Shown here: positions 1 to 64,000 of the stretch, one piece after another
Numbering within the stretch: position 1 is the stretch's first letter
Layout: every line of letters starts with the position of its first letter
Assembly (NCBI GenBank): GCA_937958265.1
Contig: CALGNX010000017.1
Span: 1 to 64,000 of the forward strand
Origin: an uncultured Algibacter sp.
GTDB taxonomy: Bacteria > Bacteroidota > Bacteroidia > Flavobacteriales > Flavobacteriaceae
Direction of reading: 5' to 3'
DNA: 64,000 nt
Position numbers and translations under genes: made by a program
The notes under the pieces: generated by a model
Databases searched by the model: none
Told to the model about the DNA's origin: nothing
The model's input: only the letters and a program-made list of their open reading frames with translations

Positions 1-138
1 AAGCTTTAAAACCTCGTATATTTTGTCGAAATTTGATAAAAAGTTGTGCATGTTAGATTGTTGTGTGGTAACTACAATTTACTGCTATATAGCAGAATGT
101 TCAACTTTTTTATTCTTTAAATCATAATGCACAACGGG

Positions 139-166
139 TTATATAAAATAAATTCTCGTATTTTTG
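139..166 (+). promoter_or_regulatory. predicted dxs promoter
   Basis: A perfect Bacteroidota -7 element, TATTTTTG, lies at 159-166, with a weak TTA in place of the TTG element 17 bases earlier. If transcription starts 4-5 bases after the -7 element, as in characterised promoters of this phylum, the mRNA would begin at or next to the GTG start codon at 171, so the message could be leaderless. Bases 1-138 show nothing else recognisable. Confidence 0.45.
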
Positions 167-170
167 TAAC

Positions 171-1925
171 GTGCAAAATAGTTTACTAAACAAAATTACC
201 TCCCCAAAAGAGCTTCGCCTTTTAAACCAAAAAGACCTACCAAAACTCGCTCTTGAATTACGTAGATTCATAATTGATATTGTTGCCACTAAAGAGGGGC
301 ATTTAGGCGCTAGTTTAGGAGTTGTAGAACTTACTATTGCATTACATTATGTTTTTAATACACCTGTAGATCAAATTATTTGGGATGTTGGTCACCAAGC
401 CTATGGACATAAAATTTTAACGGGCAGACGAGAAAACTTTCACACCAACAGGCAACTGGGTGGTATAAGTGGCTTTCCTAATCGAGAAGAAAGTAACTAC
501 GACACATTTGGTGTTGGACATGCATCGACATCGATTTCTGCAGCGTTAGGTATGGCAATTGCTTCTAAACTAAAAAATGAAAACAAGCAACATATTGCAA
601 TTATTGGAGACGCATCCATAGCTGGTGGGATGGCTTTTGAAGGTTTAAATCATGCAGGCGTAACCGACACTAATTTGTTAGTAATTTTAAATGATAATGC
701 CATTGGCATAGACCCCAGTGTTGGTGCACTAAAACTGTATTTAACTAACGTAAAAAAAGGGACACAAAAACAAGATAATATCTTTGAAGCCTTAAACTTC
801 AATTATTCTGGTCCTATTGATGGCCATGATATAAGTGAAGTTATAAATGAGCTGGAACGCCTAAAAACAGTGAAAGGACCAAAGTTTTTACATGTTATAA
901 CAACAAAAGGCAAGGGCTTAAAACAAGCAGAAACCGACCAAGTAAAGTACCATGCACCCGGAAAATTTAATGCTAAAACAGGAGATTTACCAATAGCCCC
1001 TATTAAAGTAGAACCCCCAAAATATCAAGATGTTTTTGGCTATACTATTGTAGAATTAGCAAAACTAAACAAGCATATTGTAGGTATTACACCCGCAATG
1101 CCTACAGGTAGTTCGCTAAAATATATGATGACTAAAATTCCAGATCGCGCTTTTGATGTTGGTATAGCAGAACAGCACGCAGTAACCTTAGCTGCTGGCA
1201 TGGCTACGCAAGGCTTAATTCCTTTTTGCAATATTTATTCTACCTTTTTACAACGTGCCTACGACCAGATTATACACGACGTGGCTCTACAAAAGCTACC
1301 CGTTATTTTTTGTTTGGATCGCGCTGGTCTAGTTGGTGAGGATGGCCCAACACACCATGGGGTTTTCGATTTAAGTTATTTACGTTGCATTCCCAACCTT
1401 ATAATTTTTGCACCAAGAAACGAAATTGAACTACGAAACATTATGTACACGGCGCAATTGGGGTTAAAAAACCCGATAGCTATTAGGTATCCTAGAGGCC
1501 GCGGTATAACCATAAGTTGGAAACAACCATTTGCTAAAATAAAAATTGGCAAAGGCATTAATCTTAAAAAAGGTAAAAAGCTCGCCATACTAAGTATAGG
1601 CGCCATTGCTAAAAACGTTGAAAAAGCTATTAAAAACTTAAATGTTTCGCATTATGACATGCGTTTTGTTAAACCATTAGATAAAAATTTACTGCATACT
1701 ATTTTTAAAACTTATGAATCCATTATTACCGTTGAAGATAACGCTATAAAAGGTGGTTTTGGATCCTCTATTTTAGAATTCGCATCTAAACATAATTATA
1801 AAAATAATATAAAAATTTTAGGAATTCCTGATGGGTTTATTGAACATGGACACATTAATGAGTTACAAGAAAGTATAGGCATTGATGTTAAAGGCCTAGA
1901 AACTAATATTAAAAATTTACTTTAA
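171..1925 (+). CDS. dxs: 1-deoxy-D-xylulose-5-phosphate synthase
   Basis: Thiamine-diphosphate enzyme that condenses pyruvate with glyceraldehyde 3-phosphate, the first step of the MEP isoprenoid pathway (quinones, carotenoids, undecaprenyl phosphate) in the cytosol. At 584 residues it is slightly shorter than the 620-640 of proteobacterial enzymes. Visible hallmarks are the GHQAYGHKILTGR segment near residue 75, a cofactor motif GDASIAGG...NDN (GDA rather than the usual GDG), and the transketolase pyrimidine domain with GIAEQHAVTLAAG and THHGVFDLSYLRCIPN. The start is GTG at 171, because the family N-terminus (NKITSPKELRLL) begins only a few residues in and no ATG is available. It stands alone and converges on dgt; no clear terminator was seen in 1926-2137. 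Confidence 0.95.
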   Translation: MQNSLLNKITSPKELRLLNQKDLPKLALELRRFIIDIVATKEGHLGASLGVVELTIALHYVFNTPVDQIIWDVGHQAYGHKILTGRRENFHTNRQLGGISGFPNREESNYDTFGVGHASTSISAALGMAIASKLKNENKQHIAIIGDASIAGGMAFEGLNHAGVTDTNLLVILNDNAIGIDPSVGALKLYLTNVKKGTQKQDNIFEALNFNYSGPIDGHDISEVINELERLKTVKGPKFLHVITTKGKGLKQAETDQVKYHAPGKFNAKTGDLPIAPIKVEPPKYQDVFGYTIVELAKLNKHIVGITPAMPTGSSLKYMMTKIPDRAFDVGIAEQHAVTLAAGMATQGLIPFCNIYSTFLQRAYDQIIHDVALQKLPVIFCLDRAGLVGEDGPTHHGVFDLSYLRCIPNLIIFAPRNEIELRNIMYTAQLGLKNPIAIRYPRGRGITISWKQPFAKIKIGKGINLKKGKKLAILSIGAIAKNVEKAIKNLNVSHYDMRFVKPLDKNLLHTIFKTYESIITVEDNAIKGGFGSSILEFASKHNYKNNIKILGIPDGFIEHGHINELQESIGIDVKGLETNIKNLL

Positions 1926-2137
1926 CTTGTAAGAGTATGCAAATCGCTAAAAACACACCTTAAATAGTAAAGTAATGCACGTTCTTAAACTTCTTAGCTT
2001 AACAATAACAAAAGCAAGCTTAATACGACCTTCAAAACATCCTATAAATGACTCAAAAAAAAACGTTATAAATTGGTAATACAATGTAAAAATATCACAA
2101 AAAACTTAAGCACTATGAAAATACCCGAGCCACTTAT

Positions 2138-3478
2138 TTAAAAACTTATACCTTTTATCTTTTTATAATCTAATATAGCCTTACTGTCTGAAAGTAAGGA
2201 TACGTAATAGCATACACTAGATAAACGCTTGTATAAACTATTATGATTTGTTTGAATGGTTTTTGGTAGACCTGTTATAATAAGATTATCGTAATTTGAA
2301 GCCACTTGGTTAAAACTATTATTTACAGCCCTAATATAAGTACTTAATAATGTATTTATAACACCATAACCTGCAATTTCTTTATCAACAACTTCAGTAG
2401 ATTGATAAACGTTTTGAACACTAATTTTTATAACATCATTTATTTGGGCGGCATACTTACTTTTATCCAATAGCGCACAATTAAAAGTACCATTTAGAAT
2501 AGCATCTTCATGAGTCATAAAAAGATCTACCGCATCGTTAATCAACGAACCAATGGCAAGAGCTCTTAAATACCCCACACGATCAGCCTTGTTGGATAGC
2601 GCGTAATAATTTTCAGACTTTATAGTTTTTCTTATAATTTTAGATAAATATTCTAGAGCATACTCTTCTTGAATTAAACCCAAGTTTATACCATCTTCAA
2701 AATCAATTATAGTATAACAAATATCATCTGCAGCCTCAACAAGATAGGCTAATGGGTGCCTTGCGTAACTTATGTCGTTTAAGCTTCTACTAGCTAAACC
2801 AAGTTCGTTAGCTACGTTCAAAAAGGCATGTTTGTCCGATTGGAAGAAGCCGTATTTTTTGTCGGCTATATGGCTTGTTGGTCTTTTTGGCAAGGATTCC
2901 TTTGGATATTTCATAAAGGCACCTAACGTGGCATAGCTTAGCCTTAATCCGCCATCGCGCCCTGCCCTACTTTCTGTTAAAATTTTAAAACCGTTGGCAT
3001 TACCTTCAAAATCGCATAAATCTTGGTACTCCTTATTTGATAATTGCGATTTAAAAGCACGACCATCTCCTGTTTTAAAAAACTCTCCAATAGCTTTCTC
3101 TCCCGAATGGCCAAACGGCGGGTTTCCAATATCGTGCGCCAAGGCAGCGGCAGCTACTATAGCCCCAAAATCATTAGCCTGATAACCTAAAGAGCTTTTT
3201 AAATGCGGATGTTTTTCTAATATTTTCTGACCAACCCGCCTACCTAATGAGCGCCCAACTACACTCACTTCCAAACTATGCGTTAACCGCGTATGGATAA
3301 AATCGGTTTCAGAAAGCGGAATAACTTGTGTTTTATCTTGGAGGCTTCGAAATTCTGCCGAGAAGATAATCCGATCGTAATCTACATCGAAACCTAAACG
3401 GGTTTCATCTTCCTCTTTACGAATACGTTTATTAATATCGCCATGTCGCTTTAAAGATAGTAGTTGCTCCCAATTCAT
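2138..3478 (-). CDS. dgt: dGTP triphosphohydrolase (dGTPase, HD superfamily)
   Basis: Hydrolyses dGTP, and in many homologues other dNTPs, to the nucleoside and triphosphate, shaping dNTP pools. The 446-residue protein has the HD metal-site pattern: His67 in TRLTHSLEVS, His115-Asp116 in AHDIGNPPFGH, and His124. The opening segment with RTRLGFDVDYDRIIFSAEFRSLQDKTQV-like sequence is typical of the family's N-terminus. Start ATG at 3478. It is transcribed divergently from the small orphan protein at 3640 and convergently with dxs. Family assignment is firm; substrate range cannot be read from sequence. Confidence 0.93.
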   Translation of the reverse strand: MNWEQLLSLKRHGDINKRIRKEEDETRLGFDVDYDRIIFSAEFRSLQDKTQVIPLSETDFIHTRLTHSLEVSVVGRSLGRRVGQKILEKHPHLKSSLGYQANDFGAIVAAAALAHDIGNPPFGHSGEKAIGEFFKTGDGRAFKSQLSNKEYQDLCDFEGNANGFKILTESRAGRDGGLRLSYATLGAFMKYPKESLPKRPTSHIADKKYGFFQSDKHAFLNVANELGLASRSLNDISYARHPLAYLVEAADDICYTIIDFEDGINLGLIQEEYALEYLSKIIRKTIKSENYYALSNKADRVGYLRALAIGSLINDAVDLFMTHEDAILNGTFNCALLDKSKYAAQINDVIKISVQNVYQSTEVVDKEIAGYGVINTLLSTYIRAVNNSFNQVASNYDNLIITGLPKTIQTNHNSLYKRLSSVCYYVSLLSDSKAILDYKKIKGISF

Positions 3479-3537
3479 AAATATTATTTAAGTCTGGCCA
3501 AGATAATACATTCAATAAAATTTAAATAATAATTCAC

Positions 3538-3587
3538 TTAACATTCACATAACCTTTTAATCATAGATGTTTAATGTTTTGGTAACA
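3538..3587 (+). promoter_or_regulatory. Pho-box-like array, five hexamers at 11-bp period
   Basis: Hexamers start at 3538 (TTAACA), 3549 (ATAACC), 3560 (ATCATA), 3571 (TTAATG) and 3582 (GTAACA), exactly 11 bases apart. PhoP/PhoB family response regulators bind direct repeats of TTAACA-like hexamers with 5-base spacers (Bacillus PhoP consensus), so this is a good candidate operator for the gene starting at 3640. The array is seen directly; the regulator is inferred. Confidence 0.55.
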
Positions 3588-3639
3588 TAAAAATATAGAC
3601 TCTGGCTATATGTTTGCAGTAGAAATACTAAAAAAACAA

Positions 3640-4017
3640 ATGAAATCAATTTTATACATCGCATTACTTTTTTTTACCACAGTATCTTTCGCTCAAGGCT
3701 CTAGATCCATAAGTGGTCATGTATTGGATTTTGAATCTGGTAACACCCCCTTAACACTTGCTAAAGTTAGCATTAAGGAAACCGGCGCACAAGTATTAAC
3801 CAACGAAAAGGGATTTTTCATATTTGAAAATTTAAAAGAGGGTACATACACCCTAATAAGTAGTTTTATTGGCTATGATAAAAAGGTATTAAAAATAAAA
3901 GCATCTGCCAATGCTAATAAAACGGAGATAATTTTGGAGCCTAGCACCATATCGTTGGATGATTTTATTACAACTATGGCAAATGCAGATACGAATACAG
4001 CGAGCCGGGTAAAATAA
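3640..4017 (+). CDS. secreted carboxypeptidase-regulatory-like domain protein (orphan)
   Basis: A 125-residue exported protein with a signal peptide ending ...TVSFAQ, followed by one CarboxypepD_reg-like beta-sandwich (ISGHVLDFESGNTPLTLAKV ... GYDKKV), the domain normally found at the N-terminus of TonB-dependent receptors. Here it ends with a short polar tail and a stop instead of continuing into a plug and barrel. An upstream in-frame ATG at 3610 would put ten residues ahead of the signal peptide, so 3640 is preferred. A strong terminator follows at 4061-4089, so it is a complete transcription unit. It could be a decayed receptor or a genuine small periplasmic protein; the intact signal peptide and the Pho-box-like array favour the latter. 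Confidence 0.75.
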   Translation: MKSILYIALLFFTTVSFAQGSRSISGHVLDFESGNTPLTLAKVSIKETGAQVLTNEKGFFIFENLKEGTYTLISSFIGYDKKVLKIKASANANKTEIILEPSTISLDDFITTMANADTNTASRVK

Positions 4018-4060
4018 ATTCCTAATTTTAAAGTTACTTTACAAACGATATTTTTAGAAA

Positions 4061-4096
4061 ATCAGCTTACAATACAATTGTAAGCTGATTTTTTTT
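4061..4096 (+). terminator. intrinsic terminator
   Basis: A perfect 12-bp stem (4061-4072 with 4078-4089), a 5-base loop and a following run of T. It closes the small gene ending at 4017. Confidence 0.85.
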
Positions 4097-4246
4097 CTAC
4101 TTGTCTTTTAAAAAAATCCATCAAGTAAAAGAACTGTAAGAAAACATTTTAAAAATATTAAATTTTAGTATTTATCTTACGCTTAATAAACTACCTTTTT
4201 TAATGTTAATAAAACATTAATTGAATTGAATTTTAAAGAAGATTTG

Positions 4247-4285
4247 TTAACACTATCCTAACACTTTTATTACAGTTGTTTAATC
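4247..4285 (+). promoter_or_regulatory. Pho-box-like array upstream of the TonB receptor
   Basis: Hexamers start at 4247 (TTAACA), 4258 (CTAACA), 4269 (ATTACA) and 4280 (TTAATC), again an exact 11-bp period. A near-consensus -7 element, TTTCTTTG, is at 4317-4324, which puts the array at about -84 to -46 from the predicted transcription start. This fits an activator binding just upstream of the core promoter. Confidence 0.55.
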
Positions 4286-4347
4286 CATAAATACCCTAGA
4301 ATTAAGAAAACGTTAGTTTCTTTGCGGCGAATTATTTTAATAAACTA

Positions 4348-7155
4348 ATGAAAAAATTTGCACTATTATTTATCCTGTTTATCACTCTGCCTGCTTTAGC
4401 ACAGAATACTGGTACTGTATCTGGATTACTTACAGATAAAGAATATAATAACGAACCCTTAGCATTTGCTAATGTTTTAATTAAAAACACCACCAAAGGA
4501 ACCACTTCTGATTTTGATGGCACCTATACCTTTACCGATTTAGATGCTGGTAATTATATTTTACAATTTAGTTTTGTGGGCTACGAGACACAGGAACTTC
4601 CAATTACTATAACTGCAGGTGGAACAACGAAACTAAATGTTGCCATGAATGCCAGTGCAGCATCTCTAGACGAGGTTGTTATTACTACAACTACAAAACG
4701 AGAAAGTCTTTCTGTTTTATTAACGGAACAACGAAAGGCTGTTGAAATGAAACAAAGTATTGGCGCCCAAGAACTCTCTAGAAAAGGTGTAGCTAATGCA
4801 GCTAGCGCAGTGGCAAAAATATCTGGAGTATCCAAACAAGAGGGGTCTAGCAATGTATATGTTCGTGGACTTGGTGATAGATATTTAAACACCTCTATGA
4901 ATGGTTTATCCTTACCCTCTAACAACGTTAATAAAAAGAATATTGATCTTAACTTATTCTCTTCAGATGTAATACAAAACGTATCGATAAGTAAAGCATA
5001 TGCATCTCAATTTTACGGAGATTTTGCTGCTGGTAATGTAGATATTACCTCTAAAGAGCATAACGGCGGTTTTTTTGTTGATGCCTTTGTAGGTTCAGGT
5101 TTTAACACTAATGCTATCGATAAAAATTTTGTAAGAAGCGAAGGCACAGGTTATTTTGGCTATTATGGCAGACACGATAGAAATCCATTTGCCATTATAC
5201 TATCTCATGGCGTAGATCCTGCTACAGCTAACACACCTATCAATATAGCGTATGGCGCTTCCATTGGAAATTCATTTAAATTTGATAATGGATCTAAATT
5301 AAGTGTTTTCTTTACCGGTGGCTTCGAGAACAATTATGAATATAGAGCAGGAAAAAACGTAAATTTTTCAACCGTAGAGAACAAGGCTTTTGAAGCTTCA
5401 GAAGAATTTGAGTATGGCACTACTACCACAGCTATGTCGAATTTAAAATATAAAATTAACGATGAAAACCGCTTAAGCTTTAATTCGATATTTATTAATA
5501 GTTCTTCTGATGAAGTTAGCTATTTTGGTATTGATGGCAGAGGCAGAAATAGAGATGCCATTATAGATACCGATCAAGGCTTTTACCAACAAAACATCCA
5601 ATTCGATCAAACCAGAATGTTTGTAAATCAATTATTAGGAAACCATAAAAGTGGCAAACTAGAATTGGACTGGGGGTTTGGCTACAATAAAGTTTTTTCC
5701 GACCAACCAGATAGAAAGCGTTTTAGCGTTGAAAATTACCAATTTGCATTAGATAACGATCCTGCTACGAATCCTACATTTTTTAGCAATGTAGTATTTG
5801 ATAATCAACGTTATTTTCAAAAAATTGAAGATGACGAATATAATGGCCGCTTAAACCTAGCCTATAAAGCTAATGATAATTTAAAATTTAATTTTGGTTA
5901 CAATGGCCGAAATAAAACCAGGCAATTTAATAATATTAGATATGGTTATGATATTGTTAATAATGGTTTTCAAATAACTGATATAAATAATTTAGATAGC
6001 ATTTTTAATTTAGAAAACTTAAATCTTAACGCATCTTCTAATGGCATTTACGAAATTAAAGTTATAAATCCATTCCCAGGCCTACCAAACACCAACAGAC
6101 CAGGTCTTGCAGAAAACACCTATAGCGGTACTCTTAATATATATTCGGGTTACACGGATGCTGAAATTACAGCAAATGAAAAATGGTTATTTGTACCAGG
6201 TATTAGAGTAGAAAGTTTTGAACAAAATATTTCTTACGATGTTATTAATTTAGGAAATGATGGTAAAGACACAAAAACATCAAACGAAACTTTTATACTA
6301 CCTAGCCTAAATATTAAATATACTTTAAACGACGAGCAAAACTTACGTTTATCTGCCAGCAAAACAGTATCTACACCAGAATTTAAAGAAATCGCACCAT
6401 TTGTTTATGAAGATGTATCTACAAAAATTGGTGGAAATCCAGACGTGTTAGGTGTTTCCAACGTGCTAAATATTGATTTAAAATACGAATGGTTTTATAG
6501 TAAGAGTGAAATATTTTCAGCAAGTGTATTTACAAAACAAATAGATAACCCAATTAATCTAGTTGTAGTTGGCGATGCTACAGGAACACAGCGTTATGTA
6601 AGAACAGGAGACCAAGCTACCATTTATGGAGTTGAAGTTGAATTAAGAAAAAATATATTGATTGATGAAGATGAAAACTCAAACTTATCCTTTGGTATTA
6701 ATGCCACATATATGCACACTAAACAAGATTTATTTGAAACTATAGATGGTACTTTCGATTTAGCTTTTGATAGAAATGAAGATGCATTACAAGGTGCTTC
6801 ACCCTTTTTATTAAACGCAGATATTAGTTACTCACCAACATCCTTTAAAAATTACCAACCGGTTGCTAATCTGGTATTTTCTTATTTCTCAGACCGTATT
6901 GATGCATTAGGCTCTGGTGATCTAGGTAATGTTGTAGAAAAAGGAATCCCAACTCTAGATTTTATTTGGAAAAATACAATTAACGAAAATTTCGAAATAA
7001 ACCTTAGTGCCAAAAACCTATTAAATCCTACTGTACAATATGTAAGAGAGGACCAAAATTTGGGCGATGTTTTGGTAGTATCTGCCAATGGAAAAGGTGT
7101 AACAGATTACAAAAGAGGTTTAAATATTGGCCTTCAACTAAAATACAAATTTTAA
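4348..7155 (+). CDS. TonB-dependent outer-membrane receptor
   Basis: A 935-residue outer-membrane receptor that would import a substrate into the periplasm using TonB energy. In order: signal peptide (ends LPALAQ), CarboxypepD_reg-like domain (about residues 20-110, GTVSGLLTDKEYNNEPLAFA), plug domain (about 130-240, with VYVRGLGDRYLNTSMNG), then a long beta-barrel ending LKYKF with a terminal aromatic. The next gene, 33 bases downstream, encodes a surface-type lipoprotein, so the two probably act together like SusC with its partner, although that partner is not SusD-like. The Pho-box-like array upstream and the phosphate transporter nearby suggest a phosphorus-related substrate (inference). 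Start ATG at 4348 places the signal peptide correctly. Confidence 0.9.
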   Translation: MKKFALLFILFITLPALAQNTGTVSGLLTDKEYNNEPLAFANVLIKNTTKGTTSDFDGTYTFTDLDAGNYILQFSFVGYETQELPITITAGGTTKLNVAMNASAASLDEVVITTTTKRESLSVLLTEQRKAVEMKQSIGAQELSRKGVANAASAVAKISGVSKQEGSSNVYVRGLGDRYLNTSMNGLSLPSNNVNKKNIDLNLFSSDVIQNVSISKAYASQFYGDFAAGNVDITSKEHNGGFFVDAFVGSGFNTNAIDKNFVRSEGTGYFGYYGRHDRNPFAIILSHGVDPATANTPINIAYGASIGNSFKFDNGSKLSVFFTGGFENNYEYRAGKNVNFSTVENKAFEASEEFEYGTTTTAMSNLKYKINDENRLSFNSIFINSSSDEVSYFGIDGRGRNRDAIIDTDQGFYQQNIQFDQTRMFVNQLLGNHKSGKLELDWGFGYNKVFSDQPDRKRFSVENYQFALDNDPATNPTFFSNVVFDNQRYFQKIEDDEYNGRLNLAYKANDNLKFNFGYNGRNKTRQFNNIRYGYDIVNNGFQITDINNLDSIFNLENLNLNASSNGIYEIKVINPFPGLPNTNRPGLAENTYSGTLNIYSGYTDAEITANEKWLFVPGIRVESFEQNISYDVINLGNDGKDTKTSNETFILPSLNIKYTLNDEQNLRLSASKTVSTPEFKEIAPFVYEDVSTKIGGNPDVLGVSNVLNIDLKYEWFYSKSEIFSASVFTKQIDNPINLVVVGDATGTQRYVRTGDQATIYGVEVELRKNILIDEDENSNLSFGINATYMHTKQDLFETIDGTFDLAFDRNEDALQGASPFLLNADISYSPTSFKNYQPVANLVFSYFSDRIDALGSGDLGNVVEKGIPTLDFIWKNTINENFEINLSAKNLLNPTVQYVREDQNLGDVLVVSANGKGVTDYKRGLNIGLQLKYKF

Positions 7156-7188
7156 AAAACTACTTAAAAAAACTAAAAACCAATTACA

Positions 7189-8358
7189 ATGAAAAAACAA
7201 TTAATTTTAGGATTAGTATTAGTTTCAATGCTATTTTCTTGCTCCACCGATGATACTGCAGATATTATAATTAACGATAATAGCGTAACAAACAATAATG
7301 GCGGAGGTAACACAACAGATCCTCAAACTATTTTTTTATCCGGTACTTTTACAGAAGATTTAACTTTAGATGCTAATAACACTTACAAATTAAATGGAGC
7401 GCTAATTATGGCTAGCGGAACCACATTAACAATTCCTGCATGTATGACGATTGAGGCTTTATCGGCTGGATCTAACGTTTACATTGCTATTGCCCAAGGT
7501 GCAAAAATAGTTGCTAACGGCACTGCTAGCTGCCCAATAGTATTCACTTCAGATGCTGCAAACCCTTCTGCAGGCGATTGGGGAGGTTTAATTTTACTAG
7601 GTAAAGCCCCTATAAATTCGGTAGCAGGTTCCGCAACAGCAACTTCTGAAATAGCTGCTTTACCTTACGGCGGAAACAGCTCAGACGATAACTCCGGGTC
7701 ATTAAACTATGTTCGTGTAGAATATTCTGGCGGATCGGCTGATGGACAATCTGAAAATAACGGCATATCATTTTATGGTGTTGGAAATGGAACTGTTGTA
7801 AATTACATCCAAGCTTTTGAAGGAAAAGATGATGGTATTGAGTTTTTTGGAGGTACTGTAAACGCTAATTTTATTTCTGTAATTAATGCACAAGACGATT
7901 CAGTAGATTGGACTGAAGGTTACTCTGGTACGTTAACCAACGTTTACATATCAAATAGAATTACAGATGATAAAGCTATAGAAGCAGATGGTTTCAATAC
8001 CGATTTTAGTAATGCAACAGGAATATTTTCCAAACCAACAGTAACCAATTTAACCATAGTAGGACAAGGAACTGCTGCTGGCCACGCTGAAGCTATAAGA
8101 CTTAGAGCAGGTACACAAGGAATTTTTAGTAATGTGCATATTACTGGTTATGTTGAAGGTTTTGATCTTGATGATACAGATACAGGTAATGGCGTAATAA
8201 GCGACGATTTACAAATTAGTAGCGTAACTTTTGTAGATGTTACTACCAAACTAAAAAATGATACCTCAGTAGATTTTACTGAAGCCGATTTTTTCATGGC
8301 CGAAGGCACAGCTACAGCAACAGACTATGCTGCTTGGGGAGCTTCTTGGACAAGATAA
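7189..8358 (+). CDS. lipoprotein, beta-helix-like, TonB-receptor partner
   Basis: A 389-residue lipoprotein: hydrophobic leader, lipobox LFSC with Cys18, then a low-complexity Asn/Gly/Asp linker. The rest is rich in Gly, Asn and Asp with repeated short strands (ISFYGVGNGT, IEFFGGTVNANFISVINAQDDSVDW), suggesting a right-handed parallel beta-helix. There is no T9SS sorting domain; it ends GASWTR. It lies 33 bases after the TonB receptor, in the same orientation with no intervening terminator, so the two are likely co-transcribed. It probably sits on the outer membrane and captures or processes the substrate of that receptor. No catalytic motif was recognised, so no enzymatic activity is claimed. 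Confidence 0.85.
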   Translation: MKKQLILGLVLVSMLFSCSTDDTADIIINDNSVTNNNGGGNTTDPQTIFLSGTFTEDLTLDANNTYKLNGALIMASGTTLTIPACMTIEALSAGSNVYIAIAQGAKIVANGTASCPIVFTSDAANPSAGDWGGLILLGKAPINSVAGSATATSEIAALPYGGNSSDDNSGSLNYVRVEYSGGSADGQSENNGISFYGVGNGTVVNYIQAFEGKDDGIEFFGGTVNANFISVINAQDDSVDWTEGYSGTLTNVYISNRITDDKAIEADGFNTDFSNATGIFSKPTVTNLTIVGQGTAAGHAEAIRLRAGTQGIFSNVHITGYVEGFDLDDTDTGNGVISDDLQISSVTFVDVTTKLKNDTSVDFTEADFFMAEGTATATDYAAWGASWTR

Positions 8359-8370
8359 AAACACACGCTT

Positions 8371-8422
8371 AATTGCTAATAAAAAAAGCATCCCAAATGG
8401 GATGCTTTTTTTATTAGCAATT
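8371..8422. terminator. bidirectional terminator
   Basis: A perfect 24-bp stem (8371-8394 with 8399-8422) and a 4-base loop, with A/T runs inside the stem. It can end both the receptor-lipoprotein transcript and the convergent gene that ends at 8434. Its core (AAAAAGCATCCC) recurs in the terminator at 12421-12460. Confidence 0.85.
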
Positions 8423-8433
8423 ATAAATAATTA

Positions 8434-8748
8434 TTATAAAGAAGCTATATTTTTAGTGTAATCTACCTCTTTTAATTTACCCTCAATAACATAAATCCAT
8501 TTCCCAATTTTCTTACCATTCTTATAGTAAGCAGTAACCTGTTTCAACCCCTCTTCATCATAACTTAGCCACTCCCCCTGTAATTTACCTTCTGCTGTAT
8601 AAGTTCCTGTTTGGCTCACCTCTCCATTATCATGAAAGTAAACCACCTCAATTAAATTAGTGTCTTTGTTTAACGTTAACGTTCTTTCTTTTTGTGCAAA
8701 ACAAAACGTAGAGAAAAGAACTGTAATTAATAGTGCTATATTTTTCAT
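8434..8748 (-). CDS. periplasmic YwqK/MORN-repeat-like protein
   Basis: A 104-residue exported protein. A signal peptide ending CFAQ is followed by YwqK-type repeats related to MORN motifs: YFHDNGEVSQTGTY, GKLQGEWLSYDEEG, YYKNGKKIGKWIYV. The pattern '(x)GK..GeW..Y...G' is clear. Such proteins are often called antitoxin-like in databases, but no toxin partner is present here, and MORN-like sheets more often act in binding. Its -7 element TATATTTG (minus strand, 8779-8786) lies immediately beside a four-unit Pho-box-like array at 8795-8833, so it may be phosphate-regulated together with the neighbouring transporter. Confidence 0.8.
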   Translation of the reverse strand: MKNIALLITVLFSTFCFAQKERTLTLNKDTNLIEVVYFHDNGEVSQTGTYTAEGKLQGEWLSYDEEGLKQVTAYYKNGKKIGKWIYVIEGKLKEVDYTKNIASL

Positions 8749-8778
8749 AATTCGACAGATTTATTAATGTTAGTTTTA

Positions 8779-8833
8779 CAAATATATAATAAAATTTACA
8801 CAGAAACAACATTCACGTAACATTTAGTTAACA
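8779..8833 (-). promoter_or_regulatory. promoter plus Pho-box-like array for the YwqK-like gene
   Basis: On the minus strand TATATTTG (8779-8786) is a perfect -7 element. Just upstream of it lie four hexamers at an exact 11-bp period (read on the plus strand: TTTACA 8795, ACAACA 8806, GTAACA 8817, TTAACA 8828). The array therefore covers about -20 to -60 of this promoter. It could also serve the divergent transporter gene, whose own two-unit array is at 8953-8969. Confidence 0.5.
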
Positions 8834-8952
8834 TAAGAGCTATAAAACACCGTTTTACAGCTCTTTACAAGGCCACAAAACACTAATATAAGCACATTCT
8901 AAAGCACAGAAAGACCTCTCAAGGCTTATATTTAAGACATATAGCGTAGAAC

Positions 8953-8997
8953 ATAACATTTCCGTAACATTGAGTTCGTTTTAAAATAAGACATTTG
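8953..8997 (+). promoter_or_regulatory. Pho-box-like pair and promoter for the PiT transporter
   Basis: ATAACA (8953) and GTAACA (8964) are 11 bases apart and are followed by a near-consensus -7 element GACATTTG (8990-8997). The pair would lie at roughly -50 to -33, the expected position for an activating PhoB-type box. Confidence 0.5.
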
Positions 8998-9024
8998 TAG
9001 CCATTAATTTTTTTGATTTTTTAG

Positions 9025-11319
9025 ATGGGAGATATTTATACTTATATGCTTGTAGCTTTAGCTTTTCTAGCTATAGCAGATTTAGTTGTTGGTGTTAGTA
9101 ATGATGCTGTAAATTTTCTTAACTCTGCCATAGGCTCGAAAGCAGTTTCTTTTAAAACAGTAATGATAATTGCAAGCTTAGGTGTTGCTGTAGGCGCTTT
9201 AACTTCAGGTGGCATGATGGAGGTTGCTAGAAAAGGCATATTTAACCCAGGCGAATTCATGTTTGATGAAATCATGATCATTTTTATGGCTGTAATGATT
9301 ACCGATATTTTACTGCTCGATTTTTTTAACACCCTGGGGCTACCAACCTCTACTACCGTATCCATAGTATTCGAACTTTTAGGGGCTTCAGTTTGTATCG
9401 CGCTTATTAAAATATATGCTGATAGTGATTTATCCATACTAGATCTGGGAAATTACATTAATAATGAAAAAGCTATAGAAATTATACTCGGTATTTTACT
9501 CTCCGTAGTGGTTGCATTTTCGGTTGGCGCAATTATCCAATTATTTTCAAGACTTTTATTAACCTTTAACTTCGAGGAAAAGCCCAAAATATACGCTGCT
9601 ATATTTAGTGGTTTTGCTGTTACATCTATCATGTATTTTATTCTTATAAAAGGAATAAAAAATGCATCTTTTATGGATACCTCGACTAAAGCCCTAATAT
9701 CAGCCAACCCATTACTACTGTTAGGTTCTGGTTTTATAATTTTTACTTTAGTTTCACTAATACTAGTAACCTTTTTTAAAACCAATATTTATAAAATCAT
9801 TATAATTGTAGGTACTTTTGCTCTTGCGGTTGCTTTTGCAGGTAATGATTTAGTAAATTTTATTGGTGTACCCATAGCCGCATTAGATGCACATGCTAAT
9901 TTTATAATTAGCGGTGTTTCGCCATCTGATTTTAGAATGTCTAGTTTAGCCAAAGCAATTCCTGCACAACCCCTTTTACTACTATTAGCGGGTTTAATAA
10001 TGGTATTAACTTTATGGTTTTCTAGTAAAGCTAAAGCTGTTGTAAAAACTTCTGTAGATTTATCTAGGCAAGATTCTGGTGAAGAACGTTTTGAGCCAAA
10101 CACTTTATCTAGAAGCTTAGTAAGAGGTACTATCATACTTTCTAAAGGTATTAATTCTATCTTACCAAATACCTTTAAACGCTTTATGGATGAGCGCTTT
10201 GAGAAAGCCAAGCAAACAAAAACTATAAAACCCGAGGATTTACCAGCGTTCGATTTAGTACGCGCCTCTGTTAACCTCATGGTTGCAAGTGTACTTATAT
10301 CAATAGCAACCTCTATGAAACTACCTTTATCTACAACTTATGTTACCTTTATGGTAGCTATGGGTACATCTTTAGCAGATAGAGCTTGGGGCAGTGAAAG
10401 TGCTGTTTATAGAGTTGCTGGCGTATTAAATGTTATTGGTGGCTGGTTTTTTACAGCATTAAGTGCGTTTACTGCCGCTGCTATTATGGCGCTTATTTTA
10501 CATTACGGACGCGGTTATGCATTAGCATCTTTGCTAACCTTAGCTGTAGTAATGCTAAGTAAAAACTACCTTAACCATAGAAAGAAAAATAAATTACAGA
10601 AAAAGGAAAATAAATTAGAAAAAGCAGAAAGCAGCTCGACACAAGGCGTAATTGTTGAAGGTGCAGAAAATATTGCAAATGTAGTTAAACGCGGAAATAC
10701 TATTTATACTAGTGCGATTAACGGACTAGCAACACATAATTTGAAACTATTAAAGAAGAACAAAAAAAATATTGATAAACTATCAAAAGAAATTGAATCG
10801 CTAAGAAATAATGTTTTTTATTTTATTAAAAACCTAAAAGAACCTAGTGTTACAGCAAGTAATTTTCACATTAATATTTTAAGTCACCTACATGATTTAG
10901 CAGAATCCTTAGAGTACATATCCAGCATTAGTTACAAGCACGTAAATAACAATCATAAAAAATTAAAGTTTACACAAATAAAAGAACTAAAAGAAATAGA
11001 TGCTGTCTTGGAACAATTATTTAAAGATGCAAAAGAAGCCTTTGAATCAGAATCTTTTGAAAAAATAGCGTTTGTTCTAAACAAAAAACAAGAAGTTTTT
11101 AATTTATTAACTGAAAAAATATTAAAACAAGTAGAGCGTACTAGAACAGAAGAATCTAGCCCAAAAAACACATCCTTATACTTTAGCTTACTACTAGAAA
11201 CAAAGGACTTACTGAAAGCCACCATGACGCTTTTAGAAGAATACTATAACGCACATGACGCCTCTGTAGAGCCCGCTAAAATTGCTAAAAAACACGAAAA
11301 TAAGATTAAGGAGTGGTAG
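9025..11319 (+). CDS. PiT-family inorganic phosphate transporter with C-terminal PhoU-like domain
   Basis: A 764-residue inner-membrane transporter importing phosphate (or metal-phosphate) with a cation. The two inverted PiT signature motifs are present: GVSNDAVNFLNSAIGS near residue 23 and AGNDLVNFIGVPIAALDA near 272. About ten hydrophobic segments run to roughly residue 520, with a polar loop near 345-410. From about residue 545 to the end there is an all-helical, Lys/Glu-rich region resembling PhoU/DUF47, the regulator usually encoded separately beside pit genes. The fused arrangement suggests built-in gating by phosphate status (inference). Length exceeds the usual 330-530 residues because of this extension. 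Upstream is a Pho-box-like pair; downstream is an unrelated OmpA lipoprotein. Confidence 0.92.
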   Translation: MGDIYTYMLVALAFLAIADLVVGVSNDAVNFLNSAIGSKAVSFKTVMIIASLGVAVGALTSGGMMEVARKGIFNPGEFMFDEIMIIFMAVMITDILLLDFFNTLGLPTSTTVSIVFELLGASVCIALIKIYADSDLSILDLGNYINNEKAIEIILGILLSVVVAFSVGAIIQLFSRLLLTFNFEEKPKIYAAIFSGFAVTSIMYFILIKGIKNASFMDTSTKALISANPLLLLGSGFIIFTLVSLILVTFFKTNIYKIIIIVGTFALAVAFAGNDLVNFIGVPIAALDAHANFIISGVSPSDFRMSSLAKAIPAQPLLLLLAGLIMVLTLWFSSKAKAVVKTSVDLSRQDSGEERFEPNTLSRSLVRGTIILSKGINSILPNTFKRFMDERFEKAKQTKTIKPEDLPAFDLVRASVNLMVASVLISIATSMKLPLSTTYVTFMVAMGTSLADRAWGSESAVYRVAGVLNVIGGWFFTALSAFTAAAIMALILHYGRGYALASLLTLAVVMLSKNYLNHRKKNKLQKKENKLEKAESSSTQGVIVEGAENIANVVKRGNTIYTSAINGLATHNLKLLKKNKKNIDKLSKEIESLRNNVFYFIKNLKEPSVTASNFHINILSHLHDLAESLEYISSISYKHVNNNHKKLKFTQIKELKEIDAVLEQLFKDAKEAFESESFEKIAFVLNKKQEVFNLLTEKILKQVERTRTEESSPKNTSLYFSLLLETKDLLKATMTLLEEYYNAHDASVEPAKIAKKHENKIKEW

Positions 11320-11538
11320 AAAACGAAAAACAAACTTTCGGATATATATATTTTTTAAAAGACTTAACAACTTAATTAAGTTACAAAACAGTGTAGATAT
11401 ACCTGATAACTTAAGCAACAAAACCTTAATCTATATATTAAAAAACAATATAAAATTTGGTTTACCTAAAATAATTTAATGTTTAAGATCTAAAAAGCAA
11501 CTTATGTCGTAAATGATAAAAACAAACAACCATTTATC

Positions 11539-12399
11539 ATGAAAAACATTTTAATTTTATTATTCATTACTGTATTTACTTTCTCTTGTGTTTCTAAGAA
11601 GAAATATTTAGCGTTGCAAGAGCAAAACGGCGAAATTACAAGCGAATTACAAAAAACAAAAGTAGCCAAGGAAGATTTAGAAACTAAATTTGAACAAATT
11701 CAAAATAGAGTAACTGCCTATAACTCAAAAATAGCATCTCTTAAACAAGAAAACGACACTAAACTAGATGTTGTTGGAAACCTTGCAGTTTCTAATATTA
11801 CTAAATCTAAAATGCGTGAAACGCTAAAAAGTGTTGATGCTAGTAAGTTAAGCCAAGCGAAAACACTAAAAGACTCTATGAATTTGGCTATTTCGCATAA
11901 TCTTAAAAAAGCAATTGGCCAAAGTGATATAAATACAGATGAAGAATTTGCTGTAAATATTAACGAAACAGTTGTTATGATTTCTATTGCAGATAACATG
12001 TTATTCAATTCTGGAAGCTACAGGTTAAGCTCTAAAGCCGATACTATTTTAAAGAAATTAGCCGATATTATTAACTCTGAGCCAAGTTTAGATGTTATGG
12101 TTGAAGGACACACAGATTCTCAAACCATAAGAACTTCAAATATTTCAGACAACTGGGACTTAAGTGTATTAAGAGCGACTTCCGTTGTTAGAAAATTGCA
12201 AGAAAAATACAATGTAGCTCCAGAAAAGCTAATTGCATCGGGCAGAAGTAGCTACCAACCTATTGCTGAAAACGACTCGAGAGAAAACAGATCTAAAAAC
12301 AGACGTACAAAAATTATTATTCTTCCTAACATTAATAAATTTTTCGCATTAATGTCTGAAGACGGAAATACACCACCAGAAAACATAGTAATTGACTAG
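11539..12399 (+). CDS. OmpA-family peptidoglycan-binding lipoprotein
   Basis: A 286-residue lipoprotein with lipobox FSC (Cys17), then a helical, Gln/Glu/Lys-rich probable coiled coil (about residues 20-80), a linker, and an OmpA-like C-terminal domain from about residue 150. That domain shows LFNSGSYRLSSKAD, VEGHTDSQ and NRRTKIIILP, the segments that bind meso-diaminopimelate of peptidoglycan. It probably anchors the outer membrane to the cell wall. Start ATG at 11539. It is monocistronic, with its own strong terminator at 12421-12460. Confidence 0.9.
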   Translation: MKNILILLFITVFTFSCVSKKKYLALQEQNGEITSELQKTKVAKEDLETKFEQIQNRVTAYNSKIASLKQENDTKLDVVGNLAVSNITKSKMRETLKSVDASKLSQAKTLKDSMNLAISHNLKKAIGQSDINTDEEFAVNINETVVMISIADNMLFNSGSYRLSSKADTILKKLADIINSEPSLDVMVEGHTDSQTIRTSNISDNWDLSVLRATSVVRKLQEKYNVAPEKLIASGRSSYQPIAENDSRENRSKNRRTKIIILPNINKFFALMSEDGNTPPENIVID

Positions 12400-12420
12400 T
12401 TTTAAAAAACATCAGCCTTA

Positions 12421-12460
12421 AACGCTAAAAAGCATCCCAATTGGGATGCTTTTTAGCGTT
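12421..12460. terminator. perfect-palindrome terminator
   Basis: A 40-base perfect palindrome (AACGCTAAAAAGCATCCCAA and its reverse complement), folding as about 18 bp of stem with a 4-base loop and a T run in the descending arm. It ends the OmpA-family gene. Confidence 0.85.
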
Positions 12461-12707
12461 TGAAGGATTATTATACAACTTAGCACACAAAACATTAGAT
12501 TAGAATTAAAACCTACCTACTACTATTAATTTAAAAAAGTATTTACTTAATTGATAAATAAAGCCAGCGCCTGTTTAACACTATAGCCTTATCTTAATTT
12601 TACATTTTAAAAACAAAATAGAGGCGAGATGACAAACAAAATTTAATTACGACTTAATCAATTAACCAAAACCTTTTGCGTTGAAAAATACAGATTAAAA
12701 TGCACTA

Positions 12708-12869
12708 ATACCAATTTAGTTTTGTAACGTCGTTAAAATAATCTGAATTATTTTTTGTTCAGATGAAATAGAAAAGCAAAGCATAGCCTTCGTTATGGTT
12801 TTATTTTATATTGAAATATGGACGAAATAGGAACATGATTATTAAGACATTATAAAACTAAATTGGTAT
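12708..12869. mobile_element. MITE-like non-autonomous element, 162 bp
   Basis: Terminal inverted repeats of 20 bases (12708-12727, ATACCAATTTAGTTTTGTAA, against 12850-12869) match at 19 of 20 positions. The interior has no coding capacity. A decayed relative is at 30658-30796, sharing the GAATTAT, CAAAGCATA and TTTATTTTA-TTGAAATA blocks in the same order. No transposase gene is present in the window. Confidence 0.65.
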
Positions 12870-12944
12870 AAAATCGCTTTTAACATTTTAACCTAGCCAA
12901 ATTTTTAATGCCTCCTATTTTCATAATTACATAAATGAAAACAA

Positions 12945-12989
12945 TAAAACCGCAAACGTACCATAATTAAAATACATTTGCGGTTTTTA
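12945..12989. terminator. nrdA terminator
   Basis: AAAACCGCAAACGTA pairs with TACATTTGCGGTTTT across a 12-base loop with one mismatch. Read on the minus strand, the stem is followed by a T-rich stretch. It ends the nrdBA transcript. Confidence 0.7.
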
Positions 12990-13045
12990 TTACTTTTTAC
13001 TAGAACCAAAAAAGACTCCAGCAGATAACTAAATTTTAAAAGGAA

Positions 13046-14842
13046 TTACCCCTCACAACTAGCACATTCTTTCTTTTGCTTAAACTTTTGTGCCGCATTC
13101 ATACTATGCTGATAATACAAAGATTTTACACCAAGCTTCCATGCGTTAACATAAATCTTATTTATATCCTTAACAGGCATATCTGGGTGTACCATAATGT
13201 TTAAAGATTGTCCTTGGTCGATATGGTTTTGCCTATTAGCTGCTTGGTATATTATAGCCATTTGATCAATCTCAGAATACGTTTTAAAAACTTCCTTTTC
13301 GTGCTCCGTAAGGCCTTCTAAGTGTTGTACAGAACCGTCGAAATCTCTAATGCTCTTCCAAGTTTCAACAGTATCCAAACCTTTTTCCTTTAACAAAGCC
13401 AACAAGTAAGGGTTTTTTATTGTTACTTTTATTTTTGCTATATCTTTAACATAACTATTAGACCAAATAGGCTCTATCCCTTGTGATACTTGTCCCAAAA
13501 TAAAAGCCGACGACGTTGTTGGCGCTACAGCATTTAGTGTTGTATTACGCCTTCCATAACCTTTTAAAACCTCGGGCTCGCCAAATAAAACAGCTAATTC
13601 TTTAGAAGCTTTTTGAGATTTTTCTTCAATAGTTTTAAATATCTCACTATTTAAATTAAAAGCCTCCTGACTATCAAAACCTAACATTTTAGATTGCAAT
13701 AAGGAATGCCAACCTAAAGCACCCAAGCCTAAAGCTCTATTGTCTTTTGCGAACTTATAAGCTTTTTCCATAAACAGAAACGTCTTTCTATCATCACGAT
13801 CATCAGAATCTCTGTAAGCCTCTAATTTGGTAATAAATTCTTCCAATACAGCATCCAAAAAGTACACCATAGTCTCTACAGCATCGGTATCTTTCCATTT
13901 ATCGTAATGTAGTACGTTTATTGATGACAGTACACAAACAAAAGACCAATCCTCATTGGTTGGCAACATAATTTCAGAACATAAGTTACTTGCATAAATT
14001 TCATGTCCTTTAGTCTTATAAACATCAGGAGCTGCATTATTCGCGTTATCCTTAAAGAATATGTAAGGGTATCCAATTTCACCTCTGCGTTGTAATACTT
14101 TTGCCCAAATAGCACGTTTATCAGCATCACCAGCAATCATTTCTTCCATCCACTGGTTTCCTACTGTTACGCCATGTGTAAGTTCCTGTATTGGATTACC
14201 TTCGGTACCAATTTCTAAAAACTCGTGTATATCTTCATGATCAATTGGTAAATATGGCGAAAAGCGTCCGCGACGAACAGATCCTTGACTTACCACATCA
14301 ACCATTTTTTCAAACAATTGCATAATATGAACAGCTCCAGAAGATTTTCCATTATTTTTAACAGCCGCACCTCTATGGCGTAATTTCCCAAAATAACCAG
14401 AAGTACCACCTCCTAATTTCGACATCATTCCAACTTCAGATTGCGTGTACAAAATATCTCCCATATCATCGGAGATGTGCGACCCGAAGCAACTTATAGG
14501 TAAGCCCCGTTTTTTCCCAAAATTAGACCACACTGGCGAAGCTAATGAGTAGTAGCCTTCTGCCATATACCCATAAAACTTATCTGCAAAACCATCTATT
14601 TTTAAAATAGCTTCTGCACGTTGCGCAATTTCCTTAATTCTTTCCTCTGGGTTTGTACCCTCGGTAAGATATCCTGACTCTAAAAATTTACGGCTATTTT
14701 CTGTTAACCATTTTATCTCTGGACTGGTACCAGATCCATTAAGAGCTTCCTTTTCGGCACTCATAAAATCGTTTTGGCTTGCTGCTTTTGTTGTCTGTTG
14801 ATTCACTATATTATCGAGGTCTGAATTAGTATGATTGTTCAT
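13046..14842 (-). CDS. nrdA: ribonucleotide reductase catalytic subunit (class I, NrdA), without ATP-cone
   Basis: Reduces ribonucleoside diphosphates to deoxyribonucleotides. The 598-residue chain is much shorter than E. coli NrdA (761) because the N-terminal ATP-cone is absent. All chemistry residues are visible: redox pair Cys118 (GLPISCFG) and Cys303 (WSFVCVLS), the radical site Asn286-Cys288-Glu290 (NLCSE), the radical-transfer Tyr576-Tyr577 (KSLYYQHS) and the C-terminal shuttle CASC (593-596). It starts 3 bases after nrdB ends and is the second gene of that operon. Overall activity control must come from the ATP-cone on NrdB. Terminator at 12945-12989. Confidence 0.95.
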   Translation of the reverse strand: MNNHTNSDLDNIVNQQTTKAASQNDFMSAEKEALNGSGTSPEIKWLTENSRKFLESGYLTEGTNPEERIKEIAQRAEAILKIDGFADKFYGYMAEGYYSLASPVWSNFGKKRGLPISCFGSHISDDMGDILYTQSEVGMMSKLGGGTSGYFGKLRHRGAAVKNNGKSSGAVHIMQLFEKMVDVVSQGSVRRGRFSPYLPIDHEDIHEFLEIGTEGNPIQELTHGVTVGNQWMEEMIAGDADKRAIWAKVLQRRGEIGYPYIFFKDNANNAAPDVYKTKGHEIYASNLCSEIMLPTNEDWSFVCVLSSINVLHYDKWKDTDAVETMVYFLDAVLEEFITKLEAYRDSDDRDDRKTFLFMEKAYKFAKDNRALGLGALGWHSLLQSKMLGFDSQEAFNLNSEIFKTIEEKSQKASKELAVLFGEPEVLKGYGRRNTTLNAVAPTTSSAFILGQVSQGIEPIWSNSYVKDIAKIKVTIKNPYLLALLKEKGLDTVETWKSIRDFDGSVQHLEGLTEHEKEVFKTYSEIDQMAIIYQAANRQNHIDQGQSLNIMVHPDMPVKDINKIYVNAWKLGVKSLYYQHSMNAAQKFKQKKECASCEG

Positions 14843-14845
14843 AAT

Positions 14846-16120
14846 TTAAAAAAGGTCGTCGCTAGTTATACTTTTTGTTCGTTTACTATAGTTTATGGAA
14901 CGTTTAACAAAGAAATCCCCATGCTTTGTTCCTATTATTTCATCGTCAAACCATTCGGTTGTCACCAATAATGCCTCATCTACATCAAATACTTTTTCAA
15001 TACCAATACTTTGCAGGGAGTTATTAAATCTATTTTTAATAAATTCTTTGATTACATTTTTAGGAAGAAATTCTAATTCACCTGCCTCAAAAATCCAATC
15101 TACAAGCTCACTCTCAGAATCAAAGGCATCTTTACATAAATCTTTTACAATGGCATTATGCTCCTCACCAAACCATGTTGGGTTTTCCGTTTTTATAATA
15201 TTAATAATATCAATACCAAAATCGCCATGAATTTGCTCTTCTTTTGATGTCGCCTCTACAACGTTGGAAACCCCTTTAAGCATATTTTTATGCTTGTTAA
15301 AAGCCATTATTATCAAAAACTGAGAAAATAAAGAAACATGCTCAATAAAAAGAGAAAACAGTAATATCGATTCTGCGTACTCTTTATTATCATCACTTTT
15401 AGCATTCTTTAGGGCGTTTTCTAAATAATGAACGCGCCTCATTATTACAGGCTTCTTCTTAAGGTTTTTAAACTCGTTATTAAGTCCTAAAATTTCCAAT
15501 AAGTGCGAATATGCATCATGGTGGCGCACTTCACTTTCTGCAAATGTAGCTCCAACAGCACCAATCTCTGGTTTAGGCATTTTAATATAAATTTCACCCC
15601 AAAATGATTTTACCGCTACTTCAATTTGGGAAATAGCAAGCATAGTATTCTTGATAGCATTCTGCTCTACCATGGATAGCCTTGTTTTAAAATCTTGGAT
15701 ATCACTAGTAAAATTAAATTCAGAATGAATCCAATATGAATGCCTAATGGCATCAACATAATCATTAAGAGCAGGATATTCGTAAGGTTTTAAATTAATA
15801 CGCTTTTCAAAAATATTTGTTTTTCTACTTCTTGCCTGTTCATCACGATATAGTATGTATGCTTTTGCAACAGACGGGAAAGAGCTTAACATTAATTTTT
15901 CCTCAACAAGATCTTGTACTTCTTCCACAGTAGGCAAATAATTATGGTCAATTGCTTTTCTAGCTAGCAAGGTTTGTAAAACATTTACAGAAATTGCACT
16001 AGCATCGGCTTTTGTTCCATGGCCAACAGACATCATTGCTTTTTCAATAGCGTTAGAAATTTTATTTAAAACAAAGGGGCTTGTTTCATAATCTCTTTTT
16101 ATAATCTCGGTAATTTCCAT
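14846..16120 (-). CDS. nrdB: ribonucleotide reductase radical subunit (NrdB) with N-terminal ATP-cone
   Basis: Holds the dimetal/radical cofactor for NrdA. The 424-residue protein begins with an ATP-cone (about residues 1-100: PFVLNKISNAIEKAM ... VEEVQDLVEEKLM), normally found on NrdA. The ferritin-like domain follows with likely metal ligands Glu167, Glu197, His200, Glu260, Glu295 and His298, and a Tyr204 at the tyrosyl-radical position. The ATP-cone/NrdB fusion is established in Leeuwenhoekiella blandensis, where dATP drives NrdB tetramer formation and inhibits the enzyme; the same control is inferred here. First gene of the operon; the 440-base region upstream has inverted and direct repeats near 16411-16490. 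Confidence 0.95.
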   Translation of the reverse strand: MEITEIIKRDYETSPFVLNKISNAIEKAMMSVGHGTKADASAISVNVLQTLLARKAIDHNYLPTVEEVQDLVEEKLMLSSFPSVAKAYILYRDEQARSRKTNIFEKRINLKPYEYPALNDYVDAIRHSYWIHSEFNFTSDIQDFKTRLSMVEQNAIKNTMLAISQIEVAVKSFWGEIYIKMPKPEIGAVGATFAESEVRHHDAYSHLLEILGLNNEFKNLKKKPVIMRRVHYLENALKNAKSDDNKEYAESILLFSLFIEHVSLFSQFLIIMAFNKHKNMLKGVSNVVEATSKEEQIHGDFGIDIINIIKTENPTWFGEEHNAIVKDLCKDAFDSESELVDWIFEAGELEFLPKNVIKEFIKNRFNNSLQSIGIEKVFDVDEALLVTTEWFDDEIIGTKHGDFFVKRSINYSKRTKSITSDDLF

Positions 16121-16560
16121 AAAAAAGGTTTTTAATAATTAATTACTATGCTGGTTAACTTTCTAAATTATGTTATTTTGAGTTTTGCATCGCAAAATTT
16201 TCATAAACTACAGATAAAATAGACCGTTATTCTTAAACATTTAGCGGTAATAAATAAAAGTTTTAATTTTCTATTTTCTTTAAAGCTACCTCGAAAGAAA
16301 ATTAATTTTTTCAAGATACAAAGATTGCAAAATGATTCCTTAAATTACAAAAATATATCAAACGTTTTCAAAAAGTTTTTAACAACAAATAAACAGTACT
16401 AAAAACAGAAGTTTACAAAAAAAAAGGGTTAAAATATTGAATTGTAGTATTTTAACATTTTTAAAATTTTAAATTGTTTACAAAAAAAAATAAGTATTTT
16501 TATCAAAACCCCTTTGTTTACTAGGGTTTTTAATGTGTTTTTTATAAAACTTTTTAACTG
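16121..16560. other. 440-bp region upstream of nrdB
   Basis: Very A/T-rich and non-coding. It holds the 9-bp inverted repeat GTTAAAATA (16428-16436 with 16448-16456) and two copies of GTTTACAAAAAAAAA 65 bases apart (16411 and 16476). No NrdR-box match was recognised. The repeats may serve nrdBA control, but they lie about 300 bases from its start codon and could equally be chance in such biased sequence. Confidence 0.4.
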
Positions 16561-17124
16561 TTAAAAAGTTTCTGCAACCTTTTCTAATTCCATATACCAA
16601 TCCTCACCAAATTTCCTTATTAAGGCTTCTTTTACAAATTTATAAACTGGAATTTGCAATGCCTCGCCAAGTACACATGCATCATCACAAATATCCCAAT
16701 TATTATAATTTACAGCCGAAAACTCAGTATAATTTTGAACTCGTACAGGATATAAATGGCAGGAAACAGGTTTTTTCCACTCAATTTCACCTTGATTGTA
16801 AGCCTCTTCAATAGCACAGAGCGCTACCTTTTTTTCATCAAAAATAACATAAGCACAATCTGCATTATTAATTAAAGGTGTTTCTAACTCACCATTTTCT
16901 GTAGTAATATATATGCCCTGCGCCTCAATGGCATCTATGCCTTCTTGCCGTAAAAAAGGTTTAACTTTAGGGTATATATCTACCATAATTTTAGCCTCAT
17001 TAGCCTCAAGCGGCGCTCCTGCATCCCCATCAATACAGCACGCACCCTTACATGCTGACAGATTGCACATAAAATCTTTTTTTATAATATCTTCAGATAC
17101 AATAGTCTTTCCTAATTGAAACAT
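16561..17124 (-). CDS. DUF3109 family Cys-rich protein
   Basis: A 187-residue cytosolic protein of the DUF3109/YkgJ-like group. It carries a clustered metal-binding motif near the N-terminus (CNLSACKGACC, about residues 19-29) and further conserved Cys residues (NADCAY, CAIEE, VSCHLYPVR, ICDDAC), suggesting a zinc or iron-sulfur site. The biochemical role is unknown. Its start is unusual for this genome because a real Shine-Dalgarno sequence, AAGGAG, lies about 6-8 bases upstream of the ATG at 17124. The promoter's -7 element is TATTTTTG at 17148-17155 on the minus strand, and it is divergent from marC. Confidence 0.85.
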   Translation of the reverse strand: MFQLGKTIVSEDIIKKDFMCNLSACKGACCIDGDAGAPLEANEAKIMVDIYPKVKPFLRQEGIDAIEAQGIYITTENGELETPLINNADCAYVIFDEKKVALCAIEEAYNQGEIEWKKPVSCHLYPVRVQNYTEFSAVNYNNWDICDDACVLGEALQIPVYKFVKEALIRKFGEDWYMELEKVAETF

Positions 17125-17130
17125 AAAACG

Positions 17131-17155
17131 CTCTCCTTAATAAAGTGCAAAAATA
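17131..17155 (-). promoter_or_regulatory. -7 element and Shine-Dalgarno of the DUF3109 gene
   Basis: On the minus strand TATTTTTG (17148-17155) is followed by a short leader containing AAGGAGAG just before the ATG. Most genes in this window lack any Shine-Dalgarno sequence, so this one stands out. Confidence 0.5.
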
Positions 17156-17191
17156 GCTAAACTTTACATGAAATTGATTTAGAAAATGTAC

Positions 17192-17199
17192 TACTTTTG
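17192..17199 (+). promoter_or_regulatory. predicted marC promoter (-7 element)
   Basis: TACTTTTG is a perfect -7 element with a TTG 15 bases upstream (17174). It implies a leader of about 115 bases before the marC start at 17319; no structured element was recognised in that leader. Confidence 0.35.
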
Positions 17200-17318
17200 T
17201 TGAAAATTATAGAATTTAGACTTATAGCGCCATGTGAGATTGTTAAATTATTTAGCACAATAGCACTAGATATTAGTTTTTCTAAAAAAAATATAAACAA
17301 TTAAATAAAGTAAAAATT

Positions 17319-17906
17319 ATGCAATTCAATTTTAAAGATATATTTACTGCCTTTATGGTTTTATTTGCTGTTATTGATATTATTGGCAACATACCAATAG
17401 TTATCGATTTAAGAAAAAAAGCAGGACATATACAAAGTGGAAAAGCCTCTTTTATTGCTGGAGTTATATTAATTGTTTTCTTGTTTTTAGGTAAAAGTAT
17501 ATTAAATCTTATTGGTATTGATGTAAACTCTTTTGCCGTTGCTGGTTCATTTATATTATTTTTTATTGCTTTGGAAATGATTTTAGGCATTACACTTTAC
17601 AAACAAGATGAAAGCGCGCCTTTAAACACAGCCGTTTTCCCGTTAGCATTCCCACTTATTGCTGGGCCCGGCAGTTTAACAACCTTACTATCTTTAAGGG
17701 CGGAGTTTAAAATAGAAAATATAATTATAGCTGTTTTAATGAATGTTATTATTATATACGCCGTACTTAAAACCTCTGGCAGGATTGAACGTATTTTAGG
17801 AGTAAACGGCATAAATATTATTAGAAAGATTTTTGGCGTTATATTGCTAGCTATAGCCGTAAAATTATTTGCACATAATATTAAGGCATTATTTGATATT
17901 GTTTAA
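17319..17906 (+). CDS. MarC family integral membrane protein
   Basis: A 195-residue inner-membrane protein with six predicted hydrophobic helices and the family signature FPLIAGPGSLTT near residue 108. MarC proteins were once linked to antibiotic resistance but have no proven transport function, so none is claimed. The start ATG at 17319 precedes the first membrane helix. A small two-helix membrane protein follows 56 bases downstream in the same orientation, possibly co-transcribed. Confidence 0.9.
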   Translation: MQFNFKDIFTAFMVLFAVIDIIGNIPIVIDLRKKAGHIQSGKASFIAGVILIVFLFLGKSILNLIGIDVNSFAVAGSFILFFIALEMILGITLYKQDESAPLNTAVFPLAFPLIAGPGSLTTLLSLRAEFKIENIIIAVLMNVIIIYAVLKTSGRIERILGVNGINIIRKIFGVILLAIAVKLFAHNIKALFDIV

Positions 17907-17962
17907 GAAAACAACAATTAATTGACAAAACATTATTACCTTATATCTTAAAAAACAAAAAA

Positions 17963-18166
17963 ATGAAACTATTAACCATAATACTAAGCATTATAGCTCT
18001 CGGTTTGATTATTTTTAACACCACATTAATTAATTTAGAATCGCCATTTACAGGGGACAGTATTGTTGCCTTAATAACCATATTAGCTTCACTTTGTGTT
18101 ATTGTGATGATGGCTATTTTAAGAGTTTCCAAAAATATTGAGCAAAAAGTAAAAGGGCAAAAATAA
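17963..18166 (+). CDS. small two-helix membrane protein
   Basis: A 67-residue protein. Two hydrophobic stretches (about residues 2-22 and 33-56) are separated by a short polar loop (LESPFTGDS) and followed by a Lys-rich tail ending KVKGQK, giving a helical hairpin with both ends probably cytosolic. No named family was recognised. Codon use matches the neighbours and it follows marC closely, so it is probably a real gene. Confidence 0.65.
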   Translation: MKLLTIILSIIALGLIIFNTTLINLESPFTGDSIVALITILASLCVIVMMAILRVSKNIEQKVKGQK

Positions 18167-18261
18167 AACTGCCTTAACATATACTGCAGGTCTTTTTATA
18201 AGCTAAAATTAAGCAGAAGATAATTAAAAGTAAATTACCCTACTAAACCAAAAACAATAAA

Positions 18262-19851
18262 TTATTTATTATTACTAAGCTTAATAAGGGTAGTAATCAT
18301 AGCATCGTTCTGGTTAAAAACTTCCTCAAAAGCTCCATTACCAAAAAGCTGATCGGCTAAAGTTGCCTTTATATACTGCTTCACCTCATCGTGGTATGCT
18401 ACAAATGTTATTTTAGATTCTGTTCTTACATTTAGGTAGTCTTGAAACGCAAAAACCAAATCGTCTCCCACTTCAAAATTACGCACAAAATCTTGCCTTG
18501 TTGTATTCGCATGAAGCGCTCTATCTTTCTCTAATTCTTCAAACACAAAATTACCAAAAAACCCCCGCCCCATTAAAAAACTTAAGGTTTCATTCTGCAT
18601 ACGCTTATCTATTGGCACAAACACATCTGGAATAATACCACCACCACCGTAAACAACTTTACCCTTAGGCGTTGTAAATTTTAAAGAATCGTTTACTTCT
18701 ATTTTCTCAGGATCTAGTAATTCCCCACTTTCTAATCGGTCAAAATACTCATCGTAATAATCTTTATTCCCCTTATCATACGAGCGCTGTATAGAGCGGC
18801 CTGTTGGCGTATAATAACGTGAAACAGTTAGCCGTACCGCACTGCCGTCGCCTAAATCCATTTCTCGCTGCACCAAACCTTTACCATAAGACCGCCTACC
18901 AATAATACGCCCTTTATCATTATCTTGTAAAGCACCTGCAACTATTTCACTTGCCGAGGCCGAATTCTCATTAATAAGCACATATACCTTTCCGTTTTCA
19001 AAATCACCTTCACTACTAGCATAACTTTTATCAACATCCCCCCTTCTATTTTTGGTGAATAAAATAAGTTTATCAGCTTCCAAAAACTCATCTACAATTT
19101 TCTCTGCCACGCCTAAAAAACCTCCAGGATTATTACGTAAATCTAGAGCAACCTCTTTAGCACCATAGCTACGAAGTTTGCTTAAGCTTGTTTTAAACTC
19201 ATTAAATGTAGATTCTGCGAAACGATTAATTTTTATATACCCCAAACTATCGGTTAGCATATAAGCTGCATCAACACTTTTAATTGGTATTTTTCCGCGT
19301 TTTACAGTAAAATCTAAGAGTTTTGGCTCTCCTCTTCGGTATATTTTCAGTTTTACTTTCGAACCCAAGGTGCCTTTCAATTTTTTAATAACCGAAATAT
19401 CTTCTAATTTTTTACCAAATAAAGAGTCGCCATTAGCCATTAAAATTCTATCGCCACCCCTTATACCGGCCTTAGCGCTAGGTCCGTTTTCAAAAGCCCT
19501 AATTACCGCAATACTATCTTTATAGGTATAAAAACTAACACCAATACCAACAAAATCGCCTTTCATTTCTTCGGTAACGCGTGCCATATCCGATTTCGGA
19601 ATATATACGGAATGTGGGTCTAGGTTTTGCAAAATAGTGTTAACCGTAACATCAACAACGCTATCGGTATCAATATCGTCTACGTAATCGTACTCAATAT
19701 AATCTATAAGCCTATTGAGTTTATCTTTTTTACTAGTATTGGAAAAAATACGATCTGGCGAATAGCTAAAATCCAACTTACCACCAATAAAAATACCAGC
19801 AGCAGCAGCAATACCTAATAGTAATGGCAAATATTTTTTATGGTATAGCAT
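18262..19851 (-). CDS. S41 family C-terminal processing protease
   Basis: A 529-residue periplasmic serine protease of the Prc/CtpA type. An N-terminal membrane anchor (about residues 8-24) is followed by a PDZ domain (about 90-175, GIGVSFYTYKDSIAVIRAF ... GDRILMANGDS) and the S41 core. The catalytic Ser-Lys dyad is visible: Ser299 within SASASEIVAGALQD and Lys324 in SYGKGLVQ, 25 residues apart as in E. coli Prc. Such enzymes trim or degrade envelope proteins from their C-termini. The start ATG overlaps the stop of the deaminase gene (TAATG), so the two are translationally coupled. Confidence 0.93.
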   Translation of the reverse strand: MLYHKKYLPLLLGIAAAAGIFIGGKLDFSYSPDRIFSNTSKKDKLNRLIDYIEYDYVDDIDTDSVVDVTVNTILQNLDPHSVYIPKSDMARVTEEMKGDFVGIGVSFYTYKDSIAVIRAFENGPSAKAGIRGGDRILMANGDSLFGKKLEDISVIKKLKGTLGSKVKLKIYRRGEPKLLDFTVKRGKIPIKSVDAAYMLTDSLGYIKINRFAESTFNEFKTSLSKLRSYGAKEVALDLRNNPGGFLGVAEKIVDEFLEADKLILFTKNRRGDVDKSYASSEGDFENGKVYVLINENSASASEIVAGALQDNDKGRIIGRRSYGKGLVQREMDLGDGSAVRLTVSRYYTPTGRSIQRSYDKGNKDYYDEYFDRLESGELLDPEKIEVNDSLKFTTPKGKVVYGGGGIIPDVFVPIDKRMQNETLSFLMGRGFFGNFVFEELEKDRALHANTTRQDFVRNFEVGDDLVFAFQDYLNVRTESKITFVAYHDEVKQYIKATLADQLFGNGAFEEVFNQNDAMITTLIKLSNNK

Positions 19852-20282
19852 TATGCTTTTAAATCGTCAATATATTTTAATTCGATACCTGCTTTTTCAA
19901 GAAACTTTAAACCCGAGTCGTCTTTATAAGCATTACTATAAATAACTTTTACAATACCTGCTTGATGAATTAATTTACTACACTCCTTACAAGGCGACAT
20001 GGTAATATAAAGTGTGGCTCCTTTACAAGATTGCGTGGAGGCTGCTACCTTTAAAATCGCATTAGCTTCGGCATGCAACACATACCATTTAGTGTACCCT
20101 GCATCGTCCTCGCAAAAATTATCGAAACCTGTAGGCGTGCCATTAAAACCATCTGATATAATCATACGATCCTTAACAATAATAGCACCTACCTGCCTAC
20201 GTTTGCAATTGGATAATTTACCCCACTCCTCTGCAATTCTTAAATAAGCCTTATCGTACTTAAGTTGTTTTTTATCTGGCAT
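19851..20282 (-). CDS. dCMP/cytidine deaminase-family zinc enzyme (ComEB-like)
   Basis: A 143-residue member of the deoxycytidylate deaminase family, which converts dCMP to dUMP for dTMP synthesis. The zinc site is complete: His70-Ala-Glu72 (LHAEANAI) and Cys98-x-x-Cys101 (SPCKEC). The segment RRQVGAIIVKD is also typical. It is the first gene of a two-gene unit with the S41 protease (one-base overlap). The promoter-proximal side contains long repeat copy F, whose end lies only about 20 bases upstream of the ATG. Confidence 0.9.
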   Translation of the reverse strand: MPDKKQLKYDKAYLRIAEEWGKLSNCKRRQVGAIIVKDRMIISDGFNGTPTGFDNFCEDDAGYTKWYVLHAEANAILKVAASTQSCKGATLYITMSPCKECSKLIHQAGIVKVIYSNAYKDDSGLKFLEKAGIELKYIDDLKA

Positions 20283-20301
20283 TAAATCTTTTGTTTATTT
20301 T

Positions 20302-20458
20302 GGCGTTACCCGAAAAAGGGTCAGGCTATCCACTATATCTTTTTTTATACTGTACCTATTACTAGTGTATCTTTAAAAAACAGCTATCCATTACGTTTTT
20401 TCAAGTATTCAAGCCTATTCTCAGTATAAAAAAAGGATGCCGTTTCTATCCTTAACGC
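20302..20458 (-). repeat. dispersed repeat, long form (copy F)
   Basis: Read on the minus strand it runs GCGTTAAGGATAG ... ACGGCATCCTTTTT ... AAAAAGATATAGTG ... CGGGTAACGCC, about 157 bases. The two ends and the two inner blocks match copy E (22252-22405); the middle is unrelated. It sits just upstream of the deaminase gene. Confidence 0.75.
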
Positions 20459-20783
20459 AAACTATATAACGAATATAAACTGTTCGTATTTTATTTACAA
20501 TGCCTGGGCGTTAAAGTTTTAAGAAAACTTAATTATTGTATCTAGTTAACCATAATTAATATTACTGGGTAACTAAAATTGATATTATTCACAAAAAAAC
20601 AAGAAAAAACAAGAAAAAATAGAAATAAAACTATAAATTTAAACTAAGTAATTTGCAAAAAACCTTTTAGGAAGCTTACAAACAATTTATAAATTAAAAA
20701 CTACGGAAACAAAATAGGAGATACTACATTACCTATTTTCCGTTATTAAAACTTATTTCTTTAAAATATAAAATAAAAACTAA
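20459..20783. other. gene-free A/T-rich stretch
   Basis: About 325 bases between repeat copy F and the PH-domain gene. Nothing beyond short A/T runs was recognised. Confidence 0.5.
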
Positions 20784-21251
20784 ATGAGTAAAACATATAA
20801 TTCTAAATTTTCCTACGGCTTAATAATCTTAGTTTCAATAGTATTTCTCGGCTCACCAATACTCAACCTTGTAAGGGGTAACGCAGGTATATATTCAACT
20901 ACAACAAGTTTAGTTTCAACCATAATTTTAAGCCTTATTATACACATGCTCCTTGCTACAACATATAAAATTGAAGAGCATAAACTTAAAATTAAATGTG
21001 GTTTTTTTAACTACAAGCCCGTTAAAATAAATCAAATAACCGAAATAAGAAAATCAAATAATATAAAGTCCTCACCGGCACCATCGTTTGATCGCATAGA
21101 AATAAAATATGGAGCATTTAACAGCATATTAATTTCACCCCAAAACAAATTTGAATTTATAAGACATATAACAGATTTAAACCCTCAAATAATTAATAAA
21201 GTATACCTAAAACAGCACAGCAATAAAATCACAAAAGAAAGCGTAAACTAA
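20784..21251 (+). CDS. bacterial PH-domain-like membrane protein
   Basis: A 155-residue protein: two hydrophobic helices (about residues 10-27 and 40-60) followed by a compact beta-rich domain (KIEEHKLKIKCGFFNYKPVKINQITEIRKSNN ... KFEFIRHITDLNP). This matches the layout of bacterial PH-like (bPH/YdbT-type) proteins, in which the strand pattern 'L.i..g......i.i..I..I' and the closing 'F...i' helix are characteristic. Function is unknown. It stands alone. Confidence 0.7.
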   Translation: MSKTYNSKFSYGLIILVSIVFLGSPILNLVRGNAGIYSTTTSLVSTIILSLIIHMLLATTYKIEEHKLKIKCGFFNYKPVKINQITEIRKSNNIKSSPAPSFDRIEIKYGAFNSILISPQNKFEFIRHITDLNPQIINKVYLKQHSNKITKESVN

Positions 21252-21324
21252 GGGTTAAATTGAATAATGATTACATAATAAACGAAACTGAAAATTTCAC
21301 ATTTTACTTTTAAAATAATAGAAT

Positions 21325-22071
21325 TTATTTTAGAAAAAACGCATCTAATTGCTGCTTTATAATTTCGAAATCTGTATAACCATTTGCTAAGAGTATAGAT
21401 TTATCTTCTGTTTGCAAAACCAGTGTAGGCATGCCTGCAAACTGACTTGATTTAAATTTTTCGAATTCTATTTCGGCTAAGGCCTGGTATTTAGAATCAT
21501 TCATTTTACTAAAAAATAGTGATTTTTCTACACCTATTCTCTCTACATACGGCGTGTAAGCATTTAAATCAATAGGGTTTATACCATCAAAATAAACAGC
21601 TTGTAATAACATTTCTGCAAACTCCAATTCCTTTTCTGGGCACGCTTCTTTTATTACACATAGTGCAATAGATGGCGGTAACGAGTTAAGCACCATTTTA
21701 CCTGTCCCAAATACATCCTTTAAAAAAGATTCTCCAAATTTAACACCCGTCCTGGCTTCTACGCTTTTATAAGCTCTTGCTTTAATATGTGGCGCAACTT
21801 TATTTACAAAACCAACTTTACTATTTATAAATAAACCGCCGCTTACTACTTCAATATTTAAAACAGCTCCATATACTTGTTTTACTTTTTTTATTACAGA
21901 GCTAAAACCATAACACCAACCACAGAGTGCATCGTAATAATAAACTAGTTTCACCTTGGGCAGTTTAGAATTTTTATTAGCTTCTATTTTTTGTTTATCG
22001 GGTTTTAAAACAGACGAGCAAATATTAGTTTTTGCATTACAAGATATACCTGTATTTTCTGTATTACTCAT
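21325..22071 (-). CDS. DsbA-family thioredoxin-fold protein
   Basis: A thioredoxin-fold protein of the DsbA/FrnE type (248 residues from the chosen start). The active site CGWC lies in YYYDALCGWCYGFSS and the family's cis-Pro loop is visible as AGMPTLVL. No signal peptide is apparent; the N-terminal 35 residues are polar with two Cys, suggesting a cytosolic FrnE-like oxidoreductase. The ATG at 22071 is preferred, but an in-frame ATG at 22098 would add nine residues. It is separated from HupE by repeat copy E. Confidence 0.85.
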   Translation of the reverse strand: MSNTENTGISCNAKTNICSSVLKPDKQKIEANKNSKLPKVKLVYYYDALCGWCYGFSSVIKKVKQVYGAVLNIEVVSGGLFINSKVGFVNKVAPHIKARAYKSVEARTGVKFGESFLKDVFGTGKMVLNSLPPSIALCVIKEACPEKELEFAEMLLQAVYFDGINPIDLNAYTPYVERIGVEKSLFFSKMNDSKYQALAEIEFEKFKSSQFAGMPTLVLQTEDKSILLANGYTDFEIIKQQLDAFFLK

Positions 22072-22251
22072 GCCTTTTTTTTTACAATAGCTTAACATGT
22101 ATTACATTAACGAAGTTAACTACAAACCCCATTTACATACTTACTTGTTATTACTGGTTAAGTAGAAGCAAAATACAAATTAAAATAACATAGTGTATTT
22201 AACTAATTTATAATAACAGATTTTTTATTAATACCTATAAAAATAGTGGGT

Positions 22252-22405
22252 GCGTTAGGGATTGTAACGGCATCCTTTTTAAAATAAAAAACAATAAATT
22301 AAGTTAAACCCCAACACCTTAATACTTACTAATTACGCTAATACTTAACAACACCCGCTTTAAAAAGATATAGTGAAAAGCCCGACCCTTTTCGGGTAAC
22401 GCCCA
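22252..22405 (+). repeat. dispersed repeat, long form (copy E)
   Basis: Begins GCGTTAGGGATTG, then ACGGCATCCTTTTT, a unique middle of about 80 bases, AAAAAGATATAGTG, and ends CCCTTTTCGGGTAACGCCC. It shares ends with the short copies and inner blocks with copy F. It lies between the DsbA-like gene and hupE, and the rest of that 400-base gap shows nothing. Confidence 0.8.
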
Positions 22406-22500
22406 AATTACTATTACAGGCCTATTTTATATGGGTAAGCTTATTTAACGATCTATCTATAAATTACATTTAAAAAAAGCACTATTAATAATACGTTATA

Positions 22501-23091
22501 CTATGCCAAAAAGTCGCTATTTATAACCATAGGAATAACTAAACCAACAACAACGGCTGATATTACAAGAATCCAATCGCGCTTGGAAAACCTGAAAATA
22601 GTTTGCACCAAGTAACCCAGAAACAAAACTAGAAATACCACTATTATTTGAGCCAACTCAATACCCAAAGCAAACTCTAAAAGCAAAATAAGTTTATTGT
22701 CTGTTGCGCTTAACAGCATTTTAAATTCGCGAGCAAAGCCCAAACCATGTACTAAACCAAAAAACAATGTAGATAAAAATAAAACACCTACTTTTTCGCG
22801 CTGTGCACCTTTACCAGAGGTAAATAAATTAAATAAGGCAACTACCAAAATAGTTATAGGTATTAAAAACTCTACCATAGTAGCCTTTACTGTAACCACA
22901 TTGTAGGCTGATAATATTAAGGATAACGTGTGCCCCACTGTAAACATGGAAACCAATAATAAGACACGTTTCCAATCTTTAAAGGTGTATGGAACGGTTA
23001 ATACTATTAAGAATAAAACATGGTCGTAAGCATTAATATCCAACACATGGTTAATACCATATTCCACATTAAACCAAAAATTTTCAAGCAT
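22501..23091 (-). CDS. HupE/UreJ family membrane protein
   Basis: A 196-residue integral membrane protein with six hydrophobic helices. Family marks are GINHVLDINAYDHVLFLIVL at the start, TVGHTLSLILSA and LVHGLGFAREF, whose conserved His residues may bind nickel or another metal. HupE/UreJ relatives are proposed nickel permeases, but no hydrogenase or urease genes are nearby and the broader family often has other roles, so the substrate is open. The promoter -7 element TACATTTG is at 23125-23132 on the minus strand. Confidence 0.87.
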   Translation of the reverse strand: MLENFWFNVEYGINHVLDINAYDHVLFLIVLTVPYTFKDWKRVLLLVSMFTVGHTLSLILSAYNVVTVKATMVEFLIPITILVVALFNLFTSGKGAQREKVGVLFLSTLFFGLVHGLGFAREFKMLLSATDNKLILLLEFALGIELAQIIVVFLVLFLGYLVQTIFRFSKRDWILVISAVVVGLVIPMVINSDFLA

Positions 23092-23233
23092 AATAAATTT
23101 ATTTTAAAGCACATAAAACTTAAGCAAATGTACAATTATTGCAACTAGTTTAAAAGCATATTACAGCTTTAGACACGCAGTAATTTAAGTGCGCCACAAC
23201 GCCATGATTAAACAATTTGTAGCCTCACTTAAG

Positions 23234-23260
23234 TTGTTAATGCCTATTACTTTATATTTG
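23234..23260 (+). promoter_or_regulatory. predicted promoter of the lipoprotein gene at 23285
   Basis: TTG (23234-23236), 16 bases, then the perfect -7 element TATATTTG (23253-23260). Transcription would start about 20 bases before the ATG. Confidence 0.5.
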
Positions 23261-23284
23261 TACGTACTAAATAAATAAAACCTA

Positions 23285-23803
23285 ATGCGAAATAGAATTT
23301 TTATTGTTTTAAGTTTTTTAACTCTAATAATGGGGTGTAAAAAAGCACAAGAGGAATACACTGAATACCAAACAAGAGAAAACGAAAGCCAATTATTAAC
23401 AGAAAAAGAGGTTTCTAAATTTAAGTATGTAGATTATATTTTAGATTCTGCAACGCATGAACTTGCAAAAGATTGGACGGAATACATGCAATTTAATGAT
23501 GCTGTTTTGAAAATTAAAAAGGGCGATTGGACTTTTTTTAAAGATAACGAGGAGGTTATTGAACTACTTATTTACGAACATAAATTAAATATCCCCGAGA
23601 CATTAAAATCTGAGTCTGTTATATCTAGATTAGTAATTTTAGAAACTAGACTTTTAAAGCTTAAAAGTTTAACTAACTTATCTACTATAAATAAAAAAGA
23701 ACTTATTGAAAATACTAAGGCATTTTTAGTTGCATTTTCTAATTTAAATTTTCAGCTGAATAAAAAAGTTGAATTTACCAAAAGAACTATTGAGAGGCCC
23801 TAA
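23285..23803 (+). CDS. hypothetical lipoprotein
   Basis: A 172-residue protein with a short leader and lipobox LIMGC (Cys18), followed by a Glu/Gln/Thr-rich linker and a mostly alpha-helical, charged body (KFKYVDYILDSATHEL ... LVILETRLLKLKSLTN). No family was recognised. The clean lipoprotein signal and good promoter support a real envelope protein. The leader KKAQEEYTEYQ after the Cys lacks an obvious surface-export signal. Confidence 0.75.
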   Translation: MRNRIFIVLSFLTLIMGCKKAQEEYTEYQTRENESQLLTEKEVSKFKYVDYILDSATHELAKDWTEYMQFNDAVLKIKKGDWTFFKDNEEVIELLIYEHKLNIPETLKSESVISRLVILETRLLKLKSLTNLSTINKKELIENTKAFLVAFSNLNFQLNKKVEFTKRTIERP

Positions 23804-24154
23804 TTTATATTGCACATGTATTAACTGAAACCTTATTACTATTTATTACCCAGCTCGAAATCACAAAAAAATAAAATAAAGTTATTTTTAAACAACGTAA
23901 TTAAAACAGCCATTTCGATGCGGACGTTAAAAAACACGTTTTTTCAACGTTTTCGCTGTTTTTTGTTGGCATATCGCTATTTTTTTTAAAAACTAATAAA
24001 CATTTTTACAAATCCAAAAGCATTATTTACCTGTTACTTAAGTAACAAAACTAGACGGCTAAATAACTTTAAAAGACATAATTAAAAACTTTACGCCATT
24101 TAAATAATAAACCTATAAATTAATGTATGCTGGCTTATTTTTAATAACACAAAA
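23804..24154. other. 351-bp gap with nested hairpin
   Basis: At about 23922-23962 an outer arm AAAACAGC pairs with GCTGTTTT around an inner, slightly imperfect stem (ACGTTAAAAAAC with GTTTTTTCAACGT). It could terminate the lipoprotein transcript or be a small structured RNA. The rest is A/T-rich with no recognisable feature. Confidence 0.35.
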
Positions 24155-24502
24155 TTATTCGCGTTTTACAAGTGCATAAAAATCGCCATCTAAAGGTAAA
24201 TAACCTTGGTCGTAAACAAAATAATATATAGTACCTGCCTTGGTTGTATAAGTACTTGTAAAATAATTAAAATCGAAACCATTTTGAACAAGTTTAGTAC
24301 GACTTGTTTTTGTTTTTTGACTGGGGTTTAACGTTTCTAAAATTCGCCAGTTTTTTCTTAAACGATTATTTATATTTCTTATTAAATTTTTAGAATCTTT
24401 GTTTATTGTATTATTATAAGCGTTTCTACAATAGTCGCTACAGAATTTTTTATCGCTTCGCCCAACAAGTTTTTCGCTACACTCCAAGCAAAATTTTTCC
24501 AT
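24155..24502 (-). CDS. small Zn-ribbon protein (DUF2116-like)
   Basis: A 115-residue protein with an N-terminal treble-clef/zinc-ribbon: CLECSEKLVGRSDKKFCSDYCRNAYNN, giving the CxxC-x16-CxxxC arrangement seen in DUF2116-type zinc ribbons. The C-terminal half is a small beta-rich region (GFDFNYFTSTYTTKAGTIYYF). A GTG codon three bases earlier could also start, but ATG at 24502 is preferred. It is divergent from ssb (about 210 bases), and the ribbon suggests a nucleic-acid-related role, which is inference only. Confidence 0.75.
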   Translation of the reverse strand: MEKFCLECSEKLVGRSDKKFCSDYCRNAYNNTINKDSKNLIRNINNRLRKNWRILETLNPSQKTKTSRTKLVQNGFDFNYFTSTYTTKAGTIYYFVYDQGYLPLDGDFYALVKRE

Positions 24503-24712
24503 CACAATTATTTTTCATAAATATATGTATTTTATTTAAAACACCTACTACCAACCAAATAGGACAAATAAAGCGATTTAAACGACTACAATTGCTTACA
24601 AACGAACACAAATACTTACTAACCGTTTATTCACTTATAAGCACATCATCTTTGCCATGTCGAAACGTATTAACTCGATTTTATAAACACTTAACTTTAA
24701 TATTTAAAATTT

Positions 24713-25045
24713 ATGAGCACACTAAGAAACAAAGTTCAGTTAATTGGCAACCTAGGAAACGATCCAGAAATAATACATCTTGAATCTGGAAAAACTCTAG
24801 CAAAATTTACAATGGCAACTAATGAAAGTTACACCAATACGAAAGGCGAAAAAATTGTAGATACGCAATGGCACAACATTGTAGCTTGGGGAAAAGTTGC
24901 TCAAATTATTGAAAAGTATGTAACTAAAGGGAAAGAAATTGCTATTGAAGGAAAACTAACATCTAGAAGTTATGAAGATAAAGGCGGCAACAAACGCTAT
25001 ATAACAGAAATAATTTGCGGTGAGTTAATTTTATTAGGAAAATAA
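24713..25045 (+). CDS. ssb: single-stranded DNA-binding protein (short form)
   Basis: A 110-residue OB-fold SSB: MSTLRNKVQLIGNLGNDPEI, then TLAKFTMATNESYTN, QWHNIVAWGKVAQI and KGKEIAIEGKLTSRSYEDK. It ends immediately after the fold (GELILLGK), so it lacks the acidic C-terminal tail that recruits repair proteins in canonical SSBs. Short forms of this kind are common in Bacteroidota as a second SSB beside a full-length one. Start ATG at 24713, terminator at 25131-25165. Confidence 0.92.
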   Translation: MSTLRNKVQLIGNLGNDPEIIHLESGKTLAKFTMATNESYTNTKGEKIVDTQWHNIVAWGKVAQIIEKYVTKGKEIAIEGKLTSRSYEDKGGNKRYITEIICGELILLGK

Positions 25046-25130
25046 TTTACCTACCGTTTGGTTTTACCCAAGAGCAAGCACTTTATATTACAGCCACCAT
25101 ATTTCACCAAAAACAGATCCACACTTTCTT

Positions 25131-25165
25131 TAAACAAGACACTTACTTTATAAGTGTCTTGTTTA
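25131..25165. terminator. bidirectional terminator between ssb and nadB
   Basis: A perfect 15-bp stem (25131-25145 with 25151-25165) with a 5-base loop, abutting the nadB stop codon. It can serve both convergent genes. Confidence 0.8.
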
Positions 25166-26719
25166 CTATTTTATATTATCAATATTAAAGTAACCTCCTT
25201 TATTCTCTGCTCTATTTAAAGATTGACTTATAATTAAATGTGCCACATTTATCATATTTCGTAGTTCGCAAAGGGCGGTTGTTATTTTAGATTCGCGGTA
25301 CAAACCTTCTACCTCCTCATGAATTAAATCTAAATGTTTTATAGCAGCATTTAAACGTTTATTACTACGAACAATACCTACGTAATCGCGCATTAAAGCT
25401 TGCAGGCGTTTTAAGTTATGCTGAATTAATATATGCTCTTTAGGAATACTTGTACCCGCATCGTCCCAATTGGGGATATCTACCTCATTATAATCATAAT
25501 TGGATGTAACCTGCGCCTTATAAATATTATGCGCGTAAACTAATGCCTCTAGTAAGGAATTTGATGCTAACCTATTCGCGCCATGCAAACCTGTTCTTGA
25601 ACATTCGCCACAAGCAAATAAGTTATCAATTGTTGTTTTTCCTTTTTCATCCACCTCAATACCACCACATAAATAATGAGAAGCAGGGACTACCGGAATC
25701 CAATCTGTTTCAATATTAATATGATGCTCCAAACATTTGTTATAAATGTTTGGGAAATGCTTTATAAAGGCATCCTTATCTATATGTGTACAATCTAAAA
25801 ACACATGAGACTCTCCAGATTTTTTTAGCTCACTATCAATACTTTGCGAAACAATATCTCTAGAAGCTAATTCTGCACGCTCGTCATAATCGGGCATAAA
25901 CCGGTACCCGCTTTTATTTCTTAAATAGGCACCAAAACCGCGCACAGCTTCCGATATTAAAAACGACGACTCCCCTTTAGCTTCGTACAATGCCGTTGGA
26001 TGAAATTGTACAAACTCCATATCCTTTATTCTTGCTTTTGCTCTGTAAGCCATAGCTATACCATCTCCTGTTGCTATAACAGGGTTTGTGGTATGCCCGT
26101 AAACATAACCAACACCACCAGAGGCTAACAACGTATTATTAGATTTTATAGTAAATATGGTGTTTGATTTTTGATCCATCACATACGCACCAAAACAGCT
26201 TAACGTTTTTACCTGGCTACTCTTTAAGTGATGATTTGTTACCAAATCGATAGCAAAATGATGTGATAAAATAGAAATATTAGATAACTGATGAGCTTTT
26301 GCTAACAAGGCCCTTTCGATTTCATAACCTGTAATATCTTTATGATGAATGATACGGTATTCAGAATGTCCGCCTTCTTTTCCTAAATCGAATTTACCAC
26401 TGTCATTCAAATCAAAGTTAGCACCCCAAAGCAATAGTTCTTCAAGGCGGTTTGGCCCCTCTTTAATAACCATTTCAACAACCTCTTTATCACATAAGCC
26501 ATCGCCAGCAATTAACGTATCTGTTATGTGTTTTTTAAAAGAGTCTGCTTCCTTATTTGAAACAATTGCAACGCCACCTTGAGCATACTTTGTATTGGAT
26601 TCATCTTCGTTCGCTTTTGTTACAATAACAACCTTTCTGTCTGGAAATTTTTGTGCTATTTTTACAGAAAACGTTAAACCCGCAATACCCGAACCTATTA
26701 CTAAATAATCTGTAGTCAT
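25166..26719 (-). CDS. nadB: L-aspartate oxidase
   Basis: An FAD enzyme oxidising L-aspartate to iminoaspartate, the first step of de novo NAD synthesis. The 517-residue protein opens with the dinucleotide motif VIGSGIAGLT and continues with NTKYAQGGVAIV, the substrate region QFHPTALY, the catalytic Arg segment ELASRDIVSQS and GLHGANRLASNSLLE. A C-terminal helical domain follows. It begins 4 bases after nadA ends, so the two form an operon whose products act consecutively. No nadC lies in the window. Confidence 0.95.
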   Translation of the reverse strand: MTTDYLVIGSGIAGLTFSVKIAQKFPDRKVVIVTKANEDESNTKYAQGGVAIVSNKEADSFKKHITDTLIAGDGLCDKEVVEMVIKEGPNRLEELLLWGANFDLNDSGKFDLGKEGGHSEYRIIHHKDITGYEIERALLAKAHQLSNISILSHHFAIDLVTNHHLKSSQVKTLSCFGAYVMDQKSNTIFTIKSNNTLLASGGVGYVYGHTTNPVIATGDGIAMAYRAKARIKDMEFVQFHPTALYEAKGESSFLISEAVRGFGAYLRNKSGYRFMPDYDERAELASRDIVSQSIDSELKKSGESHVFLDCTHIDKDAFIKHFPNIYNKCLEHHINIETDWIPVVPASHYLCGGIEVDEKGKTTIDNLFACGECSRTGLHGANRLASNSLLEALVYAHNIYKAQVTSNYDYNEVDIPNWDDAGTSIPKEHILIQHNLKRLQALMRDYVGIVRSNKRLNAAIKHLDLIHEEVEGLYRESKITTALCELRNMINVAHLIISQSLNRAENKGGYFNIDNIK

Positions 26720-26723
26720 AATA

Positions 26724-27650
26724 TTATTTAGATAACTCCAACATACGTTCTATTGGCAATAAAGCCCTTTTTATTATAGCAGGATTTACCTCTATTTGTG
26801 GCGACTCATTAAGCATACAGTTATACAACTTTTGCAACGTATTCATTTTCATAAAATGACATTCGCTGCACGCACACGTATTATCCTCTTTAGCAGGAGC
26901 TGGCACCAACTCTGTATTTGGCATTTCTTCCTTCATTTTATGCAAAATACCAGCTTCAGTGGCTACAATAAATTTTTGGTTTTGGTTTTCTCTCACATAA
27001 TTAATCATGCCAGAGGTTGACCCTATGTAAGTAGCTGTGTTTAAAATATGTGTTTCAGACTCTGGGTGTGCTATAATTTTATAATCAGGGTATTTTTTAT
27101 GAAGCGCAATAAGTTTATCTATTGAGAATGCTTCATGCACAATACAACTGCCATCCCACAATACCATATCTCTGCCTGTTTCATTAATTATATATTGCCC
27201 TAAATTTTTGTCTGGCGCAAAGATAATTGGTGTTTCTTTTGGTATAGAATTTACAATTTTTAAAGCGTTTGATGACGTACAAACAATATCGCTTAAAGCC
27301 TTAATTTCTGCAGAGCAGTTTACATAAGTAATTACCAAATGGTCTGGGTGTGCTTTTGTAAATTTCTCAAAATCTTCTGGCGGACAAGAGTCTGCCAAAG
27401 AGCAACCCGCTTTTAAATCTGGTAAAACTACGACTTTATCTGGACTTAAAATTTTAGCGGTTTCCGCCATAAAATGCACGCCAGCAAAAACAATCATATC
27501 GGCATCCGTTTCAGCTGCTTTTTGAGACAACCCCAAACTATCGCCCACATAATCTGCAATATCCTGTATTTCTCCTACTTGATAATAGTGCGCTAAAATA
27601 ATAGCATTTTTTTCCTTTTTAAGACGATTAATCTCTTTTACTAAATCCAT
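26724..27650 (-). CDS. nadA: quinolinate synthase
   Basis: A [4Fe-4S] enzyme condensing iminoaspartate with dihydroxyacetone phosphate to quinolinate. It has 308 residues. The three expected cluster Cys regions are seen: [17 protein letters not shown] and the late [12 protein letters not shown] block. [20 protein letters not shown] at the start is diagnostic of the family. First gene of the nadA-nadB operon. The 317-base upstream gap (27651-27967), shared with the divergent ppc, shows only a partial -7-like GATATTTG on the minus strand near 27700. Confidence 0.95.
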
Positions 27651-27967
27651 TTTAATATTTTGAATATAAATACAGCTACAAGTTAGCGTTTAATTGCTAC
27701 AAATATCCAAATTTAAACTAATACAAAACGAATTTCTGTAATCTAAATTGAATATAAATACTTTGGTACCGCTAGCTTAATCCAGCAATACCCAAAGAAG
27801 AAATAAAATTAATTGTATTGTAATAAAAAGTGTTAAACGATTCTTTTTTTTAATTATTCACAAACATCAAACAACAATAAAAAAAAATTAATAATTCTTT
27901 TTAAACTGTAGTTTCTTTAAATTTAGCTTTCTTACTTTTATAATTAATTTTTTAACAGAATAAATAT

Positions 27968-30565
27968 ATGTCCGTAGGTCCAAAATTAACAAGATTCAAC
28001 CAAAGTGTTTTATCAAAATATCAAATATACAACAGTATATTTATGACATTACCGTTTGACGCTGTTACAAAAACGGGTGTTTTACTACCCCTCTTTCATG
28101 AAACTTGTGAAAAAGGATTTAAGCACGGAGACAACCCAACAACTATAGTTGAAACCTTTTTTGAAAAATACCAAGCCCGCAGAAATAAAGAAAGCCAAAT
28201 AAACTTATTATTTAGGTTTATACAATATATAGAGCGCCAAGTTGTGTTATTTGATGCTATTGAGGACGCCGCCTTCCCTATTGTAAACAACATGGATGGT
28301 GTTGGTACTTTAAGAAATTTAAAAGGCACTGCAGTTTCCGAGGGTAATCTTGAAGCCCTACAACATTATTTAGATGAGTTTAAAGTACGTATAGTTTTAA
28401 CAGCACACCCTACTCAATTTTACCCAGGATCTGTTTTGGGTATTATAACAAACTTAACCAAAGCTATTAAGGAGAACGACCTATCTGAAATTAACAATTT
28501 GTTTGGCCAATTAGGAAAAACACCCTTTTTTAAGCACCAAAAACCTACACCTTACGACGAGGCCAAGAGTTTAATATGGTACCTAGAAAATGTGTTCTAT
28601 AAAACATTTGGATCTATTTATAATTATATACAAACAAATATTTATGAGGATAGCAAAAGACATAACGAAATTATAAACATAGGATTTTGGCCTGGAGGCG
28701 ATCGCGATGGCAACCCATTTGTAAAGCCCGATACTACTTTAAAAGTTGCTAAAAAACTTAAACAAGCCATTCATAAAAAATATTATGAAGACCTTAAAGA
28801 CCTAAGAAAAAAATTAACGTTTAGAGGTGTTGAAGAACGCGTTATAAAACTGGAAACTATATTTTACAAAAGCAGTACAAACCAAAATAAGAAACCAGAA
28901 GACAAACTATCTGCTAAAGAATTTATAAAAGAGTTATTAAGCATTAGAGATGTTGTTGTTGAGAAACACCAGGCACTTTACGAAAGTGAAATTAATAATT
29001 TAATTAATAGGGTGCACCTATTTGGCTACAGTTTTGCTTCTCTAGATATTCGCCAAGATAGTAGAATACACCACAGTGTGTTCACCACAGTAATAAACAG
29101 CCTAATAGCTACAGGAGATTCTTCTTTCCCGAAGAACTACCATGATTTATCTGAAGGTGAGCAAATTGAAATATTATCAAAAGCAACAGATGATATACCA
29201 AATTTAGATGACTTTGAAGACGAAATGGTTTCTAACACACTTAAAACCATTGCCATTATAAAGGACATTCAAAAAAGCAATGGCGAGCGCGGCGCTAATA
29301 GATACATTATTAGTAACAATCAAACCGCTTTAAATGTAATGCAGTTATTTGGAATGCTTAGAATGGTTGCTTTTAAAGATGATTTAACTGTAGATGTTGC
29401 ACCATTATTTGAAACAATTCCAGATCTAGAAAATGCTGCTGGTGTTATGGAACAACTTTATACCAACCCAGAATACATGGCTCATTTAAGAGCTAGAGGC
29501 AACAAGCAACATATTATGCTTGGCTTTTCTGACGGCACTAAAGATGGCGGCTATTTAATGGCCAATTGGGGTATTTATAAAGCCAAAGAGCAACTTACAG
29601 AAATTTCTAGAAAACACGACATTACTGTTATATTCTTTGATGGCCGTGGCGGACCACCTGCACGTGGAGGCGGAAAAACACATCAATTTTACTCGTCTTT
29701 AGGACCTGCTATTGAGGATAAAGAAGTTCAACTTACTATCCAAGGACAAACTATTAGCTCTAATTTTGGTACGCTGGATTCTGCACAATACAACCTAGAG
29801 CAGCTTATTAGTTCGGGTATAAAAAATAGAATAGACGGTGATAAAAACATCTTATCTGATGATGATCGTGTTGTTATGACAGATTTGGCTGAATATAGTT
29901 ACGAAACCTATAAAAATTTTAAAAGCCATACCATGTTTATTCCTTACTTGGAGCGCATGAGTACATTAAAATTTTATGCCAAAACAAATATTGGTAGCAG
30001 ACCTTCTAAACGCGGAAATTCAGACAAACTTATATTTTCCGATCTAAGAGCCATTCCATTCGTAGGTTCTTGGAGTCAACTAAAACAAAACGTACCTGGT
30101 TTTTACGGTGTTGGTTCGGCACTTAAGAAATATGAAAATAGCAATGAGTTTTATAAAGTTGAAGCGCTTTACAAAAACTCTAAATTTTTTAGAACGCTAT
30201 TAGAAAACAGTATGATGTCCTTAACAAAATCGTTTTTCGACTTAACAAAATATATGTCTAAAGATGAAGAGTTTGGAGGTTTTTGGAATATTATTCATGA
30301 TGAATACGAAACTACTAAAAGATTACTACTAAAACTTACTGGCTACAAAACTTTAATGGAGAACGAACCTTCCGGAAAGGCTTCTATTGAAGTACGAGAA
30401 TCCATTGTACTACCCTTATTAACTATACAACAATTCGCGCTTAAAAAGCTTCAAGAATTAAACAAAGCAGGCGTACCTGACAATGATCCGGATAAAATTA
30501 TTTACGAAAAAATTGTAACACGATCGTTATTTGGAAATATTAATGCGAGTAGAAATTCGGCATAA
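27968..30565 (+). CDS. ppc: phosphoenolpyruvate carboxylase
   Basis: Carboxylates PEP to oxaloacetate to refill the TCA cycle. The 865-residue protein carries catalytic His147 in VLTAHPTQFYPG, the motif GGDRDGNPF, and the mobile-loop segment FDGRGGPPARGGGKTH. The C-terminus reads FGNINASRNSA instead of the usual NTG ending, in line with the divergent Bacteroidota branch of the family. It is monocistronic and divergent from nadAB. Start ATG at 27968, terminator at 30585-30624. Confidence 0.95.
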   Translation: MSVGPKLTRFNQSVLSKYQIYNSIFMTLPFDAVTKTGVLLPLFHETCEKGFKHGDNPTTIVETFFEKYQARRNKESQINLLFRFIQYIERQVVLFDAIEDAAFPIVNNMDGVGTLRNLKGTAVSEGNLEALQHYLDEFKVRIVLTAHPTQFYPGSVLGIITNLTKAIKENDLSEINNLFGQLGKTPFFKHQKPTPYDEAKSLIWYLENVFYKTFGSIYNYIQTNIYEDSKRHNEIINIGFWPGGDRDGNPFVKPDTTLKVAKKLKQAIHKKYYEDLKDLRKKLTFRGVEERVIKLETIFYKSSTNQNKKPEDKLSAKEFIKELLSIRDVVVEKHQALYESEINNLINRVHLFGYSFASLDIRQDSRIHHSVFTTVINSLIATGDSSFPKNYHDLSEGEQIEILSKATDDIPNLDDFEDEMVSNTLKTIAIIKDIQKSNGERGANRYIISNNQTALNVMQLFGMLRMVAFKDDLTVDVAPLFETIPDLENAAGVMEQLYTNPEYMAHLRARGNKQHIMLGFSDGTKDGGYLMANWGIYKAKEQLTEISRKHDITVIFFDGRGGPPARGGGKTHQFYSSLGPAIEDKEVQLTIQGQTISSNFGTLDSAQYNLEQLISSGIKNRIDGDKNILSDDDRVVMTDLAEYSYETYKNFKSHTMFIPYLERMSTLKFYAKTNIGSRPSKRGNSDKLIFSDLRAIPFVGSWSQLKQNVPGFYGVGSALKKYENSNEFYKVEALYKNSKFFRTLLENSMMSLTKSFFDLTKYMSKDEEFGGFWNIIHDEYETTKRLLLKLTGYKTLMENEPSGKASIEVRESIVLPLLTIQQFALKKLQELNKAGVPDNDPDKIIYEKIVTRSLFGNINASRNSA

Positions 30566-30584
30566 TACAAATTACATATTTAAA

Positions 30585-30624
30585 CTAAAAACGCTTATTC
30601 TTAAATTAGAATAAGCGTTTTTAG
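30585..30624. terminator. ppc terminator
   Basis: A perfect 17-bp stem (30585-30601 with 30608-30624), a 6-base loop, and a T-rich downstream side. Confidence 0.85.
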
Positions 30625-30657
30625 TTTTTAATATACTAAGCAAAACATTAACGGCTA

Positions 30658-30796
30658 TAATACCAAATATGATTTAAAATTAGGCTAAAGAACTTGAATT
30701 ATATCGTGCCTGTATAAGAAAGAAAATCAAAGCATAACAAATAGCTACGGCTTTATTTTATTTTGAAATAGAGCTGCGATAGAAACACGTTATTAG
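30658..30796. mobile_element. decayed MITE-like element
   Basis: Starts ATACCAAATATGATTTAAAA and shares the order of blocks GAATTAT, CAAAGCATA, TTTATTTTATTTTGAAATA and AACACGTTATTAG with the intact element at 12708-12869. No matching right-hand inverted repeat was found. A second, direct copy of ATACCAAATATG occurs at 31062, so the end may have been displaced by later changes, including repeat copy C between them. Confidence 0.45.
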
Positions 30797-30900
30797 CCTT
30801 CTTTTATATTTTACTTTGCATTAGCTAACATGACCTACAAAACAAAATAATAACGGATAATGACCTTGTTTAAATACTAAAACCCTGGTTAACTAGATGC

Positions 30901-30989
30901 GCGTTAGGGATAGCAGAGAAAAGCCCACAGCCCGACTTTTGGAGGTGCGAGGACTTGTAATGGATAGCCCGACCCTTGTGGTAACGCCC
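30901..30989 (+). repeat. dispersed repeat, short form (copy C)
   Basis: From GCGTTAGGGATAG through AAAGCCCACAGCCCGAC, GGAGGTGCGAGGACTTGTAA and GCCCGACCCTTGTGG to TAACGCCC, about 89 bases. Nearly identical to copies A (51035) and B (45965). It lies between the convergent 3' ends of ppc and amtB. Confidence 0.85.
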
Positions 30990-31082
30990 AATTACTTGTA
31001 ATACAAATTTAGGTTTAGATAAGTTTTGTTTATTTTGAGATACAAAACGAGCAAAGTAAATTATACCAAATATGGTTAAAAA

Positions 31083-31117
31083 AAAAAGATGCTTTGCATA
31101 ACGCAAAGCATCTTTTT
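31083..31117. terminator. amtB terminator
   Basis: AAAAAGATGCTTTG pairs with CAAAGCATCTTTTT over a short loop; on the minus strand a run of about ten T follows. Confidence 0.85.
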
Positions 31118-31137
31118 ATTAAGAGTTAGTTTGTTTA

Positions 31138-32367
31138 CTAATTTTCATTTAATCTGAAGTCCGGATAAGCATCCATACCGTGCTCATGCGCATCTAAACC
31201 TTCGATTTCTTCTTTTTCAGAAACCCTAATTCCTAGTGTTTTCTTTAGAACAAAGAATATAATAAACGATGTTGAGATACAAAATACAGCATAACACGCT
31301 ACACCCGTTAATTGGATTAAGAATGTATGTTCTGGATTTGTAGAGAATATACCTACTGCTAAAGTTCCCCAAATTCCGCAAATTAAGTGTACAGCTATAG
31401 CTCCAACAGGATCGTCCAGTTTAATAGCATCTACAAAAGCAACAGCAAACACAATAAGTGCACCTGCAATGCCTCCAATTACTAATGCACTTTCTGGCGT
31501 CATAACATCTGCGCCTGCAGTAATACCCACTAAACCACCTAATATACCATTTAAAAACATAGTTAAATCTAGGTTTTTATACATTACAAACGATACTACC
31601 ATGGCAACAACACCACCAGCAGCAGCAGCCAAGCATGTTGTTACTAATGTTAATGAAGTTAATTCTGGGTCTGCAGAAAGTACTGAACCGCCATTAAAAC
31701 CAAACCATCCTAACCAAAGTATTAAAACACCTGCAGTTGCTAAAGGTATATTGTGCCCTGGTATGGCTTGCGGCTTACCTTCTTTAAACTTACCAATACG
31801 GGCACCTAATAAATAAACAGCAACTAAAGCTGCCCAACCACCTACAGAGTGCACTAAGGTAGAACCTGCAAAATCATAGAATCCCATAGCATCAAGAAAT
31901 CCGCCACCCCATTTCCAAGAACCTGCAATTGGATATACTAAACCAACATAGATTACAACAAAAATCATAAAAGCTCCAATTTTCATACGCTCGGCAACAG
32001 CTCCAGAAACAATAGTTGCTGCAGTTGCTGCAAACATACCTTGAAATAAGAAATCTGTCCACCAAGTGTAACCACCATCTGCATATTCTGGTGTCATTCC
32101 ATTTGCTGGGGCATCGATAAAAAATCCTGCAAAACCAAAGAAACCTGAAGAATCTTCTGCAAAGCCAGGGTACATCATATTGAAGCCTACTAGGTAATAA
32201 AGCAATAAACCAACAGTAATGATAAATATATTTTTAAATAAAATGTTAATCGTATTTTTTTGTCTTGTTAAACCAATTTCTAAAAATGCAAAACCTGTAT
32301 GCATAAAGAAAACAAGCGCCGTACAGATCATCATCCATACGTTATTAGCTGTAAATATAGCGTCCAT
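31138..32367 (-). CDS. amtB: ammonium transporter
   Basis: An inner-membrane ammonium channel (Amt/Rh family) of 409 residues with about eleven hydrophobic helices. The pore's twin histidines are visible in STLVHSVGGWAAL and AIAVHLICGIWG, and the C-terminal tail (EKEEIEGLDAHEHGMDAYPDF) is the part that couples the trimer to PII. glnB lies 25 bases upstream, the classic Amt-PII pairing in which GlnB/GlnK plugs the channel when nitrogen is plentiful. It is the last gene of the porin-glnB-amtB unit. Confidence 0.95.
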   Translation of the reverse strand: MDAIFTANNVWMMICTALVFFMHTGFAFLEIGLTRQKNTINILFKNIFIITVGLLLYYLVGFNMMYPGFAEDSSGFFGFAGFFIDAPANGMTPEYADGGYTWWTDFLFQGMFAATAATIVSGAVAERMKIGAFMIFVVIYVGLVYPIAGSWKWGGGFLDAMGFYDFAGSTLVHSVGGWAALVAVYLLGARIGKFKEGKPQAIPGHNIPLATAGVLILWLGWFGFNGGSVLSADPELTSLTLVTTCLAAAAGGVVAMVVSFVMYKNLDLTMFLNGILGGLVGITAGADVMTPESALVIGGIAGALIVFAVAFVDAIKLDDPVGAIAVHLICGIWGTLAVGIFSTNPEHTFLIQLTGVACYAVFCISTSFIIFFVLKKTLGIRVSEKEEIEGLDAHEHGMDAYPDFRLNEN

Positions 32368-32392
32368 AATTATAAAATTTATAAGGGTTATT

Positions 32393-32743
32393 TTATTTTG
32401 ATGTTTTCTTTAACGTTTCACCACCTTTTTCTCCAGTTCTTATTCTATAAGCTTCAGAAACATCTGAAACAAATATTTTGCCATCTCCAACCTCTCCAGT
32501 TGCTGCAGATTCCAATAAGGCATCTATAGTTATTTTCTCAAAATCGTCGTTAACTACTATAGATAAATAACGTCTTTGAATATCGCTAGTACTATAACTT
32601 ACACCTCTGTAAACGTGTCCTTCTTTTTCGTTACCTAAACCCGTAACATCCCAATAGGAGAAAAAATTTACATCTACCTGATGTAAAGCTTCCTTTACGG
32701 CACGAAACTTAGATTTTCTTATAATTGCTTCAATTTTTTTCAT
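32393..32743 (-). CDS. nitrogen regulatory protein PII (GlnB/GlnK type)
   Basis: A 116-residue PII signal protein sensing ATP/ADP and 2-oxoglutarate. The N-terminus MKKIEAIIRKSKFRAVKEAL and the second PII signature TGEVGDGKIFV are typical. The T-loop is divergent (GNEKEGHVYRGVSYSTSD) but keeps a Tyr at the uridylylation position in YRGVSY. Its place directly upstream of amtB indicates a GlnK-like role in gating ammonium uptake. It is preceded by a terminator-like hairpin at 32783-32808 that may reduce read-through from the porin gene. Confidence 0.93.
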   Translation of the reverse strand: MKKIEAIIRKSKFRAVKEALHQVDVNFFSYWDVTGLGNEKEGHVYRGVSYSTSDIQRRYLSIVVNDDFEKITIDALLESAATGEVGDGKIFVSDVSEAYRIRTGEKGGETLKKTSK

Positions 32744-32772
32744 TTAAGTATATGTATTTAGTTGGTTAAGTT

Positions 32773-32808
32773 TAAAAAAAACAAGCACTCCCTTTCAAGG
32801 AAGTGCTT
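32773..32808 (-). terminator. terminator/attenuator between porin and glnB
   Basis: On the minus strand AAGCACTTCCTT pairs with AAGGGAGTGCTT (one G-U pair) and is followed by GTTTTTTTT. It is therefore a standard intrinsic terminator placed inside what is otherwise a three-gene unit. No good promoter was seen between it and glnB, so partial read-through is the simplest reading. Confidence 0.7.
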
Positions 32809-32820
32809 TGTAGTATTTAG

Positions 32821-33810
32821 TTAGAAAGAATAAATTGCTGCTAAAGTAAATGCTGCTAAGCTATTAGTCATTCCATCACTATTTGTAAATGGTTCAGCAT
32901 CATTTCCTGCAGAATCAAGCCTAAGTTCTGGCTTAATTATTAAATTTTCAACAGTATAACTTCCAGTTAGTGTAAGACCTATCATGCTAGTATCGTCAGT
33001 TGTATCAACATCATCGTAAGTTCCAAAAAACTCGCCTCTTAACCCAAGTGAAAAATCACTAGATAAGGCGTATTGAGGGTACAATGCAACACCATAAAAA
33101 CCATTGTCGTCATTATTAGCATAAGCACCATTAATTCCTAAGAAAACATCTTCAGACACATCAAAACCACCTGTGTAATCTATTTCAAAACCAAGAGCTA
33201 ATCCACCATCGTAATAAAAATTAAGGAACTGCCCTTTATACCCTAACTGAGTTCCTAAAGCATAATCCCCTGTTGTGTTGTTACCAAAATCAGTTACGTT
33301 CATAATTGCAGCCATTAAACTAAAATCTTCAGACAAGGCAAAATCGGCTTTTATACCCAAATGAGAGAAAGGCCCCGCATTAAACAACTGAGATGTAGAG
33401 TAGTTAAAATTACCTACCGGAGATATAACCTCATAACCTAAGTATGTGTTAAAACGACCTGCCGTTAATGTTGTTCCTTCAGAAACATTCCAATATGCAT
33501 ATAATTGATTCACATACTGTGCGGCACCGTTTAAGATAGCTTGATTACCCCTTGGTCCAAATACTAAATCTGCCACAATTCCTGTTTTTTCACCTTCGTA
33601 AGATAAAATTACATTTGCCATACCCAGGGCAAAACCTGTTTGATCTGCGAATGAGCCGGTAGATTGAGCTCCAGCAGCATCGGATGCACTTAATAATGTT
33701 CTGTAATACGTATCAATACTACCTGATACGTTTAATGTTTTGGGTGCTTTTTCCTGTGCAAACATAACTGATGCTACAAAAAACATTGAGAGGCTAATAA
33801 TTTTTTTCAT
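32821..33810 (-). CDS. outer-membrane beta-barrel porin-like protein
   Basis: A 329-residue outer-membrane protein. The signal peptide (MKKIISLSMFFVASVMFAQ) is followed by repeated amphipathic strands ending in Phe (LAAFTLAAIYSF), typical of a porin-type barrel. Upstream in-frame starts at 33813 and 33855 exist, but 33810 gives a clean signal peptide. It is the first gene before glnB and amtB, an arrangement suggesting passage of ammonium or small nitrogen compounds through the outer membrane (inference). Its promoter carries the paired palindromes at 33918-33992. Confidence 0.85.
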   Translation of the reverse strand: MKKIISLSMFFVASVMFAQEKAPKTLNVSGSIDTYYRTLLSASDAAGAQSTGSFADQTGFALGMANVILSYEGEKTGIVADLVFGPRGNQAILNGAAQYVNQLYAYWNVSEGTTLTAGRFNTYLGYEVISPVGNFNYSTSQLFNAGPFSHLGIKADFALSEDFSLMAAIMNVTDFGNNTTGDYALGTQLGYKGQFLNFYYDGGLALGFEIDYTGGFDVSEDVFLGINGAYANNDDNGFYGVALYPQYALSSDFSLGLRGEFFGTYDDVDTTDDTSMIGLTLTGSYTVENLIIKPELRLDSAGNDAEPFTNSDGMTNSLAAFTLAAIYSF

Positions 33811-33895
33811 CATTTTAACTTTTAAGTTATTTAATTCATTTAGATCCGAGAGCATAGTTGATTAATTTAAGCCTAGATCGTCTTTATTACTCCCT

Positions 33896-33903
33896 CAAAA
33901 TTA
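33896..33903 (-). promoter_or_regulatory. predicted porin-glnB-amtB promoter (-7 element)
   Basis: On the minus strand TAATTTTG is a perfect -7 element. It predicts transcription starting near 33890, with a leader of about 80 bases. No clear TTG element is present at the usual distance, which fits an activator-dependent promoter. Confidence 0.45.
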
Positions 33904-33917
33904 GAACAAAAAAACAG

Positions 33918-33992
33918 TACCCCCTAAAAAATAAGGGGTATTTAAATTAAAATTATTAATATTATATTTTTACCCCTAAATTTTTAAGGGTA
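33918..33992. promoter_or_regulatory. paired palindromic operators in the nitrogen divergon
   Basis: Two similar palindromes: TACCCC-N11-GGGGTA at 33918-33940 and TACCCC-N10-AGGGTA at 33971-33992. Their centres are about 52.5 bases apart, five helical turns. Relative to the predicted porin start near 33890 they are centred at about -40 and -92, the positions expected for an activator. They lie about 290-340 bases upstream of the divergent gltB start of transcription. Confidence 0.6.
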
Positions 33993-34237
33993 TTCATTAA
34001 AATTTTGATTATGTTGCTGTTTTAATAAAATTATTATTTGAATTATTACTAAAATTTTACAAGTTTTAACACCATTATTTTAATAAAAAAAACATTTATT
34101 TAACATAAATGCACAATTACTAATATTACACTAAAAATTTACAGTTTTTGTATTCATTAAAAAAAGGGATTAATTTTACTATATATTTATTAAAAAAACA
34201 GGTTGACCTATAAAATCGAAATAATTTAATGGCATCA

Positions 34238-34267
34238 TTGCAATTTAAAAACTAGACCGTACCTTTA
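34238..34267 (+). promoter_or_regulatory. predicted gltB promoter
   Basis: TTG (34238-34240), 19 bases, then TACCTTTA (34260-34267), differing from the -7 consensus only at the last base. It predicts a 30-base leader before the ATG at 34301. The remainder of the 33856-34300 gap, apart from the palindromes and porin promoter, is featureless. Confidence 0.5.
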
Positions 34268-34300
34268 CTATTCATCTAAGTTTTTAACTAATTTACTGCT

Positions 34301-37300
34301 ATGATTAAGAAACAAGGACTTTATTTGCCCGAATTTGAACACGAAAACTGTGGCGCAGGTTTTATATGTAACCTTAAAGGAGAAAAAACAAATCAAATTA
34401 TTCATGATGCCTTAGAAATTCTTGTAAAATTAGAGCATCGTGGTGGTGTTAGTGCAGATGGAAAAACTGGAGATGGTGCTGGACTACTAATAGATATTCC
34501 GCACGACTACTTTACACGTGTTTGCAATTTTGACATCCCAAAACAACGAACCTATGCTGTCGGTATGGTTTTTTTACCAAAAACATCAAACCAATACGAC
34601 TTTTGTAAAGCCATATTTGAAAGAGAAATTAAAGAACAAGGGCTTACCATTTTAGGATGGCGTAAAGTACCTGTAGATTCTACACAACTAGGTCCTATTG
34701 CATTGGCGTCTGAGCCTAATATTGAACAGCTTTTCATAGGACAACCAGAAGCAATAAACGAGGCTACTTTTAAGGCAAAATTGTACGCAGCCAGAAAAAT
34801 AACAGAACATGCGATAAGCAAATCTAAAATTTCTGAAAGCGGCTATTTTTATGTACCTAGCTTATCCAATACTACCATTATTTACAAAGGTATTATAATG
34901 CCAGAGGATATTGGGCCGTATTATACAGATTTACAACAAATAGATTTAGTAACACGTTTAGCCTTAGTACATCAGCGTTTTTCTACTAACACCATGCCAA
35001 CATGGGAGTTAGCACAACCTTTCCGGCATATGTGCCAAAATGGTGAAATTAACACACTTCGTGGCAATGTAAGCCGTATGCGTGTGCGGGAAGAGATTAT
35101 GAAAAGTGATGTTTTTGGGCCACAAATAGATAAACTATTCCCCATAATTTTACCAGGGAAATCCGATTCTGCATCTATGGATATGGTGGTTGAATTGCTT
35201 ACGCACACAGGGCGTTCGTTACCCGAAATAATGATGATGATGATTCCTGAAGCTTGGGAAAAACATGCCACAATGCCAGAAGAGCGTAAGGCTTTTTATG
35301 AGTATAATGCTTGTATTATGGAACCTTGGGACGGACCTGCCTCTGTACCTTTTACAGATGGTGATTATATTGGTGCTTTACTCGATAGAAATGGATTAAG
35401 ACCATCTAGATATACCATTACTAAAAGTGGTAAACTTATAATGTCGTCTGAAATTGGTGTTGTAGAAGTAGCCCCAGAAGACGTTTTAGAACACGGACGC
35501 CTAGAACCAGGAAAAATGTTTCTGGTGGATATGAATGAAGGTCGTATTATTAACGATGAAGAAATAAAAAGTAAAATAGTTTCTGAAAGGCCATACCAAG
35601 AATGGCTAAACAAAACAAGGTTACATTTAAAGGATTTACCTTACAATAACGAAACCTGCTCTATAGAAACTATTGATATTAAAACGCGACAACGTTTGTT
35701 TAACTACACGTTTGAAGATATACAAGAAGTAATAACGCCAATGGCCATTGTTGGCAAGGAGGCTCTAGGATCTATGGGAATAGATACGCCTTTAGCAGTA
35801 CTATCTGACCGACCACAATTAATTTCAAATTACTTTAAACAGCTCTTTGCACAGGTTACAAACCCACCTTTAGATGGTATTCGTGAAGAAATTGTTACAG
35901 ATATAAGTCTAAATCTTGGTAAGGATAGAAATATTTTTAGCATTACGGAACGACAATGTAGAAAATTAAGAATACAAAACCCAGTTATTTCAAATGCCGA
36001 TTTAGAGAAAATAAGAGTTATTGATGTTGATGGATTTAAGGCCGAAACCATACAAATTCTTTATCCAAAAATCGAGGGTATGAATGGTTTGGAAAATGCG
36101 CTTGATGCCATAATTATTCAAATTGAAAAAGCCATAGAACGCAAAACAAATATTATTATTTTATCCGACCGAGGTGTTAATCAAGAACTAGCACCAATAC
36201 CTGCGTTGCTAGCTTGTTCCTTTGTAAATCATCAATTAAACCGTTTGCGAAAGCGGTCTTATTTCGATATAATAATTGAATCTGGCGAACCTCGTGAACC
36301 ACATCATTTCGCAACCTTATTTGGGTATGGCGCTAGTGCTATAAACCCATATATGGTAAATGAGATTATTAGAATGCAAGTTACAGAAGGTTTTATTACT
36401 GATATGGACGAACAACAGGCAGTTGATAATTTTAATAAAGCCATTGGAAAAGGTATTTTAAAAGTAATGAACAAAATTGGAATATCTACACTACATTCCT
36501 ACAGAGGTTCTCAAATTTTTGAAATTGTTGGTTTTAATTCTCAATTTGTCGAAAAATATTTCCCATACACAGCTTCTAGAATTGAAGGTATTGGCTTATA
36601 TGAAATTGAAAAAGAAATTGACCAACGCTACAAACAAGCCTACCCTGATAATACGGTTGATAAAAATTTAGGTTTAAACATTGGTGGTGATTATAGATGG
36701 AGACGAAACGGAGAACGCCATTTATTTAATCCAACTACAGTTTCAAAATTACAACAAGCAGTACGCCTAAGCGACCAAGCGAGTTATGATGTTTATGCTA
36801 AAGCTATAAACGAACAGGCGGCCAATTTAATGACCATTCGTGGTTTATTTGAATTTGATAATTTAGATCCTATTCCTTTAGATGACGTAGAACCTTGGAC
36901 AGAAATAGTTAAAAAGTTTAAAACCGGTGCGATGTCTTACGGGTCTATTTCTCGTGAAGCTCATGAAAACTTAGCCATTGCCATGAATAGGATTGGCGGA
37001 AAATCTAACTCTGGTGAAGGTGGAGAAGACAGAAAGCGTTTCCAAAAAGATATGAACGGCGATAGCCGAAACTCAGCAATAAAACAAGTAGCATCCGGAC
37101 GTTTTGGTGTAACATCACACTATTTATCAAACGCACGAGAAATCCAAATAAAAATGGCTCAAGGTGCAAAACCAGGTGAAGGTGGGCAGCTTCCGGGTTA
37201 TAAAGTATTACCATGGATTGCAGATGCACGAAACTCAACACCATTTGTTGGCTTAATTTCACCACCGCCACATCATGATATTTATTCTATTGAAGATTTA

Positions 37301-38815
37301 GCACAATTAATTTTCGATTTAAAAAATGCAAATCGTGAAGCCAGAATTAATGTAAAATTAGTTTCAGAGGTAGGTGTTGGTACCATTGCTGCTGGTGTTG
37401 CTAAAGCAAAAGCAGATGTTGTATTAATTTCTGGGTATGATGGCGGTACAGGAGCCTCTCCCTTAACCTCACTAAAGCACGCAGGTTTACCATGGGAACT
37501 CGGTCTATCTGAAGCCCAACAAACGCTTGTTCTAAATAACTTAAGAAGCCGTATTGTTGTGGAGTGTGACGGCCAATTAAAAACAGGCCGTGATGTTGCC
37601 ATAGCAGCATTATTAGGTGCTGAAGAATTTGGTTTTGCAACTGCTCCTTTAGTAGCTTCTGGCTGTATCATGATGAGAAAGTGCCACTTAAACACATGCC
37701 CGGTTGGCATAGCAACTCAAGATAAAGAATTACGTAAAAACTTTAAAGGTACACCAGAGCACGTAATTAATTTCTTTTACTACATTGCAGAAGAGCTTAG
37801 AGCTATTATGGCACAATTAGGATTTAGAACCTTGGCCGAAATGGTAGGTCAAACACATAAAATAAATGCGAATAAAGCAATAACACATTATAAAGCTAAA
37901 GGGTTAGACTTATCTAGCATATTACACAGACCTGCAGCATACAAACAACTTACAGTAAGGAATACAGAGGCACAAGACCACAACATAGATAATGTTATAG
38001 ATTTCACTATTCTAAAAGACTCTCATAGAGCCTTATATAGAAAAGAACAAATGACGTTACAATACCCAATAGGAAACACAGACCGTACAACAGGTGCTAT
38101 TGTTAGTAATGAAATTTCTAAAATATATGGCCATCTTGGTTTACCAGAGGACACCTTAAATATAAACTTTACAGGTTCTGCAGGGCAAAGTTTTGGTGCT
38201 TTTGGCGCCCACGGGTTAACATTTACATTAGAAGGTAACACCAACGATTACTTAGGCAAAGGATTATCTGGAGCTAAACTAATTGTTAAAAAACCAGCGA
38301 AGGCAGATTTTATGGCAGAAAACAACATTATTATAGGTAATGTTTGCTTATTTGGTGCTGTAAAAGGTGAGGCCTACATAAATGGTATTGCAGGCGAAAG
38401 ATTTGCGGTAAGAAACTCTGGAGCAATAACAGTTGTAGAAGGTGTTGGCGACCACTGTTGCGAATACATGACAGGCGGTAAAGTAATTGTTTTAGGTAAA
38501 ACCGGAAGAAACTTTGCGGCAGGCATGAGTGGCGGGATTGCTTATGTTTACGACCCAGAAAACAAATTTGTAAACGGCTTATGTAATACCGAAACCATAG
38601 AGTTTGAAAATATTACTGAAAATGATGCAAACGATTTAAAACAACACATTGAAAAACACGCATTATATACAGAAAGTAAGCTCGGTACAAGATTATTAGA
38701 AAATTGGGATAACAGCTTAGCAAACTTTGTAAAAGTCATGCCAATTGAATACAAACGGGCTCTTAAACGTCTAGAGACTGAAGAGCCAATGGTAGAAGAA
38801 TTAACAATAGCATAG
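34301..38815 (+). CDS. gltB: glutamate synthase large (alpha) subunit
   Basis: Makes glutamate from 2-oxoglutarate and glutamine-derived ammonia. The 1504-residue protein has a 16-residue propeptide before the nucleophile Cys17 (ENCGAGF) of the class II glutaminase domain, then the central domain and the FMN-binding synthase domain ([42 protein letters not shown]). The 3Fe-4S Cys set is seen in [21 protein letters not shown] beta-helix domain closes it. gltD follows after 2 bases. Together with PII and AmtB it forms the nitrogen-assimilation block. Confidence 0.97.
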
Positions 38816-38817
38816 TT

Positions 38818-40281
38818 ATGGGAAAAGTTACAGGATTTAAAGAATTTAAAAGACAAGACGAAGCCTATACACCTGTAAAGGATCGTATAAAAGATTATAA
38901 AGAATTTACAGTTTCATTAGACGAACCTGAATTACAAAAACAGGGTTCGCGTTGCATGGATTGTGGTATTCCATTTTGCCATAGTGGTTGTCCATTAGGT
39001 AATCTAATTCCAGATTTTAACCACATGGTACACCAAGGAGAATGGAAAAAAGCCTCTTGGTTACTCCACTCCACAAATAATTTTCCAGAATTCACAGGAC
39101 GCTTATGCCCTGCACCCTGCGAGCAGTCGTGTGTGCTAGGAATTATTGAAGACCCCGTATCTATAGAAAATATTGAAAAAAACATTGTAGAACGTGCGTT
39201 TAAAGAAGGTTGGATTAAACCTCAGCCTCCAAAAACAAGAACTGGTAAAACTATAGCTATTGTTGGTTCTGGTCCTGCTGGTTTGGCCGCAGCACAACAA
39301 CTAAACAGAGCTGGGCATACCGTAACTGTTTTCGAGCGCGATGACGAAGTTGGTGGTTTATTGCGTTACGGAATTCCTAACTTCAAAATGGAAAAAGGAA
39401 TTATAGATCGTCGTGTAAAAATTCTAGAAGCTGAAGGTATCCTATTTAAAACTAACGTAAATGTTGGTGTTAACTATAGTGTTGAAGATTTAAAAACATT
39501 CGATTCTATTGTATTATCTGGAGGTGCTACCGAAAGACGAAGCCTACCAACACCTGGTATTGATTCTGATGGTGTAGTACAAGCTATGGACTTTCTTACA
39601 CAACAAACAAAAGTTTTATTTGGTAAGAAAGTAGAAAATCAAATATTAGCAACCGGTAAAGATGTTATTGTAATAGGAGGTGGTGATACAGGCTCGGATT
39701 GCATAGGCACATCAAACCGTCAAGGTGCAAAATCTGTAGTTAATTTCGAAATTATGCCAAAACCACCAGGGCACCGTTCTACAACAACACCATGGCCTTT
39801 CTGGCCATTAAAACTAAAAACCTCATCTTCGCACGAGGAAGGCGTGGAACGTAATTGGCTTATCAATACGAAAGAATTTGTAAAAGATGCCAGTGGTAAA
39901 CTTATTGCACTTAAAACTGTAAATGTAGAATGGAAAATGATTCCCGGCCAACGTCCGCAACTTGTGGAAATTGGAGGCACTGAAAAAACATGGCCTTGTG
40001 ATTTAGCGTTACTAGCACTTGGTTTTACAGGACCTGAAGCTACATTAGCTGATAAATTAGGGCTTAAAACAGATATACGATCAAATTATAAAGCAGACTA
40101 CGGTAAATACCAAACCAATATTCCAAATATATTTGTTGCAGGCGATATGCGCCGTGGACAATCCTTAATCGTTTGGGCTATTTCTGAAGGTAGAGAAGCA
40201 GCCAGACAAGTTGATCTATATTTAATGGGCAAATCTAACTTACCATCCAAAGATGTATCTGGCGATTTAGTTGCTATGTAA
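38818..40281 (+). CDS. gltD: glutamate synthase small (beta) subunit
   Basis: Supplies electrons from NAD(P)H to GltB through FAD and iron-sulfur centres. The 487-residue protein carries two N-terminal Cys clusters (CMDCGIPFCHSGCPLGN and CPAPCEQSCVLG), the FAD motif IVGSGPAGLAAAQQL and a second dinucleotide motif VIGGGDTGSDC. It starts 2 bases after gltB stops, implying translational coupling and 1:1 synthesis. Terminator at 40301-40336. Confidence 0.97.
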   Translation: MGKVTGFKEFKRQDEAYTPVKDRIKDYKEFTVSLDEPELQKQGSRCMDCGIPFCHSGCPLGNLIPDFNHMVHQGEWKKASWLLHSTNNFPEFTGRLCPAPCEQSCVLGIIEDPVSIENIEKNIVERAFKEGWIKPQPPKTRTGKTIAIVGSGPAGLAAAQQLNRAGHTVTVFERDDEVGGLLRYGIPNFKMEKGIIDRRVKILEAEGILFKTNVNVGVNYSVEDLKTFDSIVLSGGATERRSLPTPGIDSDGVVQAMDFLTQQTKVLFGKKVENQILATGKDVIVIGGGDTGSDCIGTSNRQGAKSVVNFEIMPKPPGHRSTTTPWPFWPLKLKTSSSHEEGVERNWLINTKEFVKDASGKLIALKTVNVEWKMIPGQRPQLVEIGGTEKTWPCDLALLALGFTGPEATLADKLGLKTDIRSNYKADYGKYQTNIPNIFVAGDMRRGQSLIVWAISEGREAARQVDLYLMGKSNLPSKDVSGDLVAM

Positions 40282-40300
40282 ATATTAAAGTATTACATAT

Positions 40301-40336
40301 ATAAAAAATGCGAACTGAAAGGTTCGCATTTTTTAT
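40301..40336. terminator. gltD terminator
   Basis: A perfect 15-bp stem (40301-40315 with 40322-40336), a 6-base loop, and a T run in the descending arm. Confidence 0.85.
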
Positions 40337-40454
40337 TTCCATAACTAATTAACTATTTTAGCTTAGTACCTAAAATTCTAGGTTTAACATAAAGTAACTT
40401 GAAGTGGAAACTTAATAAAAAATAAACTAGCAAGATGCACCAACCTAAATTAAC

Positions 40455-42074
40455 ATGTTTAAAACACAAATAAAAACTTTATTTAAATTTGTTATTTTAA
40501 TAAGTTACCCCTTCATTTATGTAACTATATTAGGATACTTCATCATGCCTCATAAAGGCGAATACTATAAAGAAGTTATTGCCTTTGGATATTTAAGCTT
40601 ACTATTTTATAGTATTATTATAATATTCAGTAATACAAAACTAAAAAAATCGGTTACAACAATATTATTAATACTTCTTTCAATACTAGCATTTATAAAA
40701 CTAAGTTTTTACAATAACTACCATAGTAAAATAGGACCTTCCGCACTACAAGTCATTTTTGAAACTAACAGCAATGAAGCTTCAGGATATTTAGCAGGAT
40801 ATTTTAATTCAAATGTTTTAATCATTTTAGCTACACTAAGTGCTTTTACAATAATCAGCCTAAGGTATCTTTACACAATTAAACCAATCATTATAAAGTC
40901 AAAAACAATTTACGGCGTTGTTGCTTTACCATTAATAATGGTATCTGTTTATAATATTTATTACGAATACAGGCATGAAAACATCATGCTTACAAGTGTG
41001 AAATCTTATATAAAATACTTAAAAATAAAAGCAAATATAGATGCTAATTTAGCAAAACAAACAAGCCCCTATTTAAACGACGTTTCGAGTTTAGAAAGCC
41101 CACAAACCTATGTTGTTATTATTGGCGAATCCACAACAACTAAGCACATGCAGTTATATGGATATTCTAGAGCAACTAACCCCCAATTAACAGAAATTAA
41201 AAATGAACTATTAATTTACAAAAATGTTATAACACCCAACACACACACGATAATAGCGCTTGATAAAATTTTAACATTTTCAGATTACAACACTCCTAAT
41301 AAAAAAAAGAATGCATCTATAATTCAACTCGCGAACGAAGCTAGCTTTTCAACCTATTGGATATCCAACCAACAACCAGCAGGAATAATGGAAAGCATGG
41401 CTACGCAAATAGGCAGAGCTGCTAAAACTAAATATTTTCTTAATACTTACGACGATAAACACTATAATACGTACGACGACATACTACTGCCTACCATTGA
41501 GCAAGTATTAAATAATAAGCAAAATAAAAAAATACTTTTTATCCATTTAATGGGAAGTCATTTAACATATAAAAACCGCTACCCAAAATCATTTAACCAC
41601 TTTAAATCTGTACCAAAAAAATATAAAAATGAAAATGAGGGGTTACAAAAGACTCTAAATGCTTATGATAATTCTATTCGATTTAACGATTTTATTGTAC
41701 GTGATATTATTGAAAAAACTAGAGCAACCAAAACAAACAGCTACGTACTATATTTTTCTGATCATGGTGAAGATGTTTACGACACAAGCTCAGATTTACT
41801 AGGCCATAACGAATACATGGGTACAAAACCTATGTACACAACCCCTTTTATAATCTGGCTATCTGATACTTATAAAAATACCAACCCACAAATATTAAAC
41901 GATTCGTTAACACTTGAAAGGCCATATATTACGGAAGACTTTATACACAGTTTTTCAGAAATAAGTCGTATAAAATTTAAAGGTCTTAATTATGAAAAAA
42001 GTATTTTTAGTTCACATTTTAAAGCCAAAAAAAGGATTATAAAACAAGGGAAAGATTATGATAAAAACGAATAA
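40455..42074 (+). CDS. phosphoethanolamine transferase-like membrane sulfatase-fold enzyme
   Basis: A 539-residue inner-membrane protein of the EptA/CptA/OpgE family, which moves phosphoethanolamine from phosphatidylethanolamine to lipid A, core sugars or glycans on the periplasmic side. Five hydrophobic helices occupy about residues 10-170. The sulfatase-like domain then shows VVIIGESTTTKHMQLYGYSR (metal-binding Glu225), a probable nucleophile Thr263 (TPNTHTIIAL), FIHLMGSH, and the metal-binding FSDHGED. The family's usual CGT around the nucleophile is replaced by PNT. It overlaps the next gene by 17 bases, which encodes a GDPD-like protein; the acceptor molecule cannot be told from sequence. 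Confidence 0.87.
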   Translation: MFKTQIKTLFKFVILISYPFIYVTILGYFIMPHKGEYYKEVIAFGYLSLLFYSIIIIFSNTKLKKSVTTILLILLSILAFIKLSFYNNYHSKIGPSALQVIFETNSNEASGYLAGYFNSNVLIILATLSAFTIISLRYLYTIKPIIIKSKTIYGVVALPLIMVSVYNIYYEYRHENIMLTSVKSYIKYLKIKANIDANLAKQTSPYLNDVSSLESPQTYVVIIGESTTTKHMQLYGYSRATNPQLTEIKNELLIYKNVITPNTHTIIALDKILTFSDYNTPNKKKNASIIQLANEASFSTYWISNQQPAGIMESMATQIGRAAKTKYFLNTYDDKHYNTYDDILLPTIEQVLNNKQNKKILFIHLMGSHLTYKNRYPKSFNHFKSVPKKYKNENEGLQKTLNAYDNSIRFNDFIVRDIIEKTRATKTNSYVLYFSDHGEDVYDTSSDLLGHNEYMGTKPMYTTPFIIWLSDTYKNTNPQILNDSLTLERPYITEDFIHSFSEISRIKFKGLNYEKSIFSSHFKAKKRIIKQGKDYDKNE

Positions 42075-42795
42075 ATTTATTCTAGTACTTTTATTATTTG
42101 TTTTAATAGCTTTACTACTATATCCCTACAGCCCAAGAAAATTAGAATATATAGGGCACTATAATAAGGTTTTTGCACACCGTGTAAATAGTATCGCTAA
42201 ATTAAAATCGTCACTACTATTTTTTAAAGGTATTGAACTAGATCTTGTTTACAAAAAACAAGGCAATATACTTGATGTAAACCATCCACCAGCCCCGTCG
42301 CAAAACCTAAATTTCGAAACCTACTTAAAGCATATTGAAAAGAAAACATTTCCATTTTTATGGTTAGATATAAAAAACTTAAATATAAGTAACGCGAAAG
42401 CTATAATTATAAAACTAAACAAACTATTAGCAACAAAAAATTACCCAAAAAATCAAGTATTAATTGAAACATCAAACCCCGAAACACTCCCTATTTTTAC
42501 AAAAACAGGATATAAAACTAGTTATTATTTACCCACACAGCTTTTTAAAAATAAGGATCTGAAAAGTAAAATTAGAGAAATTAAACTAATTTTAAAAAAG
42601 CAGCCAAAAATTGGAATATCATCTAGCTATAAAGATTACCCAATTTTGAAATCTAATTTCCCTAACAAAACAAAATACATTTGGGCATTAATCCCTAATT
42701 TAAACAGAAAATATAAACAAATTAGAACCCTATTGAACGACGACAAAGTGGCTGTAGTTTTATGCCGTTATAAAGTGTTTTCTGGAAACGATTAA
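42058..42795 (+). CDS. membrane-anchored GDPD/FAM151-like phosphodiesterase-fold protein
   Basis: A 245-residue protein with one N-terminal membrane helix (about residues 7-23) and then a glycerophosphodiester-phosphodiesterase-like barrel. Likely catalytic positions are His41-Arg42 (FAHRVNS), Glu60 and Asp62 (IELDLV) and His76 (VNHPP), the H-R / E-x-D / H pattern of GDPDs. The run AHRVNS ... VNHPPAP also recalls the FAM151/menorin branch. Its start lies inside the end of the phosphoethanolamine transferase gene (17-base overlap), so the two are tightly coupled and probably act on the same lipid or glycan. Substrate unknown. Confidence 0.75.
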   Translation: MIKTNKFILVLLLFVLIALLLYPYSPRKLEYIGHYNKVFAHRVNSIAKLKSSLLFFKGIELDLVYKKQGNILDVNHPPAPSQNLNFETYLKHIEKKTFPFLWLDIKNLNISNAKAIIIKLNKLLATKNYPKNQVLIETSNPETLPIFTKTGYKTSYYLPTQLFKNKDLKSKIREIKLILKKQPKIGISSSYKDYPILKSNFPNKTKYIWALIPNLNRKYKQIRTLLNDDKVAVVLCRYKVFSGND

Positions 42796-42819
42796 TTTAC
42801 ACTTATATAATCAAATTAT

Positions 42820-43824
42820 TTAAGTATTTTGCATAAACTCCTCTGCTTTTTCAACCATGTTTTTACTTCCACAAATAAAAGGAACACGTTGGTGCAACTC
42901 TGTGGGCTCCACTTCCAAGGTTCTTGTAAAACCATCACTAGATTTACCATTAGCTTGCTCTGCTAAAAATGCTATGGGATTGCACTCATACAACAAACGC
43001 AATTTACCTTTAGGGTTTTTAGTGCTCTGCGGATACATATATATACCGCCCTTTATCATATTTCTATGGAAATCGGAAACTAAAGACCCAATATATCTTG
43101 AAGTATAAGGTCTATCATCCTCATCCTTTTGGCAATACTTTATGTAATCTTTAATACCTTGCGGGAATGCGAAGTAATTACCTTCGTTTACAGAATAAAT
43201 AGAACCATTTTCAGGAAATTGCATATCTGGATGCGATAAATAAAAAGAACCTATAGCTGGGTTTAAAGTAAATCCATTTACACCATCGCCAGTAGTATAT
43301 ACTAACATTGTAGAAGTGCCGTACACAACATAACCTGCTGCAACTTGGCAGATACCCTTCTGTAAAAAATCATCTAAAGTTACTGGGGTTCCTACTGGAG
43401 TTACCCGTCTGTAAATGGAAAATATAGTACCTACAGACACATTAACATCTATGTTTGATGAGCCATCTAGAGGATCTATAAGTACAATATACTTGTTTTG
43501 ATGGTTTTTATCTTGACTGTTTATAGAAATAAAATCGTCTTCCTCCTCGCTCGCAATACCACAAACAATATTTCTCTTTGTTAGGGTTTGAATAAATTTA
43601 TCATTCGCATAAACATCAAGCTTTTGCTGGTCTTCACCCTGAATATTAGTATCGCCTGCCGCACCAATAATATCCACTAAACCCGCTTTATTTACTTCAT
43701 GGTTTACAACTTTTGCTGCTAATCTTATAAAATTTAATAAACTAGATAATTCTCCGGAAGAATATTGAAATGATGATTGATTTTCAATAATGAATTCTCC
43801 TAAGGTTTGCTTTTTGTGGGCCAT
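42820..43824 (-). CDS. fbp: fructose-1,6-bisphosphatase class I
   Basis: Hydrolyses fructose 1,6-bisphosphate to fructose 6-phosphate in gluconeogenesis. The 334-residue protein shows the metal-site sequence [13 protein letters not shown] near residue 121, [13 protein letters not shown] near 63, and the sugar-phosphate region [21 protein letters not shown]. Together with PEP carboxylase in the same window it reflects growth on non-sugar carbon, but the genes are not linked. Start ATG at 43824. It converges on the GDPD-like gene without an obvious terminator between them. Confidence 0.95.
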
Positions 43825-43919
43825 GGTTTATCGTTTTGTATCTAACAAATATGCATATTTTTTAATAAACTACATCGTTATAGTTACATGTTTATGAAAA
43901 GCAATAAGTAACTTTAAAC

Positions 43920-43927
43920 TATCTTTG
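43920..43927 (+). promoter_or_regulatory. predicted promoter of the acetyltransferase gene
   Basis: TATCTTTG is a perfect -7 element. It places transcription start near 43932, which excludes the in-frame TTG at 43925 and supports the ATG at 43946. Confidence 0.45.
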
Positions 43928-43945
43928 ACATATTTATATATAAAT

Positions 43946-44428
43946 ATGGAATTCACAATTAGAGACGCACAAAAAAATGATATGCCAAGTGTACTTCATT
44001 TAATTAATGAACTGGCTATTTTTGAAAAAGAACCTGAGGCTGTTGAAATTACAGTTGAAAATTTATTAGAGGACGGCTTTGGGGACAATCCAGTATTTCA
44101 TTGTTTTGTAGCCGAAGTAAATAACAATGTAGAAGGTATTGCTTTAATATATAACCGCTACTCCACTTGGAAAGGTAGAATACTTCATTTAGAAGATTTA
44201 ATGGTTAGTAAAACCATGCGAGGTTCTGGCATAGGTACTGCATTATTAGATGAGGTTGTTAAATATGGCCATAAATTAGGTGTGAAACGAATAAATTGGG
44301 AGGTTATTGATTGGAACGAACCTGCTATTGCTTTTTATGAAAAAAAAGGCGCCAATGTAATGCGCGATTGGGATGTGGTTCAGCTAGATGAAAAAAGCAT
44401 AAAAAATTACATTTCAAACCTTGAGTAA
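43946..44428 (+). CDS. GNAT acetyltransferase, diamine-acetyltransferase-like
   Basis: A 160-residue GNAT-fold enzyme using acetyl-CoA. The layout and motifs (FTIRDAQKNDMPSVLHLINELA, HLEDLMVSKTMRGSGIGTALL, NWEVIDWNEPAIAFYEKKGA) resemble spermidine/spermine-type diamine acetyltransferases; RGSGIGTALL is the CoA pyrophosphate-binding loop. The substrate could be a polyamine or a thialysine-like amine; sequence alone does not decide. The ATG at 43946 is chosen because an earlier in-frame TTG lies inside the promoter's -7 element. Confidence 0.87.
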   Translation: MEFTIRDAQKNDMPSVLHLINELAIFEKEPEAVEITVENLLEDGFGDNPVFHCFVAEVNNNVEGIALIYNRYSTWKGRILHLEDLMVSKTMRGSGIGTALLDEVVKYGHKLGVKRINWEVIDWNEPAIAFYEKKGANVMRDWDVVQLDEKSIKNYISNLE

Positions 44429-44561
44429 AAACAATTCTGCTTTTATTGGCAATATCGACTAGTTTAAAAAAACATAGAATTACTACAAATACTTGGAATA
44501 TAAAAGTAAGATTTTTATCCAACAATAACGTACTAATAACTAGCATCTATTAACTAAAAAC

Positions 44562-45815
44562 ATGCAAGTATTTAAATTTGGCGGAGCATCTGTAAAAGAT
44601 GCTAGTGGTGTAAAAAACGTAGCCTCACTTTTAAAACGTTTAGGCTTTAAAAACACCCTTATTGTAGTTTCTGCTATGGGTAAAACTACAAATGCTCTAG
44701 AGCGTGTTGTAAAAGCTTATTTAGGAAGCAACGCAAACCTTAAAACCCAACTTAAAGCATTAAAAACTTACCACACTAATATTTTGTTAGACTTGTTTAA
44801 AGACCCAAAGCATGTTGCATTTAAAAACTTGAATGCTTTATTTGAAGCATTAAATATTGTTTTAGAAACTAACAAATCACTAAACTATAATTTTGTTTAC
44901 GACCAAGTTGTAGGTTTTGGTGAGCTTATTTCAACTACAATAATTAGCGATTATTTAAATTATGTAAACATAAAAAATAATTGGATAGATGCGAGAACTC
45001 AAATTAAAACAGATGGTTATTATAGGAACGCAAATGTAAATTGGGAAACTACGCAAAGCCTTATATCATTAAAATTTAATAGCCAAATTTTAAATATTAC
45101 TCAAGGTTTCTTGGGGAGCGACTGCAACAACTTTACAACCACACTTGGCAGAGAGGGTAGCGATTACACTGCCGCAATTTATGCCTATTGCTTAAATGCC
45201 CAAAGCGTAACCGTTTGGAAGGATGTTCCGGGTGTTTTAAATGCAGATCCCAGGTATTTTGAAAAGACGCAATTACTTAAAACAATGTCGTATCGCGAGG
45301 CTATAGAGTTTGCCTTTTATGGCGCTTCGGTTATACACCCAAAAACCTTACAACCTTTGCAAAGTAAAGAAATACCCCTTTACGTTAAATCTTTTTTAAA
45401 CCCTAAGGCACAAGGCACCAAAATTTCTAAAAACGCTTTGCTAAACCCCTTAACACCCTGTTTTATAGTAAGACCGAATCAAATACTTATAGCCTTATCT
45501 ACTTTAAACTTCTCTTTTTTAGTAGAAGAAAATATTAGTAAAATATTTAACCTGCTGCATGACTATAAAATGAAGGTTGCAGTTATACAAAACTCTGCTA
45601 TTAGTTTTCAGGTTTGTGTTAGTAATAGCTATGATAACCTCGACAAATTATTACCACACCTAAAAGCAGAGTTTAAAGTTAATTATATTGAAAATGTTAC
45701 GCTGTATACAATTAAACACTATAATGGTAACGCAATACGAAAAATTGAAACAGAAAAAACCGTTTTATTAAAACAGTTAACTCCTGAAACTGTACAAATA
45801 ATAGCGCAAAATTAA
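44562..45815 (+). CDS. aspartate kinase (monofunctional)
   Basis: Phosphorylates aspartate, the entry step to Lys, Thr, Met and diaminopimelate. The 417-residue protein begins MQVFKFGGASVKDASGVKNV (KFGGAS instead of the common KFGGTS) and has the kinase-fold segments GREGSDYTAAIYA and WKDVPGVLNADPR, with a C-terminal region (about residues 300-400) in the position of the regulatory ACT domains but diverged. It is monofunctional, with no fused homoserine dehydrogenase, and stands alone between the acetyltransferase and repeat copy B. Confidence 0.92.
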   Translation: MQVFKFGGASVKDASGVKNVASLLKRLGFKNTLIVVSAMGKTTNALERVVKAYLGSNANLKTQLKALKTYHTNILLDLFKDPKHVAFKNLNALFEALNIVLETNKSLNYNFVYDQVVGFGELISTTIISDYLNYVNIKNNWIDARTQIKTDGYYRNANVNWETTQSLISLKFNSQILNITQGFLGSDCNNFTTTLGREGSDYTAAIYAYCLNAQSVTVWKDVPGVLNADPRYFEKTQLLKTMSYREAIEFAFYGASVIHPKTLQPLQSKEIPLYVKSFLNPKAQGTKISKNALLNPLTPCFIVRPNQILIALSTLNFSFLVEENISKIFNLLHDYKMKVAVIQNSAISFQVCVSNSYDNLDKLLPHLKAEFKVNYIENVTLYTIKHYNGNAIRKIETEKTVLLKQLTPETVQIIAQN

Positions 45816-45964
45816 CGAATTATAAAAAACGCTATTTAATAGTATTATCTACATTACAAGTTTACACGGCTTAAGTTATACGTGTAATACTTTACTAAAT
45901 TAGCTTGTTATTTTAATAAAAAAATTCAATTTGTAAAAACAACATTACACTTAGCATACTTATT

Positions 45965-46053
45965 GCGTTAGGGATTGCAGTGAAAAGCCCACAGCCCGAC
46001 CTAAGGAGGCGCGCGGACTTGTAACGTAAAGCCCGACCCTTGTGGTAACGCCC
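45965..46053 (+). repeat. dispersed repeat, short form (copy B)
   Basis: GCGTTAGGGATTGCAG ... AAAGCCCACAGCCCGAC ... GGAGGCGCGCGGACTTGTAA ... AGCCCGACCCTTGTGG ... TAACGCCC, 89 bases. It sits 64 bases upstream of the predicted promoter of the acyltransferase gene. Confidence 0.85.
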
Positions 46054-46116
46054 AAATTATTGGCTAAATAATATTTAATGCATTTATTAAATTCTCAAAA
46101 CATTTAAACTATTTAG

Positions 46117-46124
46117 TACTTTTG
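46117..46124 (+). promoter_or_regulatory. predicted promoter of the OlsF-like gene (-7 element)
   Basis: TACTTTTG is a perfect -7 element ending 5 bases before the ATG at 46130, so the transcript would be leaderless or nearly so. Confidence 0.4.
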
Positions 46125-46129
46125 CCAAC

Positions 46130-47950
46130 ATGAGTAAAGCGCAAGATAACGGATTAGTAACTCCTAAGGAAGTTGCAAAGGCTATACAGTTAGATAAGTA
46201 TGGCTTTATTGGCACGTTTATAGGTTGGGTATTAATGAGGGTACTTAAAATATCGACCATTAATAAGTTTTATAAACGAAATAAACATAGGGAGGGTATC
46301 GATTTTTTAGATAGTATTTTAAAGGAATTTCAAATTAAGTTTGAAATCCCAGAGGAAGATTTAAAACGCTTGCCTAAGGACGGCGCTTACATTACGGTCT
46401 CAAATCATCCGCTTGGTGGTATTGATGGTATTTTATTATTAAAATTAATGCTACAACAACGTCCTGATTTTAAAATAATTGCTAATTTTTTACTTCATAG
46501 AATAGCCCCAATGGCACCTTACATTATGCCTGTAAACCCATTTGAAGACAGAAAAGATGCTAAGTCTAGTCTGGCTGGATTTAAAAATGCAATATTACAT
46601 TTACGTAACGGACAACCTTTAGGTATTTTTCCTGCTGGAGAAGTATCGACATATCGCGATGGTAAATTAGTAGTTGATAAACCTTGGGAGGAACCTGCGA
46701 TGAAACTTATTAAGAGAGCTGAAGTGCCTGTAGTTCCTATTTACTTTCATGCCAAAAATAGCAGACTATTTTATAAGCTATCTAAACTTAGTGATACATT
46801 TAGAACTGCTAAATTACCCTCTGAGGTGTTAACACAAAAACGCCGCGTTATTAAGGTACGTATTGGTAAACCTATTTCGGTTGCAGACCAAAAGGAACAT
46901 TCGGGACTGGATGAATTTTCGGAATTTTTAAGGCGAAAAACTTATATGCTATCCAACACCTTTGAGAGTAAATCGAAAATATTAGATAACATATCATCTA
47001 CACTAAAAACACCTAAAGCACCAAAAAACATTATAACACCTGTAGATAATACTTTAATGCTTAAGGAGGTTGATGCTTTAAGAAATGCTAATGGAAGACT
47101 TTTAAAAAGTAAAAATTACGAAGTATTTTTAGGTGAAGCTAAAAATATGCCTAATATTATTAGAGAAATAGGGCGTTTAAGAGAAATTACTTTTAGAGCG
47201 GTTGGCGAAGGCACAAATGAGGCTATTGATTTAGATACTTTTGATGCTTACTACCACCACATGTTTTTGTGGGATAATGAAAATAAAATACTTGCTGGAG
47301 CTTACAGAATGGGGCTTGGTTCGCAGATTTATGCTGCCCATGGTATTAATGGATTTTACCTTCAAGACTTATTTAGGTTTGAACCTGAGTTACATAAAAT
47401 GATGAGCCAATCCATTGAAATGGGACGTGCATTTATTATTAAAGAATACCAACAGCGCCCTATGCCTTTATTTTTACTCTGGAAAGGTATTGTGCACATT
47501 ACCTTACGCTACCCCGAACATAAATATTTAATTGGAGGTGTAAGTATAAGTAACAAATTTTCAAACTTCTCGAAATCCTTAATGGTTGAGTTTATGAAAT
47601 CGCATTACTACGACCCTTACCTTGCTCAATATGTAAGACCTAAGAAGGAATTTAAAGTTAAGTTAAAAGATGCTGATAAAGATTTTGTTTTTGATGCAGC
47701 TAAAGCTGATTTAAATAGGTTTGATAAGTTTATTGACGAAATTGAACCAGGCGCCTTACGCTTACCTGTACTACTTAAAAAATATATTAAACAAAATGCA
47801 AAATTAGTAGCTTTTAATGTGGATCCACTTTTTAACAACTCCGTGGATGGTTTAATGTATATTAAAATTGCAGACCTTCCTGAAAGTACTGTAAAGCCAG
47901 TAATGGAGGAGTTTCAAGCAGCACTAGAACGGAATGTTTTTGGCGAATAG
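46130..47950 (+). CDS. fused O-/N-acyltransferase (OlsF-like aminolipid synthase)
   Basis: A 606-residue two-domain enzyme. The N-terminal part is a PlsC/LPLAT acyltransferase (His93 and Asp99 in SNHPLGGIDG; GIFPAGEVST). The C-terminal part, from about residue 330, is a GNAT/OlsB-like domain (IREIGRLREITFRAVGEGTN, FYLQDLFRFEP, SIEMGRAFI). OlsF of Serratia and Flavobacterium johnsoniae is a known fusion that N-acylates an amino acid (ornithine) and then O-acylates it to make aminolipids; related Bacteroidota enzymes make glycine lipids. The amino acid used here cannot be told from sequence. Family proteins begin close to the LVTPKEVAKAI segment, consistent with this start. Confidence 0.85.
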   Translation: MSKAQDNGLVTPKEVAKAIQLDKYGFIGTFIGWVLMRVLKISTINKFYKRNKHREGIDFLDSILKEFQIKFEIPEEDLKRLPKDGAYITVSNHPLGGIDGILLLKLMLQQRPDFKIIANFLLHRIAPMAPYIMPVNPFEDRKDAKSSLAGFKNAILHLRNGQPLGIFPAGEVSTYRDGKLVVDKPWEEPAMKLIKRAEVPVVPIYFHAKNSRLFYKLSKLSDTFRTAKLPSEVLTQKRRVIKVRIGKPISVADQKEHSGLDEFSEFLRRKTYMLSNTFESKSKILDNISSTLKTPKAPKNIITPVDNTLMLKEVDALRNANGRLLKSKNYEVFLGEAKNMPNIIREIGRLREITFRAVGEGTNEAIDLDTFDAYYHHMFLWDNENKILAGAYRMGLGSQIYAAHGINGFYLQDLFRFEPELHKMMSQSIEMGRAFIIKEYQQRPMPLFLLWKGIVHITLRYPEHKYLIGGVSISNKFSNFSKSLMVEFMKSHYYDPYLAQYVRPKKEFKVKLKDADKDFVFDAAKADLNRFDKFIDEIEPGALRLPVLLKKYIKQNAKLVAFNVDPLFNNSVDGLMYIKIADLPESTVKPVMEEFQAALERNVFGE

Positions 47951-48342
47951 AACTCGCGAAATAGTATAAAAAGCAACTATAACAGGAGAGTGTATAGTTT
48001 TATGTTGCACCTTAAAAGTACTTTTAAGAACAAAACCGTATTCTATTTTAATCGTTTAGTAGGCTTTTGTAAAAAATCTGTATTTGTGTACTTCTAAATT
48101 TAGTAAACTTTTAAAATAATGAAAAAAAGATAGATTTTAAGCAAATTAAAGCACTGAATTTTAATTTATTAATCTAAAAATCTATCTATATTAATCTACT
48201 CTAAAATTACTGGAATATTTTATGTTGTTAATGAATTCTGCAAAGAATATGAGCAAATAGCTAATAAAGTCCTTTTGAGTAACACAGCAAAACAACCATC
48301 AATTATGTAAAAAAGTAAAGTAATAGGCATTAACTGCACAAA
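47951..48342. other. 392-bp gap with palindromes
   Basis: Contains an 18-base perfect palindrome (48011-48028, CTTAAAAGTACTTTTAAG) shortly after an imperfect stem around 47984-48006, which may terminate the acyltransferase gene. An 11-bp inverted repeat AGATAGATTTT (48128-48138 with 48177-48187) lies further on. No open reading frame was recognised. Confidence 0.4.
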
Positions 48343-48717
48343 TTAAAACCAAGATTTTTTACTTCGTTGATAAGTATTATAAAAATCTTCGTCGGATTTT
48401 GTTAAATAAATAATTCCCTCAATAAATCCTATAATAGTTGCAGCTCCGCATGTTACTAACGTAGCAATTAATAAAATAATACCTTCTTTATTATATCCTA
48501 AAACAAATTTATGAATACCTAAACCTCCAAAAAATATCCCTAATAGACCTGCTAATATTTTTTTATTTTCACCTGTAATATTATCCAGTGTGTCTTTAGC
48601 ATTATTACCAAACTCAGAAGCGGTTTCCTTTGCATCCTTACTAAACTCCTTTGCCTTTTCTTTAGCGTCGCCCAACATATTGTTTAAGTCGTCTCCTAGA
48701 TTTTTTTCGTTAGCCAT
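48343..48717 (-). CDS. TM2-domain membrane protein with YtxH-like N-terminus
   Basis: A 124-residue protein. The first 50 residues are a charged amphipathic helix with repeated KDAKE-type units (GDAKEKAKEFSKDAKETASEF), like YtxH/LEA segments. They are followed by a TM2 domain: two hydrophobic helices with GLLGIFFGGLGIHKFVLGYN and the conserved G-x-H-x-F-Y/V-L-G-x pattern. TM2 proteins are widespread and of unknown function. Monocistronic on the minus strand. Confidence 0.82.
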   Translation of the reverse strand: MANEKNLGDDLNNMLGDAKEKAKEFSKDAKETASEFGNNAKDTLDNITGENKKILAGLLGIFFGGLGIHKFVLGYNKEGIILLIATLVTCGAATIIGFIEGIIYLTKSDEDFYNTYQRSKKSWF

Positions 48718-48898
48718 TATTTTAGTTTTTTAATTAGGCATTAAATGTAGTAAAATTAAACCGATAAAAATACCACTTAATAAGATTAAGAAATTAAAAT
48801 ACTCTAAATATAAATTATACAAATATAGACCCTAACCTTTGGGCTTTAAAACAATATATCTGTCCTCCAGAAAATAAAAAACTAAAAGTACCGAGGTG

Positions 48899-49834
48899 TT
48901 AACAAAATTTTGCTTTAATTTTATTTACTATAGTCTGTGCTAATTTTTCTTTACTCTGTACGGTCCAACCTGCAACATGTGGTGATAACAAAACATTTTT
49001 TGCGTTTATTAAATACTGAAAGGCATCAGGCATTTTTGAAGAAAATAGGTTCTCGAAAGATGTCTTTTCGTACTCCAAAACATCCAAACCGGCGCCTAAT
49101 ATCTTTCCTGTTTTTAAAGCGGAAACTAAATCTGAAGTCACTACACTCTTACCTCTGGCTGTATTAAAAAACCAAAACGGGTTTTCAAATTTATTTATAA
49201 AATCCTTGTTAACCATATTTAGTGTTAATCCGGTTTGCGGCGTATGTAAACTTAACACTTGTACTTTTTCTTGCAACTCTTTTAATGTTACTTGCTTGGC
49301 ATTAGCATCGCCAACACCTGCTTTTATATCATAACAGAGTACCTCAACATTAAAACCTCTTAGTTTTTTAGCAAAAGCTTTTCCCATATTGCCATAACCT
49401 ATTAATCCCACCGTTTTTCCGTCTAGCTCGATACCACGATTTTCTTCTCGCAACCATTTACCAGACCGTACTTCTGTATCTGCGGTATTTAATTTATTAA
49501 AGAGTGTAAGTAACATACCCAAAGTGTGTTCGCCTACTGCGTTTCTGTTACCCTCTGGGGCTGCGATTAAATGGATGCCTTTTTGGTTAGCATATGCGCC
49601 GTCTATGTTTTCCAAACCCGCTCCAACACGACCAATAAATTTCAAGTTTTTTGCAGCGTTTAAAAAGTGCTTATCAATAGTAAAGCGGCTTCTAATAATA
49701 ATACCATCGTAATTATGAATTTTAGACTCAATTACGTCTTTTGAACTTATATAGTCTTCATGATTAGTAAAACCTAAATTTTCTAATTGCTTTATTAATA
49801 ACTCATGATTGGTATCTAAATGAAGGATTTTCAT
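48899..49834 (-). CDS. D-2-hydroxyacid dehydrogenase (PGDH/hydroxypyruvate-reductase-like)
   Basis: A 311-residue NAD-dependent D-2-hydroxyacid dehydrogenase. The Rossmann motif GLIGYGNMGKAFAKKL lies near residue 142. Catalytic residues are visible: Arg in NTARGKSVV (about 228), and the His of the closing SPHVAGWT (about 288). It lacks the ACT domain of full 3-phosphoglycerate dehydrogenases and is shorter, so glycerate, hydroxypyruvate or another 2-hydroxyacid is possible. It stands alone. Confidence 0.9.
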   Translation of the reverse strand: MKILHLDTNHELLIKQLENLGFTNHEDYISSKDVIESKIHNYDGIIIRSRFTIDKHFLNAAKNLKFIGRVGAGLENIDGAYANQKGIHLIAAPEGNRNAVGEHTLGMLLTLFNKLNTADTEVRSGKWLREENRGIELDGKTVGLIGYGNMGKAFAKKLRGFNVEVLCYDIKAGVGDANAKQVTLKELQEKVQVLSLHTPQTGLTLNMVNKDFINKFENPFWFFNTARGKSVVTSDLVSALKTGKILGAGLDVLEYEKTSFENLFSSKMPDAFQYLINAKNVLLSPHVAGWTVQSKEKLAQTIVNKIKAKFC

Positions 49835-50161
49835 AGTATAGTATTTGATTATAAAAATACATTGATATTATAATAACAAAAAATGTATGTTCTATTTAAA
49901 CAACAAATAAATTTCGTGTAAAATTAGTATTTTTGTTTTTATATTTTTAAACTTTTTGTTTTGTATTAATAGTTTATCGTTTTCAGTTCTTCTTATATAA
50001 AATAAACAAGACAAATTAGCGTTACCATAGTATAAAAAATAGATAAAGTTGGCATTTCTTTAAAAGTATGCGATTCCATACATTATTTAAGAATCCTGCA
50101 AAAAAATAAATCTCGCACCTAATAATATAAGATTTTATAATCTATAATAAACACAAGAAAT
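49835..50161. other. gene-free A/T-rich stretch
   Basis: About 327 bases between divergent genes. No promoter of the TTG/TAnnTTTG type or structured element stands out. Confidence 0.45.
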
Positions 50162-50707
50162 ATGATAAGAAATTTATGGAGAGAAGAATGGAAAGTTATT
50201 AAGTTTGATGATAAAATTTCTGATAACGAAAAGTTTGAAATTTCAAATTACGGCCGGATTAAAAACTGTAAAACAGAAGTGCCTTTTATTGTAAAAGAAT
50301 ACTATATAAATGGTTACCAAAACTTACCGGTTAAACAAAAAGTAAACGGAAAACAAACCAGCCGTTACGTGCATAAACTTATTGCTGAACATTTTCTAGA
50401 GAAAAATGATGGCGTTTGTGTTATCCATTTAAATTATGATAAAACAGACAACCGCATAGAAAATTTAAAATGGGCTACCAAAAGAGAAAAAGAACTACAT
50501 CAATTTAACCATCCTGACTGGGCGGAAATTGTTAAAAATAGAAGTAAAAATATTGGAAAGTTAAATGCGGGTAAAGTTAAAATTATAAAACGTCAATTAA
50601 AAAATAGTAAAAATAGAATGAGCATGATTGCCAAACGCTTTGGTGTGTCTGATATGCAAATACACAGAATAAAAACTGGTGAAAATTGGGGCTCTGTGAC
50701 TGAATAA
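50162..50707 (+). CDS. NUMOD4/HNH endonuclease-like protein with HTH tail
   Basis: A 181-residue protein: NUMOD4 motif (EEWKVIKF ... EKFEISNYGRIKN), an HNH_3-type nuclease segment (RYVHKLIAEHFL ... VIHLNYDKTDNRIENLKWAT, with the His and the Asn/Asp residues of the ββα-metal fold present) and a C-terminal helix-turn-helix-like piece (MSMIAKRFGVSDMQIHRIKTG). The set of domains is that of phage and intron homing nucleases, but no intron, phage gene or split target is seen, so it may be a domesticated or solitary nuclease or DNA-binding protein. Confidence 0.82.
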   Translation: MIRNLWREEWKVIKFDDKISDNEKFEISNYGRIKNCKTEVPFIVKEYYINGYQNLPVKQKVNGKQTSRYVHKLIAEHFLEKNDGVCVIHLNYDKTDNRIENLKWATKREKELHQFNHPDWAEIVKNRSKNIGKLNAGKVKIIKRQLKNSKNRMSMIAKRFGVSDMQIHRIKTGENWGSVTE

Positions 50708-51034
50708 TTCCTGACTTTTAATTAGAATTACTGTTTGAATGACTTTTATTAAGCATAATTAAAACAATGAACAGGGATTAATAATAGATTTTATATTATT
50801 TTTTTGGATGAACTACAACAGAAAATCGCTATTTAATTTTTTATACGCTAAGCAGTTAAAATATTTTTTTTTAAAAACCTCATTATATACTTAAACAGCC
50901 TAATTAAGAGGTATTTATTTCAATATTTCTGTATTATTTTTTTTGGTTACGTTGTTTTTTCCGAAGGTAATAAAACCTATGCCTTACCAAAATTAAAACA
51001 CCCTATCGTGCATCAAAAAAGCTAGTAAATATAT
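50708..51034. other. gene-free A/T-rich stretch
   Basis: About 327 bases before repeat copy A. Nothing beyond A/T runs was recognised. Confidence 0.45.
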
Positions 51035-51123
51035 GCGTTAGGGATTGTAGAGAAAAGCCCACAGCCCGACTTTTGGAGGTGCGCGGACTTGTAACGTAAA
51101 GCCCGACCCTTGTGGTAACGCCC
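51035..51123 (+). repeat. dispersed repeat, short form (copy A)
   Basis: The most regular short copy: GCGTTAGGGATTGTAG ... AAAGCCCACAGCCCGAC ... GGAGGTGCGCGGACTTGTAA ... GCCCGACCCTTGTGG ... TAACGCCC. It has short terminal inverted repeats (GCGTTA / TAACGC) and an internal direct repeat of GCCCGAC. It lies between convergent genes. Confidence 0.85.
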
Positions 51124-51270
51124 AAAACCAAAAAACTATTTTACACAACAAGCTGCTACTAAGATTGTTTATAAGGCGATTTACCAAAATGTGTAGTGTG
51201 TACTTTTTCTAATTCTTTTAGTGAGGCTTAATTAAAATTAACAATAGAATTTTTTAAGCCTAAATTAATT

Positions 51271-52650
51271 TTAAATACCTAGAATCATTTTTGCCAACCA
51301 AAAATAAAGTAAAATACCTAAAATATCATTACTTGTTGTTATAAATGGCCCTGTAGCAATGGCAGGATCTATACCGCGTTTATTAAGGAATAATGGCACA
51401 AAAGTACCTATTAGTCCTGCAATAATAATAACGGCAACAAGAGATATAGAAATAGCTAGGGCTGTTATAATGTCTTTCTCGAAAGCCCAAACAAATAAGA
51501 AAAGGAATAGGGCTAAAATAACACCATTTAAAGCAGCCAATAGCATTTCCTTTATTAATCGGCTATTTACACTACCTCTAACATCATCATTAGCGAGCCC
51601 TTGAACAATTATAGCGCTGGATTGCACTCCAACATTCCCTGCCATTGCCGCTATTAAGGGTGTAAAAAAGAATAATATTTTTGCCTTTCCTGTAAACAAC
51701 CCTTCAAAACCTTCCATAATTAAAAAAGCTCCTATACCACCTACCAAACCTAAAAACAGCCATGGCAAACGCGCGCGTGTAAGCTCTAGTATAGTATCGT
51801 CTGCTTCAACATCACCAGTAATTCCTGCCGCCATTTGGTAATCTTTATCGGCCTCTTCTTTCATGACATCTACAACATCATCAATAGTAATGCGTCCTAA
51901 GAGTATTTTGTTATCGTCACTTTGCACAACAGGAATGGCTTCCAAGTCGTATTTTGCCATTATTTTGGCTATTTCCTCTACATTTTCGTTAACATTAACA
52001 TAATCTACATTAACTTTAACAAGGTCTGAAATTTTTTGCTCGCTTTTTGCTACTATTAAATCTTTTAGGGATAGGCGTCCTATAAGTTTTTCCTCTTTAT
52101 TAACAACGTATATGGAGTGTACACGGGTTACTTCTTGAGCCTGACCACGAATTCTGCGCATACATCCTGCAACTGTCCAGGTTTCGTAAACTTTTACAAG
52201 TTCTTTTGCCATAAGACCACCCGCAGTATCTTCATCATAAGCTAAAAGCTCTGTAATTTCTGCTTTATGCTCCTCATCTTCTATTTGCGCAATAACTTCT
52301 TGCTGGCGTGCTTCTGATAATTCTGCTATAATATCTGCGGCATCATCGGTATCTAGCTCTTCAATTTCTTCAGCAATTTCTTTGGCTGATAGATTTTGTA
52401 AAACTTTCTCTCGATTGTCTTCATCCATCTCCATTAAAATGTCGGAGGTGGTTTCAGAGTCGAGTAACTTTATAACATACATGGCCTGCACCATGTCTAA
52501 CTCATCTAAAATCTCGGCAATATCCGCGTAATGAAACTCGTCCAATTGGCGTTTAAGTGCCTTATCGCTTCGTTGCTCAATTAGGGACTCAACTTCCTCT
52601 ATGAGTGCATTGGTTAACTGGAATTGTATGTTTTCGCTTTCTTCCAACAA
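51271..52650 (-). CDS. mgtE: magnesium transporter MgtE
   Basis: A 459-residue magnesium channel. The N-terminal MgtE_N helical domain (about residues 20-135) is followed by two CBS repeats (about 140-260, AYDEDTAGGLMAKELVKVYE) that sense magnesium, and five transmembrane helices (about 290-459). The start codon is TTG at 52650, the only plausible choice: the next in-frame ATG is about 50 residues later and the family N-terminus would be lost. It follows rsmA by 18 bases and is probably co-transcribed. Confidence 0.93.
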   Translation of the reverse strand: MLEESENIQFQLTNALIEEVESLIEQRSDKALKRQLDEFHYADIAEILDELDMVQAMYVIKLLDSETTSDILMEMDEDNREKVLQNLSAKEIAEEIEELDTDDAADIIAELSEARQQEVIAQIEDEEHKAEITELLAYDEDTAGGLMAKELVKVYETWTVAGCMRRIRGQAQEVTRVHSIYVVNKEEKLIGRLSLKDLIVAKSEQKISDLVKVNVDYVNVNENVEEIAKIMAKYDLEAIPVVQSDDNKILLGRITIDDVVDVMKEEADKDYQMAAGITGDVEADDTILELTRARLPWLFLGLVGGIGAFLIMEGFEGLFTGKAKILFFFTPLIAAMAGNVGVQSSAIIVQGLANDDVRGSVNSRLIKEMLLAALNGVILALFLFLFVWAFEKDIITALAISISLVAVIIIAGLIGTFVPLFLNKRGIDPAIATGPFITTSNDILGILLYFWLAKMILGI

Positions 52651-52668
52651 GTGAAGGGGTTTATAAAT

Positions 52669-53463
52669 TTAGGCGTCGTTTTCAATTGATTGAGTAAGTG
52701 CTATAAAAGCCTGTACATCTAGTTGCTCTGGGCGCTTGCCAAAGATAATATTTGCTTTTAAATTATCTGATAAATTAAATGTTTTTAAACTATTACGTAA
52801 TGTTTTTCTGCGTAATTGAAAAGCTGCTTTTACAACTTTAAAAAAGAATTTCTCGTCGCATGGCAAGCTATAATTTTCTTTTCTGGTAAGCCTTAAAACG
52901 CCTGATTCTACTTTTGGTGGCGGGTTAAAAACATTTGGCGGTACTGTAAATAAATATTCTGCCTCGTAAAATGCTTGCGTTAATACCGAGAGGATACCAT
53001 ATGTTTTACTACCCTCCTTTGCGCAAATACGCATGGCAACTTCCTTTTGAAACATGCCCGAAAACTCGGGAATTTGATCGCGCATCTCTAAAGTTTTAAA
53101 CAAAATTTGCGTGGAAATATTATAAGGGAAATTCCCTATTATAGCAAATGGTTGTTTATTAAACACCTCGTTTAAATTGAATTTTAAAAAGTCTTTTTCT
53201 ATAATTCTTGGTGCTAAATTTAAATAATTAGCTTGTAGATATTCTACAGACTCAGAATCAATCTCTATAACATAGGTCGTTATATCTTTTTTAAGCAGAT
53301 ATTTTGTTAACACCCCCATTCCTGGGCCTATTTCTAATATGTTTTTGTAGTTTTTTAAACGTAAGGTATCTGCAATTTTTTGGGCTACAGTTTCGTCCGT
53401 TAAAAAATGTTGACCTAAAAATTTCTTTGCTTTTACTTGGTGCTGATTGGATTTATATGCCAC
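52669..53463 (-). CDS. rsmA: 16S rRNA dimethyladenosine transferase
   Basis: Dimethylates two adjacent adenines near the 3' end of 16S rRNA using SAM during ribosome assembly (A1518/A1519 in E. coli numbering). The 264-residue protein opens with [18 protein letters not shown], binds SAM through [12 protein letters not shown], and has the catalytic motif IGNFPYNIS. Start is GTG at 53463 (MAYKSNQ). Neighbours are mgtE downstream and DUF4286 upstream, a gene order I associate with Bacteroidota. Confidence 0.95.
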
Positions 53464-53625
53464 GAATACGTTGGTGTTTTATGATATTTACGAAGATATG
53501 GAAGTAAATTTTGTTATTTTGAGTTCCTCCTAACATTTTTATTTCTAACAAATAGAAAACACAAAACATGGAAAAACTAGAATGTAATACTAAAGCCTTT
53601 CAGGATTAATACACTTAAAAAACTA

Positions 53626-53949
53626 TTATTTAAAATTTACTGTGTACTCATCTACAATTTCCAACTCTGTTCTAAAGGCCAACATCTTATCTGCAAACTT
53701 TTTTAATCCTTCATTCCTTAGTGCATCGGCATCTTCTTTATAATACGCATCTAACGCCTGGCGAGAGTAAGAGCGGTATTGTACGGAATAGGTTAGGCCT
53801 CCCATATCTTCTTCTACTAAGACCCGAGATAATGTTGCTTTATCAAATTTACCTGTTCCTAAAACTCGTGGTATGTGTGCCTTTATCCAAATTAGCCATT
53901 CCTCGTGTATGGATTCGTCTATATTTGTAGTTACGTTGTAAATAATCAT
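53626..53949 (-). CDS. DUF4286 family protein
   Basis: A 107-residue protein starting MIIYNVTTNIDESIHEEWL, with the pattern of the DUF4286/dimeric alpha-beta barrel group: short strands and helices, VEEDMGGLTYSVQYRSYSRQALDAYYKEDADALR. Its function is unknown. It lies between the TPR protein and rsmA on the same strand. Confidence 0.85.
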   Translation of the reverse strand: MIIYNVTTNIDESIHEEWLIWIKAHIPRVLGTGKFDKATLSRVLVEEDMGGLTYSVQYRSYSRQALDAYYKEDADALRNEGLKKFADKMLAFRTELEIVDEYTVNFK

Positions 53950-54041
53950 ATTATTAAATAATTCGTAAAATTAAACTTTAGGTGCAAAAGTAAGTCTTAA
54001 TTTTTGAAGTTTAAAGGTAGAGAGATGCCTTTGTATGCGTA

Positions 54042-55817
54042 TTAATTTATAGCATCGCCTCGTAATGCCCTATAGTGCTTTCTGGCTTCTACAAAGTAAA
54101 TACTATCGGCATGATTAAATATAATTTGCCCATACAAATCTTGCGCTTTTTCCGGATTATTTAATTGCTTTTGGTATAATTTTGCCAAATTAAATAGCGC
54201 ATCGTCTGTTAAAATACCTTCCCTATAATTATCTATAATACCTTGGTAATTTGTTTTTGCTTTTTCAAATTCATTTTTAAGTTCGAATAATTGCGCCTGT
54301 TTTAATAAGGCCTGTGGTATAATGGGCTCGGTTTTATGTTCCTTTAAGATAGTACTTAATACTGTAATAGCTTCATCGTTTCTATTTTGAAACGCTAACA
54401 AATCTGCTTTTGCGTAACGTTTTAGTGCCGTTTGCAACGAATCTTCATATTTATTATCAGAAATTAATAATTTTAAATCCAAGGCATCATTTGCTATAAG
54501 CTGGGAGGTTGAAGCTTTTAATATTTTAAGTTGAGATTCTGCCCATTTAAAATCTCCTTTATAATAACTGGCTTTGGCTACTTTAAATCTTGCCTCTTGC
54601 GATATGGTACTATTTTTTAAATTACGTTGGATTTGCGTGTAATAAATTAATGCCTTATTAAACTGCTCCTGTAATACTAAAATATCACCCAATTCTAATT
54701 TTATTGCAGCGCCCTCTAGGGTTTTTAAAGGTAATTTTAAGCTAAGCTCCAAAAATTTTGTTGCTTCTTTAGTTTCGTTTAAATAAAATGCTAAAAAATG
54801 TGCGTATGCAATTTGAAGCTCTAATGTTTCGGCTTTTACACCATAAGTGTTTAACAGTTCGAGATATGTGTTTTTTATAGTATTATAGTTGGATTTTGAA
54901 CCATCGTTAATAGCTATTTTTATTAAATTTTGGTGCGCCACTAGCTTCATCTTCATATCTGGAGTAGTCTCGATAATATAATTAAAAGCTGTTTTAGCAA
55001 TTTCATTTTCACCAACAGAAACAGCTGTTTGAGCAAGCTCTAAAATAGGATTTAAACTTATGGGCTCTCTTTTATAAATAGCTTTTTCTTGAACAAAAGC
55101 TTTTTTAAAATCTTTTTGCTGTATGTAAAGCCAACTAAGCAATTGATTCCAAAGTATGTTAGGCTCTTTTTGATTTTTCTTAAGGAGTAATTTTCGTAAC
55201 AATATATTGTTTTCAGATGCTCCATCTTCAACAATAAAATCGTTAATAGCCCGCTTAACATCTCTTACTCTTAATGGCTCTGCTTCTGCAAAATTAAGAT
55301 AGCTATTAAACATTTTATCAACATTTCCCTGCTCGCCATAAATTTGGGCAAGTTGTATACTAAAATTAAAATCGGTGTTTAATAAGGTGGCTTTTTCATA
55401 GGCAAGCACAGCCTCGTTTAATAGTGAATGCGATTGAAAGCTCCTAGCTATACCATAAACATGAGTTGGTTTTTCATCTATAAAAGTCATTGCTTTTTTA
55501 TATTGTGCAGTAGCTTTATTTAAATTGCCTTTAAGTTGATAATTGTAACCTAACTCCACATAAAATGCTGGATAATTTATGCGTTCTACAAGTTCTAATA
55601 TAAAATTTTCAGCTTCATCATATTGCTCTAGTTGCTGATAAGCAGTTACTATTTTATTAATGTATGTGATGTTTGAGGAGGATCTAGCGTATAGCTTCTT
55701 GTATTCAAGCAAAGCCTTTTCAAATTCTCCTTTTTGAAAATAATCTTTAGCTAACGTCGCATTTTGCGCATATAAAACGCTGGAAAAAAACAAACATACA
55801 TATAAAAAGTACCGCAT
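54042..55817 (-). CDS. exported tetratricopeptide-repeat protein
   Basis: A 591-residue periplasmic or outer-membrane-associated protein. A signal peptide ending LYAQN is followed by many TPR-like helical pairs through most of the length (KDYFQKGEFEKALLEYKKLY, AIAYQQL-type segments, KQLNNPEKAQDLYGQII). It probably scaffolds envelope protein complexes. It has no catalytic motif. Same strand as serS and DUF4286. Confidence 0.87.
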   Translation of the reverse strand: MRYFLYVCLFFSSVLYAQNATLAKDYFQKGEFEKALLEYKKLYARSSSNITYINKIVTAYQQLEQYDEAENFILELVERINYPAFYVELGYNYQLKGNLNKATAQYKKAMTFIDEKPTHVYGIARSFQSHSLLNEAVLAYEKATLLNTDFNFSIQLAQIYGEQGNVDKMFNSYLNFAEAEPLRVRDVKRAINDFIVEDGASENNILLRKLLLKKNQKEPNILWNQLLSWLYIQQKDFKKAFVQEKAIYKREPISLNPILELAQTAVSVGENEIAKTAFNYIIETTPDMKMKLVAHQNLIKIAINDGSKSNYNTIKNTYLELLNTYGVKAETLELQIAYAHFLAFYLNETKEATKFLELSLKLPLKTLEGAAIKLELGDILVLQEQFNKALIYYTQIQRNLKNSTISQEARFKVAKASYYKGDFKWAESQLKILKASTSQLIANDALDLKLLISDNKYEDSLQTALKRYAKADLLAFQNRNDEAITVLSTILKEHKTEPIIPQALLKQAQLFELKNEFEKAKTNYQGIIDNYREGILTDDALFNLAKLYQKQLNNPEKAQDLYGQIIFNHADSIYFVEARKHYRALRGDAIN

Positions 55818-56124
55818 ACCGTAAATATAAGAAATGTACTGTGTTGATAGTATAAAAGTTTTTATAAAATTGAATTGCTAAGTTTACAACATTTAAGCCT
55901 ACAGGCGTAATCTACATTTTTATTGAGCTTCAATTTATAAAAAATTACATAAGGGACACCTAATTCAAAACATTATAAAGCGCCTGGTATGAAGCAACGG
56001 TAAAAACTCGATTTTGATAATACAACAACGTCTACTATAGTTTTATAAAAAAATATAGTAGACGTTGTTGTTCGCAAGCGTTTATTTTTTTTGACTTAAA
56101 AGTATAACGCCTAATAAAAAAATA
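55818..56124. other. 307-bp gap with long inverted repeat
   Basis: A perfect 18-bp inverted repeat, ACAACAACGTCTACTATA (56022-56039) against 56054-56071, around a 14-base A/T loop. It may terminate serS, although the T run after the stem is poor, or be an unrelated repeat. Confidence 0.45.
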
Positions 56125-57396
56125 TTAATCTATAATTTTAAAGCCTGTATAAGGTTGCAGTACTTCAGGAATAACAATACCGGACTCGGTTTGGTAGTTT
56201 TCCAAAATCCCCGCTAATATTCTTGGTAAAGCTAACGAACTTCCGTTTAAGGTATGCGCCAATTCGTTTTTACCATCGCTATTTTTAAATCTTAATTTTA
56301 GGCGATTGGCTTGAAAAGTTTCAAAATTTGAAACGGAAGATACTTCTAACCAACGGTCTTGTGCTGTAGAAAATATTTCAAAATCGTAAGTTAAGGCTGC
56401 TGCAAAAGAGGTATCGCCGCCACATAAACGCAAAATCCTATAAGGTAATTTTAAATCTTTTAAAATGGTTTCTACATGTTTTACCATACCATCTAAGGCA
56501 TTGTAAGATTTTGTAGGATGCTCTACCCTAATAAGTTCAACTTTATCAAATTGGTGCAATCTATTTAAACCTCTAACATGTGAACCATAACTTCCGGCCT
56601 CACGACGAAAACACGGCGTGTACCCTGTTACTGTTTTAGGTAACTCATTTTCATTTAGCACAATATCTCTAAAAATATTAGTTCCAGGTACTTCCGCTGT
56701 GGGTATTAAATATAAATTATCTTCGGTTACATGGTACATTTGCCCTTCTTTATCTGGCAATTGCCCTGTGCCTAAGGCAGACGCTTCATTTACCATAAGT
56801 GGTAATTGATATTCGGTATACCCTGCAGCTACATTAGTATCTAAAAAATAAGCAATTAGTGCGCGTTGTAATCTGGCACCTTTCCCTTTATAAACCGGAA
56901 ATCCTGCACCTGTAATTTTTGTACCTAATTCAAAATCTATAATGTCATATTTTTTTGCTAATTCCCAATGTGGTAAAGCACCTTTGTGTAATTTAGGAAT
57001 TTCGCCTGCTTTAAATATTTCTTCGTTATCTGCTTCAGAGTTTCCTTGTGGCACACTATCATGTGGTACATTAGGTATTTTATAAAGCAGGTCTTTTAAA
57101 GCTTCAACTTTACCATTTAAACGCTCGGCAAGATCTTTTGATACGTCCTTTAATTTCCCCGTTTTCTCTTTTAAAAGATTTGCTTTTTGAGCTTCTCCAG
57201 ATTTATAAAGGTTACCTATTTCCTTGGATAACGAATTCGCTTCAGCCAAAGTAGCATCTAACGCTGTTTGAAGGCGCTTTCTATCTTCATCAAAATCAAT
57301 AACATTATTAATCATTTCTGCGGCATCAATATTTCGTTTTGATAAACGCTCAATAACTAAATTTTTGTTTTCTTTAATAAAGGGAACCTGTAACAT
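56125..57396 (-). CDS. serS: serine--tRNA ligase
   Basis: Charges tRNA-Ser and tRNA-Sec-type tRNAs with serine. The 423-residue class II synthetase has an N-terminal long antiparallel coiled-coil arm (about residues 25-105, RKRLQTALDATLAEANSLSKE) that grips the tRNA, and the catalytic core with motif 2 (TPCFRREAGSYGSHVRGLNR) and motif 3 (NGSSLALPRILAGILENYQ). Start ATG at 57396, between the HTTM and TPR genes on the same strand. Confidence 0.97.
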   Translation of the reverse strand: MLQVPFIKENKNLVIERLSKRNIDAAEMINNVIDFDEDRKRLQTALDATLAEANSLSKEIGNLYKSGEAQKANLLKEKTGKLKDVSKDLAERLNGKVEALKDLLYKIPNVPHDSVPQGNSEADNEEIFKAGEIPKLHKGALPHWELAKKYDIIDFELGTKITGAGFPVYKGKGARLQRALIAYFLDTNVAAGYTEYQLPLMVNEASALGTGQLPDKEGQMYHVTEDNLYLIPTAEVPGTNIFRDIVLNENELPKTVTGYTPCFRREAGSYGSHVRGLNRLHQFDKVELIRVEHPTKSYNALDGMVKHVETILKDLKLPYRILRLCGGDTSFAAALTYDFEIFSTAQDRWLEVSSVSNFETFQANRLKLRFKNSDGKNELAHTLNGSSLALPRILAGILENYQTESGIVIPEVLQPYTGFKIID

Positions 57397-57441
57397 ATAT
57401 TTGTAAATTTAAGTAGCAAATTTAGGGAATTGAATATATAA

Positions 57442-58758
57442 TTACTCTGCTTTTAAAGGTAAAATCCAATCGCTATGTTTAAAAATATCCCATTTCACGT
57501 TTGCTATATCTACCTCTTTGCTTATAAAATACGTATAGGGTTTACCATTAATACTAATTTTACTATCTATATATACTGCAATATCTTGCCCCTTTTCCTT
57601 AAACTGTTTTTTTAAGCGCTGCGAAAATTGCCACATTAAATCTGGTTTCACACGTACAGCGTGTTGTTGTTTTTTACTTAAATAAGCACTTAAATCTACG
57701 CGCGTTCGCTTACCGGTAGCCTTATTTTCAACCCAATACGTCGTTCTCCCAATTTTCGATCGTAACATCATACGCCAAGAAAGTCTGTGACCTTCTTCCG
57801 TTCTTAATACATCGCCCTCAATAAAATAATGACGTAATGGCAAGCCAATTTGAATTATAAAATATAATGCCAACCCACCAACTAATACACCTTTAAATTT
57901 TGGCACTTCAATACAAGTACTAGTATAAAAAGGCTTGTTTTTTAAAAAAATATTTCTAATTTTTTTAGCAGGAAAAAAGAATAGAGAAAAAGCTAACGAC
58001 AGGTATGGAAAAATACCAATTTGAAAAACAACCGAATTAAACAGGTGGAAAAAAATTGATATCACAAAAGCATACTTTCTAGTAGGCTTAAACAATAGCG
58101 AAGGTATAATTAAACCATCAAACAAAATACCACCATAAGCTAGCATATAATGCATCCATTTTTGTTGTAGCAAATCGCCAACAATTAAGTAATTCCTTTT
58201 ACTTTTCATAAACAGCTCCATAACAGAACCATCTAACCAATCTGGATATATTTTAACAGAAGATGCGTAAGTATACACAATAAATAATTGCAGAATAATA
58301 ATCCAACGACACCACCGAGGCATTGCATAACTTTTAATTTCGGGCCGCAATTTAACATCTAGCGATGCATATTTATGCGCAGGCAACAAAAGCATAAGGC
58401 CACTTAAAAGCATTAACAAATAATAATGATTGTTATATGAGCATTTTTGCATTAAATACGTCGCAGACCACATTACAGTAAAAACAAACATACTAAATCG
58501 GTACTTAAAACCTAGCATAATAAGTAAACCAAAAAGGCCCATAATAGCGTAGTAATAATACATACCGTTTCCTGGTAGCGGCTGTAAAAACTCAAAACCT
58601 ATAAAATTAAATGTAAAATCTGGCTCTATTAAAGTACGTTTTACCCAACCAGTAACTATGGCACCAAAAGATTCTAAAAAGCAGAGCAAACCAAAAATAA
58701 CTCTAAATACAATTAGGGCCGAATTATCAATCTGTTTAAAAAGTAATTTATTAAGCAT
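57442..58758 (-). CDS. HTTM-domain membrane protein (vitamin K gamma-carboxylase-like)
   Basis: A 438-residue membrane protein with an HTTM domain of several hydrophobic helices across about residues 15-300, followed by a soluble tail. HTTM is shared with vitamin K-dependent gamma-carboxylase. Visible pieces are FRVIFGLLCFLESF, YYYAIMGLFGLLIM, MPRWCRWIIILQLFIVY and LPLRHYFIEGDVLRTEEGHRLSWRMMLR. The bacterial versions have no assigned reaction, so carboxylation is not claimed. It overlaps the end of ribF by 8 bases, implying co-translation. Confidence 0.85.
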   Translation of the reverse strand: MLNKLLFKQIDNSALIVFRVIFGLLCFLESFGAIVTGWVKRTLIEPDFTFNFIGFEFLQPLPGNGMYYYYAIMGLFGLLIMLGFKYRFSMFVFTVMWSATYLMQKCSYNNHYYLLMLLSGLMLLLPAHKYASLDVKLRPEIKSYAMPRWCRWIIILQLFIVYTYASSVKIYPDWLDGSVMELFMKSKRNYLIVGDLLQQKWMHYMLAYGGILFDGLIIPSLLFKPTRKYAFVISIFFHLFNSVVFQIGIFPYLSLAFSLFFFPAKKIRNIFLKNKPFYTSTCIEVPKFKGVLVGGLALYFIIQIGLPLRHYFIEGDVLRTEEGHRLSWRMMLRSKIGRTTYWVENKATGKRTRVDLSAYLSKKQQHAVRVKPDLMWQFSQRLKKQFKEKGQDIAVYIDSKISINGKPYTYFISKEVDIANVKWDIFKHSDWILPLKAE

Positions 58759-59683
58759 TTAATTGCATTACAAATGTCAAGGCTGTTTCTTTATCTTTTG
58801 CAAGCTGCGCTTTTAAATCATCAACAGATTTAAATTTAACCTCATCTCTAATACGATTTAACAAGGCCACTTGTATAATTTCGCCATAAAGATTGGCACT
58901 AAAATCAAAAAAGCAAACCTCAATGGTTTGTCTATCTCCATTAACCGTTGGATTCATACCAATATTCATCATACCGTAAACTTTCACACCCTTAAATACC
59001 GCACTCACAACATAAGAGCCTTGCTTAGGAATAATTTTATAATCTTCCTTTACTTCAATATTAGCAGTAGGAAAGCCCAACTGTTTACCCACACCCCGGC
59101 CTTTAACAACTTTGCCTGTAAGCATAAAATTGTATCCCAAAAAAGTATTTGCTTGGTGTATTTCACCTTGATTAATTGCCTTTCTTATTTTTGTAGAGCT
59201 TACTGCAACATCATTAATATCTTGTACGGGTATTTCTTCAACACCGAAACCGTAGGCTTCGCCAAAGGCTACCAAATCATCAATATTGGCATTTCTATTT
59301 CTACCAAATCTATGGTCGTAACCAATAATTACCTTTTTCACTCTTAATTGATCTATTAAAACAGTTTTAACAAAATCCTCTGCCGATAACCTAGAAAAAT
59401 CGTGTGTAAAAGCTTTAACCATTAAACAATCCAGACCTAAATCAGCTAAAATATCATGGCGCTCATCAATAGTATTTATAAGCTTAATATTCGATTCTTT
59501 TTGCAATACCATGCGCGGATGAGGAAAAAAAGTAAGAATTACAGATTGTAACCCCTCTTCGTTTGCAGTATTAATTAAACGTTTTATTATTTTTTTATGC
59601 CCCACATGAACACCATCAAAAGTACCAATGGTAACTACCGTTTGCTTATCTGGTAAATTATTTAAGTTCCGCCTTGTATTCAT
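58751..59683 (-). CDS. ribF: bifunctional riboflavin kinase / FAD synthetase
   Basis: Converts riboflavin to FMN and then FAD. The 310-residue protein has the N-terminal nucleotidyltransferase motif GTFDGVHVGHKKII (HxGH) and the C-terminal flavokinase segment GRGVGKQLGFPTANIEV. It is the first gene of a minus-strand run with HTTM and serS. Upstream, on the same strand, repeat copy D ends 43 bases before the ATG. No FMN riboswitch fold was recognised upstream. Confidence 0.96.
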   Translation of the reverse strand: MNTRRNLNNLPDKQTVVTIGTFDGVHVGHKKIIKRLINTANEEGLQSVILTFFPHPRMVLQKESNIKLINTIDERHDILADLGLDCLMVKAFTHDFSRLSAEDFVKTVLIDQLRVKKVIIGYDHRFGRNRNANIDDLVAFGEAYGFGVEEIPVQDINDVAVSSTKIRKAINQGEIHQANTFLGYNFMLTGKVVKGRGVGKQLGFPTANIEVKEDYKIIPKQGSYVVSAVFKGVKVYGMMNIGMNPTVNGDRQTIEVCFFDFSANLYGEIIQVALLNRIRDEVKFKSVDDLKAQLAKDKETALTFVMQLNA

Positions 59684-59725
59684 GCTTTTTATTTTTCATT
59701 ACTACATTAAAAAACATAAAAATAT

Positions 59726-59816
59726 GGGCGTTACCCTAAAAAGGGTCGGGCTATCCGTTACAAGTCCTCGCACCTCCTTACGTCGGGCTGTGGGCTATAC
59801 ACTACTATCCCTAACG
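59726..59816 (-). repeat. dispersed repeat, short form (copy D)
   Basis: On the minus strand it runs GTTAGGGATAGTAG ... AGCCCACAGCCCGAC ... GGAGGTGCGAGGACTTGTAA ... GCCCGACCC ... GGTAACGCCC, about 91 bases. It lies in the upstream region of ribF, oriented with the GGTAACGCCC end toward the gene. Confidence 0.85.
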
Positions 59817-59922
59817 TAGTTAACCACCAAGTAATTACTACTTGATGTAACCTACATATTTTATATTAATTTATTTTACACAAAACTAATTATAATGCGC
59901 CTTAAAACAAACCAATAAACCT

Positions 59923-60441
59923 TTAATCTAAAGTAAAATTTTGTTTAATTTGTTTAATTATTTGAGGAACCTCACTAACGCTAAAATCCAGTTGTACTAG
60001 GTAATTTGTTTTATTTAAACGAGATACTAATAAACTACCATCGTTAATTTTATAAAAACCTGTTTGGCCTTTACAATAGCACCACCTAGCAAAAAAAACG
60101 TTTTGGTCCTTTAAGTTTACAGTTTTTGTTTCTAAGTTTTCAGCATTTAATTCAATAAAAACTTCTTCTCTGTAACCACTATCTTCGTATTTAGATTCTA
60201 CACCCTTTTTATATTCAAACCTTAAAACAACTCCTTTTCCCGTTACAGTTTCCAGATAGGTATGCCCAAAATCGTCTTTTTTAACCTCTAACCTGGTTTT
60301 TTTTAAAACCTCTAAAACGCAACTACCTGTATCTAGGCATGTTACATCATTCACCTCTGGAACTTTACTTACTTTAGACTCTTGCTGAGATTTACATGAA
60401 AAAAAAAGAACCAGAATTAATAAAAATTTAAAATATGTCAT
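59923..60441 (-). CDS. hypothetical lipoprotein
   Basis: A 172-residue lipoprotein (leader MTYFKFLLILVLFFSC, Cys16) with a polar linker and a mainly beta-strand body. Several Cys (CLDTGSCV, WCYCKGQ) hint at disulfides. No family was recognised. The ATG at 60441 is used because an upstream in-frame TTG (60447) falls inside a -7-like element TATATTTG (60445-60452). That element, if used, would make the message leaderless. Confidence 0.7.
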   Translation of the reverse strand: MTYFKFLLILVLFFSCKSQQESKVSKVPEVNDVTCLDTGSCVLEVLKKTRLEVKKDDFGHTYLETVTGKGVVLRFEYKKGVESKYEDSGYREEVFIELNAENLETKTVNLKDQNVFFARWCYCKGQTGFYKINDGSLLVSRLNKTNYLVQLDFSVSEVPQIIKQIKQNFTLD

Positions 60442-60570
60442 AACCAAATATAATATATTTCGTGCTTTCCACCTGTTATTTTTGGTAATTAAGAGTAAAA
60501 AACCTACGTTTGATTAAACCATTGTATTAATTAACAATCCCAAACTAACTAAACTTTTAAAAAAGTTATT

Positions 60571-63500
60571 ATGAAAAAAATTATTTACGGTTTGTCATTT
60601 TTGTTGTTCACAGCTACAATTTATGCACAAAACCATCAAAATGCTTGGTCTAAAATTCCAGAGTCCAAAGCCACCATTGGGAAAAAAATGTTAAGAAAAA
60701 CAGAGCCATCCTCTGCATTTTATTATCATTTAAATTTAGAGAAATTTCAAAATTCATTAAATTTTTCCTCAAAAAAATCGAACGATACAAAGACATCTCA
60801 AACCATATTATTCCCAAATAGTGAAGGCGGTTTAGATTCGTATAAAGTAATTGAATCCTCGATATTAGAAGCAGAATACCAAGTAAAGCATCCAGATATA
60901 CGTACATATTCTGGATTTAACATAAATAAGCCATCATCCTTAATTAGGTTTAGTATTACACCAAACGGCCTACATTCTATGGCTTTATCTACCAAAAATG
61001 GTGCAGAATTTATAGATCCGTATACAAACAATAATACTTACATTGTCTACAAAAAAGGAGATTTACCAAGTTTAAAGAAACAATTTCAGTGCCTTGTAGA
61101 AGACAACCCCGATTTAAAAAATAAAAAATCTACTGCATCGAAAAATCCTGCAGACCGTAAATTGAGAAATTTCAGAATCGCGATAGCATCTACCATTGAG
61201 TATTCTGAATTTCATTGGAAAGCAGCAGGACTTAATGATGCGGATGCAGAAGTAGAAAAAAAAGATGCTGTACTAGCAGCAATAGTTACTACAATGAATC
61301 GCGTAAACACAATTTTTCAAAGAGATCTTGCTATAAAGATGACTTTAGTTGACAATAGTGACATTATTTTCATAACTGAAGATAACTTTTCAAATAATGA
61401 TACTCGTGAGCTAATTGATGAAAGTCAATCAGTAATTGATGAGGCCATTGGTACTGCTAATTATGATTTAGGGCACACCTTTAGTACAGGGGGTGGCGGC
61501 CTAGCTTCCTTAAATTCTCCTTGTTCTCCCAATAGAAAAGCATCAGGCATTACAGGTTTATCTAATCCCGTTGGAGACGCTTACGATATCGATTTTGTAG
61601 CACACGAATTAGGTCATCAGTTTGGAGCACCGCACACCTTTAATGGTTCTACTGGAAATTGTGCGGGTCGTAACAGGAATGCAGAAAATGCTTACGAAGT
61701 TGGAAGTGGTACAACCATAATGGCTTATGCAGGTATTTGTACACCGCAAAATGTACAAGAACGAAGTGATGCTTATTTTCATCAAAAAAGTATTCAAATG
61801 ATATGGGACAATATCACTACAGGAATAAGTGTATGTGGCGAACAAATCAATATTAACAATAATACTCCAACTGCAGATGCAGGATCAGACTATACCATTC
61901 CCATATCAACAGCTTTTAAACTTACAGGCAGTTCAACAGATTTGGATGGTACCAACACACATACATACACGTGGGAACAATATGATTTAGGTCCTACCGG
62001 CTTGCCAGAAGAAACAAATACAACCGGACCACTAATGCGTTCTTTCGAAGGCACATCCAATCCCGTTAGAAACATTCCTAGACTTATAGATTATCTAGCA
62101 TCTGGTGGCTCCTCAACATGGGAAAAACTACCTTCTATTAATAGATCTATGACATTTGCACTTACTGTAAGAGACAACGATGTTATGGGAACTAATGGCG
62201 CAGGGCAAACCGCTGTTGATTTTATGACAGTTACTGCAAACAGTACAGACGCCTTTACAGTAGTAAATCCTGCCTCTTGGAAGCAAGGGACAACTCAAAC
62301 TATTGAATGGAATGTAGGACAAACTGCAGATGTAAATACAATAAACTGCCAAATTGTGAACATTAAACTATCTACAGACAGCGGACTTACATACCCAATT
62401 ACTATTGCGTCTAATGTACCTAACAATGGAACCTTTAGTTACAATATACCAGAAATGCCAGACACTACCACGGCTAGAATTTTAATTGAAGCCGCAGACA
62501 ATATCTTTTACGATATTTCAGATAACGATTTTCAAATTTCTGATACACCAGATTTCTTTTTAAATAACGATACACTAAATCCAATCTTATGTGATGAAAC
62601 TGAGGCCGTTTATAATTTTGATTATGTTGCAGTTAACGATTTTAACGAAAATGTAATATTTAGTGCAACCAATTTACCTAACGGTGCAGTAGCTATTTTT
62701 TCTCCAACAAATAGCACAATATCGCAAAATATAACCTTAACAATTAGAAATTTAGATAACGTACCACAAAATGATTACCAATTAACACTTACAGGATCTA
62801 GCACAACATCAACCAAAACAAAAAACAAAAATTTAGACCTTCCTTTTTTTAATTCACTTTGTGCGTCATCAGGAAATGACACATATGATACAAGCATAAC
62901 AGGCGTTGAATTTAATTCAATCTCTACTACAAGCGGGAAAACAGGTTATACAGATTTTACAGGTATGGTTGCCGATGTTAACAGAAACTCTGCTTACGAC
63001 ATAAGTGTATCTGTTGATACTGCTGGTAATTGGACAACATCAACACTAGTTTGGATTGACTGGAACCAAGATTGTGATTTCGATGATCAAGGTGAGCTTT
63101 ATGATCTAGGTACTGCATTAAATGTTGAAGATGAAGAAACGTCGTTATCGCCACTAAGCATTGTTATTCCTGAAGATGCAGTGCTAGGAAATACCATTAT
63201 GAGAATATCCACTAAATACAATGGTGAAGGAGTCCCTGAATTTTGTGGAGTTGATTTTGATGGTGAGGTTGAAGATTATACTGTAAATGTGCAACCCGTA
63301 TCATTATCTACTAGAACTTTTAATTCGGCAGATTTTAATGTTTCTCCTAACCCTAACAACGGAAACTTTAATGTAAGTTTAAACGGTAGTATAGTAGGCG
63401 ATGTAGTATTAGAAGTTTATAACATAAGTGGACAACTTATTACTCAAAAATCTTATAATTCAACAGGTAGCTTTAATCAACAGGTAAACCTTGAATTTTT

Positions 63501-63573
63501 ATCGACAGGTTTATATATCTTGAAAATTAGTGATGATTCGAAAAGCGCGAATAAAAAGCTAGTAATTAATTAA
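60571..63573 (+). CDS. reprolysin-like zinc metalloprotease, T9SS-exported
   Basis: A 1000-residue secreted protease. In order: signal peptide (ends IYAQ), a propeptide-like region, the M12B/reprolysin-type catalytic domain with the zinc motif HELGHQFGAPH (His345, His349, His355) and Met-turn IMAYAG, then beta-sandwich/PKD-like and Ig-like repeats, a GEVEDY domain (DGEVEDYTVNV near 905), and a T9SS type A sorting domain (about 920-1000, starting NVSPNPNNGNF). It is cleaved and attached or released at the cell surface after passage through the type IX system. It has its own terminator at 63598-63633. Confidence 0.93.
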   Translation: MKKIIYGLSFLLFTATIYAQNHQNAWSKIPESKATIGKKMLRKTEPSSAFYYHLNLEKFQNSLNFSSKKSNDTKTSQTILFPNSEGGLDSYKVIESSILEAEYQVKHPDIRTYSGFNINKPSSLIRFSITPNGLHSMALSTKNGAEFIDPYTNNNTYIVYKKGDLPSLKKQFQCLVEDNPDLKNKKSTASKNPADRKLRNFRIAIASTIEYSEFHWKAAGLNDADAEVEKKDAVLAAIVTTMNRVNTIFQRDLAIKMTLVDNSDIIFITEDNFSNNDTRELIDESQSVIDEAIGTANYDLGHTFSTGGGGLASLNSPCSPNRKASGITGLSNPVGDAYDIDFVAHELGHQFGAPHTFNGSTGNCAGRNRNAENAYEVGSGTTIMAYAGICTPQNVQERSDAYFHQKSIQMIWDNITTGISVCGEQININNNTPTADAGSDYTIPISTAFKLTGSSTDLDGTNTHTYTWEQYDLGPTGLPEETNTTGPLMRSFEGTSNPVRNIPRLIDYLASGGSSTWEKLPSINRSMTFALTVRDNDVMGTNGAGQTAVDFMTVTANSTDAFTVVNPASWKQGTTQTIEWNVGQTADVNTINCQIVNIKLSTDSGLTYPITIASNVPNNGTFSYNIPEMPDTTTARILIEAADNIFYDISDNDFQISDTPDFFLNNDTLNPILCDETEAVYNFDYVAVNDFNENVIFSATNLPNGAVAIFSPTNSTISQNITLTIRNLDNVPQNDYQLTLTGSSTTSTKTKNKNLDLPFFNSLCASSGNDTYDTSITGVEFNSISTTSGKTGYTDFTGMVADVNRNSAYDISVSVDTAGNWTTSTLVWIDWNQDCDFDDQGELYDLGTALNVEDEETSLSPLSIVIPEDAVLGNTIMRISTKYNGEGVPEFCGVDFDGEVEDYTVNVQPVSLSTRTFNSADFNVSPNPNNGNFNVSLNGSIVGDVVLEVYNISGQLITQKSYNSTGSFNQQVNLEFLSTGLYILKISDDSKSANKKLVIN

Positions 63574-63597
63574 ACGATTTAATTAATAATCAAATGA

Positions 63598-63633
63598 AAT
63601 AACCCCATAAGCAATAATGTTTATGGGGTTATT
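63598..63633. terminator. terminator of the metalloprotease gene
   Basis: A perfect 13-bp stem (63598-63610 with 63621-63633) with a 10-base loop; T-rich on the downstream side. Confidence 0.75.
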
Positions 63634-64000
63634 ATTTAAATGAATAAATCTAAACTACAAAACACATTAGCGCAAACAAAAGCACAAACATATATTTAGC
63701 GGATTAAACAAACACCAAATACGATTCTATAAACAAAAAAATAGGGCGAGATAATCTTTTAAAATAAACTACCATTACATACAAATTAATTGTTTCTGCA
63801 AATAAGAGGTTAGGTTTTGGCTTTTAAGCACGTAACATATTAACCTAAACAATTATAATCATAAAGCCTTATCTACATTACAAAACTCACAAAATTAATA
63901 ACTTAAAAAACAATCGTATTATTAAATTGTAAAATCGTAGTTCAATACTTAATAATAAAATTAATAATAGGCTCTCCTATTTACCATTAAAAGCATTCAT
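63634..64000. other. gene-free window end
   Basis: A/T-rich with no open reading frame or structure that can be supported; any next gene lies beyond the window. Confidence 0.5.

Follow-up and report, generated by a model that had tools for sequence, protein, structure and literature searches.

Candidate PhoB-binding arrays of 11-bp repeats in a flavobacterial cluster with a TonB-dependent receptor and a PiT phosphate transporter

Described phosphate regulons and the locus under study

Regulators of the OmpR family commonly bind direct repeats with an 11-bp period, and the PHO box of Bacillus subtilis is TTAACA, to which the repeat unit described here, TAACAT, is close. Many bacteria have PHO boxes, which consist of 11-nt units placed head to tail, as laid out in the accessible portion of one account (PMC4415409). 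The locus that we analyze here resembles the Pho regulons of Escherichia coli (PhoB) and B. subtilis (PhoP) in that such units precede phosphate transport genes and, in relatives, also the regulator gene, but differs from them in its unit (TAACAT), in the length of its arrays (two to about six units), in its flavobacterial −7 element, and in that its genome lacks Pst, as judged from PstB.

Nearer to the present organism, the available text of a study of Flavobacterium johnsoniae (PMC8115612) reports that plant-associated Bacteroidetes lack PstSABC and that, under phosphate (Pi) depletion, phoB is up (log2 3.1), as are the receptor Fjoh_0545 (log2 8.0) and the FII lipoprotein Fjoh_0546 (log2 9.9), encoded beside phoBR; OprP is not induced, and phoR hardly so (log2 0.76, P 0.056). 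Our locus shares with this phoBR cluster (Fjoh_0541-0549) the combination of a TonB receptor and a lipoprotein, which in F. johnsoniae lie beside phoB and in the company of a porin, whereas in the genome studied here phoBR lies elsewhere and the porin is absent; the likeness is drawn from the published description. The same paper, in its available part, links its lipoproteins to a low-Pi-inducible Caulobacter lipoprotein (PMC8115612), presumably ElpS, a lipoprotein induced by Pi starvation and encoded by a gene that occurs together with one for a TonB receptor (PMC2996285, available text). Compared by description, our locus has the same pairing as ElpS and Cc0171, and the best NCBIfam match of its receptor is TIGR01782 (TonB-Xanth-Caul), with a score below the cut-off; Cc0171, however, is reported in the same text to be constitutive (PMC2996285), unlike the induction proposed here.

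In Staphylococcus aureus, the PhoU-like partners (PitR, NptA) of non-Pst transporters influence PhoPR, according to the accessible part of PMC13170248. Our locus shares with that system the coupling of a PhoU-like regulator to a transporter other than Pst; in S. aureus, however, PitR stands as a protein of its own and NptA belongs to another transporter family, whereas here the predicted PhoU domain is fused to PiT. Within the open-licence literature (subscription papers being outside our scope), we found no consensus for a Bacteroidetes PhoB binding site: the main text of the F. johnsoniae paper, as far as available, uses “pho box” and “motif” zero times and describes no binding site (PMC8115612), and the B. 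fragilis PhoB paper uses “box” once and “consensus” and “motif” not at all (PMC3547664). Neither did we find there a description of a PiT-PhoU fusion, and “fused” and “fusion” are absent from the available part of PMC13170248.

The window that we analyzed, bases 1-64,000 of one contig (64,000 nucleotides in all), comes from a genome of 2.89 Mb in 31 contigs that is 99.8% complete. Of the named records, those of Algibacter stand closest to it, the best (an uncultured isolate) with 88% identity in the receptor, which places it in the Flavobacteriaceae. The locus comprises a dGTPase-like gene on the minus strand and the following:

3640..4017, plus strand: orphan CarboxypepD_reg-like secreted protein (orphan CarbopepD gene); ATG at 3640, upstream alternative at 3610; PF13715 with 67.2 bits for the longer frame
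4348..7155, plus strand: TonB-dependent receptor (TBDT) with an N-terminal CarbopepD_reg_2 domain; PF00593, PF07715, PF13715
7189..8358, plus strand: lipoprotein, predicted right-handed beta-helix; no Pfam family matched
8434..8748, minus strand: small YwqK-like secreted protein with weak MORN_2 repeats (PF07661, 19.1 bits against a cut-off of 29.6)
9025..11319, plus strand: PiT-family inorganic phosphate transporter with a C-terminal PhoU-fold domain; PF01384, 101.5 bits
10600..11316, plus strand: predicted PhoU-fold C-terminal domain of PiT (modelled stretch; AlphaFold model, Foldseek)

Our preferred reading, to which we assign a probability of about 0.86, is that the four repeat arrays (A-D) at these genes are PhoB sites with the unit TAACAT and a period of 11, through which PhoB would activate at A, B and D and may repress at C, with a proposed feedback through PiT-PhoU. 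When phosphate is scarce, PhoR would phosphorylate PhoB, which would bind head to tail along each array and, at A, B and D, recruit RNA polymerase, so that the orphan gene, the receptor/lipoprotein pair and PiT would be expressed. In array C, the boxes run reversed over a complete TTG-N20-TAnnTTTG promoter and PhoB may shut off YwqK, and the PhoU domain of PiT would report phosphate flux to PhoR, forming a feedback loop in one gene. Read in this way, the locus would give a PhoB-box consensus and a promoter geometry by which regulons become readable from the genomes of the Flavobacteriaceae, a family that matters in marine and plant-associated polymer degradation, would tie the receptor/lipoprotein pair to phosphate starvation, and would make phosphate sensing by PhoR in Pst-less lineages testable.

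The repeat arrays and their conservation

The preliminary description of this DNA had claimed four hexamer arrays with an exact 11-bp step, all of which are present as described and lie on the plus strand; a further weak pair (B′) was absent from it:

3538..3587, plus strand: array A, ahead of the orphan CarbopepD gene, with five units of 11 bp (starts 3538/3549/3560/3571/3582)
4201..4226, minus strand: B′, a weak pair of units in reverse orientation, upstream of array B (profile match E 2.6; matrix score 12.4)
4247..4285, plus strand: array B, ahead of the TonB-dependent receptor, with four units (starts 4247/4258/4269/4280)
8795..8833, plus strand: array C, four units over the YwqK promoter, in reverse orientation to YwqK (starts 8795/8806/8817/8828)
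8953..8969, plus strand: array D, two units before PiT (starts 8953/8964)

The unit words of array A are, in order, TTAACA, ATAACC, ATCATA, TTAATG and GTAACA. We scored both strands for two-unit sites with a matrix for single units that was trained on 796 of them from other species, the window being excluded from training. The five best scores in the window (23.9-19.2) fall in D, C, A, C and B, and the next best (15.6) lies inside the orphan gene. Periods of 7-10 and 12-16 reach at most 17.6, and only a period of 11 puts the top five in the arrays; Markov simulations of the window (200 runs) yielded a mean of 0.025 sites scoring at least 19, with a maximum of one per run, where five are observed. 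The exact pattern TAACATN5TAACAT occurs twice in the 2.89-Mb genome, in arrays C and D, the two sites from which it was derived. In a profile search of the same genome, in which 150 of 5021 first-look candidates were scored, so that members may be missed, the four arrays rank 1, 3, 4 and 5, with rank 2 upstream of rpsF. The earlier statement that none of about ten other intergenic TTAACA sites continues at +11 is nearly right for the window as a whole: among 73 TTAACA on the plus strand and 33 on the minus strand of the window, six on the plus strand have a 5/6-matching neighbour at 11 bp, of which 4247 belongs to B and 8828 to C, and exceptions stand at 3751, 16379, 22092 and 59367.

A receptor search of named genomes returned 94 relatives, of which the best 80 loci were kept. 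The lipoprotein is held at 79 of these, the dGTPase at 70, YwqK at 65 and PiT at 61, with all of them and the receptor present at 57; some loci stop at a contig edge, and regions with a flanking gene missing or cut were left out. Two-unit scores of at least 15 are reached on the plus strand in 61/70 relatives at A, 31/38 at B, 62/65 at C and 56/61 at D, compared to 4, 18, 0 and 0 on the minus strand of the same regions, counts that are partly circular because the matrix was trained on these loci. The 18 minus-strand sites at B are the pair B′ (at least 15 in 18/38 relatives), 115-129 nt before the receptor start. The preliminary description had set its proposal against the possibility that such arrays are as frequent upstream of random genes; within the 80 loci, and in a comparison that is again partly circular because training used the regions counted as inside, 361 sites scoring at least 15 occur in the 101 kb of the four promoter regions vs 19 in 1,164 kb elsewhere, 13 of the 19 no more than 1.8 kb downstream of the receptor. 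In word counts made without the matrix, TAACA pairs upstream of the cluster’s first gene are spaced by 44, 11 and 33 nt (40, 39 and 36 times), every other distance occurring at most twice, and upstream of PiT a distance of 11 occurs 56 times and the next commonest 9 times.

The window, the fetched stretches and the sets selected by PhoB and by PiT were kept out of matrix training, although some species may overlap. In the PiT-selected set of 29 other genomes, boxes precede PiT in 26 (L242, whose gene start is doubtful, being scored as a miss), and control periods give 0 to 2 of 29. A profile search of our genome and nine congeners, which scored 150 of about 3,600-6,200 first-look candidates per genome and may thus miss members, returned sites in all ten, and 22 of 30 loci (30 of the 48 matches being listed) hold genes of this cluster. 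The comparison of orthologous upstream regions proposed at the outset thus finds the arrays conserved across the Flavobacteriaceae at near-fixed distances, and, as judged from sequence, the 11-base repeats are real, conserved arrays.

Could they nevertheless be functionless AT-rich repeats that arose by chance? TAACA-like words are common at 33% G+C, and pattern searches of the genome lend this idea some room: a two-mismatch search is uninformative, with fewer matches than its reversed control (872 vs 1018), and a three-unit search that tolerates up to three mismatches gives only slightly more matches than its control (423 vs 362). Against this stand the simulations and a conservation in tens of species that is period-specific, strand-specific and fixed in position, and we regard the explanation as exceedingly improbable; for A-D, that conservation refutes chance repeats.

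Promoter geometry at the four arrays

Flavobacterial promoters carry TAnnTTTG at −7 and TTG at −33. The candidate elements in the window are:

3609..3616, plus strand: −7 element of promoter A (TATGTTTG), 70 nt downstream of its first TAACA
4317..4324, plus strand: −7 element of promoter B (TTTCTTTG), 69 nt downstream of its first TAACA
8779..8786, minus strand: −7 element of the YwqK promoter, which reads TATATTTG in the window
8807..8809, minus strand: TTG at −33 of the YwqK promoter, contained in box 2 of array C, with a 20-nt spacer to −7
8990..8997, plus strand: −7 element of promoter D (GACATTTG), 36 nt downstream of its first TAACA

In relatives, NNNNTTTG starts 69 nt past the first TAACA in 46/61 cases at A (70 nt in 5) and in 31/31 at B, and 36 nt past it in 54/56 at D; in the PiT-selected set, the 36-nt distance recurs in 24/26 genomes with boxes. 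In the relatives, a box lies 44 nt after the first in A and B and 11 nt after it in D, placing the proximal box 25 nt before −7. A TTG at 17-23 nt before −7 accompanies A in 4/46 relatives, B in 0/31 and D in 12/54, with a chance expectation of about 12%, and its rarity would be as in activator-dependent promoters. The boxes would then stand in for a −33 element at A, B and D, the proximal one lying 25 nt upstream of a weak −7, and we consider activation by PhoB at these three arrays likely.

Array C was originally described as lying before YwqK, which it does, but it is oriented away from that gene and overlaps its promoter, and may therefore repress it. A minus-strand TAnnTTTG lies between YwqK and array C in 52/62 relatives, with a TTG at 17-23 nt in 47 of these 52 and at exactly N20 in 46. 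Boxes that face away over a complete promoter suggest repression; since the boxes at phoB are reversed too, we give repression of YwqK by PhoB at this array about even odds. The array could instead activate, either YwqK from a reversed site or the rightward porin and PiT genes over a long leader, without being a repressor site at all. This would fit the reversed boxes at phoB, a gene that rises under Pi depletion in F. johnsoniae, and the longer rightward gap of most relatives, which holds a porin gene in all three tested; it fits less well with the completeness of the YwqK promoter, whose TTG lies within box 2, and with rightward NNNNTTTG offsets that scatter (at most 10/62 at any position). 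We thus judge activation at C to be clearly short of an even chance, and its rightward form ranks lower for want of a conserved −7. We note separately that reversed boxes at phoB, together with induction of phoB in F. johnsoniae (where the boxes themselves are unseen), weaken any equation of reversed boxes with repression.

The regulator, the candidate sensor and the receptor/lipoprotein pair

Our genome holds only two Trans_reg_C regulators at E 0.001, one matching PhoB best and the other (L112) RprY, the latter below the cut-off. The PhoB-like gene, on another contig (C10), encodes receiver and Trans_reg_C domains and adjoins a histidine kinase gene whose best matches, PnpS and PhoR, are below cut-off. 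The PhoB-like protein itself falls under the equivalog cut-offs of its best two matches, both PhoB families (TIGR02154, 218.1 of 296.2 bits; NF053854, 204.9 of 270), as do four relatives’ PhoB proteins. PhoB matches occur in 143/149 Flavobacteriaceae genomes, the best 30 of which (29 other genomes and our own) supplied phoB upstream regions. Here, a box pair lies on the minus strand in 29/29 other genomes (12.8-20.5; 22 at 15 or more), and the plus strand reaches 12.8 in 1/29 and 15 in none; upstream of our own phoB, there is no array (best score 5.9).

A search of 40 genomes with the three-unit pattern gave 33 matches vs 10 for the reversed pattern. By neighbour reading, 14 of the 33 are at phosphate genes, seven of them in this cluster and seven elsewhere (phoB, phoU-Na/Pi cotransporter, porin or lipoprotein genes), and 19 are at genes without a known phosphate link. 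Among the latter is an array at a secreted protein beside an AraC-family regulator, seen in five genomes. In seven fetched stretches (112 kb), six of them picked for three-unit matches, every site scoring at least 15 precedes phosphate-type genes (phoB/pst-like, Na/Pi cotransporter, porin, lipoprotein); this includes sites that were not used in the picking, which lie in the interval separating phoB from a pstS-like gene, ahead of a lipoprotein gene and ahead of a porin-like gene whose porin match is below cut-off. Promoters with boxes were seen in single genomes at genes of the types phoB/pstS-like, phoU-Na/Pi cotransporter, porin-pst, lipoprotein and porin, and L232, with no site of at least 15, has an array scoring 20.4 as three units. 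PhoX-family upstream regions of the family reach 15 in 0/30 cases (best 11.1 on the plus and 12.7 on the minus strand), in a set in which the start lies at or beyond the stretch edge in L183, L184, L186, L192 and L193 and many members may not be true PhoX; the missing boxes count against a broad regulon.

The arrays might instead bind the RprY-like protein (L112) or another direct-repeat regulator, and answer an envelope signal rather than phosphate. Such a regulator exists in the genome, direct repeats of this period are common targets of OmpR-family proteins, our own phoB has no array, and some relatives’ arrays lie at genes without a phosphate link. However, boxes precede phoB in 29 other genomes as well as pst-like, phoU-Na/Pi cotransporter and porin genes, and no array appears in 3.2 kb of sequence surrounding the RprY-like gene, a stretch that excludes the start of its kinase gene (best 7.9); we consider this explanation improbable. 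The local phosphate regulon put forward in the preliminary description is, by contrast, supported by the conserved arrays and by boxes that precede phoB in relatives and, in a few of them, pst-like genes, a Na/Pi cotransporter and porins. The repeats are 11-nt direct repeats arranged head to tail, and they precede phosphate-transport genes and phoB, our own phoB excepted, so that they are most probably PhoB boxes; we hold binding of PhoB to arrays A-D to be highly probable. The observations on the other side are an own phoB without an array, PhoX genes without boxes, three-unit arrays at genes with no known phosphate link in relatives and before rpsF in our own genome, a PhoB below family cut-offs, and the F. 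johnsoniae results for OprP (not induced) and phoR (hardly induced).

PiT has 764 residues, the last 239 of which are modelled as a helix bundle (AlphaFold pLDDT 86.6). Foldseek ranks 1-15 for this C-terminus are PhoU or PhoU-like by title, except 1sum (hypothetical), with three of the 15 under E 0.001 and TM values up to 0.71/0.79; we predict that it adopts a PhoU fold. By sequence, PF01895 stays below its gathering threshold here (16.3 vs 23.5 bits), and a sequence-profile search of the PDB with the C-terminus returned no PhoU. In our genome, no PstB exceeds the cut-off among 42 matches, nor does any separate PhoU, the PhoU match (13.8 bits) lying inside PiT; the absence of Pst is judged from PstB. 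Among 149 family genomes, PstB is over the cut-off in 10, the usual high-affinity phosphate pump being by this measure absent from most of the family, and a PiT of the window’s kind (E 1e-60) occurs in 146, with an alignment that extends to residue 716 or beyond in 143 of the 146, among the matches listed, the PhoU fold being modelled for the window’s PiT alone. Two of the three PiT-less genomes are PstB-positive (hypergeometric P 0.012), one of these two being only 80% complete.

The predicted fold, the lack of a PstB or separate PhoU over cut-off, and the S. aureus analogy lead us to propose PiT-PhoU as a phosphate sensor for PhoR, which we regard as possible, if somewhat short of an even chance; were it true, import, sensing and feedback would sit in one gene. 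In this proposal, PiT-PhoU would interact with PhoR. PhoU-like domains are also able to act on the transporter to which they belong, and PhoR may equally well sense phosphate alone or through another partner, with the PhoU domain gating transport and nothing more. The S. aureus analogy and the absence of a PstB or separate PhoU over cut-off in our genome speak against this, and we give it roughly one chance in two. More tentatively still, most Flavobacteriaceae may sense phosphate without Pst, through a PiT-PhoU that would be importer and sensor at once, control PhoR and carry PhoB boxes in its own promoter, with PhoB both activating and repressing the same cluster, forward boxes leading to activation and reversed boxes over an intact promoter to repression.

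The receptor and lipoprotein had been described as having no assigned role, but a published context exists in the Flavobacterium FI-FIII lipoproteins and in Caulobacter ElpS/Cc0171. Matched by fold and context, and by description, the pair appears to resemble published Pi-starvation genes. In relatives, phoB adjoins receptor and lipoprotein (L232), receptor and lipoproteins adjoin a pst operon (L234), and a single cluster unites phoB with the receptor, two lipoprotein matches, Porin_O_P and PiT (L233). The lipoprotein is predicted to be a beta-helix on the basis of its predicted strands and VIA-align superpositions of its model (pLDDT 87.6), for example on the alginate epimerase 4nk8 (Z 22.8, rmsd 3.1, 273 aligned), a fold in agreement with what has been published on the FI-FIII lipoproteins; a sequence search of the PDB returned no relative, and no Foldseek match fell below E 0.001. 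A tblastn search against plasmids returned 21 records, all below 60% identity, and the ten listed comprise one annotated MreB, eight hypothetical and one without a feature.

The gap between YwqK and PiT is 1,620-2,203 bp in 45 of 59 relatives, 792-842 bp in two and 285-392 bp in 12, and its genes are phosphate-selective porins (Pfam) in the three loci tested. In the window the gap measures 276 bp, so that the porin is absent; its lineage may have lost it.

Box arrays in the window and elsewhere in the genome

Two further groups of TAACAT-like units with the 11-bp period read here as putative PhoB binding sites are listed below, where array B denotes the four units (4247..4285, plus strand) preceding the TonB-dependent receptor gene.

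4201-4226, minus strand: B', a weak box pair upstream of array B, in reversed orientation
L030 1501-1528 (fetched stretch; C16:46429-46461 of the same genome): strong three-unit array, 25 bits

A counterpart of B' with a two-unit matrix score of 15 or more was found in 18 of 38 relatives. The L030 array is flanked by genes assigned by family as a LytTR response regulator and rpsF, and inspection by eye revealed no matching -7 geometry there. Upstream boxes are missing at this genome's own phoB (L200 / L236), the sole such case among the 30 phoB genes examined.

Related arrangements in congeners

In five congeners (L116, L118, L119, L121, L137), three-unit arrays lie between genes for a 291-aa AraC-family regulator and a ~197-aa protein, the L119 copy of which matched no Pfam family; no phosphate link is known for these arrays. 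In three congeners (L284, L286, L292), a ~35% lipoprotein match comes directly after the orphan CarbopepD gene, with the TonB-dependent receptor absent from the 3-kb stretch examined.

The interval between the YwqK-like and PiT genes

While the gap at 8749-9024 lacks a gene, as it does in 12 of 59 relatives, the corresponding interval is large enough for one in 45/59, and encodes porin O/P in all three relatives tested.
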